Positions 1-56,574 of a stretch of DNA of 56,574 nt are shown in pieces. Source of the DNA: a virus; IMG/VR virus record IMGVR_UViG_3300042731_005216, positions 1 to 56,574 of that record; one strand, 5' to 3'. Position 1 is the stretch's first letter. Each line of letters opens with the position of its first letter. A program made the position numbers and the translations under genes. The notes beneath the pieces were generated by a model that worked only from the letters and a program-made list of their open reading frames with translations, made no database searches and was not told the origin of the DNA.

Positions 1-160
1 ACGTCGCGCACGTCGCGCACGTCGCGCACGTCGCGCACGTCGCGCACGTCGCGCACGTCGCGCACGTCGTCGTCGCGCACGTCGTCGCGCACGTCGCCAG
101 GGAGCGCCCTGGAGCGCTGCCGCACGTCGTCGCGCACGTCGTCGCGCACGTCGTCGCGCA
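1..160. repeat. GCGCACGTC(GTC)n tandem repeat array, left end
   Basis: About seven head-to-tail 9-bp units (ACGTCGCGC) fill bases 1-63. Mixed 12- and 15-bp units follow, in which extra GTC triplets are inserted. Between them lies a short palindrome, CCAGGGAGCGCCCTGG, at 97-112. The same unit family recurs at 1422-1571, 54853-54975, 55841-55995 and 56383-56574. The array touches the window end, and the other end is the same repeat, so the break is probably an assembly artefact within the repeat. I see no gene in 1-268. Confidence 0.93.
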
Positions 161-225
161 GTCGCCGAGGGCGCTCCGTGGCGGGCGTCAAGGGGATGAA
201 TGGCAGGAGGCCCCGTTCATACGCT

Positions 226-258
226 GGTGGCCGATAGGTGGCCGATAGGTGGCCGATA
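226..258. repeat. Three direct copies of 11-bp GGTGGCCGATA
   Basis: Three exact, contiguous copies lie at 226-236, 237-247 and 248-258, just beyond the stop codon of the leftward gene ending at 269. The 11-bp spacing is close to one DNA turn, as in iterons or protein-binding arrays. Function is unknown. Confidence 0.9.
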
Positions 259-268
259 TACGGGGAGG

Positions 269-622
269 TTAGCCGTAGTAGGCTTCGAGGAAGGTTTCAA
301 TCGCGTCGAGCAACGCGTCGGCGGCGGGGTTGGCCTTCATTGCGGGGTAGAGCAGATCCAGCGCGTGGCTAAGCTCGTCAAGCCTTGCCTCGAACTCGAA
401 CGAATCCCAGTAGCCCTCCAAGTCCTCGTCCCAAACAACGGGGTGGCGCGCGATACCCGCAAAGTCAGTTATTTCATTGCAGAAGCGCTCGTACTTGCGC
501 TGGAAGGCTTCGCCGCCGTCGTCGTCGTACCGGCCGAACGGAGCGAGCTTGCGCGTGGAGTCTGCGTCCTCCGTGAAGTTTGTCCAGGCTGCTCGGAGCT
601 TCTCAATCGTCGTCGGTGCCAT
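269..622 (-). CDS. Hypothetical acidic protein, 117 aa
   Basis: This leftward reading frame encodes an acidic, mostly helical protein with no family I recognise. The C-terminal half (LDELSHALDLLYP, then DALLDAIETFLEAYYG) reads as two amphipathic helices. The ATG at 622 is preceded by GGGGAACGACG. The next gene upstream in the same operon (start 1163) has the nearly identical GGGGTACGACG, which supports both starts. It is the last gene of the leftward cluster 1309-269. No membrane segment or metal site is visible. Function unknown; early accessory genes in phages often have such small products. Confidence 0.7.
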   Translation of the reverse strand: MAPTTIEKLRAAWTNFTEDADSTRKLAPFGRYDDDGGEAFQRKYERFCNEITDFAGIARHPVVWDEDLEGYWDSFEFEARLDELSHALDLLYPAMKANPAADALLDAIETFLEAYYG

Positions 623-645
623 CGTCGTTCCCCTTGGTGCGTTGG

Positions 646-763
646 TTACTTTGAAAGCTTCGCAAGCTCAGCTTCGAGCTCAACGACCTGTCGCATGACC
701 CCATTCCCGGCCATCGGCCTGCACAAACCAGCCCCTGTAGCTCTCTCGGTACTTGACCTTCAT
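646..763 (-). pseudogene. Small gene apparently split by a frameshift
   Basis: An ATG at 763 opens a 27-residue frame (MKVKYRESYRGWFVQADGRE...) that stops at 680. A second frame, starting with ATG at 696, encodes MRQVVELEAELAKLSK and stops at 646. The overlap contains a run of four G on the minus strand (plus 699-702). Deleting one G would join the frames into a natural-looking protein of about 39 residues, with a compact N-terminal part and a helical C-terminus. This could be a real mutation, a sequencing error in a homopolymer, or two tiny overlapping genes. Function unknown. Confidence 0.45.
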
Positions 764-785
764 TGCGTCCTCCAGTTTCAGCTCT

Positions 786-1163
786 CTAGTCGTCCATGCC
801 GTCCATTGCGCGAAACTCGGCCACGCAGCAGGCTTCGCAGATGACTTCGTCGCAGCTCTCGCGGAAGAAGAGCTTATTGCAAGCCTCGCAGCGCACGCGC
901 TGCGCAAGACAATGGTCGCAAAGCTCTTGGTAGTCATCAGGGCTGCCCGTAGGCGATACCTCGGTGAGGCGCGCAACGGAGCCGCACCCATCGCAGGTGC
1001 CGACGTACTCGCGCCTGGCGAGCTCTTTTTTCAGCTCCGCGACGAGCTGCATAACGTCGCGCCGTTCGGCCCCATATAGCCCTCGGCAACGCAGGAGGCT
1101 GGTCAGGCTGCGCAGCTCGTCCTTCAATTCGGCTTCGCTTCGGTCTTGGTGTGCGTTGGTCAT
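786..1163 (-). CDS. Zinc-ribbon/treble-clef protein, 125 aa
   Basis: The N-terminal half is a charged helical region (residues about 5-55). The C-terminal half carries several CxxC pairs (CDGC, CDHC, CEAC, CEAC), the pattern of zinc-binding ribbons or treble clefs. The start at 1163 overlaps the stop of the upstream small membrane-protein gene (ATGA) and is preceded by GGGGTACGACG. The frame stays open upstream into the GTC repeats, but that extension is low complexity and unlikely to be translated. A nucleic-acid-binding or protein-binding adaptor role is inferred from the zinc sites only; no specific family is recognised. Confidence 0.75.
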   Translation of the reverse strand: MTNAHQDRSEAELKDELRSLTSLLRCRGLYGAERRDVMQLVAELKKELARREYVGTCDGCGSVARLTEVSPTGSPDDYQELCDHCLAQRVRCEACNKLFFRESCDEVICEACCVAEFRAMDGMDD

Positions 1164-1309
1164 CGTCGTACCCCGTTTGATGCGGCTACATGAGCCGGTG
1201 TTGCGATTCGGCGGCCACCGACGTTGCCTTGGAAGGCTCCGAGGACCGCGATTGCGACAAACACGATTGCGACAATCTTCGTTGCTTTGTTTGTGTTTGT
1301 CGTTGCCAT
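1160..1309 (-). CDS. Small single-pass membrane protein, 49 aa
   Basis: The 49-residue product starts MATTNTNKATK and then has a hydrophobic stretch, IVAIVFVAIAVLGAF (residues 12-26), followed by a small polar tail. This is a typical single transmembrane or signal-anchor segment. It is the first gene of the leftward cluster. Its stop overlaps the ATG of the next gene (ATGA at 1160-1163), indicating translational coupling. The start lies next to an AT-rich segment with candidate promoter elements. Role unknown; small phage membrane proteins can act in superinfection exclusion or lysis, but nothing here decides that. Confidence 0.55.
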   Translation of the reverse strand: MATTNTNKATKIVAIVFVAIAVLGAFQGNVGGRRIATPAHVAASNGVRR

Positions 1310-1311
1310 AT

Positions 1312-1375
1312 TGATATTGTAACCATGCTGGACATATTGTCACCGAAAAAGTCACCAAGAATCTCGGAAAAGGAC
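1312..1375 (-). promoter_or_regulatory. Candidate leftward promoter region
   Basis: Read leftward, this AT-rich stretch upstream of the gene starting at 1309 contains TTGGTG, about 16 bases, then an ACAATATG-type box. The 10-mer ACAATATGTC recurs on the same strand near 1750-1759 in the rightward promoter region, so it may be a shared regulator or polymerase contact. Exact elements are uncertain. Confidence 0.35.
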
Positions 1376-1421
1376 ACGCGTCACTCAGCTTTGCAGGACG
1401 CTCGCCGCACCCTCGGCGCTC

Positions 1422-1571
1422 GCGCACGTCGTCGTCGCGCACGTCGTCGTCGCGCACGTCGTCGTCGCGCACGTCGTCGTCGCGCACGTCGTCGTCGCGC
1501 ACGTCGTCGTCGTCGCGCACGTCGTCGTCGCGCACGTCGTCGTCGCGCACGTCGTCGTCGCGCACGTCGTC
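1422..1571. repeat. 15-bp GCGCACGTCGTCGTC tandem array
   Basis: About ten units run head to tail. Most are 15 bp (9-bp core plus two GTC), one at about 1497 is 18 bp (three GTC) and the last is 12 bp. Further 9-, 12- and 15-bp copies occur at about 1643-1690. All unit lengths are multiples of three, so long arginine- or aspartate-rich frames run through them. I regard those frames as artefacts. The gene-free interval 1310-1888 holds this array, the promoter at 1735-1763 and nothing else I can name. Confidence 0.93.
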
Positions 1572-1734
1572 GCACGTCAATACGTGCGCCAGCGCTGCCT
1601 CGCAACGTATTAGCGTAACGCGCTACGTCGTCGCGCAGCTCGCCATGGCGCACGTCGTCGCGCACGTCGTCGTCGCGCACGTCGCGCAGCTCCTCGAGCG
1701 CTGGGGCATAATGCGCTGCAAGGTCAAACGGGTA

Positions 1735-1763
1735 TTGTGTCGAGAACCGACATATTGTATATA
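1735..1763 (+). promoter_or_regulatory. Rightward promoter with overlapping palindromic operator
   Basis: TTGTGT (1735-1740), a 17-bp spacer and TATATA (1758-1763) form a good sigma-70-like promoter facing the gene at 1889. Overlapping the -35 and spacer is the palindrome TGTCGAGAACCGACA (1738-1752). A near-identical arrangement occurs at 55221-55249 (TTGTGT, 17 bp, TAATCA, palindrome TGTCGATAATCGACA). The shared palindrome position suggests one phage or host regulator acting on both promoters. Confidence 0.6.
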
Positions 1764-1888
1764 GGTCGAACGTCGCGCAATCGCGACCATGTATTGCGGC
1801 GCGGCTTTGGGGCGCGCTCGCAGCGCAACGTGAAAGGAGGTAGCGCAGATGCCGTAGAATGGGGGGTTTCAGGATATCACTCGGAGGT

Positions 1889-2494
1889 ATGCACAAACAC
1901 AAGGAAATAGAGCTTGACATGAAACTGCCTGTCCAAGTCCTAGAACTAGCCCGTTTCGCTACTCTAGGCGACGAATGCCCTTTGAGCTGGATGTCCATCA
2001 GACCGTTTGGCGAGGCTGTCATGCAAGCGACAGCGCTCACAGGAGCTTCGCTTGCGCAGTACGCCTGGATTGACGTTGGACACGACAAGAGGGAGGTTTG
2101 CATACGCGCCGAAGACATCCTTGAGATGTTGAAAGCGAGCTACAAAAAGGACCGGTTGCTCGGAGCAACGTTGGAGGGCAACGTGCTTCAGATTGGAAAC
2201 GAGCTTGGCAAGCCGGTGCGAGTGGTACCGCACGCCGAGGTTCATTTCCCCGATACCACAGCTGTCATCCCTGAAGAGGGCCTTGAGGAAGACTCAGGGC
2301 CACAAGGGAGCATCTTTGGCCTCGATCTGAGGTTGGTGGGCAAAGTCCAGGAGTGGCTGCGCAACGTCAACGCGGACCCTATTGTCAAATGGACGACGCG
2401 GGGTCCTCACGACCCCATCCGCCTTGACGTCCCTACAATCAACCTATCTGGCGGCTCCGCGCTATTCGTGATCATGCCAGCTAGGATCTCCTAA
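1889..2494 (+). CDS. Sliding-clamp-like (DnaN/PCNA-type) protein, 201 aa
   Basis: The C-terminus reads like the last domain of bacterial DnaN: FGLDLRLVGKVQEWL near residues 142-156, then a strand pair ending in LFVIMPARIS, comparable to the VVMPMRL end of E. coli beta clamp. At about 200 residues it could hold only two clamp domains, as in PCNA or T4 gp45, rather than the three of DnaN. It sits just upstream of DNA ligase and the phage has its own family A polymerase, which fits a processivity factor. The start is uncertain: ATG 1889 has GGAGGT directly abutting it, ATG 1859 and ATG 1919 are alternatives, and a strong AAAGGAGG at 1833-1840 serves a two-codon ORF (ATG-CCG-TAG at 1849). Confidence 0.5.
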   Translation: MHKHKEIELDMKLPVQVLELARFATLGDECPLSWMSIRPFGEAVMQATALTGASLAQYAWIDVGHDKREVCIRAEDILEMLKASYKKDRLLGATLEGNVLQIGNELGKPVRVVPHAEVHFPDTTAVIPEEGLEEDSGPQGSIFGLDLRLVGKVQEWLRNVNADPIVKWTTRGPHDPIRLDVPTINLSGGSALFVIMPARIS

Positions 2495-2505
2495 CCTGAA
2501 CCAGG

Positions 2506-2533
2506 AGCCCGTCGGCGAGCGCGTCGGCGGGCT
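2506..2533 (+). terminator. GC-rich hairpin between clamp-like gene and ligase
   Basis: AGCCCGTCGGCG pairs with the far arm ending CGGGCT (12-bp stem with wobbles, 4-nt loop). No U run follows. A close relative at 52086-52118, upstream of the DNA polymerase gene, has a UUUU tail. It could attenuate transcription or protect mRNA. Confidence 0.6.
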
Positions 2534-2553
2534 TCCTGCCATTTGGAGAGGAC

Positions 2554-3378
2554 ATGAAGCTTGAACGACCGAAGTTCCATAACTACCCTCCGGGCGAGTT
2601 CCCCAGCAAGGCTGATGGGTTCGATCTCGTCGAGCTCAAGTATGACGGCTGGTGGGGGCAGCTTGTTCTCGCGGGTAGCGAATGGAAGCTGTTTTCTCGT
2701 ACTGGGCAGCTCAAGAAGTTTGGCGTCCTCACGGAGCCTGTGGGGTACACCGTGCTTCACGGGGAGTATTGCTTCGGCACGGAGTGGTCGAAGGACCATC
2801 CCGAATACTACGACCAAATAGCCGTCCACAGCGCTGAGATCGTTGACGGCGAGGACGTGCGCCAGCTTGACCTGAAGCACTCGCGCGCCGTCATTCGAGA
2901 GATGCTCGGTAGGCTTCGGAGACAGCCTATTCAGCGTGGATTGTTCATTGTCAAGCAATGGCCAATCGGATCAGCTCCCAGCGTGTGGAAGCATAATGAG
3001 GAGTTTGAGGGGCTTGTCTTCAAGAACTCCGCGGCTCCATGGGGCAGCCCATACGGCCGCATGAAGCGCGGGGTCACGATGGACTACATCTGTCTCGGGT
3101 TCGAGCAATCCGAATCTGACCGCCATGCAGGCTGGGGAGTCGCATCTGTGCTGGGCGGCTTGATTCCTGCGGGCAAGGACACCCCGCGACAGGTATGCAA
3201 AGCAGGAGGCTTGAACGACGAAGCGCGAAAGCTGTTTTTCGAGCACCCCGAGAAGTTTGTCGGCAAGGTGTTTGAAGCTGAAGGGAAGAAGATCACCAAG
3301 AGCGGGGCTCTGCGCCACCCCAACTTCGTACGCTGGCGCACTGACAAAAAGCCAAGCGAGTGTGTTTGGCAAGGATGA
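2554..3378 (+). CDS. ATP-dependent DNA ligase, 274 aa
   Basis: This enzyme seals nicks in duplex DNA using ATP. Motif I is KYDG at residues 29-32, with Lys29 as the AMP-accepting nucleophile. Motif IV is EGLVFK, motif V is MKRGVTMDYICLG, and the C-terminal motif VI-like segment is RHPNFVRWRTDKKP. An adenylation domain is followed by a short OB-like domain. The length suits small phage ligases. It lies between a clamp-like gene and a glycosylase gene, consistent with replication and repair. The start has AGAGGA just upstream, and the hairpin at 2506-2533 precedes it. Confidence 0.92.
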   Translation: MKLERPKFHNYPPGEFPSKADGFDLVELKYDGWWGQLVLAGSEWKLFSRTGQLKKFGVLTEPVGYTVLHGEYCFGTEWSKDHPEYYDQIAVHSAEIVDGEDVRQLDLKHSRAVIREMLGRLRRQPIQRGLFIVKQWPIGSAPSVWKHNEEFEGLVFKNSAAPWGSPYGRMKRGVTMDYICLGFEQSESDRHAGWGVASVLGGLIPAGKDTPRQVCKAGGLNDEARKLFFEHPEKFVGKVFEAEGKKITKSGALRHPNFVRWRTDKKPSECVWQG

Positions 3379-3381
3379 GCA

Positions 3382-3627
3382 ATGAACGAAGAAACGAAAG
3401 CGAAGCTTGAACGTTGCGGCCACATAGCGCACGCAGTGACGCTCGCGCTGAACAATGCCGGCGCGAACCATATCGAAGCCGTGATTGCCATCGCGATGCT
3501 TCTAGGCCGCGCGCGAGACGACAAATACCTAGAGCTGCCTCCGCAGCTCATGGAAGCTGTGAACCTGTACGTCAACAAGATATTCCCGAAGAAGGCTAGC
3601 AACACAGATGAGAATGTGGATGGTTGA
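3382..3627 (+). CDS. Hypothetical helical protein, 81 aa
   Basis: This small, mainly helical protein follows the ligase stop by 3 bases and overlaps the next gene by 20 bases, so it is part of a coupled operon. Residues 10-42 form an alanine-rich hydrophobic helix pair. No motif identifies it. It may act with the ligase or the glycosylase on either side, but that is only positional inference. Confidence 0.65.
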   Translation: MNEETKAKLERCGHIAHAVTLALNNAGANHIEAVIAIAMLLGRARDDKYLELPPQLMEAVNLYVNKIFPKKASNTDENVDG

Positions 3628-3955
3628 TCCGAAGCTTATGTGCCGAGCGCATCTACTGGGTGAGCATCGAGAGCTGCACACCTTGGTCGGAGCGCTCAGG
3701 AAGGGGAGGTCAATTCAAGGGTACGTTGACGATGGTTTGGTTGAAGTCCACAACGTGGTAGCACGGCACGATGAGCTGGTCGCCGAGTTTCGACGAAGAG
3801 GCTGGCCTAGCGGCTACGTGCATACCACACCCATAGAGAGCTTCGACGGCTTCACAGCAGGGAGCGTCAACGTCGGAGCCAACGCGCTGGAACTCATGCG
3901 ACGTTGCGCGCAATGCGCAGCGCGCACGAGACAGGAATTGTTCCATGTCTGCTAG
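3608..3955 (+). CDS. Pyrimidine-dimer DNA glycosylase, T4 endonuclease V-like
   Basis: The opening MRMWMVDPKLMCRAHLLGEH followed by HTLVGALRKG is typical of the Pyr_excise family (T4 DenV and relatives), which removes UV-induced pyrimidine dimers and nicks the abasic site. The conserved N-terminal acidic-His cluster (LLGEHREL) and a downstream RHDELVAEFRRRGWP segment match the family layout. At 115 aa it is near the family length (T4 DenV is 138). It overlaps its upstream neighbour by 20 bases. Together with the ligase it gives a small base-excision-repair set. The choice between ATG 3608 and ATG 3614 is open. Confidence 0.75.
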   Translation: MRMWMVDPKLMCRAHLLGEHRELHTLVGALRKGRSIQGYVDDGLVEVHNVVARHDELVAEFRRRGWPSGYVHTTPIESFDGFTAGSVNVGANALELMRRCAQCAARTRQELFHVC

Positions 3956-4415
3956 AGTGAAAGAAGGCTCCATTCTCCTACATCCAACGAAAGGGGTCAA
4001 TCCAAGGCTCTGCTTCTGTCCCCACTGCATGAGGGACGGCGATATCATCATGCTCGGCGCGCGCGAGTACGGGGGCCGCTGCCCTAGTTGCAATATGCTG
4101 CACATCGGCATCCGCAACGAGCCCGAAACCAAGTGTACTTCGTGCGGCCACCAAGGGCTGCAGATCATGCCAATCCCAGACGAGGCAAGGATACCAGTGA
4201 TATGCGACGAATGCAGAGCAGGCCTTCAAAAGGCCAAAGAACTGTTAGACGCCGGCGGCTGCGAATGGCGGTGCGAGGATTGCAACCGAAGTGGTATCAT
4301 CGAGCATACGCATCCCATAGCCGAAGCCTTGCGAAAAAGCCACCCTCCAGGACAGAGAGGAGTGATCTTGACCAAGGCCGAATGCCCATTCTGCACGGAA
4401 GGAGCCCCGAACTGA
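3945..4415 (+). CDS. Multi-zinc-ribbon protein, 156 aa
   Basis: Several Cys pairs form repeated zinc knuckles: CPHC, CPSC, CTSC, CDEC, CEDC and CPFC, about one every 25 residues. This is a string of zinc ribbons with little sequence between them. It overlaps the glycosylase gene by 11 bases and its stop overlaps the next start (TGATG). Such proteins usually bind nucleic acid or act as adaptors. The exact role is unknown. It is the largest of several Cys-rich proteins encoded in a row from 3945 to 5364. Confidence 0.72.
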   Translation: MSARVKEGSILLHPTKGVNPRLCFCPHCMRDGDIIMLGAREYGGRCPSCNMLHIGIRNEPETKCTSCGHQGLQIMPIPDEARIPVICDECRAGLQKAKELLDAGGCEWRCEDCNRSGIIEHTHPIAEALRKSHPPGQRGVILTKAECPFCTEGAPN

Positions 4416-4630
4416 TGGTCGTCGGTTGGGTCAACTACGCTGGCATCGTGCTTTGCATCGACTGCGCTGAGACCGAGTGGAACAACGGAGAATTGGAGCA
4501 AGCACAGCCTATCTGGCTAGATACCTATGGCGCCCAAGTCGCCTGCACAAGCTGCAAGCGACTGGTCAATCAAAGCCATCGAGCTTACCAGCTCTCGCAA
4601 TGGGATGGAGCGCAACGATGGCAATGCTGA
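4415..4630 (+). CDS. Small Cys-rich protein, 71 aa
   Basis: The start ATG at 4415 overlaps the preceding TGA, showing translational coupling. Two CxxC pairs (CIDC near residues 14-17 and CTSC near 44-47) suggest one zinc ribbon. The tryptophan- and glutamine-rich C-terminus is unusual. No family is recognised. The much longer frame running upstream overlaps the real 156-aa gene and is not credible. Confidence 0.6.
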   Translation: MVVGWVNYAGIVLCIDCAETEWNNGELEQAQPIWLDTYGAQVACTSCKRLVNQSHRAYQLSQWDGAQRWQC

Positions 4631-4836
4631 CGGTTCATGCTCTGCGCTACGGGTTCGCGCTGTGCGGCTTCACGAAGACAACTCCTGATGGTTGGCCTTG
4701 CGGCCATGTCTGGGTTGCATGGAATGAATGGGACGCGGCGAGGGCCAGTAGCAACCTGAAAGACATGCACTTTTGCAATGAGTGCAGATTGGCTGTCAGG
4801 CGCGACGAGCAAAGGAGGAGAAATCATGGCCGCTGA
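4618..4836 (+). CDS. Small protein with CxxC pair, 72 aa
   Basis: The ATG at 4618 overlaps the end of the previous gene by 13 bases. A second ATG at 4624 is possible. The product has cysteines near residues 18 and 28 and a CNEC motif near 52-55, consistent with one zinc site, followed by a basic tail (RRDEQRRRNHGR). The next gene's strong ribosome binding site lies inside this tail. Function unknown. Confidence 0.5.
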   Translation: MAMLTVHALRYGFALCGFTKTTPDGWPCGHVWVAWNEWDAARASSNLKDMHFCNECRLAVRRDEQRRRNHGR

Positions 4837-5170
4837 TGGCGTGACTCATGTCTGCACGGTCTGTCATAAGCGCGAGGCCGCTCACGAAGTGAAGTGCTGC
4901 TTCACCGACTACACGGAAATGCAAGCTCACATCTGCGAGGAATGCTACTCGGAGATCGCTGCGAGCTTCATAATGAGCGACGATGGACTGGCTCGCATCG
5001 GCTACGCGCTGACGATCTGGTCCCAGGAAGGAGCCTTGGAAGCCTTCAAAACATTCTGCTGGTATTGGTCAATCGGCTTCGAGAAGCTGATGCCCCAAGA
5101 CATTGAAACGAAAGCGATCTTGGAGCGTCTAGTCGGACAACCTATCAAGATGACCATGGAGTTTGAATGA
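4826..5170 (+). CDS. Treble-clef/zinc-finger protein, 114 aa
   Basis: A strong AAAGGAGG seven bases or so upstream marks ATG 4826. The N-terminal 45 residues contain CTVC, a CC pair and CEEC with intervening histidine, a treble-clef-like zinc module. The rest is a helical domain rich in aromatic residues (FCWYWSIGF). It belongs to the Cys-rich cluster. The C-terminus overlaps the next gene by 4 bases. Function unknown; DNA or RNA contact is plausible from the zinc module alone. Confidence 0.7.
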   Translation: MAADGVTHVCTVCHKREAAHEVKCCFTDYTEMQAHICEECYSEIAASFIMSDDGLARIGYALTIWSQEGALEAFKTFCWYWSIGFEKLMPQDIETKAILERLVGQPIKMTMEFE

Positions 5171-5364
5171 TGGACCCGAACGCCTGTCTTGATTGCATCC
5201 TGAGAACAGCCAAAACCCTCGCCGACGGGGAGGGTAACGCTCACGAGGCGATGAAGCTCGCCGAGCATGTCCTCGCACTAAATGGATGGATTCAAGGTGG
5301 CGGCTTCCTGCCGCGCCTGTGGCAGCAAAATGAACGCGACAGGCTCGACAAGCTAGAAGAATAG
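5167..5364 (+). CDS. Hypothetical small protein, 65 aa
   Basis: Two in-frame ATG codons at 5167 and 5170 overlap the previous stop (ATGA). The product begins MMDPNACLDCIL, with one CxxC, then a helix of Ala and Glu residues. It closes the rightward unit before the strong hairpin at 5370-5400. No family is recognised. Confidence 0.6.
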   Translation: MMDPNACLDCILRTAKTLADGEGNAHEAMKLAEHVLALNGWIQGGGFLPRLWQQNERDRLDKLEE

Positions 5365-5369
5365 CAACT

Positions 5370-5400
5370 GCAACGGGGAGCCATGGCGGCTCCCCGTTGC
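5370..5400 (+). terminator. 13-bp perfect hairpin after the zinc-protein operon
   Basis: GCAACGGGGAGCC and GGCTCCCCGTTGC form a perfect 13-bp stem with loop ATGGC. There is no T run downstream, so termination efficiency is uncertain. It sits directly after the stop at 5364 and before the DUF932 gene. Confidence 0.7.
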
Positions 5401-5447
5401 CATCACACGGAGTACGCTACACAAAAGGGAAAGGTGAAGGCTATCCC

Positions 5448-6566
5448 ATGTTACACCATGATGGCAAGGAAAGCTACGAAACGGCATCTGTCCGCGCTAT
5501 GTCATGGGCAAAAGACAAGCTAAACCAGCTAATTGACCGAGGGAGGGAATCGACAAAAAAGGTGCTAGAGAAGGTAGATGCTACACTGATTGAAGACGCC
5601 ATCGTGAGAGCCGACCGCGTGAGCTTCTATCCAGGCAGCGAGGAGGGGACGCTTTGCATGGAGGCAAACGGCTTTGATGCGCTCATGCACGAGCACGCGG
5701 CTGACCAAGCCATCGCGCGTCTCGGGGGCTCGAAGCGGATCACGCAATGGGCGTTCCAGCCCGATACGGCCGAAGAGTTCGCCGGCATCCTCAACAAGAA
5801 GATCAAGCAGCAGGGCTCGAAACGGTACTTGACGCGCAGCGTCACCGGTCAGGTTCGTGGCTTTATGTCGGACCGATATCGTAGACTGGACGTTCGGCCT
5901 CTCGTCGAGTCATTAGTGTCCACGTCGGTCAGCGGCTACGGGGCGGTGCCAATCGACGCCCACGTCTTGGAAACAAGCTTTCATATGAAGTTGGTGCTCC
6001 CTCGGATCTTCGAGCCGATCACCAACGAAGTCGGGGTCTTTGGATTGACGTTTAGAAACAGCGACTTCGGCGCGGGGCGGCTCTATATCAAGGGTTTTTT
6101 CAACCGGCTCTGGTGCACCAACCTGGCTATGTGCGAGGATGGGATAAGCCAGGTTCACCTGGGTAGGGTTTTGTCGGATGATATAGCCTTCTCGCAGCGA
6201 ACCTACGAGCTCGACACCATGACGATGGCGAGCGCTATTGGAGACGTCGTGAAGCACATCTTTTCAGCCGAGAACATCGAGCGGCGCATGCTGCTCATCC
6301 AACAAGCCCACGCCGAGGACGCGGGGACCGACGTTGGCAAGGTGCTCAAGGGGCTCGTGAAAGGCAGCAAACTCTATCAGGGCGAAGCTAAACAGGTGAC
6401 CGAGGCGTTCAATAGTCCGGACGTGGAAATGCTCCCGCCAGGCCAGAATCGTTGGCGCTTGTCAAATGCCATCTCCCTCATTGCCCAGAAGACGAAGCCT
6501 GACCGCCAGCTAGAGCTGGAAGAGGTCGCAGGCGAGGTCGCTGGTCTAGTTCAACGCGCCGCGTAG
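5448..6566 (+). CDS. DUF932-type phage/plasmid protein, 372 aa
   Basis: Length, the central segments (YRRLDVRPLVESL, FGLTFRNSDFGAGRLYIKGF) and the C-terminal helices match DUF932 proteins found on phages and plasmids, whose biochemical role is not established. ATG 5448 is chosen because AAAGGTGAAGG precedes it at proper spacing; the frame can be extended to a TTG at 5397 inside the upstream hairpin. The gene stands alone between two strong hairpins (5370-5400 and 6579-6612), so it is probably expressed somewhat independently. No catalytic motif is obvious. Confidence 0.7.
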   Translation: MLHHDGKESYETASVRAMSWAKDKLNQLIDRGRESTKKVLEKVDATLIEDAIVRADRVSFYPGSEEGTLCMEANGFDALMHEHAADQAIARLGGSKRITQWAFQPDTAEEFAGILNKKIKQQGSKRYLTRSVTGQVRGFMSDRYRRLDVRPLVESLVSTSVSGYGAVPIDAHVLETSFHMKLVLPRIFEPITNEVGVFGLTFRNSDFGAGRLYIKGFFNRLWCTNLAMCEDGISQVHLGRVLSDDIAFSQRTYELDTMTMASAIGDVVKHIFSAENIERRMLLIQQAHAEDAGTDVGKVLKGLVKGSKLYQGEAKQVTEAFNSPDVEMLPPGQNRWRLSNAISLIAQKTKPDRQLELEEVAGEVAGLVQRAA

Positions 6567-6578
6567 CTCTGTGCGCAC

Positions 6579-6612
6579 GTCGGGCGAGGGTGATCGCAAG
6601 CCCTCGCCCGAC
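6579..6612 (+). terminator. 12-bp hairpin after the DUF932 gene
   Basis: GTCGGGCGAGGG and CCCTCGCCCGAC form a perfect 12-bp stem with a 10-nt loop. It starts 13 bases after the stop codon at 6566. No U tract follows. Confidence 0.68.
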
Positions 6613-6632
6613 TCCCCGTTCTCGGAGCTCAC

Positions 6633-6842
6633 ATGGCCAAAATCGTTCAGCATTTCTGCTCCAACCTACTCCGATTCACTGGCGGGAAAGCAAGAGCCTA
6701 CGAGCGCGCGCTGGCCGCGCCCGGGATCCTGAGTGTCGAGGACAATCGTGGTTGCGCTTGGACCGTTATCACGGTCGAGGAGGGCAGCCGCGCTGACGAC
6801 CTACTCAAGCCCCTGTCCATGCACAGGAAGGAGCAGCCATGA
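6633..6842 (+). CDS. Hypothetical small protein, 69 aa
   Basis: It starts MAKIVQHFCSNLLRF, then a basic helix and a strand-rich middle (CAWTVITVEEGS). Its stop overlaps the next gene's ATG by 4 bases (6839-6842). There is a weak ribosome binding site (GGAG) upstream. No family is recognised and no function can be assigned. Confidence 0.6.
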   Translation: MAKIVQHFCSNLLRFTGGKARAYERALAAPGILSVEDNRGCAWTVITVEEGSRADDLLKPLSMHRKEQP

Positions 6843-7207
6843 AGCCTTACGAGCCACCGCCAATCGACGAGCCCTGGACGCCTGGGCATGGAGATCGCTC
6901 GTGTATGTGCAATTCATGCCGAGAAGCAGCCAAGCGTCACCTTGAGCTGCTTCACGCAGAAATGGACCGCCAGGAAGCTGAACGTCAGGTTCTCGCTAGG
7001 AAGCGCCGACGTCCAAAAAAGAAGCCCTCAGCGCCCATTGTACCCCGTGAAGCCGCCCCAGTCACTCACACCTTCGGAGACCTAGCTGCTATGGTCTCGT
7101 GCATGCTTCTCGAACGGGTTTGCCTGGTAGGCTTCGCGCCAGTTAGTCTTGTCCGCAAGAAGGATGAGATGCGCTCCCGCGTACAGAAGCGGGAAAAACG
7201 GTCCTAG
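6839..7207 (+). CDS. Hypothetical Cys-containing basic protein, 122 aa
   Basis: The N-terminal part has CMCNSC near residues 22-27 and then a helical, very basic region (RKRRRPKKK near 55-63). The last 42 codons overlap, tail to tail, the convergent leftward gene that ends at 7082. The overlapped part is less convincing in composition, so the ancestral C-terminus may have been shorter. This is the last rightward gene before the end of the late operon. Function unknown. Confidence 0.5.
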   Translation: MKPYEPPPIDEPWTPGHGDRSCMCNSCREAAKRHLELLHAEMDRQEAERQVLARKRRRPKKKPSAPIVPREAAPVTHTFGDLAAMVSCMLLERVCLVGFAPVSLVRKKDEMRSRVQKREKRS

Positions 7208-7519
7208 AGCCCACGCCTGCATGGTGTGGACGTTCTCATGCGAGGCCAATCGCTCCACCGCGTCAGCGCTCGAATAGAGCTGAAACGACCCAAGTGTGAT
7301 GCCCCATAGGTGCCCAGGGTACACCTGGCTCAGCGTCGTCCCCTCCCTCGCAACGAAGCGCACGACTGCGGCCTTTTTGTCAGTGCTATGATAAGCGATC
7401 TGCTTCGCAGCCCATAGCGGCCCTAGCGTCGTGGTGAACGCGAGGCCCGACCAAGGGGCTGACCAGACCGTTCCAAGAGTTCTCAGAACACGAGACCCAG
7501 CTCTTGAAGCCCATTCCAT
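7082..7519 (-). CDS. Membrane-associated protein with HExxH motif, 145 aa
   Basis: Residues 92-99 or so read SHENVHTMQ, an HExxH zincin-like signature followed by a Gln. Next comes a hydrophobic stretch (ALGPFFPLLYAGAHLILLA) that could be a transmembrane segment. The N-terminal region has another weakly hydrophobic part. It overlaps the upstream amidase gene by 37 bases, and AAAGGG precedes ATG 7519. Being last in the lysis and fibre block, it may aid lysis. Enzymatic activity is inferred only from the motif; a third zinc ligand is not clear. Confidence 0.65.
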   Translation of the reverse strand: MEWASRAGSRVLRTLGTVWSAPWSGLAFTTTLGPLWAAKQIAYHSTDKKAAVVRFVAREGTTLSQVYPGHLWGITLGSFQLYSSADAVERLASHENVHTMQAWALGPFFPLLYAGAHLILLADKTNWREAYQANPFEKHARDHSS

Positions 7520-8082
7520 GCTCGCCCTTTCATTACCTGCTCGGTTTCGTAGCGGACATGGTTCAGATCCAGGAGCTTGCCAGGGCAGGCGCCAGGCTCA
7601 TTGGCCGCCTTGATGCCTCCCTGAACCTCCCCGTGGCCGCGTATCGCCTTGTAGGGGTCGAAAGCATACGCGGAGCACAAACCTGCCAACAAGTCAAGCA
7701 GAGAAGCCATTTGCGCAGCCGTAGGAGCTGTTTCTCTGAAGTCGCCGATGCAGCAGATGCCTATGAACGGGGCCGACCAACGGCGCGCGTGGTAGCCTAT
7801 TTCATTGAGCGGCAGCGCCTGCCACACCAACCCGTCGAACTCGCTATGACCTCCAATGAAGAGGGTATATGGATTCTCGTAGCCCGTGGCGGCTGCAACG
7901 GAGGGGTAATGAGGATCCTTGCCAGTGAAGATGTTGGAAATGGAGAGCCCATCGAGCCCCAGAATGACGCCCGTCTGCAAGTCGAGCCCTCCCCGGTGGA
8001 TCATGATGCCAGCAATCTCATCGCGCCGAGGAGCACGGCGGCCATCGTAGGCCTCTTCGATGATATTGATGATCTGGCTCAA
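7483..8082 (-). CDS. Endolysin: N-acetylmuramoyl-L-alanine amidase (Amidase_2/PGRP fold)
   Basis: The product cuts the amide bond between N-acetylmuramic acid and L-alanine in peptidoglycan, releasing progeny. The IMIHRGG segment (His29), FIGICCIGDF (about 107-115), GHGE (His150) and ACPG (Cys166) match the zinc ligands and core of the T7-lysozyme-like Amidase_2 fold. At 199 aa it is a single-domain enzyme with no cell-wall-binding domain or signal peptide, so a holin is expected. The start is TTG at 8082, overlapping the previous stop, so translation is probably coupled. Confidence 0.85.
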   Translation of the reverse strand: MSQIINIIEEAYDGRRAPRRDEIAGIMIHRGGLDLQTGVILGLDGLSISNIFTGKDPHYPSVAAATGYENPYTLFIGGHSEFDGLVWQALPLNEIGYHARRWSAPFIGICCIGDFRETAPTAAQMASLLDLLAGLCSAYAFDPYKAIRGHGEVQGGIKAANEPGACPGKLLDLNHVRYETEQVMKGRAWNGLQELGLVF

Positions 8083-8303
8083 GGCAGCTCAAAGCCCCAC
8101 TCGTTGCACGCCTCTATCAACCAGCTCCTGACTTGCCTGTAGGCTTTCGCCTGCTCCTCGGGGATATCCTCATACTTCAGCTTGCTGCGTACCTTGTTCC
8201 ATACTTCCCCGAGACCACAATGAATCTTTGATGCGTCTTGGAACATTCTGAACTCGTCCTCTTCCTCGGGCAAGCGAAAAACGAAAGTAGCAAGCGGCAT
8301 CAT
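8079..8303 (-). CDS. Conserved-looking small phage protein, 74 aa
   Basis: This charged helical protein (RLPEEEDEFRMFQDASK, then two helices) has an aromatic C-terminus, EWGFELP. Two ATG codons lie together at 8303 and 8300. It overlaps both neighbours by 4 bases. Its position before the endolysin suggests a minor lysis or tail role, but nothing more specific can be said. Confidence 0.6.
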   Translation of the reverse strand: MMPLATFVFRLPEEEDEFRMFQDASKIHCGLGEVWNKVRSKLKYEDIPEEQAKAYRQVRSWLIEACNEWGFELP

Positions 8304-8419
8304 CTTGTCCGTTTCAGGTAAATAGAGCCATCAGAGTCCCGCGCAAGGACGTAGACGGTGCGATTGAGCTCTCCCCGGATGAGGTGAGCGAGGATGAGGC
8401 GAACCACGACTTTGGCCAT
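8300..8419 (-). CDS. Very small protein, 39 aa
   Basis: ATG 8419 opens a 39-codon frame, MAKVVVRLILAHLIRGELNR and so on, ending in IYLKRTR. Its TGA overlaps the next gene's ATG. The perfect start-stop overlap and lack of any gap in the operon support it as a real gene. It may form a beta-hairpin and helix. Function unknown. Confidence 0.5.
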   Translation of the reverse strand: MAKVVVRLILAHLIRGELNRTVYVLARDSDGSIYLKRTR

Positions 8420-8428
8420 TGCGCGCTC

Positions 8429-8743
8429 CTAGACGTGCTTGCGGACGACGACGCGAAGCGGCTGATCTGAAGGCCACGTCTCCTCGACCCCAGACGAGTG
8501 CTCGAAGACGACCTCAGCTTCGTGGGTGCCCAGGGGAAGATCCCCGTCGTCCCACTCGATATGAAACAGCCCGTTTGCCGCGTCGTCGATAACCGCGGGT
8601 TGCAGGACAAGCAAGCCCGCCTGCTGACGGAGTCGCAAATTGATGGCACTGAAGCTCGAAAGGTCGACCCCGTCGAACTCGAAGTCCAAGTTGGGCTTGC
8701 GGTCGGTCGCCACGTAGTAGATGGTCTCGGGGTCGCTACTCAT
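8429..8743 (-). CDS. BppU-like/Ig-fold fibre accessory protein, 104 aa
   Basis: The pattern of a leading acidic strand (PNLDFEFDGVDLSSF), a middle IDDAANGLFHIEWDDGDLPLGTHEAEV and a final strand (LRVVVRKHV) resembles the N-terminal beta-sandwich of phage baseplate upper proteins (BppU). The 107-aa product at 13785-14108 shows the same layout, so the two are likely paralogous decoration or attachment domains around the large fibre. It overlaps its upstream neighbour by 4 bases. Family assignment is by layout only. Confidence 0.5.
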   Translation of the reverse strand: MSSDPETIYYVATDRKPNLDFEFDGVDLSSFSAINLRLRQQAGLLVLQPAVIDDAANGLFHIEWDDGDLPLGTHEAEVVFEHSSGVEETWPSDQPLRVVVRKHV

Positions 8744-9315
8744 CGATTGTCCTCCACGGCGAGGACCTCGGCGGCCGTCGTCGCGTCAATGATCTGTTGC
8801 TTCAAGGCCTCCCCAGAAGCCAGAAGGGCGCGATGGCCGAGGACAATCTCCTCGTAAAACACGGCCACAGCAGCTGCACTCCCTAGCGACTGTATTCCGT
8901 CATTGTCGTAGACATTGAGCAGCACTGGATATGCAATGGCCAGGTTTCGAGCTTCGTACAGCAACCCATAACGGAGCATAGCTGCGTCATTGATGCGGAA
9001 GCGTTTGCCGTTACTGGCAACGAAACCCTCGGCAATCAGCTCCTCGGTGCGAGCATCGATCTCGGCTGCGCGGGCTACCTTGAGCGGTTTCAGCTTCGGT
9101 ACCTCGGTGTAGTGCACGAGACTCGTGCCGTCGCCACTTTCTAGTTGGTGATAATAGGGATGCCCCGCGTCGGCCACAGGCTTGGCAATGAGCCCCTCTG
9201 GAGCATTGACCACCACCGAAGCCACTTCTGCATTGATGGCCTGGGCCTCCACAAGGGTATACGCCGTGGAGCTTGTCGCAAGGACTTCGCCTGCTGCGTT
9301 CAAATAGGCCTGCAT
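8740..9315 (-). CDS. Tail-fibre-associated protein with DUF4376-like domain, 191 aa
   Basis: A strand-rich N-terminal region (residues 1-75) is followed by a helical segment, AARAAEIDARTEELIAEGF-like (about 82-100) with FRINDAAMLRYGL, which resembles DUF4376 found next to phage tail fibres. The gene lies directly downstream of the 1489-aa fibre gene with a 3-base gap. It may be a fibre chaperone or a fibre component. No catalytic motif is visible. Confidence 0.6.
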   Translation of the reverse strand: MQAYLNAAGEVLATSSTAYTLVEAQAINAEVASVVVNAPEGLIAKPVADAGHPYYHQLESGDGTSLVHYTEVPKLKPLKVARAAEIDARTEELIAEGFVASNGKRFRINDAAMLRYGLLYEARNLAIAYPVLLNVYDNDGIQSLGSAAAVAVFYEEIVLGHRALLASGEALKQQIIDATTAAEVLAVEDNR

Positions 9316-9318
9316 GAG

Positions 9319-12300
9319 CTATCTCCAGAATGCGCCACGAATGCGGCTGTAGACGTGCTGAGCATTGGCTGCGAAGGTGTCGTCCAGGTTCCCGCCGCCA
9401 GCATCGCGATAGAGTGCGAGCGCGAGGGAACCGTCTTGCTCCAGGTCGGGAACGGTGAATACAAACTGAGTCACCGCTAACGTGAAGGCTGTGAACGGGC
9501 CTGTGACAATCTGCGAGAGTTGTCGCGTATAGGGCAGCGTGCCGTCGAGAACGTCCCCCGCGTTGAGCGTCACCACGTCAAGCTGAAGCTCCACGTTGCC
9601 GGAGCCGCTGGCCTCGGGAGCCCAGCCGACCTCGTAGATGAGAGGGCGGCTCGTGTCCAATCCAGGCAACGCCTGAAGAGTCGTGACAGAACCATCCTTA
9701 TTCCCGTCCTGCCAACGATTCTGCAATGCTTTGATGCTAAGCCCGCTCGCGATGTCGATGGCGGAGTCCGGCTGCGCGAAGCCCTCCATCTCTTCCATCA
9801 GTCGGCGGTGCCACACGAGCTGACGATAGGGCTCGGCTGCGCCGAAGTGTTCCACGACACCGTCCGAATTGATCTCGGTGCGATTGGTGTGGAGCTTGAT
9901 GCGGTCGGCGGCGGGAGCCGTCGAGATGGCCGTTGTGATGCGGACCCGCACCCAATATTTCGTGATAGTGTTGAGCGTCTTCGTCGCCCATCCTGTGATG
10001 CCGTCCGTATTGAACCGAACCTGCTCGGTGCTCACCCGCTGAAACAGCCGTTGCGCATATTGCTGGTAAGGCGCGTCAGCATCGGCGCTGAGATGCTCGA
10101 TGCTGGTCCATGCCGAGCCGTTCCAATACTCCAAAACCACGGCCCCAGTACCTATGCCGAGCGCGGTGGTTATTTCGGGCTTGAGACCAGGGAATTCTTG
10201 ATCACCACCGATGTAGAAACAGTTCCCCGCGCCGACACCCGCAAAGAGCGCCGCCGAGGAGCCATCGTCGTCCTTGATAGCGGACGTGATATCGTTCCAC
10301 GTGCCTACTTCGAGGTTGGTGTTGGTGAGCGCAGCCATGCCACGAGTATGACTGTCGCCGCCTCCGAAGGCTGATTCCCGAGGGCGGTCTTCGCTGCCTA
10401 CGTGCAGCTCTGCTGTGATCTGGATCGCTTCGTCGCCGGGAACGACGGACGAATGCTGAACGGCTATTTCTGCACTCAGGTTGTAGTCTGTCTTGTCCTC
10501 GCGAAACACACCATTGGTGAGCGCGAAGACTGCATCCGTTGCCTCCACACGGACATGCGTTGTGAAGCCGGAATCGTCAACAACCCGAAGATAGGTCCCT
10601 GTGACAATACCTCCCGTGGACCCTATGTGAAGCCCCGTTGTGAAGTCGGTCATGGCAAGGCCATTGATACGACCACGGGCGGCGACACCGTTGACGAGCA
10701 TGGCTGTCACTCCATCCTCGACTTCGGTGTGCTCGACTTCGATGGAGTATCCGGCTCCGACACAACGCAATGCCGTCTCGCAGTCGTCAATGTAGCAATC
10801 CACGACCAGCAAGGCTCCCGTTGTTCCAGCAACGTCAATACCTATCCCACCAACGCCGCTAGCGTCACGGAAGGTTAGCCCTTGAATGAGCTGACCGCCG
10901 TTGGCCGAGCAAAGAGCCGCGGTTGCGGTAGAGGCGTCGATGATAGTCGCCTTCTTGCCTGCAAGGCCGATAAGACTGACGTGGTCGGGCAGCGTAAAGG
11001 GAGGCGTTGAATACTCCCCCGGAGCCACGATAATGGCCACAGGAGCCGCCGCGGTCGGAGTAAAGGCATTGGCTAGCGTGATGGCATCGGCGATGCTCGT
11101 TGCGTCCGCCCCTGCAGCCGTCTTGGCTACCAACACCGTGCGGTCGGGATCCCAGAATTTGGCTATGCCATGGACGTGGTCGCTGCGCGCGAAGCTCGTC
11201 GCCGAGCCCTCGTCGGCTGTGTCCCCGGGGTTGATGGTGGTTGGCGTGTCAGCCGTGATAGCGTGACGATGGTCGCTACGCGCGAAGCTCGTCGCCGAGC
11301 CCTCGTCTGACGTATCGTCGGGCTGAATCGTGCCCGCAGCAGCTGCCACGATGGCGTGCTGATGGTCGCTACGAGCGAAGCTAGTCGCCGAACCCGCGTC
11401 GGCCGAGTCATCGGGCTCGATGGTGCCGGGGGCCGCGAAGGCCGCGACGGAGTGTTGGTGATCTGCTCGAGCAAAGCTCGTTGAGGCGCCTTCGTCCGCG
11501 GTATCGCCAGGGGTGACAGCACCCGGCGTCGCAGCTGCGATGGCGTGCTGATGGTCGCTGCGCGCAAAGAGGCTGGCCGAGCCTGGAGCCGCAACGTCGT
11601 CGGGTCTAATGGTGCCCGGGGTCCCAAAACTCGAGACCGAGTGCTGATGGTCACTGCGAGAGAACGAGCTCGCTGAGCCCTCGTTCGGTGTCGCATCTGG
11701 GGTGACCGCCCCAGGGGCTTCGCACAGGATGCCATGGGTGTGATCGCTCCTGGCCAAGGTAGCAGCCGCACCATCGCTAGCAGAGGCATCAGGAACGATA
11801 TTCCCAGGAGTGCCCACAAGCACTCCGTGAGCGTGGTCCTTCCTAGAATACTCCAGGGAGGAGCCTGCAACGCCTGCGGAGGCGTCGACATCCTCTACCG
11901 TATCGCCGGGAGCAAGAGCAGCGGCCACCACGAGCCGAGGGTCGCTGTCGGTGACGTAGGGGTTTGCCCCACCTGGCGAGCCGTCTGTGCCGACTAGGGC
12001 TGCCTTCTGATTGGTCGTCGGAAAGCGGCCATCGTCACCCACCGCGACGTCTGCGGAGCCCGTGCCCACGTTCAGCCACCCCTGAACCACCTTGCCAAAG
12101 GTGTCCGCCTTGACCAGCTCATTGGCTCCAGGGGTCGCCGAACCGATCTCATCTGACCCACCGTCTTCGTGCGTGGCTCCGTGCGCCGTGGGCGCCCTTG
12201 CATCGGTAAGGCGGCTGTCGTCGTCGGTGACGTAGGGGTTGGCCCCAGAGGGGGTCCCTGTGCCTGCCAGGGCGGCCTTTTCGAGCGTTGTAGGGAGGCG

Positions 12301-13788
12301 CGGGTCGTCGTCGGTGACATAGGGGTTGAGCCCCGAGGGCGACCCTGTCCCCGCGAGCGCGGCCTTCTCAGGAGCTGTCGGGAACCTCGCGTCGTTCCCC
12401 TCCGCAGCCTCGCCAGCTCCTATCCCCAGGTCGACGTTGAGGTCTACCACGGCTCCCGACCCGCCGCCGCTCAAGGCCGTCCCAGCGTTGATGGTCTGAT
12501 TTGGCTGCGCGCCAGCCGCAATCCCGTCGAGCTTTGCCCCGTCCACGGAAACGTCGCGACCGTCTACAGTCCCGCCCGTGGCTATGTTGCCTGCGTCGTC
12601 GACGCTCACCGCACTGCCTTGGATGAGCTTGCCCGTTGTCCCGTCGAAGCGAGCCAACGTTTCGTCGAATGCCGAGGCAGGCCCCACTACGTCCCCGCTC
12701 GTCGGGGTGGCGCGGGCTACCCATGCGGTCCCCGTCCAGAGCCACTGGGAGGAGTCGTCGGCTTGGATGGCTTCGTGTCCCTCGTCGTCGGCTCCGAGCC
12801 CGAGCGCGATACGCGCCGCCGCGTCAGCCACTTCATGGACGATGGGTCGAGCTGAATCTGGAATCTGGGCAATGGGAACATCGCCCGTAGCATCGAGAGT
12901 AGCGACGCCATTCGGCTGTCCTTTGTCGCTGGCAGGGATCCCTCCAACCTGACCGATGGTCACGGAGTGAGGATTGTTATTCAGGGTGACGTGCGGGATT
13001 GTCGGGCTCGGGTAGGTCCCCGCCAAGTCCCCACTCGCAGTCCCGGTAGGAGCCCGCGCGTCGGTCATGCGGCTGTCGTCGTCGGTGACGTAGGGGTTGG
13101 CCCCAGATGGGGTGCCCGTGCCCGCCAGAGCGGCCTTTTCGTCGGTCGTCGGCAGGTTCGCGTGGGCATAGGTCGACTCGTGGGTCGCCACGGCAGCAGC
13201 CGCGCTCCCGGCAGGGTCTGCCCCGGCCTGCGCAGCCGTCACCGAGTGTGGATTCGTCGCGTCGGCGACGTGGGTATCCAGATTCCCTTGAACAGTCGCC
13301 GCTGAACCCACGGGGTCAGCCCCCGCCTGCGCAGCCGTGACGCTGTGCGGGTTGGCCGTGCTCGCGATATGCCCATCCGCAGCCGCCCCGTCTGCAGCGA
13401 CGTCGCGGCCATCTACGGTCCCGGGCGTCGCGATGTTCCCCGAGTCGTCAACGGTGACGGAGCTGTCCTTGAGCAGCTTGCCCGTGGTCCCATCGAAGCG
13501 CGGGAGCGCGTTGTCTGTGGCCGAGGCGGGGCCATCCACCATATCAGGCAGGGGGACCCCGACCTCGACCACGTTATCGGCCGGAACGTCGGTGAGCACG
13601 ACGTTGCTACCGGCTCGAATACCCTTCGCTTGCAATGCGTCGCCCACCTTGGCAGGGGAGGCTACGAGCGACTCGTGCGCGTTCTGGCCAGCGTCGGCCA
13701 GGGTATTTGACTCACCAGTCGCAGGAGCTGGAACAGGAATGCCAAGGATGAGCTCGATGCCGTCTTGTCCAAGTATGAGGCTGGTCAT
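9319..13788 (-). CDS. Large repeat-rich tail fibre/tailspike, 1489 aa
   Basis: This is the longest gene. Residues about 1-640 carry tail-fibre repeats with NPHSVTAAQAGADP and NPYVTDDDSRL motifs. Residues about 640-876 hold seven or eight tandem units of roughly 31 aa, each ending in a DHxH motif (DHTH, DHQH, DHRH, DHVH). Residues about 880-1150 resemble a right-handed beta-helix (pectin-lyase-like) domain. The remaining C-terminus is a beta-rich receptor- or glycan-binding region. HxH motifs bind metal in trimeric phage fibres such as T4 gp37. The role is host recognition at the baseplate periphery. The start overlaps the upstream gene's stop. Confidence 0.85.
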   Translation of the reverse strand: MTSLILGQDGIELILGIPVPAPATGESNTLADAGQNAHESLVASPAKVGDALQAKGIRAGSNVVLTDVPADNVVEVGVPLPDMVDGPASATDNALPRFDGTTGKLLKDSSVTVDDSGNIATPGTVDGRDVAADGAAADGHIASTANPHSVTAAQAGADPVGSAATVQGNLDTHVADATNPHSVTAAQAGADPAGSAAAAVATHESTYAHANLPTTDEKAALAGTGTPSGANPYVTDDDSRMTDARAPTGTASGDLAGTYPSPTIPHVTLNNNPHSVTIGQVGGIPASDKGQPNGVATLDATGDVPIAQIPDSARPIVHEVADAAARIALGLGADDEGHEAIQADDSSQWLWTGTAWVARATPTSGDVVGPASAFDETLARFDGTTGKLIQGSAVSVDDAGNIATGGTVDGRDVSVDGAKLDGIAAGAQPNQTINAGTALSGGGSGAVVDLNVDLGIGAGEAAEGNDARFPTAPEKAALAGTGSPSGLNPYVTDDDPRLPTTLEKAALAGTGTPSGANPYVTDDDSRLTDARAPTAHGATHEDGGSDEIGSATPGANELVKADTFGKVVQGWLNVGTGSADVAVGDDGRFPTTNQKAALVGTDGSPGGANPYVTDSDPRLVVAAALAPGDTVEDVDASAGVAGSSLEYSRKDHAHGVLVGTPGNIVPDASASDGAAATLARSDHTHGILCEAPGAVTPDATPNEGSASSFSRSDHQHSVSSFGTPGTIRPDDVAAPGSASLFARSDHQHAIAAATPGAVTPGDTADEGASTSFARADHQHSVAAFAAPGTIEPDDSADAGSATSFARSDHQHAIVAAAAGTIQPDDTSDEGSATSFARSDHRHAITADTPTTINPGDTADEGSATSFARSDHVHGIAKFWDPDRTVLVAKTAAGADATSIADAITLANAFTPTAAAPVAIIVAPGEYSTPPFTLPDHVSLIGLAGKKATIIDASTATAALCSANGGQLIQGLTFRDASGVGGIGIDVAGTTGALLVVDCYIDDCETALRCVGAGYSIEVEHTEVEDGVTAMLVNGVAARGRINGLAMTDFTTGLHIGSTGGIVTGTYLRVVDDSGFTTHVRVEATDAVFALTNGVFREDKTDYNLSAEIAVQHSSVVPGDEAIQITAELHVGSEDRPRESAFGGGDSHTRGMAALTNTNLEVGTWNDITSAIKDDDGSSAALFAGVGAGNCFYIGGDQEFPGLKPEITTALGIGTGAVVLEYWNGSAWTSIEHLSADADAPYQQYAQRLFQRVSTEQVRFNTDGITGWATKTLNTITKYWVRVRITTAISTAPAADRIKLHTNRTEINSDGVVEHFGAAEPYRQLVWHRRLMEEMEGFAQPDSAIDIASGLSIKALQNRWQDGNKDGSVTTLQALPGLDTSRPLIYEVGWAPEASGSGNVELQLDVVTLNAGDVLDGTLPYTRQLSQIVTGPFTAFTLAVTQFVFTVPDLEQDGSLALALYRDAGGGNLDDTFAANAQHVYSRIRGAFWR
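11160..11860 (-). repeat. Tandem approx. 93-bp repeats encoding DHxH units
   Basis: Within the large fibre gene, imperfect direct repeats of about 93 bp encode successive ATPGxxxPDDxxDEGSATSFARSDHxH units. DNA identity between units is high around the GATGGTCGCT segment (plus strand), which favours recombination and copy-number change. Confidence 0.8.
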
Positions 13789-14108
13789 GCTGGCAACTCC
13801 TGTACGTCGAGAACGAAGCGCTGCGGGGACGTCAGCGGCCTGTCAGAAGCATCCGTGAAGGTAATGGCGGCCTCCTGTGCGATGCCCGCCACAAGGTCTG
13901 TCGGATCCCAAACAAACTTGAACATTCCTTGCGCCGCGTCCACCTTCTGAGCCGTCTTGACAAGAACCCCAGCCGGGTCGGGCCTGTCAAGCCGCAATGT
14001 GACCGTCAAGTCGGTAATGTCCACACCCTTCAGTACGCCTAGCAGCTCTGGGAGCTGATCGCCTTCGCTGTAGATGTGGGGAAACTTTGGGCAGGCTTCG
14101 CAGGTCAT
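13785..14108 (-). CDS. BppU-like N-terminal-domain protein, 107 aa
   Basis: A short Cys-containing N-terminus (MTCEACPKFPHIY) precedes a beta-sandwich-like sequence: ITDLTVTLRLDRPD, DAAQGMFKFVWDPTDL, AAITFTDASD and FVLDVQEL. The strand order matches the BppU N-terminal domain and the 104-aa product at 8429-8743. It lies just upstream of the giant fibre and overlaps it by 4 bases, so it may link that fibre to the baseplate. This is a positional inference. Confidence 0.5.
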   Translation of the reverse strand: MTCEACPKFPHIYSEGDQLPELLGVLKGVDITDLTVTLRLDRPDPAGVLVKTAQKVDAAQGMFKFVWDPTDLVAGIAQEAAITFTDASDRPLTSPQRFVLDVQELPA

Positions 14109-14124
14109 TCTTCACCTCGCGCCG

Positions 14125-14424
14125 TCAGTCGTGAATAGCGCGGCCCTTGACCGCGTCTGTGAGTCGTTGCATCGAGCAAGTCACGCTATCCAGCTTCTCG
14201 CAATGGCATCTCCGCTCTTCGCGAAGCTCCTCCCTGAAAGCCGCGCGCTGGTCCTTCAACTCGCCCACGAAGGCAGCCCGCTGCGAGTCTAGCTGCTCTC
14301 GGAACTCCCTAGCCAGTCGGGGGATAGTGTGGGCAAAGGTGTGCCTCACCAACCACGCAACGAGCCCAAAGGCTCCAAGGTTGCCTATCACACCCAGCCA
14401 TGTTTCCGCTTGTTGGCTTTCCAT
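14125..14424 (-). CDS. Membrane protein with coiled coil (holin/spanin-like), 99 aa
   Basis: The start at 14424 is preferred because GGGAGG lies seven bases upstream; an ATG at 14442 is also in frame. One transmembrane segment (WLGVIGNLGAFGLVAWLV, about residues 9-26) is followed by a long charged helix (EFREQLDSQRAAFVGELKDQ and so on), a likely periplasmic coiled coil. This layout resembles XhlA-type haemolysin accessory proteins or inner-membrane spanins. It follows the LLH-type holin candidate, giving a lysis module. A Cys pair (CHC) lies near the end. Confidence 0.6.
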   Translation of the reverse strand: MESQQAETWLGVIGNLGAFGLVAWLVRHTFAHTIPRLAREFREQLDSQRAAFVGELKDQRAAFREELREERRCHCEKLDSVTCSMQRLTDAVKGRAIHD

Positions 14425-14542
14425 CGGCGGCCCTCCCGTCATGTTTTGGGGCTGTCGGAGCCCAACGAAGCGGATGGCACGACTTCGAGAATACCCAAGC
14501 CATGAGGGCCCCCAAAGCCAAGGCTAGCACGAAGTCGGCCAT
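14309..14542 (-). CDS. Possible nested small membrane protein, 77 aa
   Basis: ATG 14542 opens a frame beginning MADFVLALALGALMAWVFSK, a clear hydrophobic segment, and fills the gap between the holin candidate and the 99-aa gene. Its second half overlaps that gene in another frame, an arrangement seen in spanin pairs. There is no good lipobox. Only the N-terminal third lies outside the other gene, so the evidence is weak. Confidence 0.3.
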   Translation of the reverse strand: MADFVLALALGALMAWVFSKSCHPLRWAPTAPKHDGRAADGKPTSGNMAGCDRQPWSLWARCVVGEAHLCPHYPPTG

Positions 14543-14601
14543 GGGCCGAGAACGTCGTCCTCGCATGAGGGAACCTCCCAAAAAGCCAGAACTCTATGCA
14601 A

Positions 14602-15036
14602 TCACTTGGATCCAGCTCGCTTCTCCATGTGGATGGCTTCTTCAATCTTCGCAGCCAGAAAGTCCTCTAGCATCCCATCTGTTAGACCAAGGACACGCAT
14701 GAGCCGCAGGAGCCCCGCAGGCCCCCAAAGGCGTCGAAACTTCTGAATTACCGCTTCCTTGATCTGAGCCCCTTCCTCGGCCGTGAGGCGAGTCCCACCT
14801 GGCGAGCCATCGTCCTTTGCTCGCTTGATCTCTGCAACGGCTGTCTGCTCGGCTTCACGTACCAAGGTGAAGACGGTGTCGCTCAGGCGCGCCAGCATTG
14901 TTGAATAGGCCTCGTTGGCGACCTTAGCTTTGATGTAAGTAGCGACGCGCGCACTGAGCCACGCTAGCAGACCTGCAAACACTGGAGACATCAGCTCCGC
15001 AATGACCGCAATGACCTCTATCCAGGTGGAACCCAT
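14602..15036 (-). CDS. Holin candidate (LLH-family-like), 144 aa
   Basis: An N-terminal transmembrane helix (WIEVIAVIAELMSPVFAGLLAWL, given as residues 5-27) is followed by a long amphipathic, charged region with a central helix (FTLVREAEQTAVAEIKRAK) and a basic C-terminus. This matches LLH-type phage holins, which permeabilise the inner membrane so that endolysin reaches the wall. It lies in the same late operon as the amidase at 7483-8082. It is separated by 8 bases from its upstream neighbour. Confidence 0.6.
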   Translation of the reverse strand: MGSTWIEVIAVIAELMSPVFAGLLAWLSARVATYIKAKVANEAYSTMLARLSDTVFTLVREAEQTAVAEIKRAKDDGSPGGTRLTAEEGAQIKEAVIQKFRRLWGPAGLLRLMRVLGLTDGMLEDFLAAKIEEAIHMEKRAGSK

Positions 15037-15044
15037 AAAGCCTC

Positions 15045-15455
15045 CTAGTGAGCCGCCTGCGCAGACGGCTGTTCAAGGGGCAGCTCTGGCTGCCCGTTCT
15101 CAGCGGCCTGATTGGCCGGCTCCTCGACCGGCTCCTCGGGCTTATCCCAGTGCTGCACGTCTTGAATGCACTTCTGCTGCATACCCTGAAGCTCTCGAGC
15201 GCGATTCTCCAACCGTGCAGCCGTTTCGCGATGCTGCTGCAAGTTCTTGCGCACTACGTCGGCCTCGGAGCCGATCTTGCGCATCTGGTCGACAAAGTAG
15301 CCTACCATCTCGTTCGGAGGGTCAATCTTGCCAGCCAGCATCTTGTTCAAGCGCTCCATGAACTCGTCGGCTGTCAATTCCTCTTTTTTGGCCTTGTTCT
15401 TCATCAGTTTTCGCCCTTTCGCTGATGCGGCTGCGCGCCGCTGTTTTCGGTTCAT
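15045..15455 (-). CDS. Hypothetical coiled-coil protein, 136 aa
   Basis: The N-terminus is strongly basic (MNRKQRRAAASAKGRK, then KNKAKKEE). A middle helix (residues about 27-95) with heptad-like spacing is followed by an acidic, Pro- and Gln-rich tail (EEPVEEPANQAAENGQ). Its start overlaps the stop of the upstream fibre gene by 4 bases. It could be a fibre assembly chaperone given its position, but no signature proves that. Confidence 0.6.
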   Translation of the reverse strand: MNRKQRRAAASAKGRKLMKNKAKKEELTADEFMERLNKMLAGKIDPPNEMVGYFVDQMRKIGSEADVVRKNLQQHRETAARLENRARELQGMQQKCIQDVQHWDKPEEPVEEPANQAAENGQPELPLEQPSAQAAH

Positions 15456-17854
15456 TCGCTAAGGACCTCCATGAGCTTCTCGCCAGAGAGTCGCTCTACC
15501 ACCGCGATGAGCCGTTCCATATTGACCAGCTTGTGCTTTCCGTTCTTGTCGATTGAGTTGAAAATCCATTCGCCAGCCGCATTATGCGGGGAGAGCTGAG
15601 TCCGATTATTGGAGCCGTCTACTACCCACATCTCAACGGACGCGCCTCCTCCTTGCGTATACAGTGAAGTATTGCCGCTGATGCTAGGGTACACGCCAGG
15701 AGAGCCCTTGGAGAAAAGCTGTATGGCTGATTGATAGTTGGTCTGGCTAGTAGTTGAGTCACCTGCGCTCAGCAGAGTTAGGTTCGGTTCGCTTCTGAAC
15801 CAGAAGTACGTTGCATAACCGCTTCCGCTATCCAGAAGGCTTCCATTCCACAATAAGACGTCGGCATTACCCGTTCCATCGTTCCCAGCAGCCACGATAT
15901 TGAACTGAGAGTGCGCTTGGAGCCAGAGGTTGTCGCCGTTGCGCTGTATCCACGTTCGCAGGTTCGTGCCATTGGTGAACAGAATGCCGTCACCGGGGGC
16001 GGCAAAGCCAGTTCCTCCGAGCGTGATGCCGTCTGCGACGCGAATGCCGTCCGGTCGCACATAGAGCTCAGAGTTCTCTGCAATCGTGAAGACGATCTGA
16101 GTATTATTGACAAAGCGAATGTTATCTGCCGAGCCCCCCGTCACTGTTAGGCCGACGTACTCACAGTTTAGCAGGCTTGCCGCGGTGAGCGTGCCGAACG
16201 CCCCCGCCCCCGTAGTTTCGATGGTCCCGGAGCCAGCATCAAGCGAGAGACAGTCCACGTTTCCACTACTATCGACGGAGAACCCGGTCATGGTGATGGT
16301 GCCCATGGTCAGGTCGCCTGAGCCGTCGATATTGGTAGCACTCGCAAGGTTGTTGCTCTTCATATCGAGCTGAGCCGACGTGAACTCGTATTCTACGACC
16401 GTCGCTAGGGTTATTTTCATCGACGAGTTGTCAACCCAGCTTATGTAGTCGTTGATATCGAGTCCCATCGTAGTAGCTCGAAGGGCTCCTACTCCTATGA
16501 GGTCGTTGCCGTTCCAATCAGCTTCTGAGGCTAGGAAATCATACTCCAAGGTATTATTGATATGGAACTGGAGTGTGTTGGTCCCCGCGAACCATTGAAT
16601 CCAGGTCTTTGTGGCAGCAATCTCCGGGTTGAAGTAGACCCTCGCGCCTCCACAGAAGAGGTCACCTTCCAGGTAGATGTCATTCGTTGTCGGAGTCAAC
16701 GTCTCATCGCCAACCGCGAGCCCTCCCGTTATGACGACTCCGGAGGCATTCGCTTGCCATGCCTGGAGGCCTGCGATGGAGAAAACAAGGAGGTTCTCAG
16801 AGCGGTCATAGTAAAGCTTGTCTTCGTTTGCCCCACCGATATCGTCGAAGTAGATGGTCGGGTCATTGGAGACAATCTCTAGCCTGAAGTTAGCGTCACC
16901 GACTTGCGTGGTATTCGTTACTACATCGCCATCTGCATCGACGCTGAAGCCTGTCATGGTGATGGTGCCCATGGTCAGGTCCCCAGAGCCGTCGATTGTA
17001 GTCGCACCGCCGATAGCTCCAGCATTGGTGATTCCACCAGAGCTAGCATTCAGGCTCTTTGCCACGACGTCGCCATCAGCATCGACGCTGAAGCCCGTCA
17101 TGGTGATGGTGCCAACGGTCAAATCTCCAGAGCCGTCGATTGTAGTCGCACCACTGATAGCTCCAGCTTCTGTGATTCCACCGCTATTGATATCAAGGCT
17201 CTTGCAACTAACATCGCCATCGGCATCGACGCTGAAGCCTGTCATGGTGATGGTGCCCATGGTCAGGTCCCCAGAGCCGTCGATTGTAGTCGCACCGCCG
17301 ATAGCTCCAGCTTCTGTGATGCCACCGCTATTGATATCAAGGCTCTTGCAACTAACGTCGCCATCGGCATCGACGCTGAAGCCTGTCATGGTGATGGTGC
17401 CCATAGTCAGGTCACCAGAACCGTCTATGTTCGCCGCGCCGAGGAGGTTGTTTCCTTGCAGGTCCGCGCCGCTCGCGCTGAAGAGGTATTCAGCCGCGCC
17501 GCCTATGTAGAAGCGATACTGGTTCGTGGTCCGGTCGTAGTCGAACCAGTCGTTCGCAGCCTTGTCGAAGTAGACGCGAGGTACCCCGCCGACGAACTGA
17601 AGCACGTAGTCAGCGTCTCCGATTTCCAAAGGAAACACAGCCCGCAAAAAGTCGGCCGTCGCGCCGTCCTCCCAGCGCTCATCGACCCATTTCCACCACT
17701 CCCCGTTGAGCTTCGCTTTCCAGTTCTCATAGGAGGACGGTGGAATCTCCTCAAAAACCCACCCAGCGTTCTTTTTGGCCTCTGCGGGCTCAGTGACGTT
17801 CAGCGACGTGTCTGCCCACCTTGGTATACTTGTCGGCTTTGTGTAGGTCGCCAT
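15452..17854 (-). CDS. Second tail fibre protein with 48-residue repeats, 800 aa
   Basis: The N-terminal 100 residues should attach to the baseplate (YENWKAKLNGEWWKWVDERW near 43-62). Residues about 140-310 hold four tandem units of 48 aa with the core IDGSGDLTMGTITMTGFSV; a fifth copy of the core lies near residue 515. Beta-rich segments then continue. The last 35 residues (KHKLVNMERLIAVVERL...) form a helix like those in trimerising fibre tips. The protein is most likely a receptor-binding fibre distinct from the 1489-aa one. It starts 12 bases below the baseplate gene at 17866-18417. Confidence 0.8.
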   Translation of the reverse strand: MATYTKPTSIPRWADTSLNVTEPAEAKKNAGWVFEEIPPSSYENWKAKLNGEWWKWVDERWEDGATADFLRAVFPLEIGDADYVLQFVGGVPRVYFDKAANDWFDYDRTTNQYRFYIGGAAEYLFSASGADLQGNNLLGAANIDGSGDLTMGTITMTGFSVDADGDVSCKSLDINSGGITEAGAIGGATTIDGSGDLTMGTITMTGFSVDADGDVSCKSLDINSGGITEAGAISGATTIDGSGDLTVGTITMTGFSVDADGDVVAKSLNASSGGITNAGAIGGATTIDGSGDLTMGTITMTGFSVDADGDVVTNTTQVGDANFRLEIVSNDPTIYFDDIGGANEDKLYYDRSENLLVFSIAGLQAWQANASGVVITGGLAVGDETLTPTTNDIYLEGDLFCGGARVYFNPEIAATKTWIQWFAGTNTLQFHINNTLEYDFLASEADWNGNDLIGVGALRATTMGLDINDYISWVDNSSMKITLATVVEYEFTSAQLDMKSNNLASATNIDGSGDLTMGTITMTGFSVDSSGNVDCLSLDAGSGTIETTGAGAFGTLTAASLLNCEYVGLTVTGGSADNIRFVNNTQIVFTIAENSELYVRPDGIRVADGITLGGTGFAAPGDGILFTNGTNLRTWIQRNGDNLWLQAHSQFNIVAAGNDGTGNADVLLWNGSLLDSGSGYATYFWFRSEPNLTLLSAGDSTTSQTNYQSAIQLFSKGSPGVYPSISGNTSLYTQGGGASVEMWVVDGSNNRTQLSPHNAAGEWIFNSIDKNGKHKLVNMERLIAVVERLSGEKLMEVLSE
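16930..17420 (-). repeat. 144-bp direct repeats in the fibre gene
   Basis: Four near-identical 144-bp units encode the IDGSGDLTMGTITMTGF block. The nucleotide sequence is almost unchanged between units over long stretches (for example the plus-strand motif GTCATGGTGATGGTGCCCAT), implying recent duplication or gene conversion. A diverged fifth copy lies near 16260-16340. Confidence 0.88.
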
Positions 17855-17865
17855 GAGAACTCTCC

Positions 17866-18417
17866 TTAAACGGCCGCAACGGCGTACTTGCCTTCGTCGA
17901 AGCCTGTTCCCGTATCGTACTGAAACGGTGGGTCTGCATGAAGAATGGTGATAGCTCGAACGCCAGCTGGTTTTCCGCTCCTGACGACGGCGGCTATACG
18001 GGCTGGATCTGTGCCATCAGGTAGTGCGTCGAGAATCCTTATTTCAAACGACGCGGGGAAGTATTCAGTGAGCTGCGCATTGGTCTCTCCTGATATGGCG
18101 AGCGCTAGCGCTATGATGTTCTCAGGGGTGCCCTCGGACTGATTGAGGATGATTCTCGTCCTGATGGCAATTCGGTAGGCGCTATCTGAGCGGCCACTTC
18201 TCTCCTCGCCAACGATGTCTCCAATGCCGTCGAGTGCAGCTCCTACAGCCACGTCCAGAGAAGTCTCGACGAGCAGCTGATAGAGGGAGTCTTCAAGGTC
18301 CTGCACTTGCTGACCAAGCAGCGAGAGCATAGCCGAGAATCTAGCCTTGTCTCGGAACTCCTCAAGACGTCGGTCTAGCATCTCTGCTATGTGGCTTGTT
18401 ACCTTGCTCAAGGTCAT
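17866..18417 (-). CDS. Baseplate protein, gpI/DUF2612-like, 183 aa
   Basis: The N-terminal helix precedes LYQLLVETSLDVAVGAALDGIGDIVGEERSG, a pattern typical of the short baseplate protein (P2 gpI, DUF2612) that joins the baseplate to fibres. The SEGTPENIIALALAI segment and the C-terminal FEIRILDALPDG also fit. It is directly downstream of the gpJ-like gene with a 4-base overlap and just upstream of the fibre genes, the usual order. Confidence 0.72.
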   Translation of the reverse strand: MTLSKVTSHIAEMLDRRLEEFRDKARFSAMLSLLGQQVQDLEDSLYQLLVETSLDVAVGAALDGIGDIVGEERSGRSDSAYRIAIRTRIILNQSEGTPENIIALALAISGETNAQLTEYFPASFEIRILDALPDGTDPARIAAVVRSGKPAGVRAITILHADPPFQYDTGTGFDEGKYAVAAV

Positions 18418-20240
18418 GTGGTCACCGTCACCGTGATATCGGCATCTGAGAAGGTCGCTAGCTCGCGGTCGGCGATGGAGATGTTGCTTGTGTTGACGGG
18501 AGGCGTCACGTCATCCACCGCAATAGCCGTCACGTCAACGACCCCAGTCACCCCGAAAGGCGCGCAAAGGAACTTGTTGATTATGACGTCCTCTCCAATC
18601 TGCAAGGAATCGCCAACCAGCTCGATTGCCTCCTTGACCTCCTGCTCGCCCGCGGCTTGCTCGCCTCCTCCAAACAAGTCGAGGTCTACCTTGACAGTCA
18701 CGGCTACATACATGCGGATCTGAGTCGCGCGCGAGAAATTGACGTCGTGACTGATTCCCTGAGAATCGGTTATCGAAACCGTGACTCCGCTTGCTCCTGC
18801 CTCTCTGAAGGTCTCAATCCCCGCAGGCTTGGTCTCCCAGATGGCTTCGCCTATGTCCAAATCCTCACCGCCCTGGACAACGACCTCGAAGCTTTTTGGG
18901 GGCCGCCCAAAGCCGTCAGTGACGTTGCTAGCGTTCTCGAAGACGAAGGCCTGCAAAACTCCGTCGACTGAGCGAACCGTGGAGCGAATTGCTTCTATCG
19001 TCGCGGCTCCGCTAAGGCGCAGCAGCTCTTCGCGACGTAGACGCAGCTCCGCGTCGGTCTCTAGCGAGCGTCCAAGTGTCGCGTCTCCAGACTCCCCGAT
19101 ATCATCGGTATCTGGGAACTGAAACTCGGCATTTGCCGAGCCACCCGAAACCTCGATGCTACTGTTGACCCCTACCGTGAGGCTTTCAATTTGGACCTTG
19201 CCGCCAACGTCATACGCTCGCGCGCCCGAGACATCCTGGTTGATGACCGCAGCAACTTCACGAGCGAGCGCGTTGTCAATATCGACGAAGTCCCCCGTCT
19301 CGAAGTCAACCTGCTGCGAGGTTCCCCCGTCCACTTGCACGAAGAGGGTATCGCCGTTGTCGAGATCATAGGGCTCTGAAGAGCCACAAACGATCTTCGC
19401 GGAGCGATTGGGATTGAAACCTTTGATGAGTTCGAACGCAAAGGCCAGCGCTGGATTCGCAGTGCCGGCTGTGACTTCGATTGCCGAGCCCTCTCCATCA
19501 GTATCGCTGACGAGCCGTACTTGGCCGTTAGCATCGACAGCATCCAGTCCCGTTGTAGCCGCTTTGATTGCATCCGCGACCTCCTGTGCCGTAGCGTTTC
19601 CAATATCGACAAAGTCGCCAGTTGCGAAGGTGACCGTCTGAGTGGCCCCTTGGTCGACTTGCAGCTGAAGGGTCTGCGCGTCGACTAGATGAAATGGCTC
19701 ACTGTTCAAGCTGTTGAGAGCTGCCTTTGCGCTCCAGCCAGAAACAGGCGTCGCAATGCTATTGATGGCATAGGCATTGCCGACGACGGGGGCCGCTTCC
19801 TCCGACTCGAAAAGACCTTGAACTGTGGCCGGGTATGCAGCTGCATTGGTGACTGCTTCCGTGAGTACCCAACGAGCCCCAGATGAGCCGATGCGAGCGA
19901 CCTTGCCCGCCGCGACCGTCGTAGTGGCTGCGAGGCTGAGATCTAGCGTCACCTGCGACGGGGCCGCGGAAAGCCGCGTCGTCCCTGTGATGGCCGCAAC
20001 GTTGTCCAAGGCTTCGTCGTTGGCCGTGTCTGGGTACTGCGCGCGGTAGATGGCGAGGGCGACCTCCCACAGCTCCGCTAGCTTGTCAGCGTAGATCCCG
20101 TTGAGTTGGCCTAAAACGCTGTCCGCCTGGGTGTTGATATTCGGTCCATATGCCGCGCGCTCGGCCTCCTGAAGCTCCTCCAAGAGCACATCAAGCGTCT
20201 TCTCGTTGAACCCTTCCGGGATAACTCCGTAGCTGCTCAT
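18414..20240 (-). CDS. Baseplate wedge protein J (gpJ-like), 608 aa
   Basis: The N-terminus (FNEKTLDVLLEELQEAERAAYG, about 11-32) and QADSVLGQLNGIYADKLAELWEVALAIYRAQYP are characteristic of the baseplate J family (P2 gpJ, Mu gp47). EALDNVAAITGTTR follows. The C-terminal third carries LRRRRELLRLSGAATIEAIRS-like and FEVVVQGGEDLDIGEAIWETKPAG motifs common to the family. Two internal repeats of about 85 aa (LQVDQGATQTVTFATGDFVDIGNA and FVQVDGGTSQQVDFETGDF...) are inserted near residues 180-345 and enlarge the protein. It forms the wedge periphery together with gp25 and gpI. Confidence 0.88.
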   Translation of the reverse strand: MSSYGVIPEGFNEKTLDVLLEELQEAERAAYGPNINTQADSVLGQLNGIYADKLAELWEVALAIYRAQYPDTANDEALDNVAAITGTTRLSAAPSQVTLDLSLAATTTVAAGKVARIGSSGARWVLTEAVTNAAAYPATVQGLFESEEAAPVVGNAYAINSIATPVSGWSAKAALNSLNSEPFHLVDAQTLQLQVDQGATQTVTFATGDFVDIGNATAQEVADAIKAATTGLDAVDANGQVRLVSDTDGEGSAIEVTAGTANPALAFAFELIKGFNPNRSAKIVCGSSEPYDLDNGDTLFVQVDGGTSQQVDFETGDFVDIDNALAREVAAVINQDVSGARAYDVGGKVQIESLTVGVNSSIEVSGGSANAEFQFPDTDDIGESGDATLGRSLETDAELRLRREELLRLSGAATIEAIRSTVRSVDGVLQAFVFENASNVTDGFGRPPKSFEVVVQGGEDLDIGEAIWETKPAGIETFREAGASGVTVSITDSQGISHDVNFSRATQIRMYVAVTVKVDLDLFGGGEQAAGEQEVKEAIELVGDSLQIGEDVIINKFLCAPFGVTGVVDVTAIAVDDVTPPVNTSNISIADRELATFSDADITVTVTT

Positions 20241-20605
20241 GCGATTCTGAACTCCTTACTGAAGTCGAGCGTCCCGCCATCCGTCTTGATGGCTGCAAAC
20301 GTGACTGTCAGCCTTCGCTCTGCGTTATCCAACTCGGTCAACAGGCTGTCGAGAGACGCGATGCCTGGAGTCGTCAAAATAGCCTGTCTGAAGACCGACC
20401 GAATGGCAATCAAGTCGGGGTTCTTCAGCAGAATCGTCTCGTAGTAGGGGATGCCTATCGTTGGGTCTAAGAACCATTCCCCCTTGAAAAAGCGCAAGCG
20501 AATGAGAATGTGCTGGATAATGGCATCGTCGCCATCCACGAGGCTCCATTTCTCGTCGCTGGTGTCGATATCGTCATCCAAGGTGCTCAAACGAATATCA
20601 GCCAT
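20237..20605 (-). CDS. Baseplate wedge protein, gp25/W-like, 122 aa
   Basis: The GEWFLDPTIGIPYYETILLKNPDL segment (starting near residue 43) is the hallmark of the gp25 (T4) or gpW (P2) lysozyme-like baseplate family, which couples the wedge to the sheath. Length matches the family. ATG 20605 is chosen because the upstream 25-residue extension falls inside the previous gene. It overlaps the gpJ-like gene by 4 bases. Confidence 0.85.
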   Translation of the reverse strand: MADIRLSTLDDDIDTSDEKWSLVDGDDAIIQHILIRLRFFKGEWFLDPTIGIPYYETILLKNPDLIAIRSVFRQAILTTPGIASLDSLLTELDNAERRLTVTFAAIKTDGGTLDFSKEFRIA

Positions 20606-20612
20606 AGCGGCC

Positions 20613-21383
20613 CTACTCTTCCTCGTTCGCCTTGATGGTGACCAATTCAGAGGCCGTTTCACCGGGGTCTGCTGGATCATCTATTGCTGAGCCGTACCAA
20701 GTAGCAGCCGCCGACCGCAATGCGGCACCTCCATCTTGCGGAGCCGGGACCCAGTTTGAAAAGACGTCCTTGAGCGCGTTGACATCGTCCGTGATAGCCT
20801 CAAGTTCCCCTTTTATACGCGCCAACTCCGTCTGAACTAGGCTATCTAAGCTTGCAGCGTCGCCCGCATTGCGCTCCCCGAGTTCAATCTTGTCTGCCGC
20901 CAAATGAATGCTGACTCCCTCAGCATGACCTAGCACGAGGCTATCTGCGCTAGGTTCTGCAATCGCCTTTGAGTCAGGATAAAAGCCTAATAGCGCGACC
21001 GCGTCGGTCAGGTCGTGCATTCGGAACTCGTCCGGGTCCGTGTCCTCGCCGTCGCCAGCCACGAAGTTGTCTATGCTGCGCTCATTGAAGACGAGTAGCA
21101 CGTGATCCCCGGCCTCGACGGGGAACGTGATATGGAAGGCCGTCGTCCTCGGGAACACCACGGGAACCTGCGGGATGATAGGTAGCTCCTCTATCAGTTC
21201 TTCCCCGCTCTGCGTTGCCACTAGCCGCTTGATAAGAGGCTTGACGTTGGCCTTCTGCGTCGCTGGGTCGTAGGTCTCAATACGGCCTGGAAGAGCTGTA
21301 TGAAGATCCGAAAGCGAATACTCGATGGCCACCCTCAAGACCTCTTGAGGCTCTGGCGTCCTGCTCAAGGGTTCAGTCGTCAT
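20613..21383 (-). CDS. Baseplate spike/puncturing protein, Gp138-like, 256 aa
   Basis: The N-terminal region after a short helix (LPGRIETYDPATQKANVKPL) and VPVVFPRTTAFHITFPVEAGDHVLLVFNE read as an OB-fold of the Gp138_N or gpV type, found in membrane-piercing spikes. The C-terminal half is strand and helix with no clear needle repeats. Its order between the hub (gp27-like) and gp25 genes fits the spike at the tip of the tail tube. Confidence 0.72.
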   Translation of the reverse strand: MTTEPLSRTPEPQEVLRVAIEYSLSDLHTALPGRIETYDPATQKANVKPLIKRLVATQSGEELIEELPIIPQVPVVFPRTTAFHITFPVEAGDHVLLVFNERSIDNFVAGDGEDTDPDEFRMHDLTDAVALLGFYPDSKAIAEPSADSLVLGHAEGVSIHLAADKIELGERNAGDAASLDSLVQTELARIKGELEAITDDVNALKDVFSNWVPAPQDGGAALRSAAATWYGSAIDDPADPGETASELVTIKANEEE

Positions 21384-22237
21384 CCTATCGGCTTCCCCTC
21401 AATATCCACATACCAATCGTTGCCCCAGGTGTCCCCGATAAAGGTAGCCTTCTCAACGCGGTACGCTCCGTTGACAGCATCGAGCGATTCGGCTTGCAGC
21501 TCCACGAGCTTCCCAGGGAGGATCTCTGGTTGAAGCAAGCTGCGAGCCTTGACAAGCCCATCCTCGCCTGCTTCGGGGATCCCTACAAGGCCCGTCGCCG
21601 TGGTGAGCAAAAAGGCTTGGTCGCCGAGCGTCTCCTCGGGCCCTAGCAGCTGAAACTTGCCATCCTGAATGCTCCAGGAGTAGCCCATCGACTTGACCAC
21701 CTTGTCGAGCTGCTGCTCGGCCTTCCCGCTGAGGACGACCCCGTTGACGAACTCGGTCAGCGCTCCACGTATACTGCCGTCCCTCACCTTTTCAGCTATG
21801 TTCCCAGGGTCGATTCCCAAGGCGTCAGAAGCCGCTTGGAGCACATCTCCGACTTGCGCTGGCCCTTCGAGCGACGTATTGATGCGAGCCGTTCTGAAGG
21901 CGACCCCGCCATCGCTGCCTTGAATGGCGCTCACCCAGTCCCTGCCGTTGAGCAAATTGGTAGTGTGCTCGACGGCCCCGCCGAAGATTTGAGAGAGGTT
22001 CTCGGTGTAGCCTGCCTGGAGCAGTAGCGGGATCCCCGATTCCTGCAATGCAGCCCGATTGTCCTTGGTCAGATTGTAGATTTCCAGTTGCGCGGTATTC
22101 GGCTCGCGTGGAAGACTGCGCACGACCTTGAACTTGACCCGTAGCGTCTCAGCAATACCAGTCTTCGTCGCAGCCGAAGCAATGGAGATGCCACCAACGT
22201 CCACAGCAATGGCGCGTCCGAATAACTGGATGCCCAC
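21380..22237 (-). CDS. Baseplate hub protein (gp27/gpD-like), 285 aa
   Basis: The pattern LRVKFKVVRSLPREPNTAQLEIYNLTKDNRA (from residue 33), then LLLQAGYTENLSQIFGGAV and GDGGVAFRTARI-like strands, is typical of phage hub proteins with tandem tube-like folds. Around 170-200 a helical domain (EQQLDKVVKSMGYSWSIQDG) follows. It would sit between tube and spike. Overlaps of 4 bases with the spike gene and 1 base spacing to the plug gene show a tight operon. Confidence 0.75.
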   Translation of the reverse strand: MGIQLFGRAIAVDVGGISIASAATKTGIAETLRVKFKVVRSLPREPNTAQLEIYNLTKDNRAALQESGIPLLLQAGYTENLSQIFGGAVEHTTNLLNGRDWVSAIQGSDGGVAFRTARINTSLEGPAQVGDVLQAASDALGIDPGNIAEKVRDGSIRGALTEFVNGVVLSGKAEQQLDKVVKSMGYSWSIQDGKFQLLGPEETLGDQAFLLTTATGLVGIPEAGEDGLVKARSLLQPEILPGKLVELQAESLDAVNGAYRVEKATFIGDTWGNDWYVDIEGKPIG

Positions 22238-22238
22238 G

Positions 22239-22565
22239 TCAGGCCCCTTCGTTGTAGGTCAGCACGACTTCCCGTCCAAGCTGATTTAGGCTTGGCGGTG
22301 CGGTCACTGCGCCGACGTTTACCGTGACCAGCTCGCCTTCCGGCCTTCCCGTTCTAGCCGCCCAGAGCCGAAACAGCTCCCATTGGTTGACCACCTTCAT
22401 CCCAGCTCGCAAAAGCCGGTTGTTGACGTCCAAGATGTTGAAGTACCAGGTATCCTCGCGTGAGTTGTACTTGAACTTCAACCGGTACACGATACCGTCC
22501 AAAGGGAGCTCGAAGATGTAATGCTCCACACCCTCTGCCACGACTGGGAACTCTAAAACGGCCAT
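22239..22565 (-). CDS. Baseplate plug protein, Pam3 gp18-like, 108 aa
   Basis: The sequence has the pattern of the small baseplate protein named as a plug in cyanophage Pam3: an N-terminal beta region (EHYIFELPLDGIVYRLKFKYN), then DTWYFNILDVNNRLL and a helix with WELFRLWAARTGRPEG. It lies between the Dit-like and hub genes, the expected place. No catalytic residue. Assignment rests on pattern and position. Confidence 0.65.
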   Translation of the reverse strand: MAVLEFPVVAEGVEHYIFELPLDGIVYRLKFKYNSREDTWYFNILDVNNRLLRAGMKVVNQWELFRLWAARTGRPEGELVTVNVGAVTAPPSLNQLGREVVLTYNEGA

Positions 22566-22566
22566 A

Positions 22567-23199
22567 TCAGAACCCTAGCGCTCCAATGAGTGAGGCGAGA
22601 ATGGACGATTGCGAGGCCGTGGTAGCGGCAGATGCCGCCTTGGCTGCCTTACGACCTAGATTCGAAGCAGCTCCAGGGACCTCTAGGGTCGACTTCTCCG
22701 TGACCGCAATAATGATCTCTCGCAGCGTGATATTGACCTCCAAGATCCTGCTGCGGTCCTTGTCTCGAATGACGCTGATGCCTGTGATGGCCATGCTCGT
22801 GTAGTCGCGCAAGGTCGTGCTGACGTTGAGCAGGAGCCCCAAATCCTTGACGTTGCGCAACCACTCATAGGCGTCCTCGGCGCGCGTCTGCGGGTCGCCG
22901 CCGGGCACCGAGGGCTCGGCTCGAATGAAGGCCAAGAGCAGGATAGGGGTATTGCTCACGATGGCCTTGAGAGTCAGCTCATCAGGCTTGCGTCGGATGT
23001 GATCAGTGACGTCGGCCCCGCTCTCGACGGGGTGGTCAGTCGTCTCCGCAGTTCCAGTGTGGCCCTCTTCGAGCGTCGCTTCCAGCTCCAAAACCTCAGT
23101 AGAGGACTCCTGCTGAGTCAGGCTGACGCGCTGCGGCGACCCGCGCGCAATCCGCGAAGCTACGAGGGCTGCAACTCCGATGCTAGGCAATTCTGCCAT
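22567..23199 (-). CDS. Dit-like tail/baseplate protein, 210 aa
   Basis: The segment TDHPVESGADVTDHIRRKPDELTLKAIVS, starting near residue 54, is diagnostic of the Dit-like phage tail protein N-terminal domain that forms the ring linking tube and hub. A variable helical part and strands (MAITGISVIRDKDRSRILEVNITLREIII) follow. The C-terminal tail is Ala- and Ser-rich. Stop and start overlap the tape-measure gene at 23199. Confidence 0.75.
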   Translation of the reverse strand: MAELPSIGVAALVASRIARGSPQRVSLTQQESSTEVLELEATLEEGHTGTAETTDHPVESGADVTDHIRRKPDELTLKAIVSNTPILLLAFIRAEPSVPGGDPQTRAEDAYEWLRNVKDLGLLLNVSTTLRDYTSMAITGISVIRDKDRSRILEVNITLREIIIAVTEKSTLEVPGAASNLGRKAAKAASAATTASQSSILASLIGALGF

Positions 23200-25994
23200 T
23201 ACCCGCCTCCAGCAACAGCCGTCGCAAAGGATTGGATCATCTGCCGGTCGCGTCGCTCAAGCACTGTGTCTACCTGCCTAGCCACCTGCTCTGCAATATC
23301 AGCAGGCCGCTCTTGGCCTTGGGCATCAACCGTCACGTCTATGTTAGTGGTCGGTGAATTGGTCACCACGGGACCAGCCGCCGCGGCCCTCGGAGTTGCA
23401 ATCGCTGCGCCCGGTGTCATCGTCGTAGCCGCAGCAGGAGAGATCATCTGCAACGTCTTCGCGCCTTCAATTAGCCGCTTGACTAGGGTTGCCCCGGAGG
23501 CTCCCGCCTCAAGGGCGTCAAAGACAGGAGCCTCCGGAGCTGCGCCGCTGGCGATGACGGCGCGTTCTTGTGCCGCACGCTCGGCTTGCACCGTGGGCGT
23601 GCGGGTGCGTCCTGGCATTGGCTCCGTACCAACGGGAATGGCTGCAGCGGGAGCGGCTTGTACTATGCGCTCTGTGATGCGCTCCCTTGTGACTGTGCGC
23701 TCTCCCGCGCGCGCGCGCGCGGGTGTGCGCGCAGGTGCGCGCGCGGCCGCGCGCGCGGCTACAGTGCCCGCAGGCTCCCTTCCTGCAGCGATTGGTTCCA
23801 TCGGTGCAGGTGCACGTCTAGGGACGATTGGAGGGGCACCTGGGGGCGCTGCGGTGCCTTTCTGTTGCTGCGGCGGGGCCGGAACAGGCATCCTTTCTTC
23901 TGCCTCCTCGGGCTCTCCCGAAAACAGACCTCCAAAGAACCCTGCGATACCCTTGAACCGGTCGACGACTCCGTCAATGAAACGCCCGAAGAGGCCGCCC
24001 CAGTAGTCGATAACGTTGTCCCAAAAGGTCATGAGGGTGTCGGTGAGGTTCTCGACGAAGCCGTCCACCTCACCCTCGGTCATTCCGAAGAACTTGAGCC
24101 AGTAGCGAAGCGCCTCGTCTAGCATGGCCCCTATGGCAGGCCCGATGCCACCCCACTGAGCGATCAAGTCCTTGATGCCACCCGCCATAGTCGAGAAGAA
24201 ATTCTCCTCTCCCTGGAGCAGCTTCACGAGCTCGACGCCCAACCAGATCACAAGTCCAATGAGCGTCCCGATGAGCGCGGTAGTCAGGATTATGGGCAGG
24301 GTAGCCGCGAGCCACGCCCCAGCCGACGCGACCGCCGACGCGACTGCCACTGCACCCATGACCAGGAACTCGGCGACAGCCATTGCAGCAACCTGAATCC
24401 AGGCCAAGCCCATGGCAGCTGCATTGGCGATCCACGCTCCCGCGCTCGTAGCGGCTGCCGCAATGCTAGAGAGGCTGATTGTCTTCGTGGCTGCAAGGGC
24501 CCCGACTTGCAATTTGAAGAACGAGACAAGCGCAAGGCTGTTCGCCCGCGCGTACTGAACGGCGATGGTGCCCGCAAGCCCGATGACCAGGGAGGTCACA
24601 AGCCGGATCCCCGTCGCGTGCTCGTCGACCCAATCACTGAACGCCGAGGCCGCATCCTTGATTGCCTGCACATAGCCATCAATGGCATCCACAATGCCAT
24701 TGAAAGCGTCGACTATTCGCTGCTTTAGGCCTGCCCAGAACTCGATAGTGGTCTGCGTCAAACGCCCGAACGTGGCTTCAACGTTGGCCAACGTCTCATC
24801 GGAGATGCCTAGCATTTCCTGAAAGTGACGGAGCCAGAACCCGACCGCCGTCTTGAGCATTTCATCGATGGCCGCAGGGACACTTCCCAGCTCGTCAACG
24901 AGTTCCTGAAACCCTTGCGCAATGGTGCCCGATACTGATTTGGCTCCCTCGCCCATCTTTTGGAAGTCCTCTATCAGGAGGACGATGGTCGCGATGATGA
25001 CGCCCATGAGTGCGATCATGAGCAGTGCGGGGGCTGTCGCGAGGACCCACCCCGCAGCTGCCTTTACCCCGGCAAGGAAGCCCGTCTTGCCAGTTATGGC
25101 GAACGCGGCCCCCAGAGCTGCCAAGGCTGCACCTACCCCCAATATCGTCTTGCCAAGGGTGCCGAAGCGATCGGTGACGAATGAGAGGCCAGTCTCCAGC
25201 CCTCGGATGATGGTTTGCAGGCCCGCGATGGCCCTCCTGAGAGGAGCCCTGACGGCCACCGCGACCTCGGTAACGGCGAGCGCCCATTCGTTGAAAGCTG
25301 GGATCAGCTGTTGAGCGAGAAGATTCTTGAGGCTCAACAAGGCCAGCTGCATCCTGGCCTGGTTGTCGGTCAGGATAACCGACTTGTCGATAACGTCTTG
25401 GGTGATGCCAACACCTAGTCGCTTGGTCTCATCGCGGGCCGCCTTCAAGCCCTCAGCGCCAGTCGTGAATAGGGGAAGCAGGCGCCTCCCCGTTCGACCC
25501 ATCAGATTCAGCGATAGGGCTACCTTCTCGCTCTCGTTGCTCAGGCCAACGAAGCCGTCGGCCATCTCCATCAGCAACTGATCTGCGCTTTTGAGCTTGC
25601 CGCCCGCATCAGTGACGTTGACGCCCAGAGCTGCGAAGTCCTCGCTGAGCTTCTTGTTGCCCCGCGATGCCTCGAAGGCGTTCTTTTGTAGCCGCCCCAA
25701 GCTGTCAGAGAACGCAGATCCGTCTACTCCTGCGAGATTCGCAGCATGGCGAAGCGCCTGCAATTCAGCCGTGGTGAACCCGAGCTGGATAGACGTCTTG
25801 TCCAGCTCGTCGCCCATGTTCCGGATGCCATCGACGAAGCTGGCGGCGAGCTGCCCTACCTTGAACGCGGCGAAGGCCGCGACAGCCTTCTTCGCTAGAC
25901 CAGTTACCTTGTCGAGCGAGCTTGTTACCTTCTGCTCGTCAGCCGGGTTGACTTCCATGCCGAACGAGACCAGGACTTCACGCAGACCAGGCAT
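23199..25994 (-). CDS. Tape measure protein, 931 aa
   Basis: Long helical protein setting tail length. The N-terminal ~250 residues are typical of tape measures (FGMEVNPADEQKVTSSLDKVTGLAKK, LADFAALGV-like). Several hydrophobic segments follow (about 285-370, 470-500, 530-620), likely membrane-spanning during DNA ejection. Near the C-terminus an Ala- and Arg-rich stretch (about residues 742-765) is encoded by alternating CG. The ATG at 25994 is preceded by GGAAGG; a 21-residue upstream extension overlaps the chaperone gene. It directly follows the frameshifting chaperone pair, as in most tailed phages. The residue length predicts a tail of about 140 nm if 1.5 angstrom per residue holds. Confidence 0.88.
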   Translation of the reverse strand: MPGLREVLVSFGMEVNPADEQKVTSSLDKVTGLAKKAVAAFAAFKVGQLAASFVDGIRNMGDELDKTSIQLGFTTAELQALRHAANLAGVDGSAFSDSLGRLQKNAFEASRGNKKLSEDFAALGVNVTDAGGKLKSADQLLMEMADGFVGLSNESEKVALSLNLMGRTGRRLLPLFTTGAEGLKAARDETKRLGVGITQDVIDKSVILTDNQARMQLALLSLKNLLAQQLIPAFNEWALAVTEVAVAVRAPLRRAIAGLQTIIRGLETGLSFVTDRFGTLGKTILGVGAALAALGAAFAITGKTGFLAGVKAAAGWVLATAPALLMIALMGVIIATIVLLIEDFQKMGEGAKSVSGTIAQGFQELVDELGSVPAAIDEMLKTAVGFWLRHFQEMLGISDETLANVEATFGRLTQTTIEFWAGLKQRIVDAFNGIVDAIDGYVQAIKDAASAFSDWVDEHATGIRLVTSLVIGLAGTIAVQYARANSLALVSFFKLQVGALAATKTISLSSIAAAATSAGAWIANAAAMGLAWIQVAAMAVAEFLVMGAVAVASAVASAGAWLAATLPIILTTALIGTLIGLVIWLGVELVKLLQGEENFFSTMAGGIKDLIAQWGGIGPAIGAMLDEALRYWLKFFGMTEGEVDGFVENLTDTLMTFWDNVIDYWGGLFGRFIDGVVDRFKGIAGFFGGLFSGEPEEAEERMPVPAPPQQQKGTAAPPGAPPIVPRRAPAPMEPIAAGREPAGTVAARAAARAPARTPARARAGERTVTRERITERIVQAAPAAAIPVGTEPMPGRTRTPTVQAERAAQERAVIASGAAPEAPVFDALEAGASGATLVKRLIEGAKTLQMISPAAATTMTPGAAIATPRAAAAGPVVTNSPTTNIDVTVDAQGQERPADIAEQVARQVDTVLERRDRQMIQSFATAVAGGG
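23700..23762. repeat. Alternating CG low-complexity tract
   Basis: A run of CG dinucleotides interrupted by TGTG and AGGT inside the tape-measure gene, encoding repeated Ala-Arg-Ala-Pro. Alternating purine-pyrimidine DNA of this kind can adopt left-handed form and slips easily. Confidence 0.8.
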
Positions 25995-25996
25995 AG

Positions 25997-26260
25997 CTAC
26001 CTTCCTGTCGCGCACGGGCGGCGCGCTTTTCGCTTGGCTTCTTCGGCCGCCATCCACTCCACGTCGTCGTGGATGTCGAGCAACTCGTTTGCTCGCATGA
26101 CCTCGTTAATGTCCCAGAAGGTTCGGATCTCCTTGTATGAAGCCAGTCCCCGTTGAACCAGCCGCATGATATGGGCGTCCCGGTGAAGGTGCTCTGGCAG
26201 CCTTACTGAGCCCGGTCCGTGCGTTGGACGACGTGCCCGATAGCGGTTTCTAACGGAGAA
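25997..26260 (-). CDS. Downstream part of tail assembly chaperone, made by -1 frameshift
   Basis: This is the second frame of a gpG/gpGT-type pair. It is open from 26302 to 25997 but has no ribosome binding site of its own. A -1 shift at T-TTT-TTT (26266-26260) would join 145 residues of the upstream protein to 87 residues here, giving a 232-aa product. The C-terminal segment (YKEIRTFWDINEVMRANELLDIHDDVEW) resembles second-frame chaperone domains. The frame ends 3 bases before the tape-measure start, the conserved order in tailed phages. The longer form would bind the tape measure and tube protein during tail assembly. Confidence 0.78.
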   Translation of the reverse strand, partial: FSVRNRYRARRPTHGPGSVRLPEHLHRDAHIMRLVQRGLASYKEIRTFWDINEVMRANELLDIHDDVEWMAAEEAKRKARRPCATGR

Positions 26261-26694
26261 AAAAAATCTCCAAACTGAGCCTTCAAGGCCCAGCCCAGCC
26301 ACTTGTAGAGTGCAGCGACCCTACCCCTGAAGTGAACCGTCAGCACCGAACTGAGCTTGATTTCCTTGTCCCCTTGCTTGAGGTAGGTGACGTCGGCCAG
26401 TGTGTTGATAAACTCGCGCTGCTTGACCTTGTCGAAGCGGGCGAAGAACTCGAGGACGGCCTTCTCTAGCGCGCCCCCGAGCCCTTCGCCACCCTCATCC
26501 ATGAGCCGTTTGAATGACTCGGCGGCACTGCCATCCGACTTTAGCAGAGCCCCTCCGAGCGCGCCAATTGACGGCCCAAAAATGAACCCGAGGTCTGCCA
26601 CCATATCGGTCGCGGTCAACGGGTCGAGCATCAAGCACGAGTATGCGTGGCCGTCTATGGTGGTGGTTTTGCTGTCTTGCGCCCTTTGACTCAT
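26203..26694 (-). CDS. Tail assembly chaperone, short form, 163 aa
   Basis: The protein starts MSQRAQDSKTTTIDGHAY and contains helical segments (LGGALLKSDGSAAESFKRL, EKAVLEFFARFDKVKQREF) followed by an ALKAQFGDFFSPL region at the frameshift site. Size, position between tail tube and tape measure, and the slippery run are those of phage tail assembly chaperones (lambda gpG-like). Normal translation ends at 26203. Part of the ribosomes probably shift at residues 143-145 to make the fused form. Confidence 0.75.
   Translation of the reverse strand: MSQRAQDSKTTTIDGHAYSCLMLDPLTATDMVADLGFIFGPSIGALGGALLKSDGSAAESFKRLMDEGGEGLGGALEKAVLEFFARFDKVKQREFINTLADVTYLKQGDKEIKLSSVLTVHFRGRVAALYKWLGWALKAQFGDFFSPLETAIGHVVQRTDRAQ
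26260..26266 (-). promoter_or_regulatory. Programmed -1 frameshift slippery heptamer
   Basis: On the minus strand the zero frame reads GAT TTT TTT TCT, so T-TTT-TTT fits the X-XXY-YYZ rule. A slip by one base leads into the open frame ending at 25997. The full run of eight T is at 26259-26266. I did not identify a definite downstream pseudoknot. Confidence 0.75.
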
Positions 26695-26708
26695 CGCCTA
26701 GCTCCGTA

Positions 26709-27131
26709 TCAATTCCCGCCGATGAAGACATCTAGCAGGTCGGTTTCAAACACCCATTCCCGCGTTGTGGCTTCGCGAGCGAACTCCGAATCCGCGGGCT
26801 TTTGGATCCAGGCCGTTTCAGCTCCGCAGATGGTACGGCCTGAATTGTCCTTCACGAGGAGGGGTCCGATGCCATCTCCACTAGCTTCGTCCAGGAGAGA
26901 AACGGCACTCAGTGCATCGTTGCTGACGCTGCTTTGCATCAGCGTCAACGTCACCGTTCCACCTCGGTCGTTGGATTTGGCTCGAACGCCCTCGCCGTCG
27001 GACCCGATGCTCATATTGTAGCTCGGGTTGTTCCTCGCAACGGTGACGAAAGTGCCGTCCGCGATTCCTTCAATCGGTATTCCCGCGAAGATGATAGAGA
27101 CATCCGCGGGATTGTATGTCTTGACGCTCAT
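26709..27131 (-). CDS. Tail tube protein, DUF3277-like, 140 aa
   Basis: The N-terminal SVKTYNPADVSIIFAGIPIEGIADGTFVTV, then ARNNPSYNMSIGSDGEGVRAKSNDRGGTVTLTL, is the signature of DUF3277 (myophage tube proteins, such as phage KPP10 ORF10). It forms the inner tube through which DNA passes. Size matches the family. It sits directly downstream of the sheath gene, the usual order. The 80-base gap to the sheath stop is one of the longer gaps in this operon and holds no gene. Confidence 0.85.
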   Translation of the reverse strand: MSVKTYNPADVSIIFAGIPIEGIADGTFVTVARNNPSYNMSIGSDGEGVRAKSNDRGGTVTLTLMQSSVSNDALSAVSLLDEASGDGIGPLLVKDNSGRTICGAETAWIQKPADSEFAREATTREWVFETDLLDVFIGGN

Positions 27132-27211
27132 AGCAGCTCCCTTTCAGGTTCGGAGTGTGCTCACCCCTTGGGCCAATTCAGCCTTGAGTCAGCTCAGCCT
27201 AGATCAGCTCC

Positions 27212-28552
27212 CTAGACTGAAACCGTCCCGCGAATCTCGGTTGCATGAATGGCCCCTGCCAGGGTCGCCGTGAAGTTGACGTCTGGCAACAGCCTGTTTG
27301 CCTTGTCATTCGCATCCACTTCCGACGCCAGCGGCACAGTGACGGTCGGCTCCGGGGTCGCGGCAAGGCCCCCTACCGCGATGCCGTTCTTCAGCACGCC
27401 CCGAACCTCGTTCTCGACAACTCCAATCCCCTGGTCGGTGAATGGAATCTTGTCGAGTGAGATCATGGCTCGAAAAACGTTCTCCTGCAGCCGCGCCGTT
27501 AGCCAGTCGATGAAGCGGGTGATATCGATGAACTCCCCTCCGATCATCTTGCCCTCGGCCGAGATATTGTTCCCTGCCAGCCGGATGTAGTGCTCGACGT
27601 TCTTCGCCCGCAGCTCCGTCAGCTCCGCAGCGGTGTACTCCTGAAAGGAGACCCCGGTGAGCGACTTGAACTTCCAGGTGATTGACCCAGGATCCTTCGG
27701 CAGGTTCTTCCCGAGGGAGGCTGCGTGCGGGAACTGCTCCGTCGTCGGATGGAAGTACAGGAAGGTGCGCTCGAAGTCCTGCGCGAGCAGGTTGCTGGCC
27801 ACGTCACTAGACCCCGACAACGGCACGTCCTGGTCCTGGGTCATGGCCGCCTGGATGCGTGGGATGGTCTCGATGTAGTCAGCGACAGCATCGATCTCAG
27901 CCTCTCCAAACCAATCGCCGCAGATGGCGTACCAGTCATCGTTGACGTCCCGCAGGTCGGCGATATCGTCAGCGATGCCGGCGGTGCCTCCCGCGTCGGT
28001 GGTGTCGTCGTGGATGAGGGTCCACAAGCTCCTGTCAGCCACGCCGAAGGTGAAGGGCGCGCCGGCTGTAGCACTCCCTCCTGGGGCGTCGGCCGACTCA
28101 ATCTTCATCGAAGTATCGGGGCCGACGTTGGTAGCGAGCACATCCTGCCCGCCGCCATTGATAGCTGCCACGAGCCCTGCAATCACTTCAGCCAGTGTGG
28201 CCGACGCGTCGCTGGTGAACGTAAAGGCTTCGCCATTGATGGTGAAAGCGTACTCGGTGGAGTTCACGGCGACGGGGACCATCGAGACAGTGCGCAATGG
28301 CAAGTTGCTCCGCTTGCCAACGATGAACTGGCCTACCTTGGGATTCTGCGCGAGAATCGCCGCAGCGAGCTTGTAGGCAAGGTCGCTCGATGTGAAGCCG
28401 TCCCCCGTCATTCCATCTAGGCTCGTGTAGAGCTTTGCCAGCTGTGGAATGCGGTCGTGGACGGTGAGAATCAGCGGGGTCCCGAAGCCGACGCGCGACA
28501 CCGAGGCCGTCTGCTTTGTGATCTGGACGTTGACGATATCGTTTAGGCTCAT
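27212..28552 (-). CDS. Contractile tail sheath protein, DUF3383-like, 446 aa
   Basis: MSLNDIVNVQITKQTASVSRVGFGTPLIL and the following KLYTSLDGMTGDGFTSSDLAYKLA are the characteristic opening of DUF3383 sheath proteins. The C-terminal region (TARLQENVFRAMISLDKIPFTDQGIGVVENEVRGVL) is the conserved handshake and tube-contact domain. Length is normal. This gene shows the virus is a contractile-tailed phage. High expression is expected, and AGGAGGT-like sequence lies upstream of the start. Confidence 0.9.
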   Translation of the reverse strand: MSLNDIVNVQITKQTASVSRVGFGTPLILTVHDRIPQLAKLYTSLDGMTGDGFTSSDLAYKLAAAILAQNPKVGQFIVGKRSNLPLRTVSMVPVAVNSTEYAFTINGEAFTFTSDASATLAEVIAGLVAAINGGGQDVLATNVGPDTSMKIESADAPGGSATAGAPFTFGVADRSLWTLIHDDTTDAGGTAGIADDIADLRDVNDDWYAICGDWFGEAEIDAVADYIETIPRIQAAMTQDQDVPLSGSSDVASNLLAQDFERTFLYFHPTTEQFPHAASLGKNLPKDPGSITWKFKSLTGVSFQEYTAAELTELRAKNVEHYIRLAGNNISAEGKMIGGEFIDITRFIDWLTARLQENVFRAMISLDKIPFTDQGIGVVENEVRGVLKNGIAVGGLAATPEPTVTVPLASEVDANDKANRLLPDVNFTATLAGAIHATEIRGTVSV

Positions 28553-28564
28553 AGCCTTGACCTC

Positions 28565-29152
28565 CTAAGATGCGTCGACCGTGAAGTCGACTCCGAGTTG
28601 GGTAGACTTGATGGTCACCTTGTCCGTGAAGCCGGTTTGCTCCGTCATTACCGAGCGAGTTCGGAGCCGAATATCAAGCGCTGCTCTGGAGATCCACTCA
28701 TCGTTGACGACCTCGCTCACATCAATCACTGCTAACGGCTCAACGATGGCCAATCCGAGCGTATCCTGAAACGTTCTCTGCCACGACAGCATGCCCAAAC
28801 TGGCCCTCGCCTTGTTGAGCAACGCGACTGCGTTGCACATTGGGTCGTTGGCCCCCGCACCCGCGTCAACGAAGGCTTGAATACCTAACGTAAACTCGAG
28901 CATGGACGTCGCTTCGATCTCGATTTCCTTCCCCGCAGGCTGTCCAAGGTCGGTTGTGTAGCGCTTCTCAGGGACCCCTCCGAGGATGACCATCGAGTTG
29001 CGATGCAACGTCAAGTAGGGATAGTCGGGCTGAGGGACGTTCTGATTGGCCCATATCACAGTCACGCCAAGCAGCTCGACAAGCCAGTCATAGAGACCAC
29101 TGTCAATGGTCTCCCAGTCGACGGGCTGCAAGTGCGTTGCGAGGCTGGTCAT
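28565..29152 (-). CDS. Tail terminator-like protein, 195 aa
   Basis: Position before the sheath gene, the pattern WANQNVPQPDYPYLTLHRNSMVILGGVPEKRY and strands LEFTLGIQAFVDAG match the myophage neck or tail terminator family (LIC_12616-type). It would form the ring that stops tail growth and joins head to tail. ATG 29152 is preferred because it overlaps the upstream stop (ATGA); the frame extends 8 codons further to 29176. Confidence 0.65.
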   Translation of the reverse strand: MTSLATHLQPVDWETIDSGLYDWLVELLGVTVIWANQNVPQPDYPYLTLHRNSMVILGGVPEKRYTTDLGQPAGKEIEIEATSMLEFTLGIQAFVDAGAGANDPMCNAVALLNKARASLGMLSWQRTFQDTLGLAIVEPLAVIDVSEVVNDEWISRAALDIRLRTRSVMTEQTGFTDKVTIKSTQLGVDFTVDAS

Positions 29153-29544
29153 CTGTCCATCCTCACTGCTACGCACCGATAATAGCCGCCAAGGTCGAAC
29201 CAGTCTTCAACAGAATGGATCTGGTAGGTCACCCCTCGGTAGAGAAGCCTGTCGGGAGTCTTGCAAGCTGACGTCTCGACGGTGAACAGCTCGCAGGTCG
29301 TGTAGACAGCTTTTGCTCCCGAGTTGCGCAGACCCTCTGGAAGGAGCTGCAGTTCCTTTGCGTTCATAGGTTGCACAGACGCACGGATGCAAAAGCGCTC
29401 CTCTAGCGGAGCTTGAACTACGCGTCCCTTGACCACCGGCGACGACTGAAAGCGAACGATCTCAACGTCGACTCCCGCGTCCGCTATGCAGTCGTTGAAT
29501 GGCCGTGATCTGTCAACCACCAGGCTTCCCCTTCTCGTGCACAA
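29149..29544 (-). CDS. Head-tail joining protein, 131 aa
   Basis: The segment LQLLPEGLRNSGAKAVYTTCELF followed by DRLLYRGVTYQIHSVEDWFDLGGYYRCVAVR is the classic pattern of small head-completion or tail-joining proteins (lambda gpFII or SPP1 gp16-like beta barrels). It lies between the gp10-like and terminator genes. The start overlaps the upstream gene by 32 bases; a GTG nearer the upstream stop is an alternative start. Confidence 0.6.
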   Translation of the reverse strand: MCTRRGSLVVDRSRPFNDCIADAGVDVEIVRFQSSPVVKGRVVQAPLEERFCIRASVQPMNAKELQLLPEGLRNSGAKAVYTTCELFTVETSACKTPDRLLYRGVTYQIHSVEDWFDLGGYYRCVAVRMDR

Positions 29545-29998
29545 CCGAGGTGATAGCGCCTATCAGATGGCCCTTATCGATGAGCGGTATGTCGCTGCCT
29601 TTTCTAGCTATCGTTGACTCCGCCAGAGGGGGAGGAATGTGGCCTTTGATGCGCTTGATGATATCTGCTCGAACCGTCTCACCAAGCTTGAACATTACCC
29701 CCTTGGCTGTATCGCGCCCCTTCTCAACCTCGCGACCACCCTTGGTCATCATGGCCCCGTATCTGTCTCGGTGCGAGTCGAAGGTTGATCGCAAGTAGCT
29801 CCGCTCGGGAATGTGTCCGTCCTCAGTCCCGAACTCATGAATGGCCGCCAAGTCAGCGAAGGTCATCGCGGCATCAGGATGATCCGCTTGAGCCATCTCG
29901 CCTTGCACACCCACGGTGACGCTGACTCCCTTCAGCGACGCGATACGCGCGCGAAAGCTCCGCAGACGGTTATCCCGAATCCGAACGCTACCACCCAC
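29513..29998 (-). CDS. Neck protein, HK97 gp10-like, 161 aa
   Basis: The middle of the protein has FADLAAIHEFGTEDGHIPERSYLRSTF, a strong match to the AxxHExG..xxIPxRpFLR pattern of HK97 gp10 and related neck proteins. A helical C-terminus with ADIIKRIKGHIPPPLAESTIARKGSDIPLIDKGHL is also typical. It helps join tail to head. It overlaps neighbouring genes by 11 and 32 bases. Confidence 0.82.
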   Translation of the reverse strand: MGGSVRIRDNRLRSFRARIASLKGVSVTVGVQGEMAQADHPDAAMTFADLAAIHEFGTEDGHIPERSYLRSTFDSHRDRYGAMMTKGGREVEKGRDTAKGVMFKLGETVRADIIKRIKGHIPPPLAESTIARKGSDIPLIDKGHLIGAITSVVHEKGKPGG

Positions 29999-30455
29999 CG
30001 TTTAGCCTCCAAAGCTCGCTCACTTCGTCGTTGAGTTGGAGCGCAAGAGGGCTGTCTGCCATGCCGATGGCAAACTGCGGGTTGACCAGCTCGTCGTCGG
30101 TCTCTAGTACCTGCTTCGTGCTGCGCAAGGTCGCGGGGAAACTTACCAATGCTGCGCCTTTAGCAGCCTCCCCCTTGAAGTCGGCCGCTCTGTCCTTGAA
30201 TTTGGCTGCAATATCGCTGAACTTTTTGGAAACAGATCCGACGGTGTAGTCGGAGATGGCCAAGAAGCGCGACCACAACGCTTCGCAAGCTGCAGCAGCC
30301 GCGAGATTGAGGTTCGGGTTTTGAGCGACGATGTACTCAACCTCGCGGTCATCCAGCAACGGCCTGTCTCTGATGGTGTCCCCTACAAGAAAGCGGACAG
30401 CATCAGCCGTCGACCGCGATGGGTCCCCGTTGTATGTCCACCTCTTGCAGCTCAT
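29988..30455 (-). CDS. Head-tail connector/adaptor, 155 aa
   Basis: The N-terminal VRFLVGDTIRDRPLLDDREVEYIVAQNPNLNLAAAAACEAL pattern is that of phage adaptor proteins that bind the portal (gp6/gp15-like). The middle has a basic helix (KKFSDIAAKFKDRAADFKGEA) and a flexible C-terminus. It lies between the 131-aa hypothetical and the neck gene, the expected place. It was likely named DUF-type in databases, which I cannot check. Confidence 0.7.
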   Translation of the reverse strand: MSCKRWTYNGDPSRSTADAVRFLVGDTIRDRPLLDDREVEYIVAQNPNLNLAAAAACEALWSRFLAISDYTVGSVSKKFSDIAAKFKDRAADFKGEAAKGAALVSFPATLRSTKQVLETDDELVNPQFAIGMADSPLALQLNDEVSELWRLNGGW

Positions 30456-30459
30456 GCAG

Positions 30460-30855
30460 TCACTCCGTGGCTACTGCGCCCAGCACGGCCTCGACGAGCT
30501 CGTCTTTGAGCGAGTTCTCACTCAGCTCAAGCCCGTATTTCAAGCCCACAGCGATGAGTTGAATCTTGGTGAGCTTGGACAGCTCCTCCCTGGTTGGAGG
30601 GAGCGAAGGGTCGCGCGCGGGAGGCGGCTCCGTTGGAATCTTTTCCTTCACCGAGGCAGGCACGCTCTTCTTCCGAGGAACAGCCTTCTTGCTCTTGATG
30701 GTGGAGGGGTCAGTTTCAGCCACCCAGCCGCGACGAACCCAGCGATTGACGTCCTTCCATGTGGCCGCTTCAGGGACGGGGTCGCCAGGTCGCCGAATCT
30801 CCATCGTGCCGTCGGCCTTCTGCACCTTCAGGCTGCGCAACGCAATATAGGACAT
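30460..30855 (-). CDS. Hypothetical head-associated protein, 131 aa
   Basis: The N-terminal 45 residues (MSYIALRSLKVQKADGTMEIRRPGDPVPEAATW) form a small strand-rich module like the SH3-type head-fibre or connector pieces in phages. A Pro- and Lys-rich linker follows, and the C-terminus (SKLTKIQLIAVGLKYGLELSENSLKDELVEAVLGAV) looks like a SAP/HeH-type DNA-binding helix pair. AAGGAATC precedes ATG 30855. Role in head or packaging is inferred from location next to the major capsid gene. Confidence 0.6.
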   Translation of the reverse strand: MSYIALRSLKVQKADGTMEIRRPGDPVPEAATWKDVNRWVRRGWVAETDPSTIKSKKAVPRKKSVPASVKEKIPTEPPPARDPSLPPTREELSKLTKIQLIAVGLKYGLELSENSLKDELVEAVLGAVATE

Positions 30856-30884
30856 GATCCGATTCCTTTCTGGACGCCCTGAGA

Positions 30885-30916
30885 CGGCCCGCGTCACTCG
30901 GGGTGAACGCGGGCCG
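30885..30916 (-). terminator. 10-bp hairpin after the major capsid gene
   Basis: CGGCCCGCGT (30885-30894) pairs perfectly with ACGCGGGCCG (30907-30916), loop of 12 nt. It lies just past the capsid gene stop at 30939 in the leftward direction. There is no U run; it may reduce readthrough so that capsid is made in excess over downstream genes, or stabilise the capsid mRNA end. Confidence 0.6.
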
Positions 30917-30938
30917 CCTACCAGGAGGTAGCGTGCGC

Positions 30939-31904
30939 CTAGGAAATGACGCCCGACATAAAGGCCCCGCACTCTGCAGCGACGACCTTTTGGTCATAGG
31001 CCATCTCGCCCTCAACCCGGTCGGATTTGAGGTGCTCCATCCTGAAGCGTAGCATGCGCCCACCGGCTGCATTGGAGCCGAAAAGGCCCGTCCAGGCGAA
31101 CGTGTAGCCGCCAGACGGGAGCATGAGGCTCGGTCGGGGAGCCGCGTACACCAACAGCACGTTCTTGCCGAAGATGAATTGCAGGTTCTCTGCCGCGCCT
31201 TCGTTGGCCGTGTTTTGCACCGCACCACCGATGACCACCTTGTCGACCCCTAGCACACCCGCGAGCAGGTCGACGGTCACGATGGCCCGCTGAGTGTACT
31301 TGATGCGGTCGAGGAAGTCGGGGTGGTCCTGCAGGACGTTCCAAACCTCTTCGCCCATGCACACCACATTGGCCCTGAAACCTGTCTTCTGCTTCGTGGC
31401 GATCAGCTCCGCTCGCATGTCTTCGATTGGAGTCGACCCCGAGGCGTCCCACAAGGTGGAAGGGGTGACGTCGGTCCCGGTAGAAGAGCCCGTCCACACG
31501 CCCGTCGTGAAGTACTTTGCAGCCCAGTCAAGCTCCTTCCGAAGCATGAGGTCGCGAGTCACGAACTCGGTGGCGTCGCGGTCAAGGTTGATGACAGGGT
31601 CCGCGTTGGCCCGAATCTGGTCGTCTACGTCCTTGTGGAACGCCCGAACCGGGCAGTAGTAGGTCGGCGTATTGTCGACCGTGAAGCCGCTCCCGGCTGA
31701 CTCGGACGATGGAGCACGGACCTGTGCGTCGGTCCGAAACCATGCGTCCTTGTCATACACGTAGTACCTGTCGCTCTGTTTCTGGACGGGTACCATCGGG
31801 AACACCTGGTCAGCGATGAATTCTCGCTGGTCCTGCAAGAACGCGATGCTGATACTCGTCAGCGGCGCGTTTACATGGATGTCTGATGCGGTTGGCTGAG
31901 GCAT
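30939..31904 (-). CDS. Major capsid protein, 321 aa
   Basis: The product begins MPQPTASDIHVNAPLTSISIAF, then QREFIADQVFPMVPVQKQSDRYYVYDKDAWFR, a pattern found in one group of HK97-fold major capsid proteins. The C-terminus (GRMLRFRMEHLKSDRVEGEMAYDQKVVAAECGAF) also fits. No delta domain is evident at the N-terminus, in agreement with a separate scaffold gene at 32441. It is flanked by hairpins on both sides, consistent with strong separate expression. AGGAG precedes the start. Confidence 0.87.
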   Translation of the reverse strand: MPQPTASDIHVNAPLTSISIAFLQDQREFIADQVFPMVPVQKQSDRYYVYDKDAWFRTDAQVRAPSSESAGSGFTVDNTPTYYCPVRAFHKDVDDQIRANADPVINLDRDATEFVTRDLMLRKELDWAAKYFTTGVWTGSSTGTDVTPSTLWDASGSTPIEDMRAELIATKQKTGFRANVVCMGEEVWNVLQDHPDFLDRIKYTQRAIVTVDLLAGVLGVDKVVIGGAVQNTANEGAAENLQFIFGKNVLLVYAAPRPSLMLPSGGYTFAWTGLFGSNAAGGRMLRFRMEHLKSDRVEGEMAYDQKVVAAECGAFMSGVIS

Positions 31905-31971
31905 TGCGTGCTCCTCTCAGTTCCTAGTTCTGTCCAAGGGCCCCCGAGGGCTCCCCAAGGGTTTCCCCAAA

Positions 31972-31987
31972 GGCTCCTGATGGAGCC
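31972..31987 (-). terminator. Short hairpin between decoration and capsid genes
   Basis: GGAGCC (31982-31987) pairs with GGCTCC (31972-31977) with loop ATCA, followed leftward by TTT. More G- and C-rich inverted segments extend to about 31935. It starts right after the stop codon of the gene ending at 31989. Confidence 0.5.
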
Positions 31988-31988
31988 G

Positions 31989-32363
31989 CTATGCTACGCG
32001 TCCAGGTTGCGTGAGCCAGACGGAGACCTTCTGCCCGGCTCCCGTCGCGGCGTTCAGCGCGCGGCCTGCGATGTAGTTCCCGCTGACCGCTGTGATGGCT
32101 TGCCCCGAGGCGTTTGGCGTGACGAGCGCACCAGCTGCGACGGCTGCGCCCGCAACGACCTTGGAAACAGATCCAAGGCCCCACACCGTGGCGGCTTGAT
32201 CGGCTGCCGGGTTGTTCTGCAACACCCCATCAATCGCGACGCCTGCCCCGGCCACAACGGCCTTGCCACTTGCATTGACCACGACGAAGAGGTGCTGGCT
32301 CGCTGACAGGTCTGCGCCGGCGACCATCCCCGGAAGCGTAGGTCCTACTTTTTCCCACGACAT
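31989..32363 (-). CDS. Capsid decoration/head fibre protein, DUF2190-like, 124 aa
   Basis: The sequence is rich in Ala, Val and Gly in short strands (FVVVNASGKAVVAGAGVAIDGVLQNNPAADQAATVWGLG) with a VWLTQPGRVA end, as in DUF2190 or lambda gpD-like decoration proteins. It directly precedes the capsid gene. Its opening MSWEKVG resembles MSWENRVG of the protein encoded at 36620-37039, though the rest differs. It probably stabilises the expanded head. Confidence 0.65.
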   Translation of the reverse strand: MSWEKVGPTLPGMVAGADLSASQHLFVVVNASGKAVVAGAGVAIDGVLQNNPAADQAATVWGLGSVSKVVAGAAVAAGALVTPNASGQAITAVSGNYIAGRALNAATGAGQKVSVWLTQPGRVA

Positions 32364-32440
32364 AGAAAGGCTCCTTTGAGGCTAAAAGAAAGGTCCCGAC
32401 GCGCTCACGCGTCCTGGGGTTCGAAGCTCGTCGAGCTGCG

Positions 32441-33298
32441 CTACGCTCCGCGGTTGCCGAGCTGCGCGGGGTTGTCTCCCAAGTACTCCTGGTACAGGTC
32501 AGGACGTTGCTGCATGATGGTGTCCAGTGCCTTGGCTTCGCTTAGCTCGCCAGCGGACTTCTGCACCAGCTCCTTTGCGAGGCCTTGCATCTTGTCCCAA
32601 GCACTTCCGCCCTGAGACTGGCCGCGCGAGCCCGCAGATCCCAGGAGAGCGGACTTCTTGACGACCTGGGCTGTTTCGGCCCATTGCTTTTCTAGCGACT
32701 CGCCGAATTCTTTGGACACTGAATGGGCCTGCATAAGCATGTCTGCCATCTGCTCTGCCGTCATGCCTGGAACGTGGGCGAACTCGCGCTCGCACTTGGC
32801 CACGTAGTCCTTGCGGAGCGCCGACTTGCGCACTGCCTCCAATTCAGCTTCGACCTTGTCGGCCCGCTCATTGGCCTTGTCGATTGCGGTCTGCTGAGCC
32901 TTCCAAACCGCCTCCATCTCGGGCGGCATGCCGGCCGGCTTCGTCGACCTATCGGGTTCGCTCTTCTTCACTGGTTCGGCCTTCTTCGGGGCATCGTACC
33001 CCGCGGCCTTCGCGACCTCGGCGAAAGCCTCCTTGGTCACCTTGTCCTTGAACCCGTGCTGCAGCCTGTATTGGGCGACCGCGACTTGCACCGCGTCGTC
33101 CTCAAGACCAGCTGTTTTCAAGGTCTGCACGAGGGTCTTCTCTCCCTCGGCCTCGGTAGCCAGAACTGTCTGCATGACTTCGTTGAAATCCATGTCCATC
33201 CCCTTGGTGACGGCAAAGCGGCGAGCGTTCGCGCCGCGTCTGACGAGGCTGAGCTCGGCCGTATACAACGATCCCAGCATGGTTACGGTTTGAGGCAT
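32441..33298 (-). CDS. Scaffold-like protein, 285 aa
   Basis: The N-terminus (YTAELSLVRRGANARRFAVTKG, about 12-33) resembles the segment that follows prohead protease domains, and the rest is a charged helical and coiled-coil region (AIDKANERADKVEAELEAVRKS) with a polar tail. A long coiled coil between protease and capsid genes is the usual form of a phage scaffold, removed by the protease during head maturation. No catalytic residues are visible in it. Confidence 0.65.
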   Translation of the reverse strand: MPQTVTMLGSLYTAELSLVRRGANARRFAVTKGMDMDFNEVMQTVLATEAEGEKTLVQTLKTAGLEDDAVQVAVAQYRLQHGFKDKVTKEAFAEVAKAAGYDAPKKAEPVKKSEPDRSTKPAGMPPEMEAVWKAQQTAIDKANERADKVEAELEAVRKSALRKDYVAKCEREFAHVPGMTAEQMADMLMQAHSVSKEFGESLEKQWAETAQVVKKSALLGSAGSRGQSQGGSAWDKMQGLAKELVQKSAGELSEAKALDTIMQQRPDLYQEYLGDNPAQLGNRGA

Positions 33299-33322
33299 AC
33301 GGTCCTCGTTTCACCGGGTTGA

Positions 33323-35644
33323 CTACGCGGAGGGCTCCAGATCAATGAACTCGACGTCTGGCATTGCGTCGGTAGAGACCTTGGTTTTGAACGAGAACCC
33401 GCCGACGCTGAACGCGCCAAGCTCTCCCCGTTTGTACTGCTCCCAAAGCTCATCGCTCAACCTGACGCCAGCCACCCATGAGCCCGAGTGAATGAAGTCG
33501 TCGCCGAAGGCTCTGCGAAAGACGCGGTGCGGAAGGTTCTCTAACGCAGCTTCCCTGTCCTTCTGAGATGGGTAGACCTCTACCCAGCTCTCTACAAGGA
33601 CTGCGTCGGCCTTCGTACTGTGTCCTCGGCCTATGACGCGCGACTTGGCCACAAACTCGTGGGCGCTGTCTTCAATCGTTGCCGGCGGGACCCACTCGTT
33701 CTGCAGGTCAACGGAGTAGGGGTCGAGAACGACACCATACACGATCTGCTTAGCAGGAGCCGCTTTCACTACCCGGCAACAAATTGACGGGTCCATCCGC
33801 AGCTCGCTTGTGGGCTCAGCGAGGGTCGTCCCGGACGTGCCTTGACTCGGCCGGCTCTTGGGACGGGTTTCCATTCTAGCCTTAATCGAATCAAACGGGA
33901 TGTCAAGGCTTTTCGCCACGGCACGAAGCTTTCGCGTCACCTCGCCACTGTGTCCAAATCGGCGCACGGCTGAAGGGTGGGGAACCATGATAGACGCACG
34001 GTCGCCAAGCACGTCCTTGGCAACCTTGCCTAGTGCGAGGACTTTGGCCTGTGGAAAGCGTGCGAGCGACCTATCCAACCATGGCTCCCAGAGCTCCGCA
34101 ATCGCCTGCTGGCTCGTTTCAACGGGTCGGGCGAAGCCGATGCCCACGTCTTTGCGAGTTAGGCCAAGGGGAGCCAAATAGAGCTTCTCGAAAATCTCAC
34201 TATCAGGCCCTATCAGCGGCGCTCGGCGAGCGGCCTCAAGCCCACTCGGGGCCGAACCGACAAAGACGAGTTTCGCGTCCTCGGGGCCTTCAAACGGGAT
34301 TGCGTTGACGGCCTTGCAGACCTCGTCGGCGTACACACGCTTGACCGCGATGGTGTCCCCGTCGTCGGCGACGGCCGCAGTCGAAAAACCTACCACGCAG
34401 CCGTTCACCACGTCGACCACGTCGCCAGGCATGACCTCGATTGCGGCCTTCTCGACGGTCATCGTGGTACCGTCCATGAGCGAGATTTCGAGCTTGTCTG
34501 CGTGGACGTCCCTCACCTCCCATACTTCGGCGGGCAGGCCGGGCAGCTCCTCCCCCTTGACGGTCATCTCGACGGCCTCGGGCAACGGCATCGTGTCCCG
34601 AAGCTCTAGCTCGCGCTGCAAGGCCTCGCTGCGCTGCATCGCCGAGGTGATATAGCTCGCGGGAGGCATCAGGCCAGGGGTGACCTCGGGCACTCCGAGT
34701 AGCGCAACCAACTCCTCCACGGTGAGCGACGTGAGCACGGTCCCGTCCGGCATCGTCAGCTCGTGAGTGTGCATTGCGGCGAACGTCGTGGTGTCCCACA
34801 TCAAGCCGTGAGCGTGCTGCCCGTCGAGCGCCGTCTCAAGCTCCCTACCGCTTGGTAGGTAGACGTGGTGTGCGTGCTTACCATCGGTCTTCGTTTTACC
34901 GTCAACAAGCTCGTGGGCGTGCATCCCGTCCTCGGCCGTGTAGACGAGCAACCCCTCCCCGGGGAGTACGAAGGCGTGACCGTGCGCGCCGTCTAGGCCT
35001 GTCTGGCCTGCGTGCCTGTTCAGCGCGTGAGCGTGCGCCCCTCCCTCGGAGCAGCCGCACAGGAAGCCCTTCTTGGTCTTGTCCTTGTAGCCCTTTTTGG
35101 CTTCGTTCTGACACGCCTTTGCTAGGTCGCCCGGTGTCGCAAGGCTGCGCTTGCGCATCTCGTCGACCATCTCGGAGCCGCGCGCTAGAACGGGCTTGAC
35201 GTCGGTCCCTTGTCGCTTCGCAGCAGCGAAGGCCTTGTTGAGCTTGTAGAGCGCAGACTTCAGCTCTCCGTTGGACATGCCGGCACAGGAGCCCTTCTCG
35301 ACCCACGCTTTCTCGATGGCCGACAGTCGACGGTTCGCATTGGCACGACCTCCCGACGACGGCAACGCGGCTTGATGGATTACCGAGTACATCCATCCGG
35401 GGAGCATCTTGCGAGCCTGCGCCAAAGCCGCTTCGAGGTACTCGCGCGTCTTCTTCTTGGTCTTCTTGGGAGCGGCCTTCTGAGCCCGCGTCGGGATCGG
35501 CTTGCCTTCCCGCTGACACGCTCGCTCAAGAATGTCTCGTGCGATTGCAGCGGCCTGCTCAGGCGACTTTCCAGCTCGGATCTCAGTGCGAAGATTCTGA
35601 TCAAACGAGGTCAGGCTGCAAGCTTCGATGAGTGGCATGTCCAA
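33323..35644 (-). CDS. XkdF-type prohead protease fused to HxH repeats and a UDG-like domain, 773 aa
   Basis: Four parts can be seen. Residues 1-195: basic helical region. Residues 203-295: six short repeats each with a His-x-His pair (AHAH, HGH, MHAHE, KHAHH, QHAHG, MHTHE). Residues about 457-580: a uracil-DNA-glycosylase-like domain, with KLVFVGSAPSGLEAARRAPL (motif 1-like) and MVPHPSAVRR (motif 2-like). Residues about 630-755: XkdF-like protease (VVLDPYSVDLQNEWV, RGELGAFSVGGFSF). It lies between MuF and scaffold genes, right for a prohead protease. Ordinary XkdF proteases are far shorter, so this is an unusual fusion. UDG activity is unproven. Confidence 0.75.
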   Translation of the reverse strand: MDMPLIEACSLTSFDQNLRTEIRAGKSPEQAAAIARDILERACQREGKPIPTRAQKAAPKKTKKKTREYLEAALAQARKMLPGWMYSVIHQAALPSSGGRANANRRLSAIEKAWVEKGSCAGMSNGELKSALYKLNKAFAAAKRQGTDVKPVLARGSEMVDEMRKRSLATPGDLAKACQNEAKKGYKDKTKKGFLCGCSEGGAHAHALNRHAGQTGLDGAHGHAFVLPGEGLLVYTAEDGMHAHELVDGKTKTDGKHAHHVYLPSGRELETALDGQHAHGLMWDTTTFAAMHTHELTMPDGTVLTSLTVEELVALLGVPEVTPGLMPPASYITSAMQRSEALQRELELRDTMPLPEAVEMTVKGEELPGLPAEVWEVRDVHADKLEISLMDGTTMTVEKAAIEVMPGDVVDVVNGCVVGFSTAAVADDGDTIAVKRVYADEVCKAVNAIPFEGPEDAKLVFVGSAPSGLEAARRAPLIGPDSEIFEKLYLAPLGLTRKDVGIGFARPVETSQQAIAELWEPWLDRSLARFPQAKVLALGKVAKDVLGDRASIMVPHPSAVRRFGHSGEVTRKLRAVAKSLDIPFDSIKARMETRPKSRPSQGTSGTTLAEPTSELRMDPSICCRVVKAAPAKQIVYGVVLDPYSVDLQNEWVPPATIEDSAHEFVAKSRVIGRGHSTKADAVLVESWVEVYPSQKDREAALENLPHRVFRRAFGDDFIHSGSWVAGVRLSDELWEQYKRGELGAFSVGGFSFKTKVSTDAMPDVEFIDLEPSA

Positions 35645-35648
35645 TCTC

Positions 35649-36620
35649 CTACGGGAATCGCAGCGTCATGGTCGAGCGACAGTTTGGGTGGGCGGGCGGC
35701 CGCATAACGTCGCCCACGATATTGCTCACAAACGGCTGATCTATTGGGACCGCTTCACCGTCGAGCTCCTCGCAGATTTCGCTCGTGCGGTCGTCCATCA
35801 TGGCCTGCCAAACCTTCTCCGTTCCTGGAGGCATGAAGCCCCCTTCCTTGGCCAACTGCCACGAGTCCTCAAGGCCCTTGGTGTGCGCGTCAACGGTCTC
35901 GGTTCGGGCGATGGTTTGCGCACGGCGGGTCAGGAGCTGTTGAGCGAAGTCCTTTGCATTGGCCTTCGCCTGCGCTTCAGGGATCCCACGCGCAATGGCG
36001 AGGTCGCGCCTTGCGACTACCCATCCAGCCTGCGTCTCGGTGAGCCCGACGACGGCCTCGATCTCCTCGATTATGGCCTCGGGTCGGACCCCACGCTCGA
36101 AGTTTCGCGCGAGCAAGGCGCGCAGCTTGTTGCGCTGACCATCGCTGATGTCCTTGATAAGGCTCAGAGATTTGCTATTGACCCATTTGATAGAGTGAGG
36201 GTTGATGGGAACGACGATATCGACGGCCAACTCGGCTTTCGTCACCTTGAACTTCATTGGAAAGCCGTAGTGCCGCGCTGTGTATTGCCCAGAATCTTCG
36301 ATAGTGGCTATGTAGGCTCGCTCGACACTGGCCATCAGGCGGGTCCAAAGCACGACCGACTCGGGGTCCGCCTCATTGAACCACGGCATGGCGTCCAAAA
36401 TAGCCTCGATGCTCGTCTGTCCCGAGGAGATGGCCTTCTTTAGCCCCTTCATCTCGTCGCTAGCGTACAGCGCCCGCATGGCCTTTAGGAAGGCGCGCGA
36501 AAACCGCGTCTCGTTGCGAGAGAGGATTGACGCAGCGGCCCGAATCTCAGGCGAGTCCGTCCTGTTGCCAGGAGGGCGACGCGGCTTGCGCTTCGCAGCT
36601 TTTTGGACCTTGATCAGCAT
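35649..36620 (-). CDS. MuF-like head morphogenesis protein (SPP1 gp7-like), 323 aa
   Basis: The C-terminal third has RARTIARTETVDAHTKG-like (AQTIARTETVDAHTKG near 235-250), MMDDRTSEICEELDGEAV and PPAHPNCRSTMTLRFP, the hallmark of the phage Mu protein F family. It acts in head assembly with portal and may be injected with DNA. The N-terminus is basic and helical. It adjoins the portal cluster and the protease gene. Start at 36620 shares one base with the next gene's stop. Confidence 0.87.
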   Translation of the reverse strand: MLIKVQKAAKRKPRRPPGNRTDSPEIRAAASILSRNETRFSRAFLKAMRALYASDEMKGLKKAISSGQTSIEAILDAMPWFNEADPESVVLWTRLMASVERAYIATIEDSGQYTARHYGFPMKFKVTKAELAVDIVVPINPHSIKWVNSKSLSLIKDISDGQRNKLRALLARNFERGVRPEAIIEEIEAVVGLTETQAGWVVARRDLAIARGIPEAQAKANAKDFAQQLLTRRAQTIARTETVDAHTKGLEDSWQLAKEGGFMPPGTEKVWQAMMDDRTSEICEELDGEAVPIDQPFVSNIVGDVMRPPAHPNCRSTMTLRFP

Positions 36621-37039
36621 CAGCGGCTCTTGCGGCCCTCGCCGTACGCGTAGATGGTCATGGTGTCGGTGGTCCCCGCCGTCGAGTCGACAACCGGCCG
36701 TATCCCCTTGAGCCCGGTCACATTGACGTTAGGGTCTATCCATTGCTCCTCGCCCAGCACCCAGGCGCGCGACTTCTCGCCCTTTGCCTGGTCGATATTC
36801 GGTGGAGAGCTTGTGTCGGGATTGACGGGGAGGCGATGCCATGCGGTCCCGTCCAAGGTGCCCTCGTACCACCATTCGACCGACGTTGCAGCGACCCGGA
36901 CATGGGTAAACGCAAAGGACACGAAGTCGAGGTCCTGGACGTCCATATCATCGCCTATAGCGGGGCTGTCTTGCGCGATTATCGCAGCGTCCATCACCTG
37001 GCCTGCTCCCGCGCGTCCGACTCTGTTTTCCCAAGACAT
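36620..37039 (-). CDS. Putative structural beta-sandwich protein, 139 aa
   Basis: Strand-rich sequence with SFAFTHVRVAATSVEWWYEGTLDGTAWHRLPV, a pattern like discoidin or phage decoration domains that often appear between portal and MuF genes. MSWENRVG at the start resembles the DUF2190-like gene start at 32363. No catalytic residue. A 68-base gap to the portal stop contains no gene. Confidence 0.55.
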   Translation of the reverse strand: MSWENRVGRAGAGQVMDAAIIAQDSPAIGDDMDVQDLDFVSFAFTHVRVAATSVEWWYEGTLDGTAWHRLPVNPDTSSPPNIDQAKGEKSRAWVLGEEQWIDPNVNVTGLKGIRPVVDSTAGTTDTMTIYAYGEGRKSR

Positions 37040-37107
37040 TGTCGTCCTCCTAAAGCTTGAATGAGCTACTCAATGGTCACCTTGTCGAAGCCCGCGTTGC
37101 TCGTTGT

Positions 37108-38826
37108 TTAGCCTTCAACTCCTCGCTCATCACCGGGCTCAGTATCGTCGTCTACGTCGTCCTCGTCCCCGTCGTCCTCGTCCCCGTCGTCCTCGTCCTC
37201 GTCTTCATCGGAATCACGTTCGTCCCTAGCGTCAGGCTCTCCAGTAGCGGGTTCTCCGGGCGGCTTCGCTTGAGGTTCAGGAGCCTGCTCTTGCGGTAGG
37301 AAGCGTTGAGCATCAGCCTCCTCAACAGCCAATGCCGAAGCGAGGAGGGCAATGGCAGCCGGTCTATCGACCTGTCCGCTTTTGAGAGCAGCCGCAACCG
37401 TGAGTACTGTAGCGACCTGGTCACGGCTGAGTAGGCCATGGTCGCCTGCAAGCGATCCAGAACCAGGTAACGCAGCGGGATCGCCTTCGGGGAAGGGAAG
37501 CGCATCTTGATCCTCTGGGGGCTGAGGCAGGCTTGCCATCTCAAGCAGCTTGCGCTCAAGGGGTTTGCTCGGAGTGAGATTGCCACTGGCTGCGAGGGCT
37601 TGAACGTATTTGGCCACGAGGTCGAGATCAGGCCCCTCGATATCTCCATGGACGAGATACGGATCCAGCTCCACAGGCTTGCCATTGAGAGCTTGGCGTC
37701 TCCGTATCGCGAAGCGATTGAAGACGGACGCTATGACGTCCATGATGGTGCCTAGCGACGTCCCGAAGAGGTCAGTCATGTTCGAGGACAGCGCGAGGCT
37801 TCCAACCTTGTCCATGCCCATGACCAGGAATTGAGCTAGGAACAGCATCAGCATTCGCGTCTCGTAGCGCTTCACGATGCTGTTGGTGTCTATCATGCGA
37901 CGGCCGCCCGTGGTCATCAGCTTGAACTTGAACTGCGACGGCTTCCCCTCGGCTGTCATCTCAGACGGGACGAGTCCTCCCCAGCGTTCGTCCACGCGCA
38001 CCTGAGTGACGAAGCGCTCGAGGTATTGGCGCACAGCCACGTCGCCCGGCCGCGCGTCAGTCAGCAACAGCTCTGGCGGGACCTCCATGATAGGCATGCC
38101 TGTCAAGTCGCGCTCGATGCCTGTTGCCTCGAACTGCTGAATCCGCTTGAGGTAGTGGTAGGGTATGACAGCGGGCCGCAGCAGGGACTTGCCCTCGGGG
38201 TTGCCCTTGAAGACCTTGGTGCGGAATAGCAAGGCCTTCTCCATCGGGATGAAGATGTTTCCTTTGTTGAACGCCGAGGGGTCGTTCTGCGTCCAACCTA
38301 GCAGCCCTCCCTCGGTATCGTACTCCCAGCGTTGCAGTGTCTCCTGGCCCCGAATCTCAAACTTGCGCCAACCCCACTTTCCATCGTTGTATTGGCTGTT
38401 GGTGGTGGGGTCGTCCGTTTCGCCTTTGCGCAGCTTGTAGACGATCTCGAAGGGCGCGAACCCCGCCCAGAGCATTGACAGAGCCTCCGAGATGAAGTCC
38501 TCGAAAGTATGGCTCATGTCCTCCAACGCGCCCTCTGTCTCCTCGGCCTCGTCTTTGGCCGCGTCGGACTCATTAGCGGGCTCAACGCGCCATTCGACCT
38601 GGCGGATCAGCATCTCAATGACGTTCAACGCGGCCGCAATGATAGGTGAGTTGTCTATCATCTCGCGGTAGTAGCGAATCCCCTGCATCCCACGGAGCCG
38701 CGCAAGGAATTCTTCGTTGATATAGCCGCCAAACTGCTTCAGCCCCGTAGTGCCTAGAATGGCCTGCGGGTCCATCTCCTCGTCCGGCACGTCGAAGTTT
38801 ACGGTATTGTTGACATGAGCGACCAT
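37108..38826 (-). CDS. Portal protein, DUF935/Mu gp29-like, 572 aa
   Basis: Residues about 30-210 carry YREMIDNSPIIAAALNVIEMLIRQVEW and FISEALSMLWAGFAPFEIVYKLR, characteristic of the DUF935-type portal. ERFVTQVRVDERWGGLVPSEM and MLMLFLAQFLVMG follow. The portal is the dodecameric ring for DNA entry, where terminase and connector dock. The last 40 residues are an extreme Asp/Glu tail (DEDEDEDDGDEDDGDEDD) encoded by GTC/CTC-like triplets, reminiscent in codon pattern of the GTC repeats elsewhere. Stop and start are tightly spaced with the terminase gene. Confidence 0.88.
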   Translation of the reverse strand: MVAHVNNTVNFDVPDEEMDPQAILGTTGLKQFGGYINEEFLARLRGMQGIRYYREMIDNSPIIAAALNVIEMLIRQVEWRVEPANESDAAKDEAEETEGALEDMSHTFEDFISEALSMLWAGFAPFEIVYKLRKGETDDPTTNSQYNDGKWGWRKFEIRGQETLQRWEYDTEGGLLGWTQNDPSAFNKGNIFIPMEKALLFRTKVFKGNPEGKSLLRPAVIPYHYLKRIQQFEATGIERDLTGMPIMEVPPELLLTDARPGDVAVRQYLERFVTQVRVDERWGGLVPSEMTAEGKPSQFKFKLMTTGGRRMIDTNSIVKRYETRMLMLFLAQFLVMGMDKVGSLALSSNMTDLFGTSLGTIMDVIASVFNRFAIRRRQALNGKPVELDPYLVHGDIEGPDLDLVAKYVQALAASGNLTPSKPLERKLLEMASLPQPPEDQDALPFPEGDPAALPGSGSLAGDHGLLSRDQVATVLTVAAALKSGQVDRPAAIALLASALAVEEADAQRFLPQEQAPEPQAKPPGEPATGEPDARDERDSDEDEDEDDGDEDDGDEDDVDDDTEPGDERGVEG

Positions 38827-38827
38827 G

Positions 38828-40309
38828 TTACATGCTCCACGGGTTGGTCTGCGCGCCGACGTCGAGATTCAGCTGCAGCTTGGAGTAATCGGGGCGTCGC
38901 TTGTAGCGGCTCAGGGCCTGGGATAGCGTATCTACTTGGTCGTTGAATGCTGAGTTCGGGAAGGAAATCAGCTCGTCAACAAGGTCATCGGCCCACCGCT
39001 CGTCCGGGATGAGGACGTTGCCCGCCTCAATGAGAGGGGAGACTGAATGCAATCGAGCCTCCTTGGAGCCCTCGACTTGAACCGCTATGAGACCCGAGAT
39101 TTCAGCCTTGAGCGAGGAGATGACTGCGGGGCCGTTCGCCTTGTCCTCGACGAGGACGGCTGTGCATTGCGGGTAGCGGTCAGCCATCTTTCGGATTGTC
39201 GCGAGGGTCTTGGGGAAGTCCATTCGCTCGCGGTGCTGGTCGACCAGGTAGAAATCGGCTCCCTTGCGGCACCAGATTTGACCGCAGACGTAGCTGCCCT
39301 TCCGTGTTTCTTTGAACGTCAGGTCCCACGATTGTAGCCAGTTGTCGCATCCCTCGGGGAGGTGTCTATAGCGCCTCACCCAGCTACGCTGCACAATGCT
39401 CCCCTCTGGCGGGGCCGGGCGTTGCTGAAACAGCGCGTTCCAAAAGTAGCTGCCGTTGGCCTTGTTCTTTTCTAGAATCTCAAGCGGGAACTTGTCAGGC
39501 CATAGGGCCTCTCCCACGTCGCGAGGGTCGCGCGGGTCGCCATTCGGCTCGCAGACCGCTGGGAGCGAGATCACATGCCATTGATCTGAGGCCGGGTCCT
39601 CGGCCATCTGCTTCAACAGCCTGCCAGCCAGGTCGTCGTCGTGCCATCGGGTCAGCGTCACCAGGATGCAGGCGCGCTCGCCCTCAAGCCGGGTATAGAG
39701 CGTCGAGATGTACCAATCCCACACCTTGTCTCGCCACACCGTTGAGTAGGCATCGTCCTGGTTCTTGATGGGGTCATCAATGATGCCGAAGTCGGCCCCC
39801 ATACCCATGATCCCGCCCCCGACCCCAGCGCTACGGTACGAGCCGCGACGGCCCACGACCTCGAAAGTCGACGCGTTGCGCAACCACGTCCCCTGGGCCA
39901 CCGTCACCACGTTCTTGCTGTTCAGCGACGTACCCGGGAACACCTCCTGATAGGCCTCGGTATCCATGATGCGCTGAACGTCGCGGTTCATGCGAGATGC
40001 GAGGCTCGACGAGTACGAGGTGGCAATGATGCTGCAGTCGGGGTCCCGCCCGAGGAGGTAGGCGGGGAGGCAGCGCGAGACCAGCTCGCTCTTGCCGTGG
40101 CGGGGAGGCATGAAGACCATGAGCCGCTTGATAACGCGCTGGGCGAACTGGTCAAGCAGCTCGCATAGCAGCCGGTGATGCCAATTCGGCTGATAATGCG
40201 GTCGGGTGTAGACAGCGAAGTCGAGCATGCTGATCCGCGCGCGCGCCTTGACCTGTCGGTCCAGGAGCTCGTACAGCTCTCGAGTTTGCTCGAACGCCAC
40301 GCTACTCAT
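38828..40309 (-). CDS. Terminase large subunit (packaging ATPase-nuclease), 493 aa
   Basis: Walker A is PPRHGKS (residues 68-74) and Walker B is FGIIDDP (174-180). A motif III-like VTLTRWHDDDLAGRL follows near 226-240, and the C-terminal nuclease half has DLTFKETRKGSYVCGQI near 330, with Asp, and VLVEDKANGPAVI near 386, typical RNase H-fold acidic positions. It pumps DNA into the prohead and cuts the concatemer. It overlaps the small subunit gene by 3 codons. The packaging type (cos or pac) cannot be decided here. Confidence 0.9.
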   Translation of the reverse strand: MSSVAFEQTRELYELLDRQVKARARISMLDFAVYTRPHYQPNWHHRLLCELLDQFAQRVIKRLMVFMPPRHGKSELVSRCLPAYLLGRDPDCSIIATSYSSSLASRMNRDVQRIMDTEAYQEVFPGTSLNSKNVVTVAQGTWLRNASTFEVVGRRGSYRSAGVGGGIMGMGADFGIIDDPIKNQDDAYSTVWRDKVWDWYISTLYTRLEGERACILVTLTRWHDDDLAGRLLKQMAEDPASDQWHVISLPAVCEPNGDPRDPRDVGEALWPDKFPLEILEKNKANGSYFWNALFQQRPAPPEGSIVQRSWVRRYRHLPEGCDNWLQSWDLTFKETRKGSYVCGQIWCRKGADFYLVDQHRERMDFPKTLATIRKMADRYPQCTAVLVEDKANGPAVISSLKAEISGLIAVQVEGSKEARLHSVSPLIEAGNVLIPDERWADDLVDELISFPNSAFNDQVDTLSQALSRYKRRPDYSKLQLNLDVGAQTNPWSM

Positions 40310-40910
40310 TTGGCCTCGTCTTGAGAAGGTGCTGGATGCGAGCCTCCAACTCCTCTTGCGTCAAGCCCTTTTCCCTGTTCTCCGTTATGGACTCTGGTTC
40401 GTTTCTGTTCAAGCGTTCAAGCTTGATTGCGTAGTCGAGCAGATTCTGGATGTGAAGGGGAATGAGAACGGGCTCCGCTCGGAGGTCGGGGTTGTCCGTG
40501 TCTCCACCGACCTTGTGGATCCAGCGCATCAGCTCAATGGAGGCGAGTCGCTGAAGGTGAGTCGAGAGCTTCAGATGGCGCTCGACCATATCGCGCGACG
40601 CGGCCCTCCTAGCCTCTTGTTGCTCGGCCAGATTCAGCTCATCGTTGTGCGCGTCGAAAGCGGCCACGCGCTTGCGCCAGTAATGCAGCCTTGACCATTG
40701 CTCGATAGTTCCCCGATATCTTTGGTCTTTGCCAAGAAGGGCTGGCACTTTCGTCAACGACCGATGACTCGGCCCGAGGTCGCGATAGGCCACGAAAGCC
40801 GCATAGGACCTCTCGGTGTCGCACGGCTGCCGTTCCCACGCCTTGGTGCCAGGAGAGGGCATCCATTCAGCTTCGCCCGCAGGTCGCAGGCCGCTCCTGT
40901 TCCTTCCCAT
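40302..40910 (-). CDS. Terminase small subunit, 202 aa
   Basis: The segment TERSYAAFVAYRDLGPSHRSLTKVPALLG (starting near residue 33) is typical of one phage small-terminase group, with a DNA-binding helix-turn-helix near the N-terminus, and WSRLHYWRKRVAAFDAHNDELNLAEQQEARR downstream. It recognises the packaging site and regulates the large subunit. ATG 40910 is used; a TTG at 40916 overlapping the folE stop is the alternative. It directly follows the deazaguanine genes. Confidence 0.78.
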   Translation of the reverse strand: MGRNRSGLRPAGEAEWMPSPGTKAWERQPCDTERSYAAFVAYRDLGPSHRSLTKVPALLGKDQRYRGTIEQWSRLHYWRKRVAAFDAHNDELNLAEQQEARRAASRDMVERHLKLSTHLQRLASIELMRWIHKVGGDTDNPDLRAEPVLIPLHIQNLLDYAIKLERLNRNEPESITENREKGLTQEELEARIQHLLKTRPNE

Positions 40911-40912
40911 TC

Positions 40913-41473
40913 TCAAAGTCCAATCAATTCAAGGAACTCCGCGCGACACCGAGCTTCGTACATGGAGCCCAGCATAGCTGACGTGACCATTTTGGACGTT
41001 GGCTGACGGACCCCTCGGCAGCCCATGCAGGAATGGTGCGCTTCAACGATGACTCCGACGCCTTTCGGCTTGAGATGGAGCTGCATCGCCTCCGCAATCT
41101 CATTGGTCAGTCGCTCCTGAACCTGCAAGCGTCGCGCGTAGCAGGTCACCAATCGGGCCATCTTCGACAAGCCGACGACGCGCTCACCAGGCACGTAGCC
41201 GACGTGGGCGATCCCTTGAAACGGGAGCAGATGGTGCTCGCACAGGCTCACAAACTGAATCCCCTTGAGCAGCACTATCTGATTGTAGGTCACCTGGAAC
41301 GTGGTCGAGAGGATCTGTTCTGGGTCTTCCTTGTAGCCCGCTGTCATCTCCAAGAGCGCGCGGGTGACGCGCGCGGGGGTGTCGACAAGGCCGTCTCGCG
41401 AGCGGTCCTCTCCCATCATATCGAGCAGAGCCGCAACGGCCGCCTTGCCAGTGTCAAACTCAGGGCTGTTCAT
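40913..41473 (-). CDS. folE: GTP cyclohydrolase I (FolE), 186 aa
   Basis: This enzyme converts GTP to dihydroneopterin triphosphate, the first step to 7-deazaguanine bases. LCEHHLLPF (Cys78, His80, His81) and HSCMGCRG (Cys149, Cys152) contain the zinc and catalytic residues of the family, and the DTPARVTRAL and VVGLSKMARLV motifs are present. Length is normal for a single-domain enzyme. It is coupled to queE (overlap of 4 bases at 41470-41473) and to the small terminase. ATG 41473 is chosen over an upstream start at 41515, which lies inside queE. Confidence 0.92.
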   Translation of the reverse strand: MNSPEFDTGKAAVAALLDMMGEDRSRDGLVDTPARVTRALLEMTAGYKEDPEQILSTTFQVTYNQIVLLKGIQFVSLCEHHLLPFQGIAHVGYVPGERVVGLSKMARLVTCYARRLQVQERLTNEIAEAMQLHLKPKGVGVIVEAHHSCMGCRGVRQPTSKMVTSAMLGSMYEARCRAEFLELIGL

Positions 41474-42066
41474 CGGATCCCCCAAAGCTTGTGCTGTTGG
41501 AGAGACAGCCTCCAATCGGGGTTCTCTCTAACTAGCTTAATACACCATTGGATGGTTTCTGTGTCAAAAAGCGACCCATTCGCAGCTGGTGAGATGAGTT
41601 TGTGCTTCGCCTTGCAGGAGGGCTTTGGAATCCCCTGCCCGAGACCTCGGACATACTTCACTTCGCTGGCATTCAGCTGCTTGACCGCGTGCTCGGCCAC
41701 CTTGGGGCTGACAGTGATCCAGTCGAGATTGAGGCCGTTGACGTCGATGCTCCCATTGGTCTCGATTGCCACCCTGTAGCCTCGGATATGTAATAGCTGG
41801 ACGAGGGCCTCATCGGCCTGCAAGCCCGGCTCCCCGCCAGTCAGCACGACCCAGCGACAATCCCCGCCGACGCGCCGAATCTCATCGAGCACGTCCTGGT
41901 GAGACAGCTTGCGCTGGCTCAGAAACTCGGTATCGCAATCGAAGCCATTCTCAGTCTTGGTACAGCGCACATTGCAGCCGCTGAAACGAAGAAAGATCGA
42001 GGCTTCTCCAGCTCGCATCCCTTCGCCCTGCAGCGAGTAGAAAATCTCGTTGACGTAGTAGCTCAT
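41470..42066 (-). CDS. queE: 7-carboxy-7-deazaguanine synthase (QueE), 198 aa
   Basis: Radical-SAM enzyme that converts 6-carboxytetrahydropterin to 7-carboxy-7-deazaguanine. The motif EIFYSLQGEGMRAGEASIFLRFSGC (residues 7-31) and VVLTGGEP are diagnostic. The cluster cysteines are Cys31, Cys35 and Cys44, so the spacing is C-x3-C-x8-C rather than the usual CxxxCxxC; longer cluster loops are known in some QueE. VSPK near residue 132 also fits. Start ATG 42066 overlaps the queD stop. Confidence 0.9.
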   Translation of the reverse strand: MSYYVNEIFYSLQGEGMRAGEASIFLRFSGCNVRCTKTENGFDCDTEFLSQRKLSHQDVLDEIRRVGGDCRWVVLTGGEPGLQADEALVQLLHIRGYRVAIETNGSIDVNGLNLDWITVSPKVAEHAVKQLNASEVKYVRGLGQGIPKPSCKAKHKLISPAANGSLFDTETIQWCIKLVRENPDWRLSLQQHKLWGIR

Positions 42067-42506
42067 TCGGCCTCCGCGTAGCAATTTTCCGTCTCCCAAA
42101 GCCTCACTTTGACCACGCGCACGCCCGTCTCGCGCAGCACGTGTGGACAGACAACGGTCAGTAGGTAGTAGGCCATGTTTTCGGCCGTCGGGTTGTAGTC
42201 GAGCCGGAACAGCTTTTGGTCAGGTATCGTCTCTAGCGCGTCGCCTAGCTCGTTGTCCTCGTCCCAGATGATGAAGCCATGATCCCAGTGCTCATCTATC
42301 CAGCCCCCTATCGCGTCTTTTAGAACCGAGAAGTCGATGACTCTCCCCAGCTCATCAAGCCTCGTGTCTGTGTCGTAGCGCACAGCCGTAAACTGGGCCA
42401 CGTAGTTGTGGCCATGAGGGCTGTGGCACTTCGATTCGTGTTTGTAGACTCGATGGCCAGCGCAAAACTGGATACGTCGTGTGGCTGCAAGAGGCTTTAC
42501 GTGCAT
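42063..42506 (-). CDS. queD: 6-carboxytetrahydropterin synthase (QueD), 147 aa
   Basis: It converts dihydroneopterin triphosphate to 6-carboxy-5,6,7,8-tetrahydropterin. The zinc ligands His18, His31 and His33 and catalytic Cys27 are at the positions found in E. coli QueD (FCAGHRVY, SKCHSPHGHNY). GRVIDFSVLKDAI and DYNPTAENMAYYL complete the family pattern. Position between dpdA-like and queE genes and the 4-base overlaps show one coupled operon. Confidence 0.92.
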   Translation of the reverse strand: MHVKPLAATRRIQFCAGHRVYKHESKCHSPHGHNYVAQFTAVRYDTDTRLDELGRVIDFSVLKDAIGGWIDEHWDHGFIIWDEDNELGDALETIPDQKLFRLDYNPTAENMAYYLLTVVCPHVLRETGVRVVKVRLWETENCYAEAE

Positions 42507-43246
42507 CAGTCAAGCTCCTTCAAAATCTCTCCCCATAGGCCCCGAAGCTCATCCTCCAACTCGACGTAGTGCGCAACCTCAGCGCGGAGATCAAACTCGT
42601 TACCTCGGACAGAGAGCTGTTTTCGACCAAAAGCGTTCCAAAAGCCGAAACCCTTGGGTCTCAGCGACCATGCACTCGAGTCTGCTGAGTGCCATGGAAC
42701 GGCCATCAACCAACGTCTCGTAGTGAGGGCGAACGCATGAACCTTCTTCGGCCAGACGCGGGCGAAGCACTGTTCAAGCCACGCGATGCGAGCGTTTCCA
42801 CGGCCCATGCGAGCCATCCCGCCGATGGCGATCTTGGGGTAGTCGCGAGCCATCCCCACAAGAGCTTCCTGCGGCTCCCCAGCGTGGTAGCATGGGATGG
42901 CCTCAATTCCCATCTTCCACATCTGCTCAGTATTTTTCAACGACTGACGCCAGTCGTCGATAACGTCGAGCGCGTAGATTTCGGTCGGCGGGTTCGGGGA
43001 ATCAAGCAGCCGTTTACAGGTATCGACGTATTCATGGACGCTGATGTGAATCCCCTTGGTCATCACGCTATAGGCCCCGCTATCAAGCACCCAGTCGCGA
43101 TACTTCCACGTGCGGCCGTATCGCTCCAGCAGGTCAAGGTAGACGTAGGAGCACAGCAGAGCCGGTCGCTTCGTCGCGGTCAGCTTGGAGAACGTATCAA
43201 TCAAGACCCGTGGCGAGCCCCCTACCGCCAATCGGATGGTGGTCAT
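42506..43246 (-). CDS. DpdA-like DNA guanine transglycosylase, 246 aa
   Basis: The protein resembles the TGT-related DpdA proteins that swap guanine in DNA for a 7-deazaguanine base. Key segments are WVLDSGAYSVMTKG (Asp55), YALDVIDDW (Asp94, Asp97, Asp98) and AIGGMARMGRG near residue 140. The C-terminus has WSLRPKGFGFWNAFGRKQL. It is far shorter than bacterial DpdA, as in the phage-encoded subfamilies. Co-transcription with QueD, QueE and FolE and lack of tRNA-related genes support DNA as target. Substrate base is unknown because QueC is absent from the window. Confidence 0.75.
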   Translation of the reverse strand: MTTIRLAVGGSPRVLIDTFSKLTATKRPALLCSYVYLDLLERYGRTWKYRDWVLDSGAYSVMTKGIHISVHEYVDTCKRLLDSPNPPTEIYALDVIDDWRQSLKNTEQMWKMGIEAIPCYHAGEPQEALVGMARDYPKIAIGGMARMGRGNARIAWLEQCFARVWPKKVHAFALTTRRWLMAVPWHSADSSAWSLRPKGFGFWNAFGRKQLSVRGNEFDLRAEVAHYVELEDELRGLWGEILKELD

Positions 43247-43887
43247 TGCGGCCTCGCCGCGGGCCCATAGTGCTCCATGAAAGCATCACAGATCACTCGC
43301 AAGCACTCGCCGTCGTCCATGTCCCTCACTTCGTTGCGGACGCGGTTTGCAGCGAGGACAAACATCTCCGATTGGAACTCGGTGAGCTTGAGCGTCTTGC
43401 CAGGAGAAGGTGAGTCGGAGCCGTTTCCCTTGCTCTTGTCGAACTCGGAGAGGTCGCCAGCCATCGGCACGGGTTCCCATTTGGCTTTCAAAAGCGGCAG
43501 AAGCTCGTAGTCCTCCCATCCGATGGCCAAATCACTGAGTTTCCCGGTCTTCTCGAACTCCTTGAGCGACAGAGCCAATTTGCGGTAGTCCCATTCAGCG
43601 AGCTCTGCCGTGCGGTTCAGCGCGAGACCCAGCGCGCGGGCCCGTTCTTCGTCAATGTCCATCATGATAACGTCGGCCTCGGTCCAGCCAAGCTCCCTCA
43701 TGACGGTCAGGCGGCCATTCCCTCCAATCACCACGTTGTTGGCCTTGCGGACGACGAGCGGCTCTACCTGGCCAAACTCGCGGAGACTCGACCGGATGGC
43801 TTCTAGGTTGCGATCTCGGTGCAGGCGAGAGTTCTCCGGGTCCTCGACCAGCTCCGATAGGCTACGGCGTTCAATTCCATAGGTCAT
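43243..43887 (-). CDS. ParB-like nuclease/CTPase-domain protein, 214 aa
   Basis: The N-terminal 90 residues have the ParB pattern: RSLSELVEDPENSRLH, NLEAIRSSLREFGQVEPLVV and VIGGNGRLTVMRELGW. ParB-like domains on phages often accompany DNA-modifying enzymes. This gene overlaps the DpdA-like gene by 4 bases and leads the late operon, so it might guide or load the transglycosylase or act at packaging or segregation sites. The C-terminal part is unlike chromosome ParB and has no clear HTH. It heads the long leftward operon that runs to 7082. Confidence 0.78.
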   Translation of the reverse strand: MTYGIERRSLSELVEDPENSRLHRDRNLEAIRSSLREFGQVEPLVVRKANNVVIGGNGRLTVMRELGWTEADVIMMDIDEERARALGLALNRTAELAEWDYRKLALSLKEFEKTGKLSDLAIGWEDYELLPLLKAKWEPVPMAGDLSEFDKSKGNGSDSPSPGKTLKLTEFQSEMFVLAANRVRNEVRDMDDGECLRVICDAFMEHYGPAARPQ

Positions 43888-44320
43888 GGGCCCATTTAGC
43901 CCTTTGTGTCCGACGCAGTCAAGGCTATCCTGGACGCACCCGGACGTGCATACAACCAGGGGGCCCCCAGAGCCCGAAAACAGCCCGCGCTGAGCGACGC
44001 AGCGCGTCGAATTGGTGCAATAGGTCTATATCTTATTTTCTTATAGGGAATAAAGGAAGAAAGGCTTGTTATGGCGTGCTGCGTCAAATCTAACTGCCTT
44101 TGCTTCTTTTATTTTTAGGGAGAGGGTATATAGGGCTGTATGTATGCTATTCCGCGCTGGGGGAAACGGGCTCCCTGGATGCGTCAGCAGCAGTTTCCTG
44201 GCGTCTTGATGGGCGAAAAAACAAGCCTTGCCAGGGGTCATCGTCGTACCCTATAACATCGGCACAGCGACAGCACCGGGCATTGCGCCCTTTTCAGTCA
44301 AGCACGGAGCTGACAAAGCC
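43888..44320. promoter_or_regulatory. Divergent AT-rich control region between late and replication operons
   Basis: This 433-bp gene-free gap lies between two divergent operons and is the most AT-rich part of the window at about 44020-44160. Candidate rightward promoters are TTGTTA (44066-44071) with 17 bp to TCTAAC (44089-44094), and TATATA at 44127-44132. Leftward, TATAAG can be read near 44040-44046. The AT-rich tract could also serve as a DNA-unwinding element. No repeats of the GCGCACGTC family occur here. I see no credible gene. Confidence 0.5.
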
Positions 44321-46552
44321 ATGGACCTTTGCTTCACATATTGGGCCAATCGGTACGCCACAAGCGGCACCTCTTTCCTCAGGCCGTGGGCAGAGTGGGT
44401 GGAAGAGCTGTCCAATATGCGACCAACACGGACAGGTAAACGCAGCCTCCCTGGGCTCGTTTTGGGTCGCATGACGGAAGGAGAACGACGCAAGAATATC
44501 CACGTCCTCACCATTGAAGCCCTCGCCCTCGACCTTGAGTGTCCAGCCAATCGCAGCCCGGTATGGTGGAGGGAGCGGGTAGAGCACACGCTCGCGGAGC
44601 GACTGGTCGACCTTGAGTACATTGCGTATACCACCTTCTCGCACACCGAAGAGGCCCCGAGGCTGCGCCTCATCTTCCCCCTTCCCGAGCCCCTCAAGCC
44701 TGAGCGATACAAGGGGGCGATGTCCCATCTGAACTGCTTGACAGGCTGCATCGCCGACCAGGCGGCTCAGAAGCTTTCGCAGCCGGTCTACCTGCCCATG
44801 TGCCCGGTCGACTCGAAGGCCCATTGGGCGGTGCATCATCCGGGGACCTGGTTCGAGCCCGACGACGAGCTGATCGCTTTGCGGATGGCGCTCGGCGAAG
44901 GCCACGGACGGGCACCGATGGACCCTGCCGTGCGACAAGCGTGCAAGCGCATATTGATGTGCGAAGCATACGCTGACCGGGGCGAGCGCGACGAGACGGC
45001 ATTGCGCATCATGTGGCACCTTGGCAAGCACCACAAGACGATCTCCCCTGAGCACCTAGAGGAGCTGCTCTACTGGAGCAACCGAGAGATGGACGACGAC
45101 GCCCCGACCGTCGAAGACCTGCTCTCGAAGCTTGAGCGCGGCATCGACAAGGCGGCCGCATTGCACGAGCAGCGCGTGCAATCCCAGGACACCTATCTCG
45201 TGCAATATCGCAGCTCCTACTACGTGCGTCAGCGACCCGGCATCGAGGGCTTTTCGAGGGCGTATGTCAAGGACGAGGCGAGGGTGGCTGTCGTCAAGAA
45301 TCTCGCTGGCTACGACGAAGTCGACATAGCCTACCAGACAGCCTCGGGCGCGATGAAGCGCAAGAATCTCGAGACGCTAATGGAGCAGTACGGCGCACTC
45401 GCGGATGAGGCCATAATCGACCTGGTTGCGAGGAACACCTACTACAACCGAGAAACAGCCGTCATCCACGAGGCGTCCGTGCGATGGCCTGAACTCGAAC
45501 CCCGCTACGACCCGGAGATCAATCAATGGTTAGACATGCTAGGGGGCGAGAAGCTGAAGGATTGGCTCAGCATCCTCTCCGACCTGACCCGACTGTCGAG
45601 CGCGTTGGTCATCATGGGGCCGCGCGCAATCGGCAAGACGTTGCTCGCGATGGGCTGCGCAAAGCGGCTGGGGAGCGACGCTCCCGCAAAGCAGGAAGCT
45701 CTCACGGGCCGGTTTCAGGAAGAGTTGGCGAGATGCCCGCTCGTCTATATCGACGAAGACATTGACGAGAACCCGTATGACCGCAACTTTCTCGCGACCA
45801 TCCGTTCCGAGCTCTCCATAACGGAGCGAAACGTCAACCGCAAGCACGTCGCACCCGTCCAAGCTGTCGGGGCTATTCGCTGCATCATCTCAGCGAACCA
45901 TCTCCCGTTCAAGCAAAAGGACGCGCAAACCGGCCAAGATCTGGCCGCCATCGCAGAGCGCTTCTACTGGATCAATGTGACCGACCAGGCAGCTGCATAC
46001 CTGCGCTCGATTGGTTCGGACAAGCTGAAGTTATGGCGCGAAAGCCTCATTGCGCGCCACATCCGACACCTTGAAGACACTCGACGCGTCAGCATGGAGA
46101 ATCGCTTTGGCGTTTCTGGCGACAGCGAGAAGCTCGCAGACCTCATAAATATCGGCGTCAAATGGAACTCGTGGGTCACTGAATGGATCTGCAATGGGGT
46201 CTTAGACGGCTTTCGCAGGCTCGATACTGGCGACAAGGACATCACCAATGGAGGCGTCATCTACAAGGGTGACGCATACGTGAGAGTCCGCACTGTTGTC
46301 AAGGCTTGGGACAGGTATTTGCCCAACTTGCGCGTTGCACCTGACCTGCGGCCGATCTCAGATGCGTTGCGCGGCATCGCCGACCCCGCGTGCCGATATC
46401 AACCCCGCGATATCGGCGTCCCCGGGAACAACCAGCAACGCTACTACAAGATCCGCACGAGCCCGCTCGTGACCTTCCTGGAACAAACGGGCGCGGGCAC
46501 GATAGAAGAGCTGCAATCAGCTCTCCAACGAGGCAACGAGGCCCTCCAATAA
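44321..46552 (+). CDS. Primase-helicase (primase-like N-domain plus SF3/DUF5906-type ATPase), 743 aa
   Basis: The N-terminal 230 residues have the pattern of an AEP-type or RepB-like primase: LTIEALALDLE followed by YIAYTTFSHTEEAPRLRLIFPLPEPL. The C-terminal ATPase has Walker A GPRAIGKT (about residues 433-440) and Walker B LVYIDEDID, then SANHLPF, a sensor-like Asn, as in DUF5906 and SF3 helicases. It would prime and unwind at the fork. ATG 44321 is preferred because the frame's upstream extension to TTG 44228 has no ribosome site. It opens the rightward replication operon. Confidence 0.8.
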   Translation: MDLCFTYWANRYATSGTSFLRPWAEWVEELSNMRPTRTGKRSLPGLVLGRMTEGERRKNIHVLTIEALALDLECPANRSPVWWRERVEHTLAERLVDLEYIAYTTFSHTEEAPRLRLIFPLPEPLKPERYKGAMSHLNCLTGCIADQAAQKLSQPVYLPMCPVDSKAHWAVHHPGTWFEPDDELIALRMALGEGHGRAPMDPAVRQACKRILMCEAYADRGERDETALRIMWHLGKHHKTISPEHLEELLYWSNREMDDDAPTVEDLLSKLERGIDKAAALHEQRVQSQDTYLVQYRSSYYVRQRPGIEGFSRAYVKDEARVAVVKNLAGYDEVDIAYQTASGAMKRKNLETLMEQYGALADEAIIDLVARNTYYNRETAVIHEASVRWPELEPRYDPEINQWLDMLGGEKLKDWLSILSDLTRLSSALVIMGPRAIGKTLLAMGCAKRLGSDAPAKQEALTGRFQEELARCPLVYIDEDIDENPYDRNFLATIRSELSITERNVNRKHVAPVQAVGAIRCIISANHLPFKQKDAQTGQDLAAIAERFYWINVTDQAAAYLRSIGSDKLKLWRESLIARHIRHLEDTRRVSMENRFGVSGDSEKLADLINIGVKWNSWVTEWICNGVLDGFRRLDTGDKDITNGGVIYKGDAYVRVRTVVKAWDRYLPNLRVAPDLRPISDALRGIADPACRYQPRDIGVPGNNQQRYYKIRTSPLVTFLEQTGAGTIEELQSALQRGNEALQ

Positions 46553-46565
46553 GAGGAAAACAGCC

Positions 46566-48650
46566 ATGGCGATACAACCGAAGCTGCAACGCGGCAAAAC
46601 CTATCATGGCCGCAGAGGCCGTAAGACGTACGAGATTGTGGGCATCGCATCAGACGGCACGGGGCTCCATCGCTACACCGTGCTCGAGCACCCACAGGAG
46701 GTCACCAAGGAACTCCCCGAGAAGCAGCTACTAGAGCTCGTGCGGCTCAAAGCCGGCAATGGCAATGACAAGAGCGTGTGGCTCTCAGCGAGCCAAATCT
46801 CAACCTTTCGGCGTTGCAAGCGCTGCTGGGCCTTCACCTACATTGACGGCGAAATCGCTCCTGAGTCCCCGGCGACGGCCTTTGGCCTGGAGCTGCACAC
46901 CGCGATTGAGAAGTACCTGAAGACGGGCCGATGGACAGGTGCCGCGGACGTCGTCGAGTGCGCGAAGCAGGGGGAGCATCTCCTTCCCTCACCCTGCGAC
47001 CCAGCCCTCGGCATCGAGCGCAAGATGCTGCTACCCATTCTCGGGGGCCGCGCTACGCTCATTGGCTACATTGACCTGGTCATCCCCGCGCGCAACGGAA
47101 ACCCGCCCGAGGTAACTGATCACAAGTCGACCAAGGACCTGCGCTACGCGACGACGCCCGACAAGCTCAAGGACGACGTGCAAGCCAACATCTACGCGCA
47201 CTACGCAATGAAGTCGCTAGGAGCCGCCCGCGTGCTCGCGCGTTGGCGATACTACTGCGCGCGCCCTTCCCGAGCCAAGGGAGCCACTGCCGATGGTCGC
47301 CCACGCAACGCTCGCGGCTTCAGAGCGGTCACTCGCATCAAGACGCTCGAAGAGGTCGAGCAGCAATGGGTCTCGCTAATGGCCACAGCAGAGGAAATGG
47401 TAGACCTCGCGCTCAACCCCAACATCTGGGCCAAGAACGTTGACGGCAACCCGGACGCCTGCGGCGACTACGGGGGCTGTCCTTTCAGAAGCAAGTGCAG
47501 CATGCCGACCAATACGCTCGGCTCGCTCATGGAACACGGACGGGTAGCCCATCTCAAGGCACCCACTTCAACACCAAACCAGGAGACTACCGATATGTCG
47601 AGTCTGATGGACATCATTAACCGAAACAAAGCCGAGAACGCAGCTCTTCCCCAGCAGGCTGCTCCAGCTATGCAAGCAACCCCGCCGCCCAAAGCCTCTA
47701 CTCCCCCGCCAATGCACGTCCCCAGTGCCCTTGAAGCGGCCGCTGCGAGGGCCCTCGCCGAGCGCGAGCAGAAGCCGATGCCAGAGCCCGAGGTTGGGAA
47801 GTTCCAAGAGCTCCCCGACCCCGTGGCGGTCGAGCATCAGCCCTATGCGCCCCCGACTCTGCGAGAGCTTCAACAGCGCGACGGCGCGGTAGGGGTCAAT
47901 CCCCCGCCAATCGAAGAGGAGCCGCTAGACGAGAGCATCCAAGAGGCCATCAAGCCCATCACCCCGCAAACCTGGATTGATCGCTTTCGCAAGGGTCACA
48001 AGGCCCGTAGCGAGGACGAGATCAAATGGCGTGCGGAACAGGAGAAGCTTCCCGAGAGCCAGCGCGCGATTATCGCAGCAGGCAGCGCGCCCGACCCCAC
48101 GCCTGACCCTGTTCAGGATGCCATCGAAGCCAAAGCCGACGCAGCCGCAGAGGCTACCGCCCCGGAGCCGATGCCGTATGAGCCCGAGGCGCCCGCAGAG
48201 CCTCATCCGCAGCCCCTCACCAATGTCCCCGTTCTTTCCCCGTCAGAGCTCGCTGAGGGACCAACCCATATCAAGGGCACCGTTGAGCACATTATGAATG
48301 CTCACAACCCCGTGGGGCCCACAGAGCCCGTCGCCGAGGACCATCCGAAGCAGCCCACGTTGCGGCTATACGTCGACTGCTTTCCGGTCAAGGGTGTGCG
48401 GTCGACGATTCAGCTCTCCGAGGTGCTGCGCCCAATGAAGGACGCGGTTCAACGTATGAAGCAGGTCCCGCATTGGAACATGGTCAAGTATCGCGAAGGC
48501 GAGATACTGCTCGCCGCCTGCACTCAACAGTCATTCGCCGAGGAGAAGCCCGACTATGACGTGGTCGTGGACAGCCTCAGCGGGGAATGGAAGGCGTGCG
48601 GAGATGTGCTGATGGAGATGGCCGACTGTGTTATTCGTGGAGGCCGCTGA
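46566..48650 (+). CDS. Cas4-like PD-(D/E)XK nuclease with long C-terminal extension, 694 aa
   Basis: The first 315 residues form a RecB/Cas4-type nuclease: CKRC (84-87), His111, Asp170 in IGYIDLV, TDHKS (184-188) and a Cys set near 299, 305 and 311 that could hold an iron-sulphur cluster. After residue 343 a Pro- and Ala-rich region follows, then a separate C-terminal domain (about 595-694). An internal ATG at 47595 (residue 344) has AGGAG at 47581-47585, so a C-terminal protein may be made alone. It probably processes DNA ends in recombination. A ribosome site (AGAGGA) precedes ATG 46566. Confidence 0.82.
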   Translation: MAIQPKLQRGKTYHGRRGRKTYEIVGIASDGTGLHRYTVLEHPQEVTKELPEKQLLELVRLKAGNGNDKSVWLSASQISTFRRCKRCWAFTYIDGEIAPESPATAFGLELHTAIEKYLKTGRWTGAADVVECAKQGEHLLPSPCDPALGIERKMLLPILGGRATLIGYIDLVIPARNGNPPEVTDHKSTKDLRYATTPDKLKDDVQANIYAHYAMKSLGAARVLARWRYYCARPSRAKGATADGRPRNARGFRAVTRIKTLEEVEQQWVSLMATAEEMVDLALNPNIWAKNVDGNPDACGDYGGCPFRSKCSMPTNTLGSLMEHGRVAHLKAPTSTPNQETTDMSSLMDIINRNKAENAALPQQAAPAMQATPPPKASTPPPMHVPSALEAAAARALAEREQKPMPEPEVGKFQELPDPVAVEHQPYAPPTLRELQQRDGAVGVNPPPIEEEPLDESIQEAIKPITPQTWIDRFRKGHKARSEDEIKWRAEQEKLPESQRAIIAAGSAPDPTPDPVQDAIEAKADAAAEATAPEPMPYEPEAPAEPHPQPLTNVPVLSPSELAEGPTHIKGTVEHIMNAHNPVGPTEPVAEDHPKQPTLRLYVDCFPVKGVRSTIQLSEVLRPMKDAVQRMKQVPHWNMVKYREGEILLAACTQQSFAEEKPDYDVVVDSLSGEWKACGDVLMEMADCVIRGGR

Positions 48651-48676
48651 AACCATCAACCGAGAAGGAGAAAACA

Positions 48677-48949
48677 GTGTCCAAAACAGCTGTATATGGA
48701 TCCCTTGCTGCGGCTTTGCTGGGCGTTGTGCTGATGATCCTGCTTTTGAACCTGCCATCAGCCAGCGGGCGCCCGCCGCACAGCAGCCCGACGAAGCAAG
48801 ACGAGGCCTACAGTCTCGCCCAGTCGTGTTTGCTTGAGATCGTTGGCACCCAGGCCTTCGCCGATGCCGAGGCGTCTGCCGCAGCCAATTACTGCATCCA
48901 GGCGGCAATGGTCATTACCTACGCCGACTATTTGCCCGCCGAGAGGTGA
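48677..48949 (+). CDS. Small exported or membrane-anchored protein, 90 aa
   Basis: GTG 48677 is preceded by AGAAGGAG. The N-terminus has Lys3 and then a hydrophobic stretch (LAAALLGVVLMILLLNLPSA, about residues 10-29), a signal peptide or anchor. The remaining domain carries two cysteines near 51 and 72, consistent with a disulphide in the periplasm. It lies between nuclease and helicase genes, an unusual place for a secreted protein. It may act in superinfection exclusion, but that is a guess. Confidence 0.6.
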   Translation: MSKTAVYGSLAAALLGVVLMILLLNLPSASGRPPHSSPTKQDEAYSLAQSCLLEIVGTQAFADAEASAAANYCIQAAMVITYADYLPAER

Positions 48950-48952
48950 CCT

Positions 48953-50683
48953 ATGCAAGGCTTCGCAGGCATCGAATCCGCAGGCGTGCTCCCGCCAGGC
49001 CCCGTGGCCTCGCTAGAGTTCAAGCGCATCCTGGCTCTGCCGCGTAGGCAATGGGACTGCGCCAATGACCTCGACGAGCTCGTCTCCGGACTTACTAAGA
49101 TGCTGCGAAGCCCGCAAGGCCAATGGACCCTCAAAGTCACGCAGGCTGCAGCATTGCGCGACCTGTACGACTTTGGGGGTCTGTTTGGCCCCATCGCCGT
49201 TGGTGGGGGAAAGACGCTAATCACCCTGCTGGCCCCGCTACTGGTAGGCGCAGAACGGCCCGTGCTCCTCGTCCCAGCCGCACTTCGAGATCAGACCCTG
49301 GGCAAGGTTTTGCCTGAAATGAGGAAGCATTGGAAACTACACAAGAATCTCGCAATCGTGGGCTATTCGGAGCTGTCTCTGCAAAGAAAAGCGGGGCTCC
49401 TAGATGAGCTTTCGCCAGACATGATCATTGCCGACGAATGCCACTACCTCAAGAACCCAAAGTCAGCCCGCACCCGGCGTGTCTCGCGCTACATGGCCAA
49501 GCACCCCATGACGACTTTCGTAGCCGTCTCGGGCACCGTGGCGAACCACTCCATCATGCACTACTGGCATCTCATCCAATGGGCGTTGAAGCCCGATGCC
49601 GCGCCACTGCCCCGAGGCTACTACGAAGCCCGCCAATGGGCCTGCGCAATCGACGAACGCGTAGCCTCAGAAGAGCAAACGGCTCCTGGCGTGCTCTCCG
49701 AGTTCTTTCTCGACGACCCTTGCCCGGAGCCGCATCCGCAATCCCCCAACCTTCGAGCCCGTAGGGGCTACCGTCGTCGCCTCGTTGAGACTCCCGGAGT
49801 CGTCGCAACGACCGAGGACGAGCTGGGGGTCTCGCTGCAGCTCCTTCCCCGCGAGCTTCGGATCCCTGCGAGCGTGACGAAGCGCGTGGAGGCCATTCGC
49901 CAAACCTGGACCTCGCCCGATGGCGAGCCCCTCACCGAGGCCGTGGAAGTTTGGCGACTCATCCGACAATGCGTTGCGGGCTTCTACTACCGATGGGCCG
50001 ACCAGCCGCCCGTTGAATGGCTCGACGCCCGGCGAGAATGGAACCGCTTCGTGCGGCGCACCCTCAGCACGAACCGTCGCAAGCTAGATACCCCGCTGCA
50101 AGTGTGGAACTACGTCAAGCAGCACGGCGGCGAGGGCAGCCGCGAGCAATCGCGATGGATGAACGTCAAGGACTCCTACAGGCCGGTCACAGAGCCCGTC
50201 TGGTTCGACGACTATTTGGTGGCTGATGCAGCCATGTGGTTGTTCACCGAGACGGGCATCTGCTGGGTCGAGTATGAAGCCCTGGGCACTCACATTGCGA
50301 AGCGGGCTGGCGTGCCGTACTTCGGGGCGGGCGACTCCAGCATTCTCGACTGGGAGGGCTCGTGCGTGGCCTCGATTGCGGCGCATGCCACGGGCAAGAA
50401 TCTGCAGCAATGGAACCGCAACCTCGTGGTAATCCCGCCGACCTCGGGACAGGTCTGGGAGCAACTACTCGGCCGCACCCACCGCATGGGCCAGGAGCAG
50501 GACGTCGTCGTCGCCGAGACCTACCTGCATCATGAATCATATCGCGCGTCCATGGCGCAGGCCTTCGCAGACGCGCGATTCTTAGAGGAAACGCTAGGGA
50601 ATCGTCAAAGGCTGCTGTACTGCGACAAAAGCATCCCGTCCTACATCTACGACCAGGAGAACCCTTATGTCCAAACGCTTTGA
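48953..50683 (+). CDS. SF2/SNF2-like DNA helicase, 576 aa
   Basis: Walker A is VGGGKT (residues 83-88), motif II is DECH (161-164), motif III is SGT near 200 and motif VI is QLLGRTHRMGQ near 506-516, the pattern of SNF2-type SF2 translocases. The middle (ELRIPASVTKRVEAIRQ) is less conserved. It could remodel forks or strip proteins from DNA. An acidic linker is absent. Its 3' end overlaps the next gene by 17 bases. Confidence 0.85.
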   Translation: MQGFAGIESAGVLPPGPVASLEFKRILALPRRQWDCANDLDELVSGLTKMLRSPQGQWTLKVTQAAALRDLYDFGGLFGPIAVGGGKTLITLLAPLLVGAERPVLLVPAALRDQTLGKVLPEMRKHWKLHKNLAIVGYSELSLQRKAGLLDELSPDMIIADECHYLKNPKSARTRRVSRYMAKHPMTTFVAVSGTVANHSIMHYWHLIQWALKPDAAPLPRGYYEARQWACAIDERVASEEQTAPGVLSEFFLDDPCPEPHPQSPNLRARRGYRRRLVETPGVVATTEDELGVSLQLLPRELRIPASVTKRVEAIRQTWTSPDGEPLTEAVEVWRLIRQCVAGFYYRWADQPPVEWLDARREWNRFVRRTLSTNRRKLDTPLQVWNYVKQHGGEGSREQSRWMNVKDSYRPVTEPVWFDDYLVADAAMWLFTETGICWVEYEALGTHIAKRAGVPYFGAGDSSILDWEGSCVASIAAHATGKNLQQWNRNLVVIPPTSGQVWEQLLGRTHRMGQEQDVVVAETYLHHESYRASMAQAFADARFLEETLGNRQRLLYCDKSIPSYIYDQENPYVQTL

Positions 50684-51176
50684 GTACGTCGACTACGACG
50701 GCCCCGCGGCTGCCAAGAGCGGAAAGATCCGAAAGCTGTTTTGTGCTGTCGAGCACGCGCTCCAGGAAGAGCTGCCCGACAGTCGCCCCAAGTCGCTAGC
50801 ATTGACCAAGCTCGAAGAGAGCTTCATGTGGGCAGGAAAAGCGATCCGAGATTGGCAGCTTTCGCAGCCAAAGAACGAGGAACGGACCTGCGAGTGCGGA
50901 GCGACGATACCTGGTCACGGGGGCGCCCAGTGCGACAAGTGCGCCCTCTTCAACGAGCGCTCGGACATCCAAGTCTGCCCGGGCTGTGGCAAGCCCCAGG
51001 CATCCCCGTGGCCTTGCGAGACATGCGAGACGCGCGAAGCTGTAGAGCGCGATAAGCAGGCGTTGGAGTCAGGCGTGTGTCTTCGCTGCGGGGAGGACAT
51101 CGAGCCGGATCTGATTCTCCCCACCAATGACAGGCTTTGCGGCTACTGCAACCACGTCACGGACAAGGACGACTAG
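50667..51176 (+). CDS. Acb2/Tad1-like domain fused to zinc ribbons, 169 aa
   Basis: Residues about 15-65 (KIRKLFCAVEHALQEELPDS, then KSLALTKLEESFMWAGKAIR) follow the helical hairpin pattern of the Acb2/Tad1 (DUF7681) domain, whose known members bind cyclic nucleotides or cyclic ADPR variants to block CBASS or Thoeris. The remainder holds three zinc knuckles: CECG with CDKC, CPGC with CETC, and CLRC with CGYC. The fusion with zinc ribbons is unusual. A phage nucleic-acid-binding role is the alternative. It overlaps the helicase gene by 17 bases, inside the replication operon. Confidence 0.6.
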   Translation: MSKRFEYVDYDGPAAAKSGKIRKLFCAVEHALQEELPDSRPKSLALTKLEESFMWAGKAIRDWQLSQPKNEERTCECGATIPGHGGAQCDKCALFNERSDIQVCPGCGKPQASPWPCETCETREAVERDKQALESGVCLRCGEDIEPDLILPTNDRLCGYCNHVTDKDD

Positions 51177-51178
51177 GC

Positions 51179-51544
51179 ATGAGTTTCCGCAAGGACGACG
51201 CAGACAAGCCCCGCATCCACCTCTTGCCAATCGAGGCCCTGCTAGGCGCGGCGCGCGCCATGGGCCACGGGGCCGACAAGTACGGTGCCGACAACTACCG
51301 CAAGGACGCCGCATGGAACCGCTACTACGATGCCGTACAGCGCCACATGCTCGATTGGCAGCTCGGAAAAGAGATCGACGACGGCCCCAAGGGCTCGGGT
51401 CTCCCTATCATCGACCACGCGGCCGCCTCGGTCCTGATACTGAGCTGGCTCGAAAAGACAGGTACAGGCCTCGATGACCGATGGTTCCCCGAGGAGCCCG
51501 AGGAGCCAATCAGAAGGAATCCAAAACGACGAAAAAGAACATGA
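51179..51544 (+). CDS. DUF5664-type dATP/dGTP pyrophosphohydrolase-like protein, 121 aa
   Basis: KDDADKPRIHLLPIEALLGAARAMGHGADKYG, followed by NYRK, RYYDAVQRHMLDW and DDGPKGSGLPIIDHAAASVLIL, fits DUF5664, which includes MazZ-type enzymes that remove pyrophosphate from dATP or dGTP. Acidic metal ligands typical of MazG-like folds (Glu65, Asp67, Asp68, and Asp79) are present. No purZ was found in the window, so Z-base formation is not supported. It may clear dGTP or unmodified purines in support of G modification. The C-terminus is basic (RRNPKRRKRT). Confidence 0.7.
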   Translation: MSFRKDDADKPRIHLLPIEALLGAARAMGHGADKYGADNYRKDAAWNRYYDAVQRHMLDWQLGKEIDDGPKGSGLPIIDHAAASVLILSWLEKTGTGLDDRWFPEEPEEPIRRNPKRRKRT

Positions 51545-51641
51545 CCTTTATGGTTGCATTGCAGGCCATAATCGGGTAGCGTGCAATCGAGCCCACAAAA
51601 CTTGACGCCTACAAGGCGCACGACTGAAAGGCTACGAAAAG

Positions 51642-52064
51642 ATGGGTATTTTTGACGGTATCGAGGCTGTGAGCAGCACGGCGGGCGGAGCCTATTTGAC
51701 CTCTGGGCAGCATCTGTTCCGCATCCATGCGCTGAAGATGCCCCCAAACCTCCGCGCGGGCGAATGCTTCATTGCCGAACTCGAAGTGATTGAGTCGACC
51801 AACCCCGACTATCAGAAGGGTCAGTCTGTCTCTTGGATCCGCAATATCACGAAACACAAGGAAATGGCCCTCGCCGACGTAAAGGCCTTCCTCGCGGCTG
51901 TCGCTGGCTGCGCAGAAGAGGACATCGATTCCCGCGGTGCAGATGCGTCTGTTGGGCCTGCGCAGCCCTTCGCAGGGTACCTGGTTCGTTGCGAAGCCTG
52001 GCAGAAACCGACCAAAGCTGGCGGCGAGTTCACTCGCACGCTGTGGACGCACGTAAGCCGCTAA
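51642..52064 (+). CDS. Putative single-stranded-DNA-binding protein, 140 aa
   Basis: The pattern GGAYLTSGQHLFRIHALKM, FIAELEVIEST and GQSVSWIRNITKHKEMALADVKAFL resembles phage SSB-like or DUF669-type OB-fold proteins that lie next to polymerases. Residues 1-75 could form a barrel. It lies between a nucleotide hydrolase and the DNA polymerase. The 97-bp upstream gap contains no gene; GAAAGG precedes ATG 51642 at 12 bases. Function is inferred; a basic or acidic tail like SSB is not present. Confidence 0.55.
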   Translation: MGIFDGIEAVSSTAGGAYLTSGQHLFRIHALKMPPNLRAGECFIAELEVIESTNPDYQKGQSVSWIRNITKHKEMALADVKAFLAAVAGCAEEDIDSRGADASVGPAQPFAGYLVRCEAWQKPTKAGGEFTRTLWTHVSR

Positions 52065-52085
52065 GGGCGGACGTCGATGGACTCG

Positions 52086-52122
52086 GAGCCCGTCGGCGCC
52101 CCATGCGTCGGCGGGCTCTTTT
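52086..52122 (+). terminator. Intrinsic-type terminator upstream of DNA polymerase
   Basis: GAGCCCGTCGGCG pairs with GCGTCGGCGGGCTC-side arm (13-bp stem with wobbles) and is followed by TTTT (52119-52122). Stem sequence is nearly that of the hairpin at 2506-2533. It lies inside the operon, 22 bases after the SSB-like stop, so it may lower polymerase expression. Confidence 0.72.
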
Positions 52123-52138
52123 CGTTTGGAGGCCTAAA

Positions 52139-54040
52139 ATGAGGGAACGAACAGTCGTTGCAATAGATACTGAGACCTATCCTTTTGGAAACGGCTGCAT
52201 GGCACCGAGAGCGGTGTGCTTGCAGTACGACGACGGGAGCGAGGAAGGGGCAAATCTTGTCACCGGAGCATCGATTCCAGGCTCCGCAAAGGCGTTTCTC
52301 ACGCTTGCCATTGGCGGCGATATAGAGCTCGTGGGTCAGAATGTGGCCTATGACATGGCGGTGCTCGCCAACGCCAGCCCAGAGCTGTTGGCGTGGATCT
52401 TCGAGGCGTACGATAGGGGAGCCGTGCACTGCACCCGCACCCGAGAGCGGCTACTAGACCTCGCGAAAGGAAACACGGGTCCCCAGACCCGTCAGCGCGG
52501 CTATTACTCGATGGACTCGCTCATCGAGCGTCGTGGCATTCCTATCAAGGTCGACAAGTCGAACCCATGGAGAGTGCGATACAACGAGCTTGAAGAGGTC
52601 CCCGTCGCCCAGTGGCCGGAAGAGGCATTGGAGTACGCCTTGACCGACCCAAAGGCCACGTTGCTCATCTTCCAGGACCAGGCACGCGAAGCCGTCGCCA
52701 TCGAGTATGCAGCCTTCGAGAAGGAGTCGGCGCGGCAGGCGGGCTTCGACTTCGCGCTCAATCTCATGGGCGTCTGGGGCGTGCGCACGTCGCAAAGCCG
52801 CGTCAAGGAACTGCTGGAGCGCACGACCCAGCGGCTTTCAGAGCTTCACGTCTTGCTCGTCAGCATGGGCATCATGACGCGGAAGGGCTCGAAGTCGACC
52901 TCCCGCATCCGCGAGCTCGTCAAAGCTTCATTTGAGCAGGATGGGCGCAATCCTCCGACGACGGGAAAGGGAGCCATCAAGACGGACAGGGAAACGCTCG
53001 AGCAATGCAGCCACCACGCCGACCTCAAGTATGTAGTCGAGCACGCCTACCTCACGAAGCTGCGCTCGACCTACGTGCTGAAGCTGATTGAAGGGATCAA
53101 CGGGAACATCCACACCAGCTTTCACGTCCTCGGAGCTGACACGGGTCGCACCAGCTCCAGCGGCCCCAATCTGCAAAACCAATCAAACAAGGGCGGCGTG
53201 CGCGAGTGCTTCGTCCCTCGCAAGGGCTTTGTGTATCTCGGGGCCGACTACGACGCCCAGGAGCTGCGCACCTTGGCACAAGCTTGCGTCGACCTCTGCA
53301 AGTACAGCAAGCTTGCCGAGAGGTTTCGCGCAGACCCCGACTTCGACCCACATACGGCCTTTGCCTGCGGCGTCATGGGCTGGGACTACGGGGACGCAAT
53401 GCAGCGCAAAGCGGCCGGCGACAAGGATGTCAAGCAACGACGCCAGGAAGCCAAGGCAGCCAACTTCGGCTTCCCTGGTGGTCTCGGAGCGAAGAACTTT
53501 CGGAGCTACGCGCGGGGCTACGGGGTCGACCTCGACTTGGAAGAGGCGACGCGGCTGCGAAACCAATGGTTCGAGCAATGGCCTGAGATGACGGACTACT
53601 TTGCGTATGTCAAGTGGGTCGCCGAGGCTGGAAAGCTCACCCAGCTCCGCAGCAATCGGGTTCGCGGCGACGTGGGCTTCTGCGATGGAGCAAACAGCTT
53701 TTTTCAAGGGCTCGCCAGTGAAGCCTCGAAGACGGCCGTCTTCCTCGTTTCCAAGGCGTGCTACGCGAAGCCAGACAGCCCGCTGTACGGTTGCAGGCCG
53801 GTCATGCTCGTCCACGACGAGATCATAATTGAAGCCCCTGAAAGCTACGCGCACGAGGCTGCCCTTGAGCTGCAGAAGCTCATGGTCGAGGCGATGGAGA
53901 TGTGGTGCCCGGACGTCCCGGCCCGCGCGACGCCCACGCTGGCCCGCTGCTGGTCCAAGAGCGCAGAGCCTGTATGGGAGAACGGCCGCCTGGTTCCATG
54001 GGACATTCCACCGCCCAAAGACGAGGAGCAGGCCGCGTGA
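52139..54040 (+). CDS. Family A DNA polymerase with 3'-5' exonuclease, 633 aa
   Basis: Exonuclease motifs: Asp10/Glu12 in AIDTET, VGQNVAYD (exo II) and YALTD (exo III). Polymerase motif A is GADYDAQELR, motif B is EAKAANFGFPGGLG and motif C is MLVHDEIIIE. In motif B the Tyr position of Klenow (Y766) is Gly, a trait of one phage polymerase group. It is the likely replicase, perhaps aided by the clamp-like protein. TTGGAGG precedes ATG 52139. The longer upstream frame overlaps the SSB-like gene and is not used. Confidence 0.92.
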   Translation: MRERTVVAIDTETYPFGNGCMAPRAVCLQYDDGSEEGANLVTGASIPGSAKAFLTLAIGGDIELVGQNVAYDMAVLANASPELLAWIFEAYDRGAVHCTRTRERLLDLAKGNTGPQTRQRGYYSMDSLIERRGIPIKVDKSNPWRVRYNELEEVPVAQWPEEALEYALTDPKATLLIFQDQAREAVAIEYAAFEKESARQAGFDFALNLMGVWGVRTSQSRVKELLERTTQRLSELHVLLVSMGIMTRKGSKSTSRIRELVKASFEQDGRNPPTTGKGAIKTDRETLEQCSHHADLKYVVEHAYLTKLRSTYVLKLIEGINGNIHTSFHVLGADTGRTSSSGPNLQNQSNKGGVRECFVPRKGFVYLGADYDAQELRTLAQACVDLCKYSKLAERFRADPDFDPHTAFACGVMGWDYGDAMQRKAAGDKDVKQRRQEAKAANFGFPGGLGAKNFRSYARGYGVDLDLEEATRLRNQWFEQWPEMTDYFAYVKWVAEAGKLTQLRSNRVRGDVGFCDGANSFFQGLASEASKTAVFLVSKACYAKPDSPLYGCRPVMLVHDEIIIEAPESYAHEAALELQKLMVEAMEMWCPDVPARATPTLARCWSKSAEPVWENGRLVPWDIPPPKDEEQAA

Positions 54041-54477
54041 AGACGCCGAGCTTTATCGCAGTCGACCCTGGCGACAATGCGGGAATAGCAACGTTCCACG
54101 ATGGTAGATTGGCCAGCATCGAGCTGGTCAAGGATGCCGTGGAGCGTTGTTGGCGTTGGAAGGGCCAGAAGGGCCTCCCAGTCATCTGTGAGATGCCTGA
54201 GAAGTTCTTCAACTCGCCCGCGAGCGTGCAAAGCCTGCTGACGCTTTCGTTCACAGCGGGCTATTTGGTGAGCGCGCTGCACCCATCATGGGTGCGCAAG
54301 GTGACCCCGCGCGAATGGAAAGGTCAACGCCCAAAGGCTGTGGATAACGCTCTCGTGCAGCATCTGCTCAACGACCAGGAAAGACATATATTGCGGGCGT
54401 CCAGGATATCAGAGACGCAGAAGCATAACGTCGTGGACGCCATTGGCATCGGGCTTTGGTACCTGCGCAGGAGGTGA
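54037..54477 (+). CDS. RuvC-like Holliday junction resolvase, 146 aa
   Basis: FIAVDPGDNAGIATF (Asp10 and nearby Asp13), VICEMPE and HNVVDAIGIGLWYL carry acidic residues of an RNase H-type fold, matching RuvC-like phage resolvases, which cut branched DNA before packaging. GTG 54037 overlaps the polymerase stop by 4 bases, showing translational coupling. Its length is near that of other phage RuvC homologues. Alternative: another RNase H-fold nuclease. Confidence 0.75.
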   Translation: MKTPSFIAVDPGDNAGIATFHDGRLASIELVKDAVERCWRWKGQKGLPVICEMPEKFFNSPASVQSLLTLSFTAGYLVSALHPSWVRKVTPREWKGQRPKAVDNALVQHLLNDQERHILRASRISETQKHNVVDAIGIGLWYLRRR

Positions 54478-54480
54478 AGG

Positions 54481-54726
54481 ATGAATACTTACGACGAAGA
54501 CCTGCTCTCCGAAGTCGCTTCGATGCTTCAGATCCGTCCCTGGAGCCTGCGAGAGTTGTCTCTCCGGTTTGAGAAGTCGGAGCGAACCATCAAGCGGTGG
54601 CTGATTGAGCTTCGTCGCCGAGGTTTTCGTGTGGTGCGCGATGGCATCACCGTCGAGTGCCCTTACTACGTCGCCGGAGCTGTCCCAGAAGCCAGTCGGC
54701 AACAGAGCTTCTCTGGAATCTCTTAG
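54481..54726 (+). CDS. Helix-turn-helix DNA-binding protein, 81 aa
   Basis: SLRELSLRFEKSERTIKRWLIELRRRGFRVVRDG (from residue 22) is a winged HTH of the DeoR or Lrp-like type. AGGAGGTGAAGG precedes the ATG. It is the last gene of the replication operon and lies beside the repeat-rich region and about 500 bases before the palindrome-bearing promoter at 55221, so it is a candidate regulator of the 15-bp operators. That link is an inference. The C-terminus is short and polar. Confidence 0.75.
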   Translation: MNTYDEDLLSEVASMLQIRPWSLRELSLRFEKSERTIKRWLIELRRRGFRVVRDGITVECPYYVAGAVPEASRQQSFSGIS

Positions 54727-54741
54727 CGCTTGCCGCCAGAT

Positions 54742-54832
54742 CCCGTTCTGACCCGTCGCAAGCTGTCGCTGAGTCCCGTTCTGACCCGTCGCAAGCTGTC
54801 GCTGAGTCCCGTTCTGACCCGTCGCAAGCTCG
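54742..54832. repeat. 33-bp direct repeat, 2.7 copies
   Basis: CCCGTTCTGACCCGTCGCAA followed by GCTGTCGCTGAGT forms a 33-bp unit starting at 54742, 54775 and 54808 (third copy partial). Copies are identical and contiguous, without spacers, so it is not CRISPR. It lies directly after the HTH gene. Confidence 0.92.
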
Positions 54833-54852
54833 CCCTCCAACTCTCCGAAAGC

Positions 54853-54975
54853 GCGCACGTCGTCGCGCACGTCGTCGCGCACGTCGTCGCGCACGTCGTC
54901 GCGCACGTCGTCGCGCACGTCGTCGCGCACGTCGTCGCGCACGTCGTCGCGCACGTCGTCGCGCACGTCGTCGTC
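54853..54975. repeat. 12-bp GCGCACGTCGTC tandem array
   Basis: About ten exact 12-bp units run head to tail, then a 15-bp unit. Unit length here is uniformly 12 bp, unlike the 15-bp array at 1422 and the 9-bp arrays at the window ends. Confidence 0.95.
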
Positions 54976-55177
54976 GCGGCGCTCGCATCATTATAGGGGC
55001 CACGTCGCCCAAAGCGCTCCGAGGGCGCCGCCAGCGCTCCCTCGCCGCCTCGCGCAGCTCCGAGGGCGCCATGGGCGCTGCTCGCACGTCGCGCACGTCG
55101 TCGTCGTCGCGCAGCGCCGAGAGCGCCACGAGCGCCTCGCACAGCTCCGAGGGCGCTCAAGGGCGCTCCCTGGCGAC
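54976..55177. repeat. Mosaic of AGGGCGCTC and CAGCTCCGAGGGCGC motifs
   Basis: Scattered copies of CTCCGAGGGCGC and GCGCTCC, and one perfect AGGGCGCTCCCT at 55160-55171, alternate with GCGCACGTC repeats at about 55083-55115. The same AGGGCGCTCCCT palindrome-like element, in either orientation, is at 99-110 and 56422-56433. The interval 54727-55177 has no credible gene. Confidence 0.75.
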
Positions 55178-55213
55178 GGCGTGTCGAAAAAAGGAACATC
55201 GAGACGCCTTTTT
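55178..55213 (+). terminator. Intrinsic terminator before the second control promoter
   Basis: GGCGTGTCG (55178-55186) pairs with CGAGACGCC (55200-55208) with one mismatch, followed by TTTTT (55209-55213). It is the best terminator in the window. It would end the replication operon before the promoter at 55221. Confidence 0.78.
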
Positions 55214-55220
55214 GGTCGCA

Positions 55221-55249
55221 TTGTGTCGATAATCGACATAAAATAATCA
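55221..55249 (+). promoter_or_regulatory. Rightward promoter with palindromic operator, second copy
   Basis: TTGTGT (55221-55226), 17-bp spacer, TAATCA (55244-55249). The palindrome TGTCGATAATCGACA at 55224-55238 overlaps the -35 and spacer in the same register as the one at 1738-1752. Drives the gene at 55294. Confidence 0.6.
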
Positions 55250-55293
55250 TGTAACAACGAAACAACGCCGGAAGGCGAAAACAGGAGCACATC

Positions 55294-55824
55294 ATGGCAT
55301 CAGCAGCAGACACCCTCAAAGCCGTCGTGGACACCCTGGGCCTCGACAAATCAGCAGACGCCGAAACCATCATGGCGGCCATCAAGGCCCGCGAGACCCG
55401 CGCGGCGGCTGTCGCGCGGATGACGAGCGATGCGAAGTACACCATGCAGGTGAATGAAGCCGGCTTTTTTCACCTCCGCGGGGTTCGCCTGTGGCTCGGC
55501 TCCGATGAGCTCGACGTCGTCCTCCCGATGCTGGCGTCCGACGAGTTCCGCATCTTCATCGAAGCGCACCGCGACCAGCTCCGCACCCGCTCCGACGGGG
55601 ACAAGTGGCAGGAGGCCCGTCGCAAGGCCAATCGCGAGGCCACGAAGAAGGCCGAGGAGGCCGCGAAGGCCGCGAAGGCTGCGGAGGCCGCGAAGGCCGA
55701 AAAGGCAGCCGAACGAGCCCACGAGCGCAAGGTCGACAAGGAAGTCCGCGAAGCCCAGGCAGCCGAAAAGGCCAACGGCAAGGTCGCCAACGGCAACGGC
55801 AAAACCGCGAAAAACGGCAAATGA
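55294..55824 (+). CDS. Hypothetical protein with Ala/Lys-rich tail, 176 aa
   Basis: Residues 1-105 are a folded-looking domain (VRLWLGSDELDVVLPMLASDEFRIFIEAHRDQ). Residues 110-176 are a highly charged Ala-Lys-Glu-rich helix and basic tail, like histone H1-type or DNA-compacting proteins. CAGGAG precedes ATG 55294. It is the first gene after the second palindromic promoter, so it may be strongly and early expressed. It could bind the nearby repeats or DNA in general. No family is recognised. Confidence 0.72.
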   Translation: MASAADTLKAVVDTLGLDKSADAETIMAAIKARETRAAAVARMTSDAKYTMQVNEAGFFHLRGVRLWLGSDELDVVLPMLASDEFRIFIEAHRDQLRTRSDGDKWQEARRKANREATKKAEEAAKAAKAAEAAKAEKAAERAHERKVDKEVREAQAAEKANGKVANGNGKTAKNGK

Positions 55825-55840
55825 GTCGCGACCCCTACGC

Positions 55841-55871
55841 GCGCGACGTGCGCGGTGTGCGCACGTCGCGC
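55841..55871 (+). terminator. 13-bp perfect hairpin made of two inverted repeat units
   Basis: GCGCGACGTGCGC (55841-55853) and GCGCACGTCGCGC (55859-55871) are exact reverse complements around loop GGTGT. The arms are the 9-bp repeat unit in opposite directions. It lies 16 bases after the stop at 55824, a good place for a terminator, though there is no T run. Confidence 0.7.
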
Positions 55872-55995
55872 ACGTCGTGCGTCCTCCCTACCCCCTCCAC
55901 GCCGCTCCCTGCTCGTCCCGCTACAACGACCCCTCCCAGGGGTACCTGGCGCGACGACGTGCGCGACGTGCGCGACGACGTGCGACGACGACCCC
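55841..55995. repeat. GCGCACGTC repeats in both orientations
   Basis: Rightward copies lie at 55859-55885 and inverted copies (GCGACGACGTGCGC type) at 55949-55990, with about 60 bp of pyrimidine-rich DNA between. The two groups could fold into a long cruciform or mRNA hairpin. This is the only array with mixed orientation. Confidence 0.8.
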
Positions 55996-56017
55996 CAACC
56001 ACGAAAGGTGAAAAGTC

Positions 56018-56302
56018 ATGAAAAAGCCCCGTACTCGCAAAACTGACCGATGGGTAGTCCGCGTCACCGAGGCCAATATCAAGCCCGCCTCGGTGCGCGG
56101 CGCCATCGCGCAGCTCGTGGAGTGCCTCCGCTATGCCGGCCTCGCCGACCTGCGATGGCACGACGAGCGCGGCCTGTGCTACGACATCCTGCCTCCAGGT
56201 CACGCCGAGGGCCGAAGCAAACGATGGGCGGAGACCAACGCGGAGCGGATGCGCACGTTCGGCTACGATGCCGTCGCCTGGGTCCCCAAGCGCGACGAGT
56301 AG
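56018..56302 (+). CDS. Hypothetical basic protein, 94 aa
   Basis: It begins MKKPRTRKTDRWVVRVTEANI, then a helix (VRGAIAQLVECLRYAGLADL) and a strand-rich C-terminus (LCYDILPPG, YDAVAWVPKRDE). AAAGGTGAAAAG precedes ATG 56018. The gene is enclosed by repeats on both sides. Its layout (small alpha/beta, basic N-terminus) suggests a nucleic-acid-associated protein, but no family is recognised. Confidence 0.7.
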   Translation: MKKPRTRKTDRWVVRVTEANIKPASVRGAIAQLVECLRYAGLADLRWHDERGLCYDILPPGHAEGRSKRWAETNAERMRTFGYDAVAWVPKRDE

Positions 56303-56326
56303 CCGCCCTCAGCCATTTCCTCGATA

Positions 56327-56381
56327 CTCCCTCGCTCCTCCCTCGCTCCTCCCTCGCTCCTCCCTCGCTCCTCCCTCGCGC
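56327..56381. repeat. Five 11-bp CTCCCTCGCTC direct repeats
   Basis: Copies start at 56327, 56338, 56349, 56360 and 56371; the last has one change. One strand is almost purely pyrimidine, and the 11-bp period again equals about one helical turn. It begins 24 bases after the stop at 56302. Confidence 0.92.
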
Positions 56382-56382
56382 C

Positions 56383-56574
56383 GTCGCGCACGTCGTTGCG
56401 CGCACGTCGCGCACGTCGCCTAGGGCGCTCCCTGGCGTGGTCGTCGCGCACGTCGCGCACGTCGTCGCGCACGTCGCGCACGTCGTCGCGCACGTCGCGC
56501 ACGTCGTCGCGCACGTCGCGCACGTCGCGCACGTCGCGCACGTCGCGCACGTCGCGCACGTCGCGCACGTCGCG
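56383..56574. repeat. GCGCACGTC(GTC)n array, right end
   Basis: Alternating 12- and 9-bp units (56440-56520) give way to pure 9-bp units at the end, matching the left end of the window. An AGGGCGCTCCCT element is at 56422-56433. The window stops within the repeat. No gene lies in 56303-56574. Confidence 0.93.

Follow-up and report, generated by a model that had tools for sequence, protein, structure and literature searches.

The window analyzed here (the whole 56,574-nucleotide viral record IMGVR_UViG_3300042731_005216) very probably carries a phage cassette that swaps some guanines, with DNA as the predicted substrate, for an altered guanine and so evades bacterial DNA-cutting enzymes. Because the gene for the usual last synthesis step is missing, an acid group probably remains on the altered base. 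We favor the reading that FolE, QueD, and QueE make 7-carboxy-7-deazaguanine (CDG), that a DpdA-like transglycosylase exchanges it for guanine in DNA, and that a ParB-like partner helps. The arrangement of the cassette is already known from Mycobacterium phage Bipper, which has no QueC and for which the CDG idea has been published (PMC6884629). What is new here, as read from sequence comparison, is the adjacency of ParB across a 77-member DpdA clade and the at least 12 changes in QueC presence within that clade. If the base is CDG, it would place a negatively charged, chemically addressable group in the DNA major groove, providing a simple path to restriction resistance together with a handle for further chemistry.

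Operon structure and precursor genes

The five cassette genes were located on the minus strand at positions 40913-43887, and the identities given to them in the original prediction were borne out by Pfam, PHROGs, and NCBIfam. They belong to one leftward operon (43887-40913, minus strand) in the order ParB-like, DpdA, QueD, QueE, and FolE, followed by genes for the terminase small subunit (terS, 40302..40916, minus strand, PHROG E 5.6e-18), the terminase large subunit (terL, 38828..40309, minus strand, PHROG E 1e-114), and a putative portal protein (37108..38826, minus strand). The last is an open reading frame named for its place as the first gene past TerL, which matches homologues in the loci L097 and L155 and in Bipper, where portal follows terminase. 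L155 is a second contig with the order QueD-QueE-FolE-TerS-TerL-portal, confirming this part of the arrangement, and is 100% identical to the window across QueD, FolE, TerS, TerL, and the initial portion of portal. In its queE (L155:464-1033, compared with window positions 41470-42066), an in-frame deletion of 27 bases takes out the residues GLNLDWITV.

The junction sequences contained ATGA at parB/dpdA, TGATG at dpdA/queD, and ATGA-type overlaps at queD/queE, queE/folE, and terS/terL. Consecutive genes overlap or are separated by gaps of a few bases, a layout that supports a single translationally coupled operon of cassette and terminase genes, with the cassette as its promoter-proximal part. 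The divergent intergenic region between this operon and the rightward replication genes (43888..44227) is the presumed promoter region, and a promoter scan of its 340 bases gave no strong sigma-70 match. Co-transcription with terminase and head genes had been taken to link modification to packaging; the shared operon was found, and a packaging link is not supported beyond this operon position. A cassette upstream of terminase also occurs in isolated actinophages, and many relatives carry the cassette elsewhere. Additionally, the tail-gene region of the window contains long tandem repeats (16926-17425 and 11173-11427, with 144- and 93-base units).

QueD (6-carboxytetrahydropterin synthase, 147 aa; 42063..42506, minus strand) matched PF01242 (E 7.7e-27) and has the CAGHR, KC, and HGHNY motif region. 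QueE (7-carboxy-7-deazaguanine synthase, 198 aa from ATG; 41470..42066, minus strand) matched the PHROG QueE family (E 1.1e-31), and alignments placed its radical-SAM cysteines at C31, C35, and C44; its best NCBIfam model was TIGR04508, at 141 bits, under the cut-off of that model. FolE (GTP cyclohydrolase I, 186 aa from ATG; 40913..41473, minus strand) matched PF01227 (E 4e-68) and scored 208.6 bits against TIGR00063 (cut-off 181.6). The ATGs at 42066 and 41473 are the most likely starts of QueE and FolE, respectively, as judged from the junction sequences; the TTG starts in the open reading frame list are located farther upstream. The pathway of FolE, QueD, and QueE stops at CDG (PMC13329287), which agrees with the product originally predicted.

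Absence of QueC and the identity of the base

A search for QueC (PF06508) over the entire 56.6 kb record found none, and the same search was positive in 12 of 14 control genomes, so the predicted lack of this gene held. The TGATG junction of DpdA and QueD (42506..42508, minus strand), which corresponds to the QueC slot of the syntenic L097, contains no QueC remnant. Profiles of slot-type proteins (methyltransferase, CN-hydrolase-like, QueD-like, glycosyltransferase, small H-R-H, and YhhQ-like proteins) gave no matches in the window, and the idea of a QueC substitute of these kinds elsewhere in it was rejected. The record is classed in IMG/VR as linear, with no completeness value, which leaves some chance of a QueC gene outside it. 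Both contig ends consist of the same (TCGCGCACG)n repeat array, so the contig is probably self-closing there, with little missing. Repeat arrays of the CGCGCACGTCGT type were located near or at the contig ends (1-175, 1420-1688, 54852-54973, and 56376-56574).

In a tree of 180 DpdAs, the window's copy belonged to a clade of 77 members (SH-aLRT 100), and a 9g-type clade comprised 65 members. QueC was present at the locus in 58 of 71 copies in the window's clade and missing in 13, and whole-record searches of the QueC-less relatives found none. The presence of QueC changed at least 12 times on the clade tree, a rough count that includes many weak inner branches, does not distinguish loss from gain, and leaves out L138/L209 and L190, in which a very divergent QueC-like ATPase is possible. 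These changes indicate that the absence of just this step recurs.

Bipper (KU728633) likewise has ParB-like, DpdA, QueD, QueE, and FolE genes followed by terminase and portal, in a genome without QueC, and Hutinet et al. (2019) suggested that its DNA could bear the QueC substrate CDG (PMC6884629). The preQ0 genes are all missing from its host genus, the mycobacteria (PMC6884629). With QueC missing from both the phage and its host genus, a cassette of this type is possible without any QueC. Bipper differs from the window in a 40-aa gene ahead of DpdA, a 141-aa protein in the QueC slot (gp4, weakly QueD-like, with H-x-H), and a longer DpdA (357 aa) on another branch of the tree. The end of the pathway at CDG and the precedent of Bipper point to CDG as the most likely base, and its main rival is preQ0 made by the host.

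For preQ0 to be the base, a host QueC would have to finish the pathway: the phage would raise the CDG supply, the host would convert CDG to preQ0, and DpdA would insert preQ0 or its amide. This course is rather unlikely, although it suits the 58 clade members that encode QueC in the slot, the full queuosine pathway of many hosts (PMC6884629), and the lack of any marking residue change in the DpdAs of QueC-less members. Hosts that have QueC will normally produce CDG too, so with a cassette covering three of the four steps the final one would be the bottleneck; moreover, QueC-less cassettes occur repeatedly in the clade, and the host genus of Bipper offers no QueC. Supply from a host QueC keeps some likelihood: searches for clues to the host of the window's phage found no near phage relative and no tRNA in the window, and a scan of bacterial genomes gave three loci, all distant. 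No DpdA residue convincingly separated QueC-bearing from QueC-less copies (best p 0.003 in 1,487 column tests), and thus the sequences give no sign of a changed base preference. The idea that CDG use is marked by a basic residue in the pocket loop of DpdA was rejected, as a similar loop occurs in the QueC-bearing L010 and the column tests brought no convincing signal.

A ParB-like partner of DpdA

The first gene of the operon (43243..43887, minus strand) encodes a ParB-like protein of 214 aa (PHROG ParB, E 1.5e-36) and, as had been noticed, overlaps the DpdA gene, by 4 nt (ATGA). The protein also matched the PHROG family "ParB domain of DNA methyltransferases" (E 8e-31), fell slightly under the Pfam cut-off for PF02195 (ParB_N), and had MTase_II as its best PADLOC model (E 4e-22, residues 5-134), and no DndB-type model matched it in Pfam, PHROGs, PADLOC, or NCBIfam. 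It is most closely related to ParB proteins of phages and to the ParB domain found in fusions with DNA methyltransferases. The predicted structure (pLDDT 88) has the ParB/sulfiredoxin (Srx) N-terminal fold and aligned with CTP/CDP-bound ParB structures (7bnr, Z 15.3, 2.5 Å, 136 residues). At the place of the GxRR-type nucleotide motif of ParB CTPases, the window's protein has GGNGR, and just 19 of the 32 relatives retain the arginine.

ParB was adjacent to DpdA in 65 of the 72 judged copies of the window's clade, compared with none of 62 in the 9g-type clade. The exceptions among the 72 were mostly second copies of tandem DpdAs or had ParB somewhat farther off. The two genes stood side by side in 118 of 121 loci having both (near-copies included), and this adjacency persisted while other cassette genes changed order. 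Gene neighborhood therefore supports the ParB-like gene as a real, clade-wide partner of window-type DpdA, and the mechanism lies beyond adjacency data. DpdB, a ParB-like ATPase, has been reported for insertion in bacterial dpd islands and is perhaps dispensable in some (PMC12839542), a dpdB homologue beside DpdA in mycobacteriophages was proposed in the CRB2 paper (PMC6392294), and ParB domains were noted in 2025 beside a phage cytosine-modifying enzyme, with a function not known there (PMC12783734). The association of ParB with phage DpdA has long been noted and we found no test of it in the literature; the clade-wide partnership permits a clean one.

ParB-like genes occur widely and in varied forms in phages (347 phage records matched), and the protein could serve partition or regulation as a mere neighbor of dpdA. 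We regard this as improbable, given its tie to one DpdA clade, an adjacency that outlasts the rearrangement of other genes, and the use of DpdB for insertion in bacterial dpd systems (PMC12839542). Of the targeting or loading factor proposed in the original prediction, the partnership with this type of DpdA stood, and bringing DpdA to its sites would be its probable role.

Bacterial dpd islands (DpdA, DpdB, and DpdC) similarly combine a transglycosylase and a ParB-like partner for inserting 7-deazaguanine into DNA (PMC12839542). Unlike these islands, the window has no DpdC or restriction gene among its annotated genes. Its ParB-like protein matched phage and methyltransferase ParB families and no DndB-type model among those searched.

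The DpdA-like transglycosylase

The putative DNA guanine transglycosylase (DpdA-like, 246 aa; 42506..43246, minus strand) matched the PHROG family "queuine tRNA-ribosyltransferase" (E 1.2e-33), and no family, those of tRNA-guanine transglycosylases (TGTs) included, matched it in Pfam (E 0.001) or NCBIfam (E 0.1). Searches of viral contigs with the single DpdA as query gave no matches, and alignment queries gave matches. A model was obtained with AlphaFold2 on a 60-sequence alignment (pLDDT 94.7), and all 50 of the 50 structural matches listed were TGTs, the best with Z 17.5 and 3.0 Å rmsd over 230 of 246 residues. An assignment as an aldolase or other barrel, suggested by the top Foldseek matches, was rejected after the structural aligner put TGTs first. 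Two aspartates, D55 (DSGAYS) and D189 (ADSSAW), were invariant in all 60 aligned sequences; on the basis of their motifs, we take them to be the general acid/base and the nucleophile of TGTs (D102 and D280). The C-terminal zinc site of TGTs (CxCxxC...H) is absent, since the protein has just four scattered cysteines, at 32, 77, 119, and 160. The protein is also short, with 58 residues past the nucleophile, compared with medians of 84 in DpdAs that have a ParB neighbor and 101 in DpdAs that lack one.

Both the transglycosylase fold and the residues for catalysis agree with the earlier proposal that this protein puts a deazaguanine into DNA, with DNA as the expected substrate. A role in boosting the queuosine of host tRNA, in which the DpdA-like protein would work on tRNA and not on DNA, is very improbable. 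FolE, QueD, and QueE are also used in the tRNA pathway, and the DpdA-like protein has the TGT fold, but that protein has neither a Pfam TGT match nor the zinc motif, clusters with phage DpdAs (deletion of dpdA in CAjan abolishes DNA modification; PMC6884629), keeps as its constant partner a ParB of the type fused to DNA methyltransferases, and would, as a tRNA enzyme, normally require preQ0 or preQ1.

DpdA pairs, in tandem or close together, were found in single cassettes of L009 (L009:6249-7729), L129, L161, and L196. In the L009 tandem, the ParB-adjacent copy resembles the window's DpdA less than the other does (34% vs 54%).

Proposed mechanism and comparison with known phages

According to the favored reading, GTP would be converted to CDG by FolE, QueD, and QueE, and the DpdA-like enzyme, as the DNA counterpart of TGT, would swap chosen guanines in replicated phage DNA, yielding 2'-deoxy-7-carboxy-7-deazaguanine (dCDG), a product expected to block restriction enzymes. 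The ParB-like partner probably binds DNA, a nucleotide, or both and would bring DpdA to its sites, in line with the insertion role reported for DpdB. Cui et al. reportedly found dCDG, the product predicted for the window, in phage DNA in 2023. The DpdA of 9g placed no detectable CDG in E. coli DNA (PMC6884629 Table 1).

Quesadilla (Mycobacterium phage) and Sour (Gordonia phage) also have ParB-like, DpdA, QueD, QueE, and FolE genes, overlapping and right before terminase, but they encode QueC, between DpdA and QueD. In the Mycobacterium phage Vic9 (B2), queuine tRNA-ribosyltransferase, QueC, QueD, QueE, and GTP cyclohydrolase have been described ahead of the structural genes. The Mycobacterium phage Rosebush, unlike the window, encodes QueC, and with DpdA and the full preQ0 set it contains dPreQ0 at ~28% of guanines (PMC6884629). 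The preQ0-type cassette of Rosebush and CAjan is thus distinguished by QueC, which the window does not encode.

Variation at the QueC position

The same operon occurs in L097, there with QueC placed between DpdA and QueD, and the terS, terL, and portal of L097 are homologous to those of the window (35-56% identity). No gene fills the slot in the window, L131/L182, L132, or L136, and it is almost empty in L145. Tentatively, the QueC position may be a swap site that sets the base chemistry: QueC would lead to preQ0, a SAM methyltransferase, CN-hydrolase-like, or QueD-like protein to different derivatives of CDG, and the lack of any slot gene, as in this phage, to the bare carboxylate, while a nucleotide-binding ParB would load the transglycosylase at chosen DNA sites. 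A modular slot of this kind hints at possible undescribed guanine modifications.

Various other genes were observed in QueC-less cassettes. A SAM methyltransferase occupies the slot in L009 (L009:7711-8535) and L098 (L098:1192-2004), where it might methylate the CDG carboxylate. A CN-hydrolase-like protein was found in the slot of L121 (L121:1471-2470) and L133 (L133:8726-9787), with a weak match (PF00795, E 0.0015 in L133). A small conserved H-x-H protein, weakly QueD-like, accompanies the QueC-less cassettes of L002 (L002:2047-2472), L117 (L117:5786-6202), and L144 (L144:8746-9201), Bipper (gp4) being among them, and lies in the slot in Bipper, L117, and L144. In a more distant QueC-less group (L157, L160, L161, L175-L177, L180, L195, L196, L220, and L221), the stretch between DpdA and QueD encodes a YhhQ-like membrane protein as well as a small H-R-H protein. 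Additionally, a GT4-type glycosyltransferase gene was identified inside the deazaguanine cassettes of L106 (L106:9383-10369) and L103 (L103:10178-11305), that of L106 being located outside the QueC slot.
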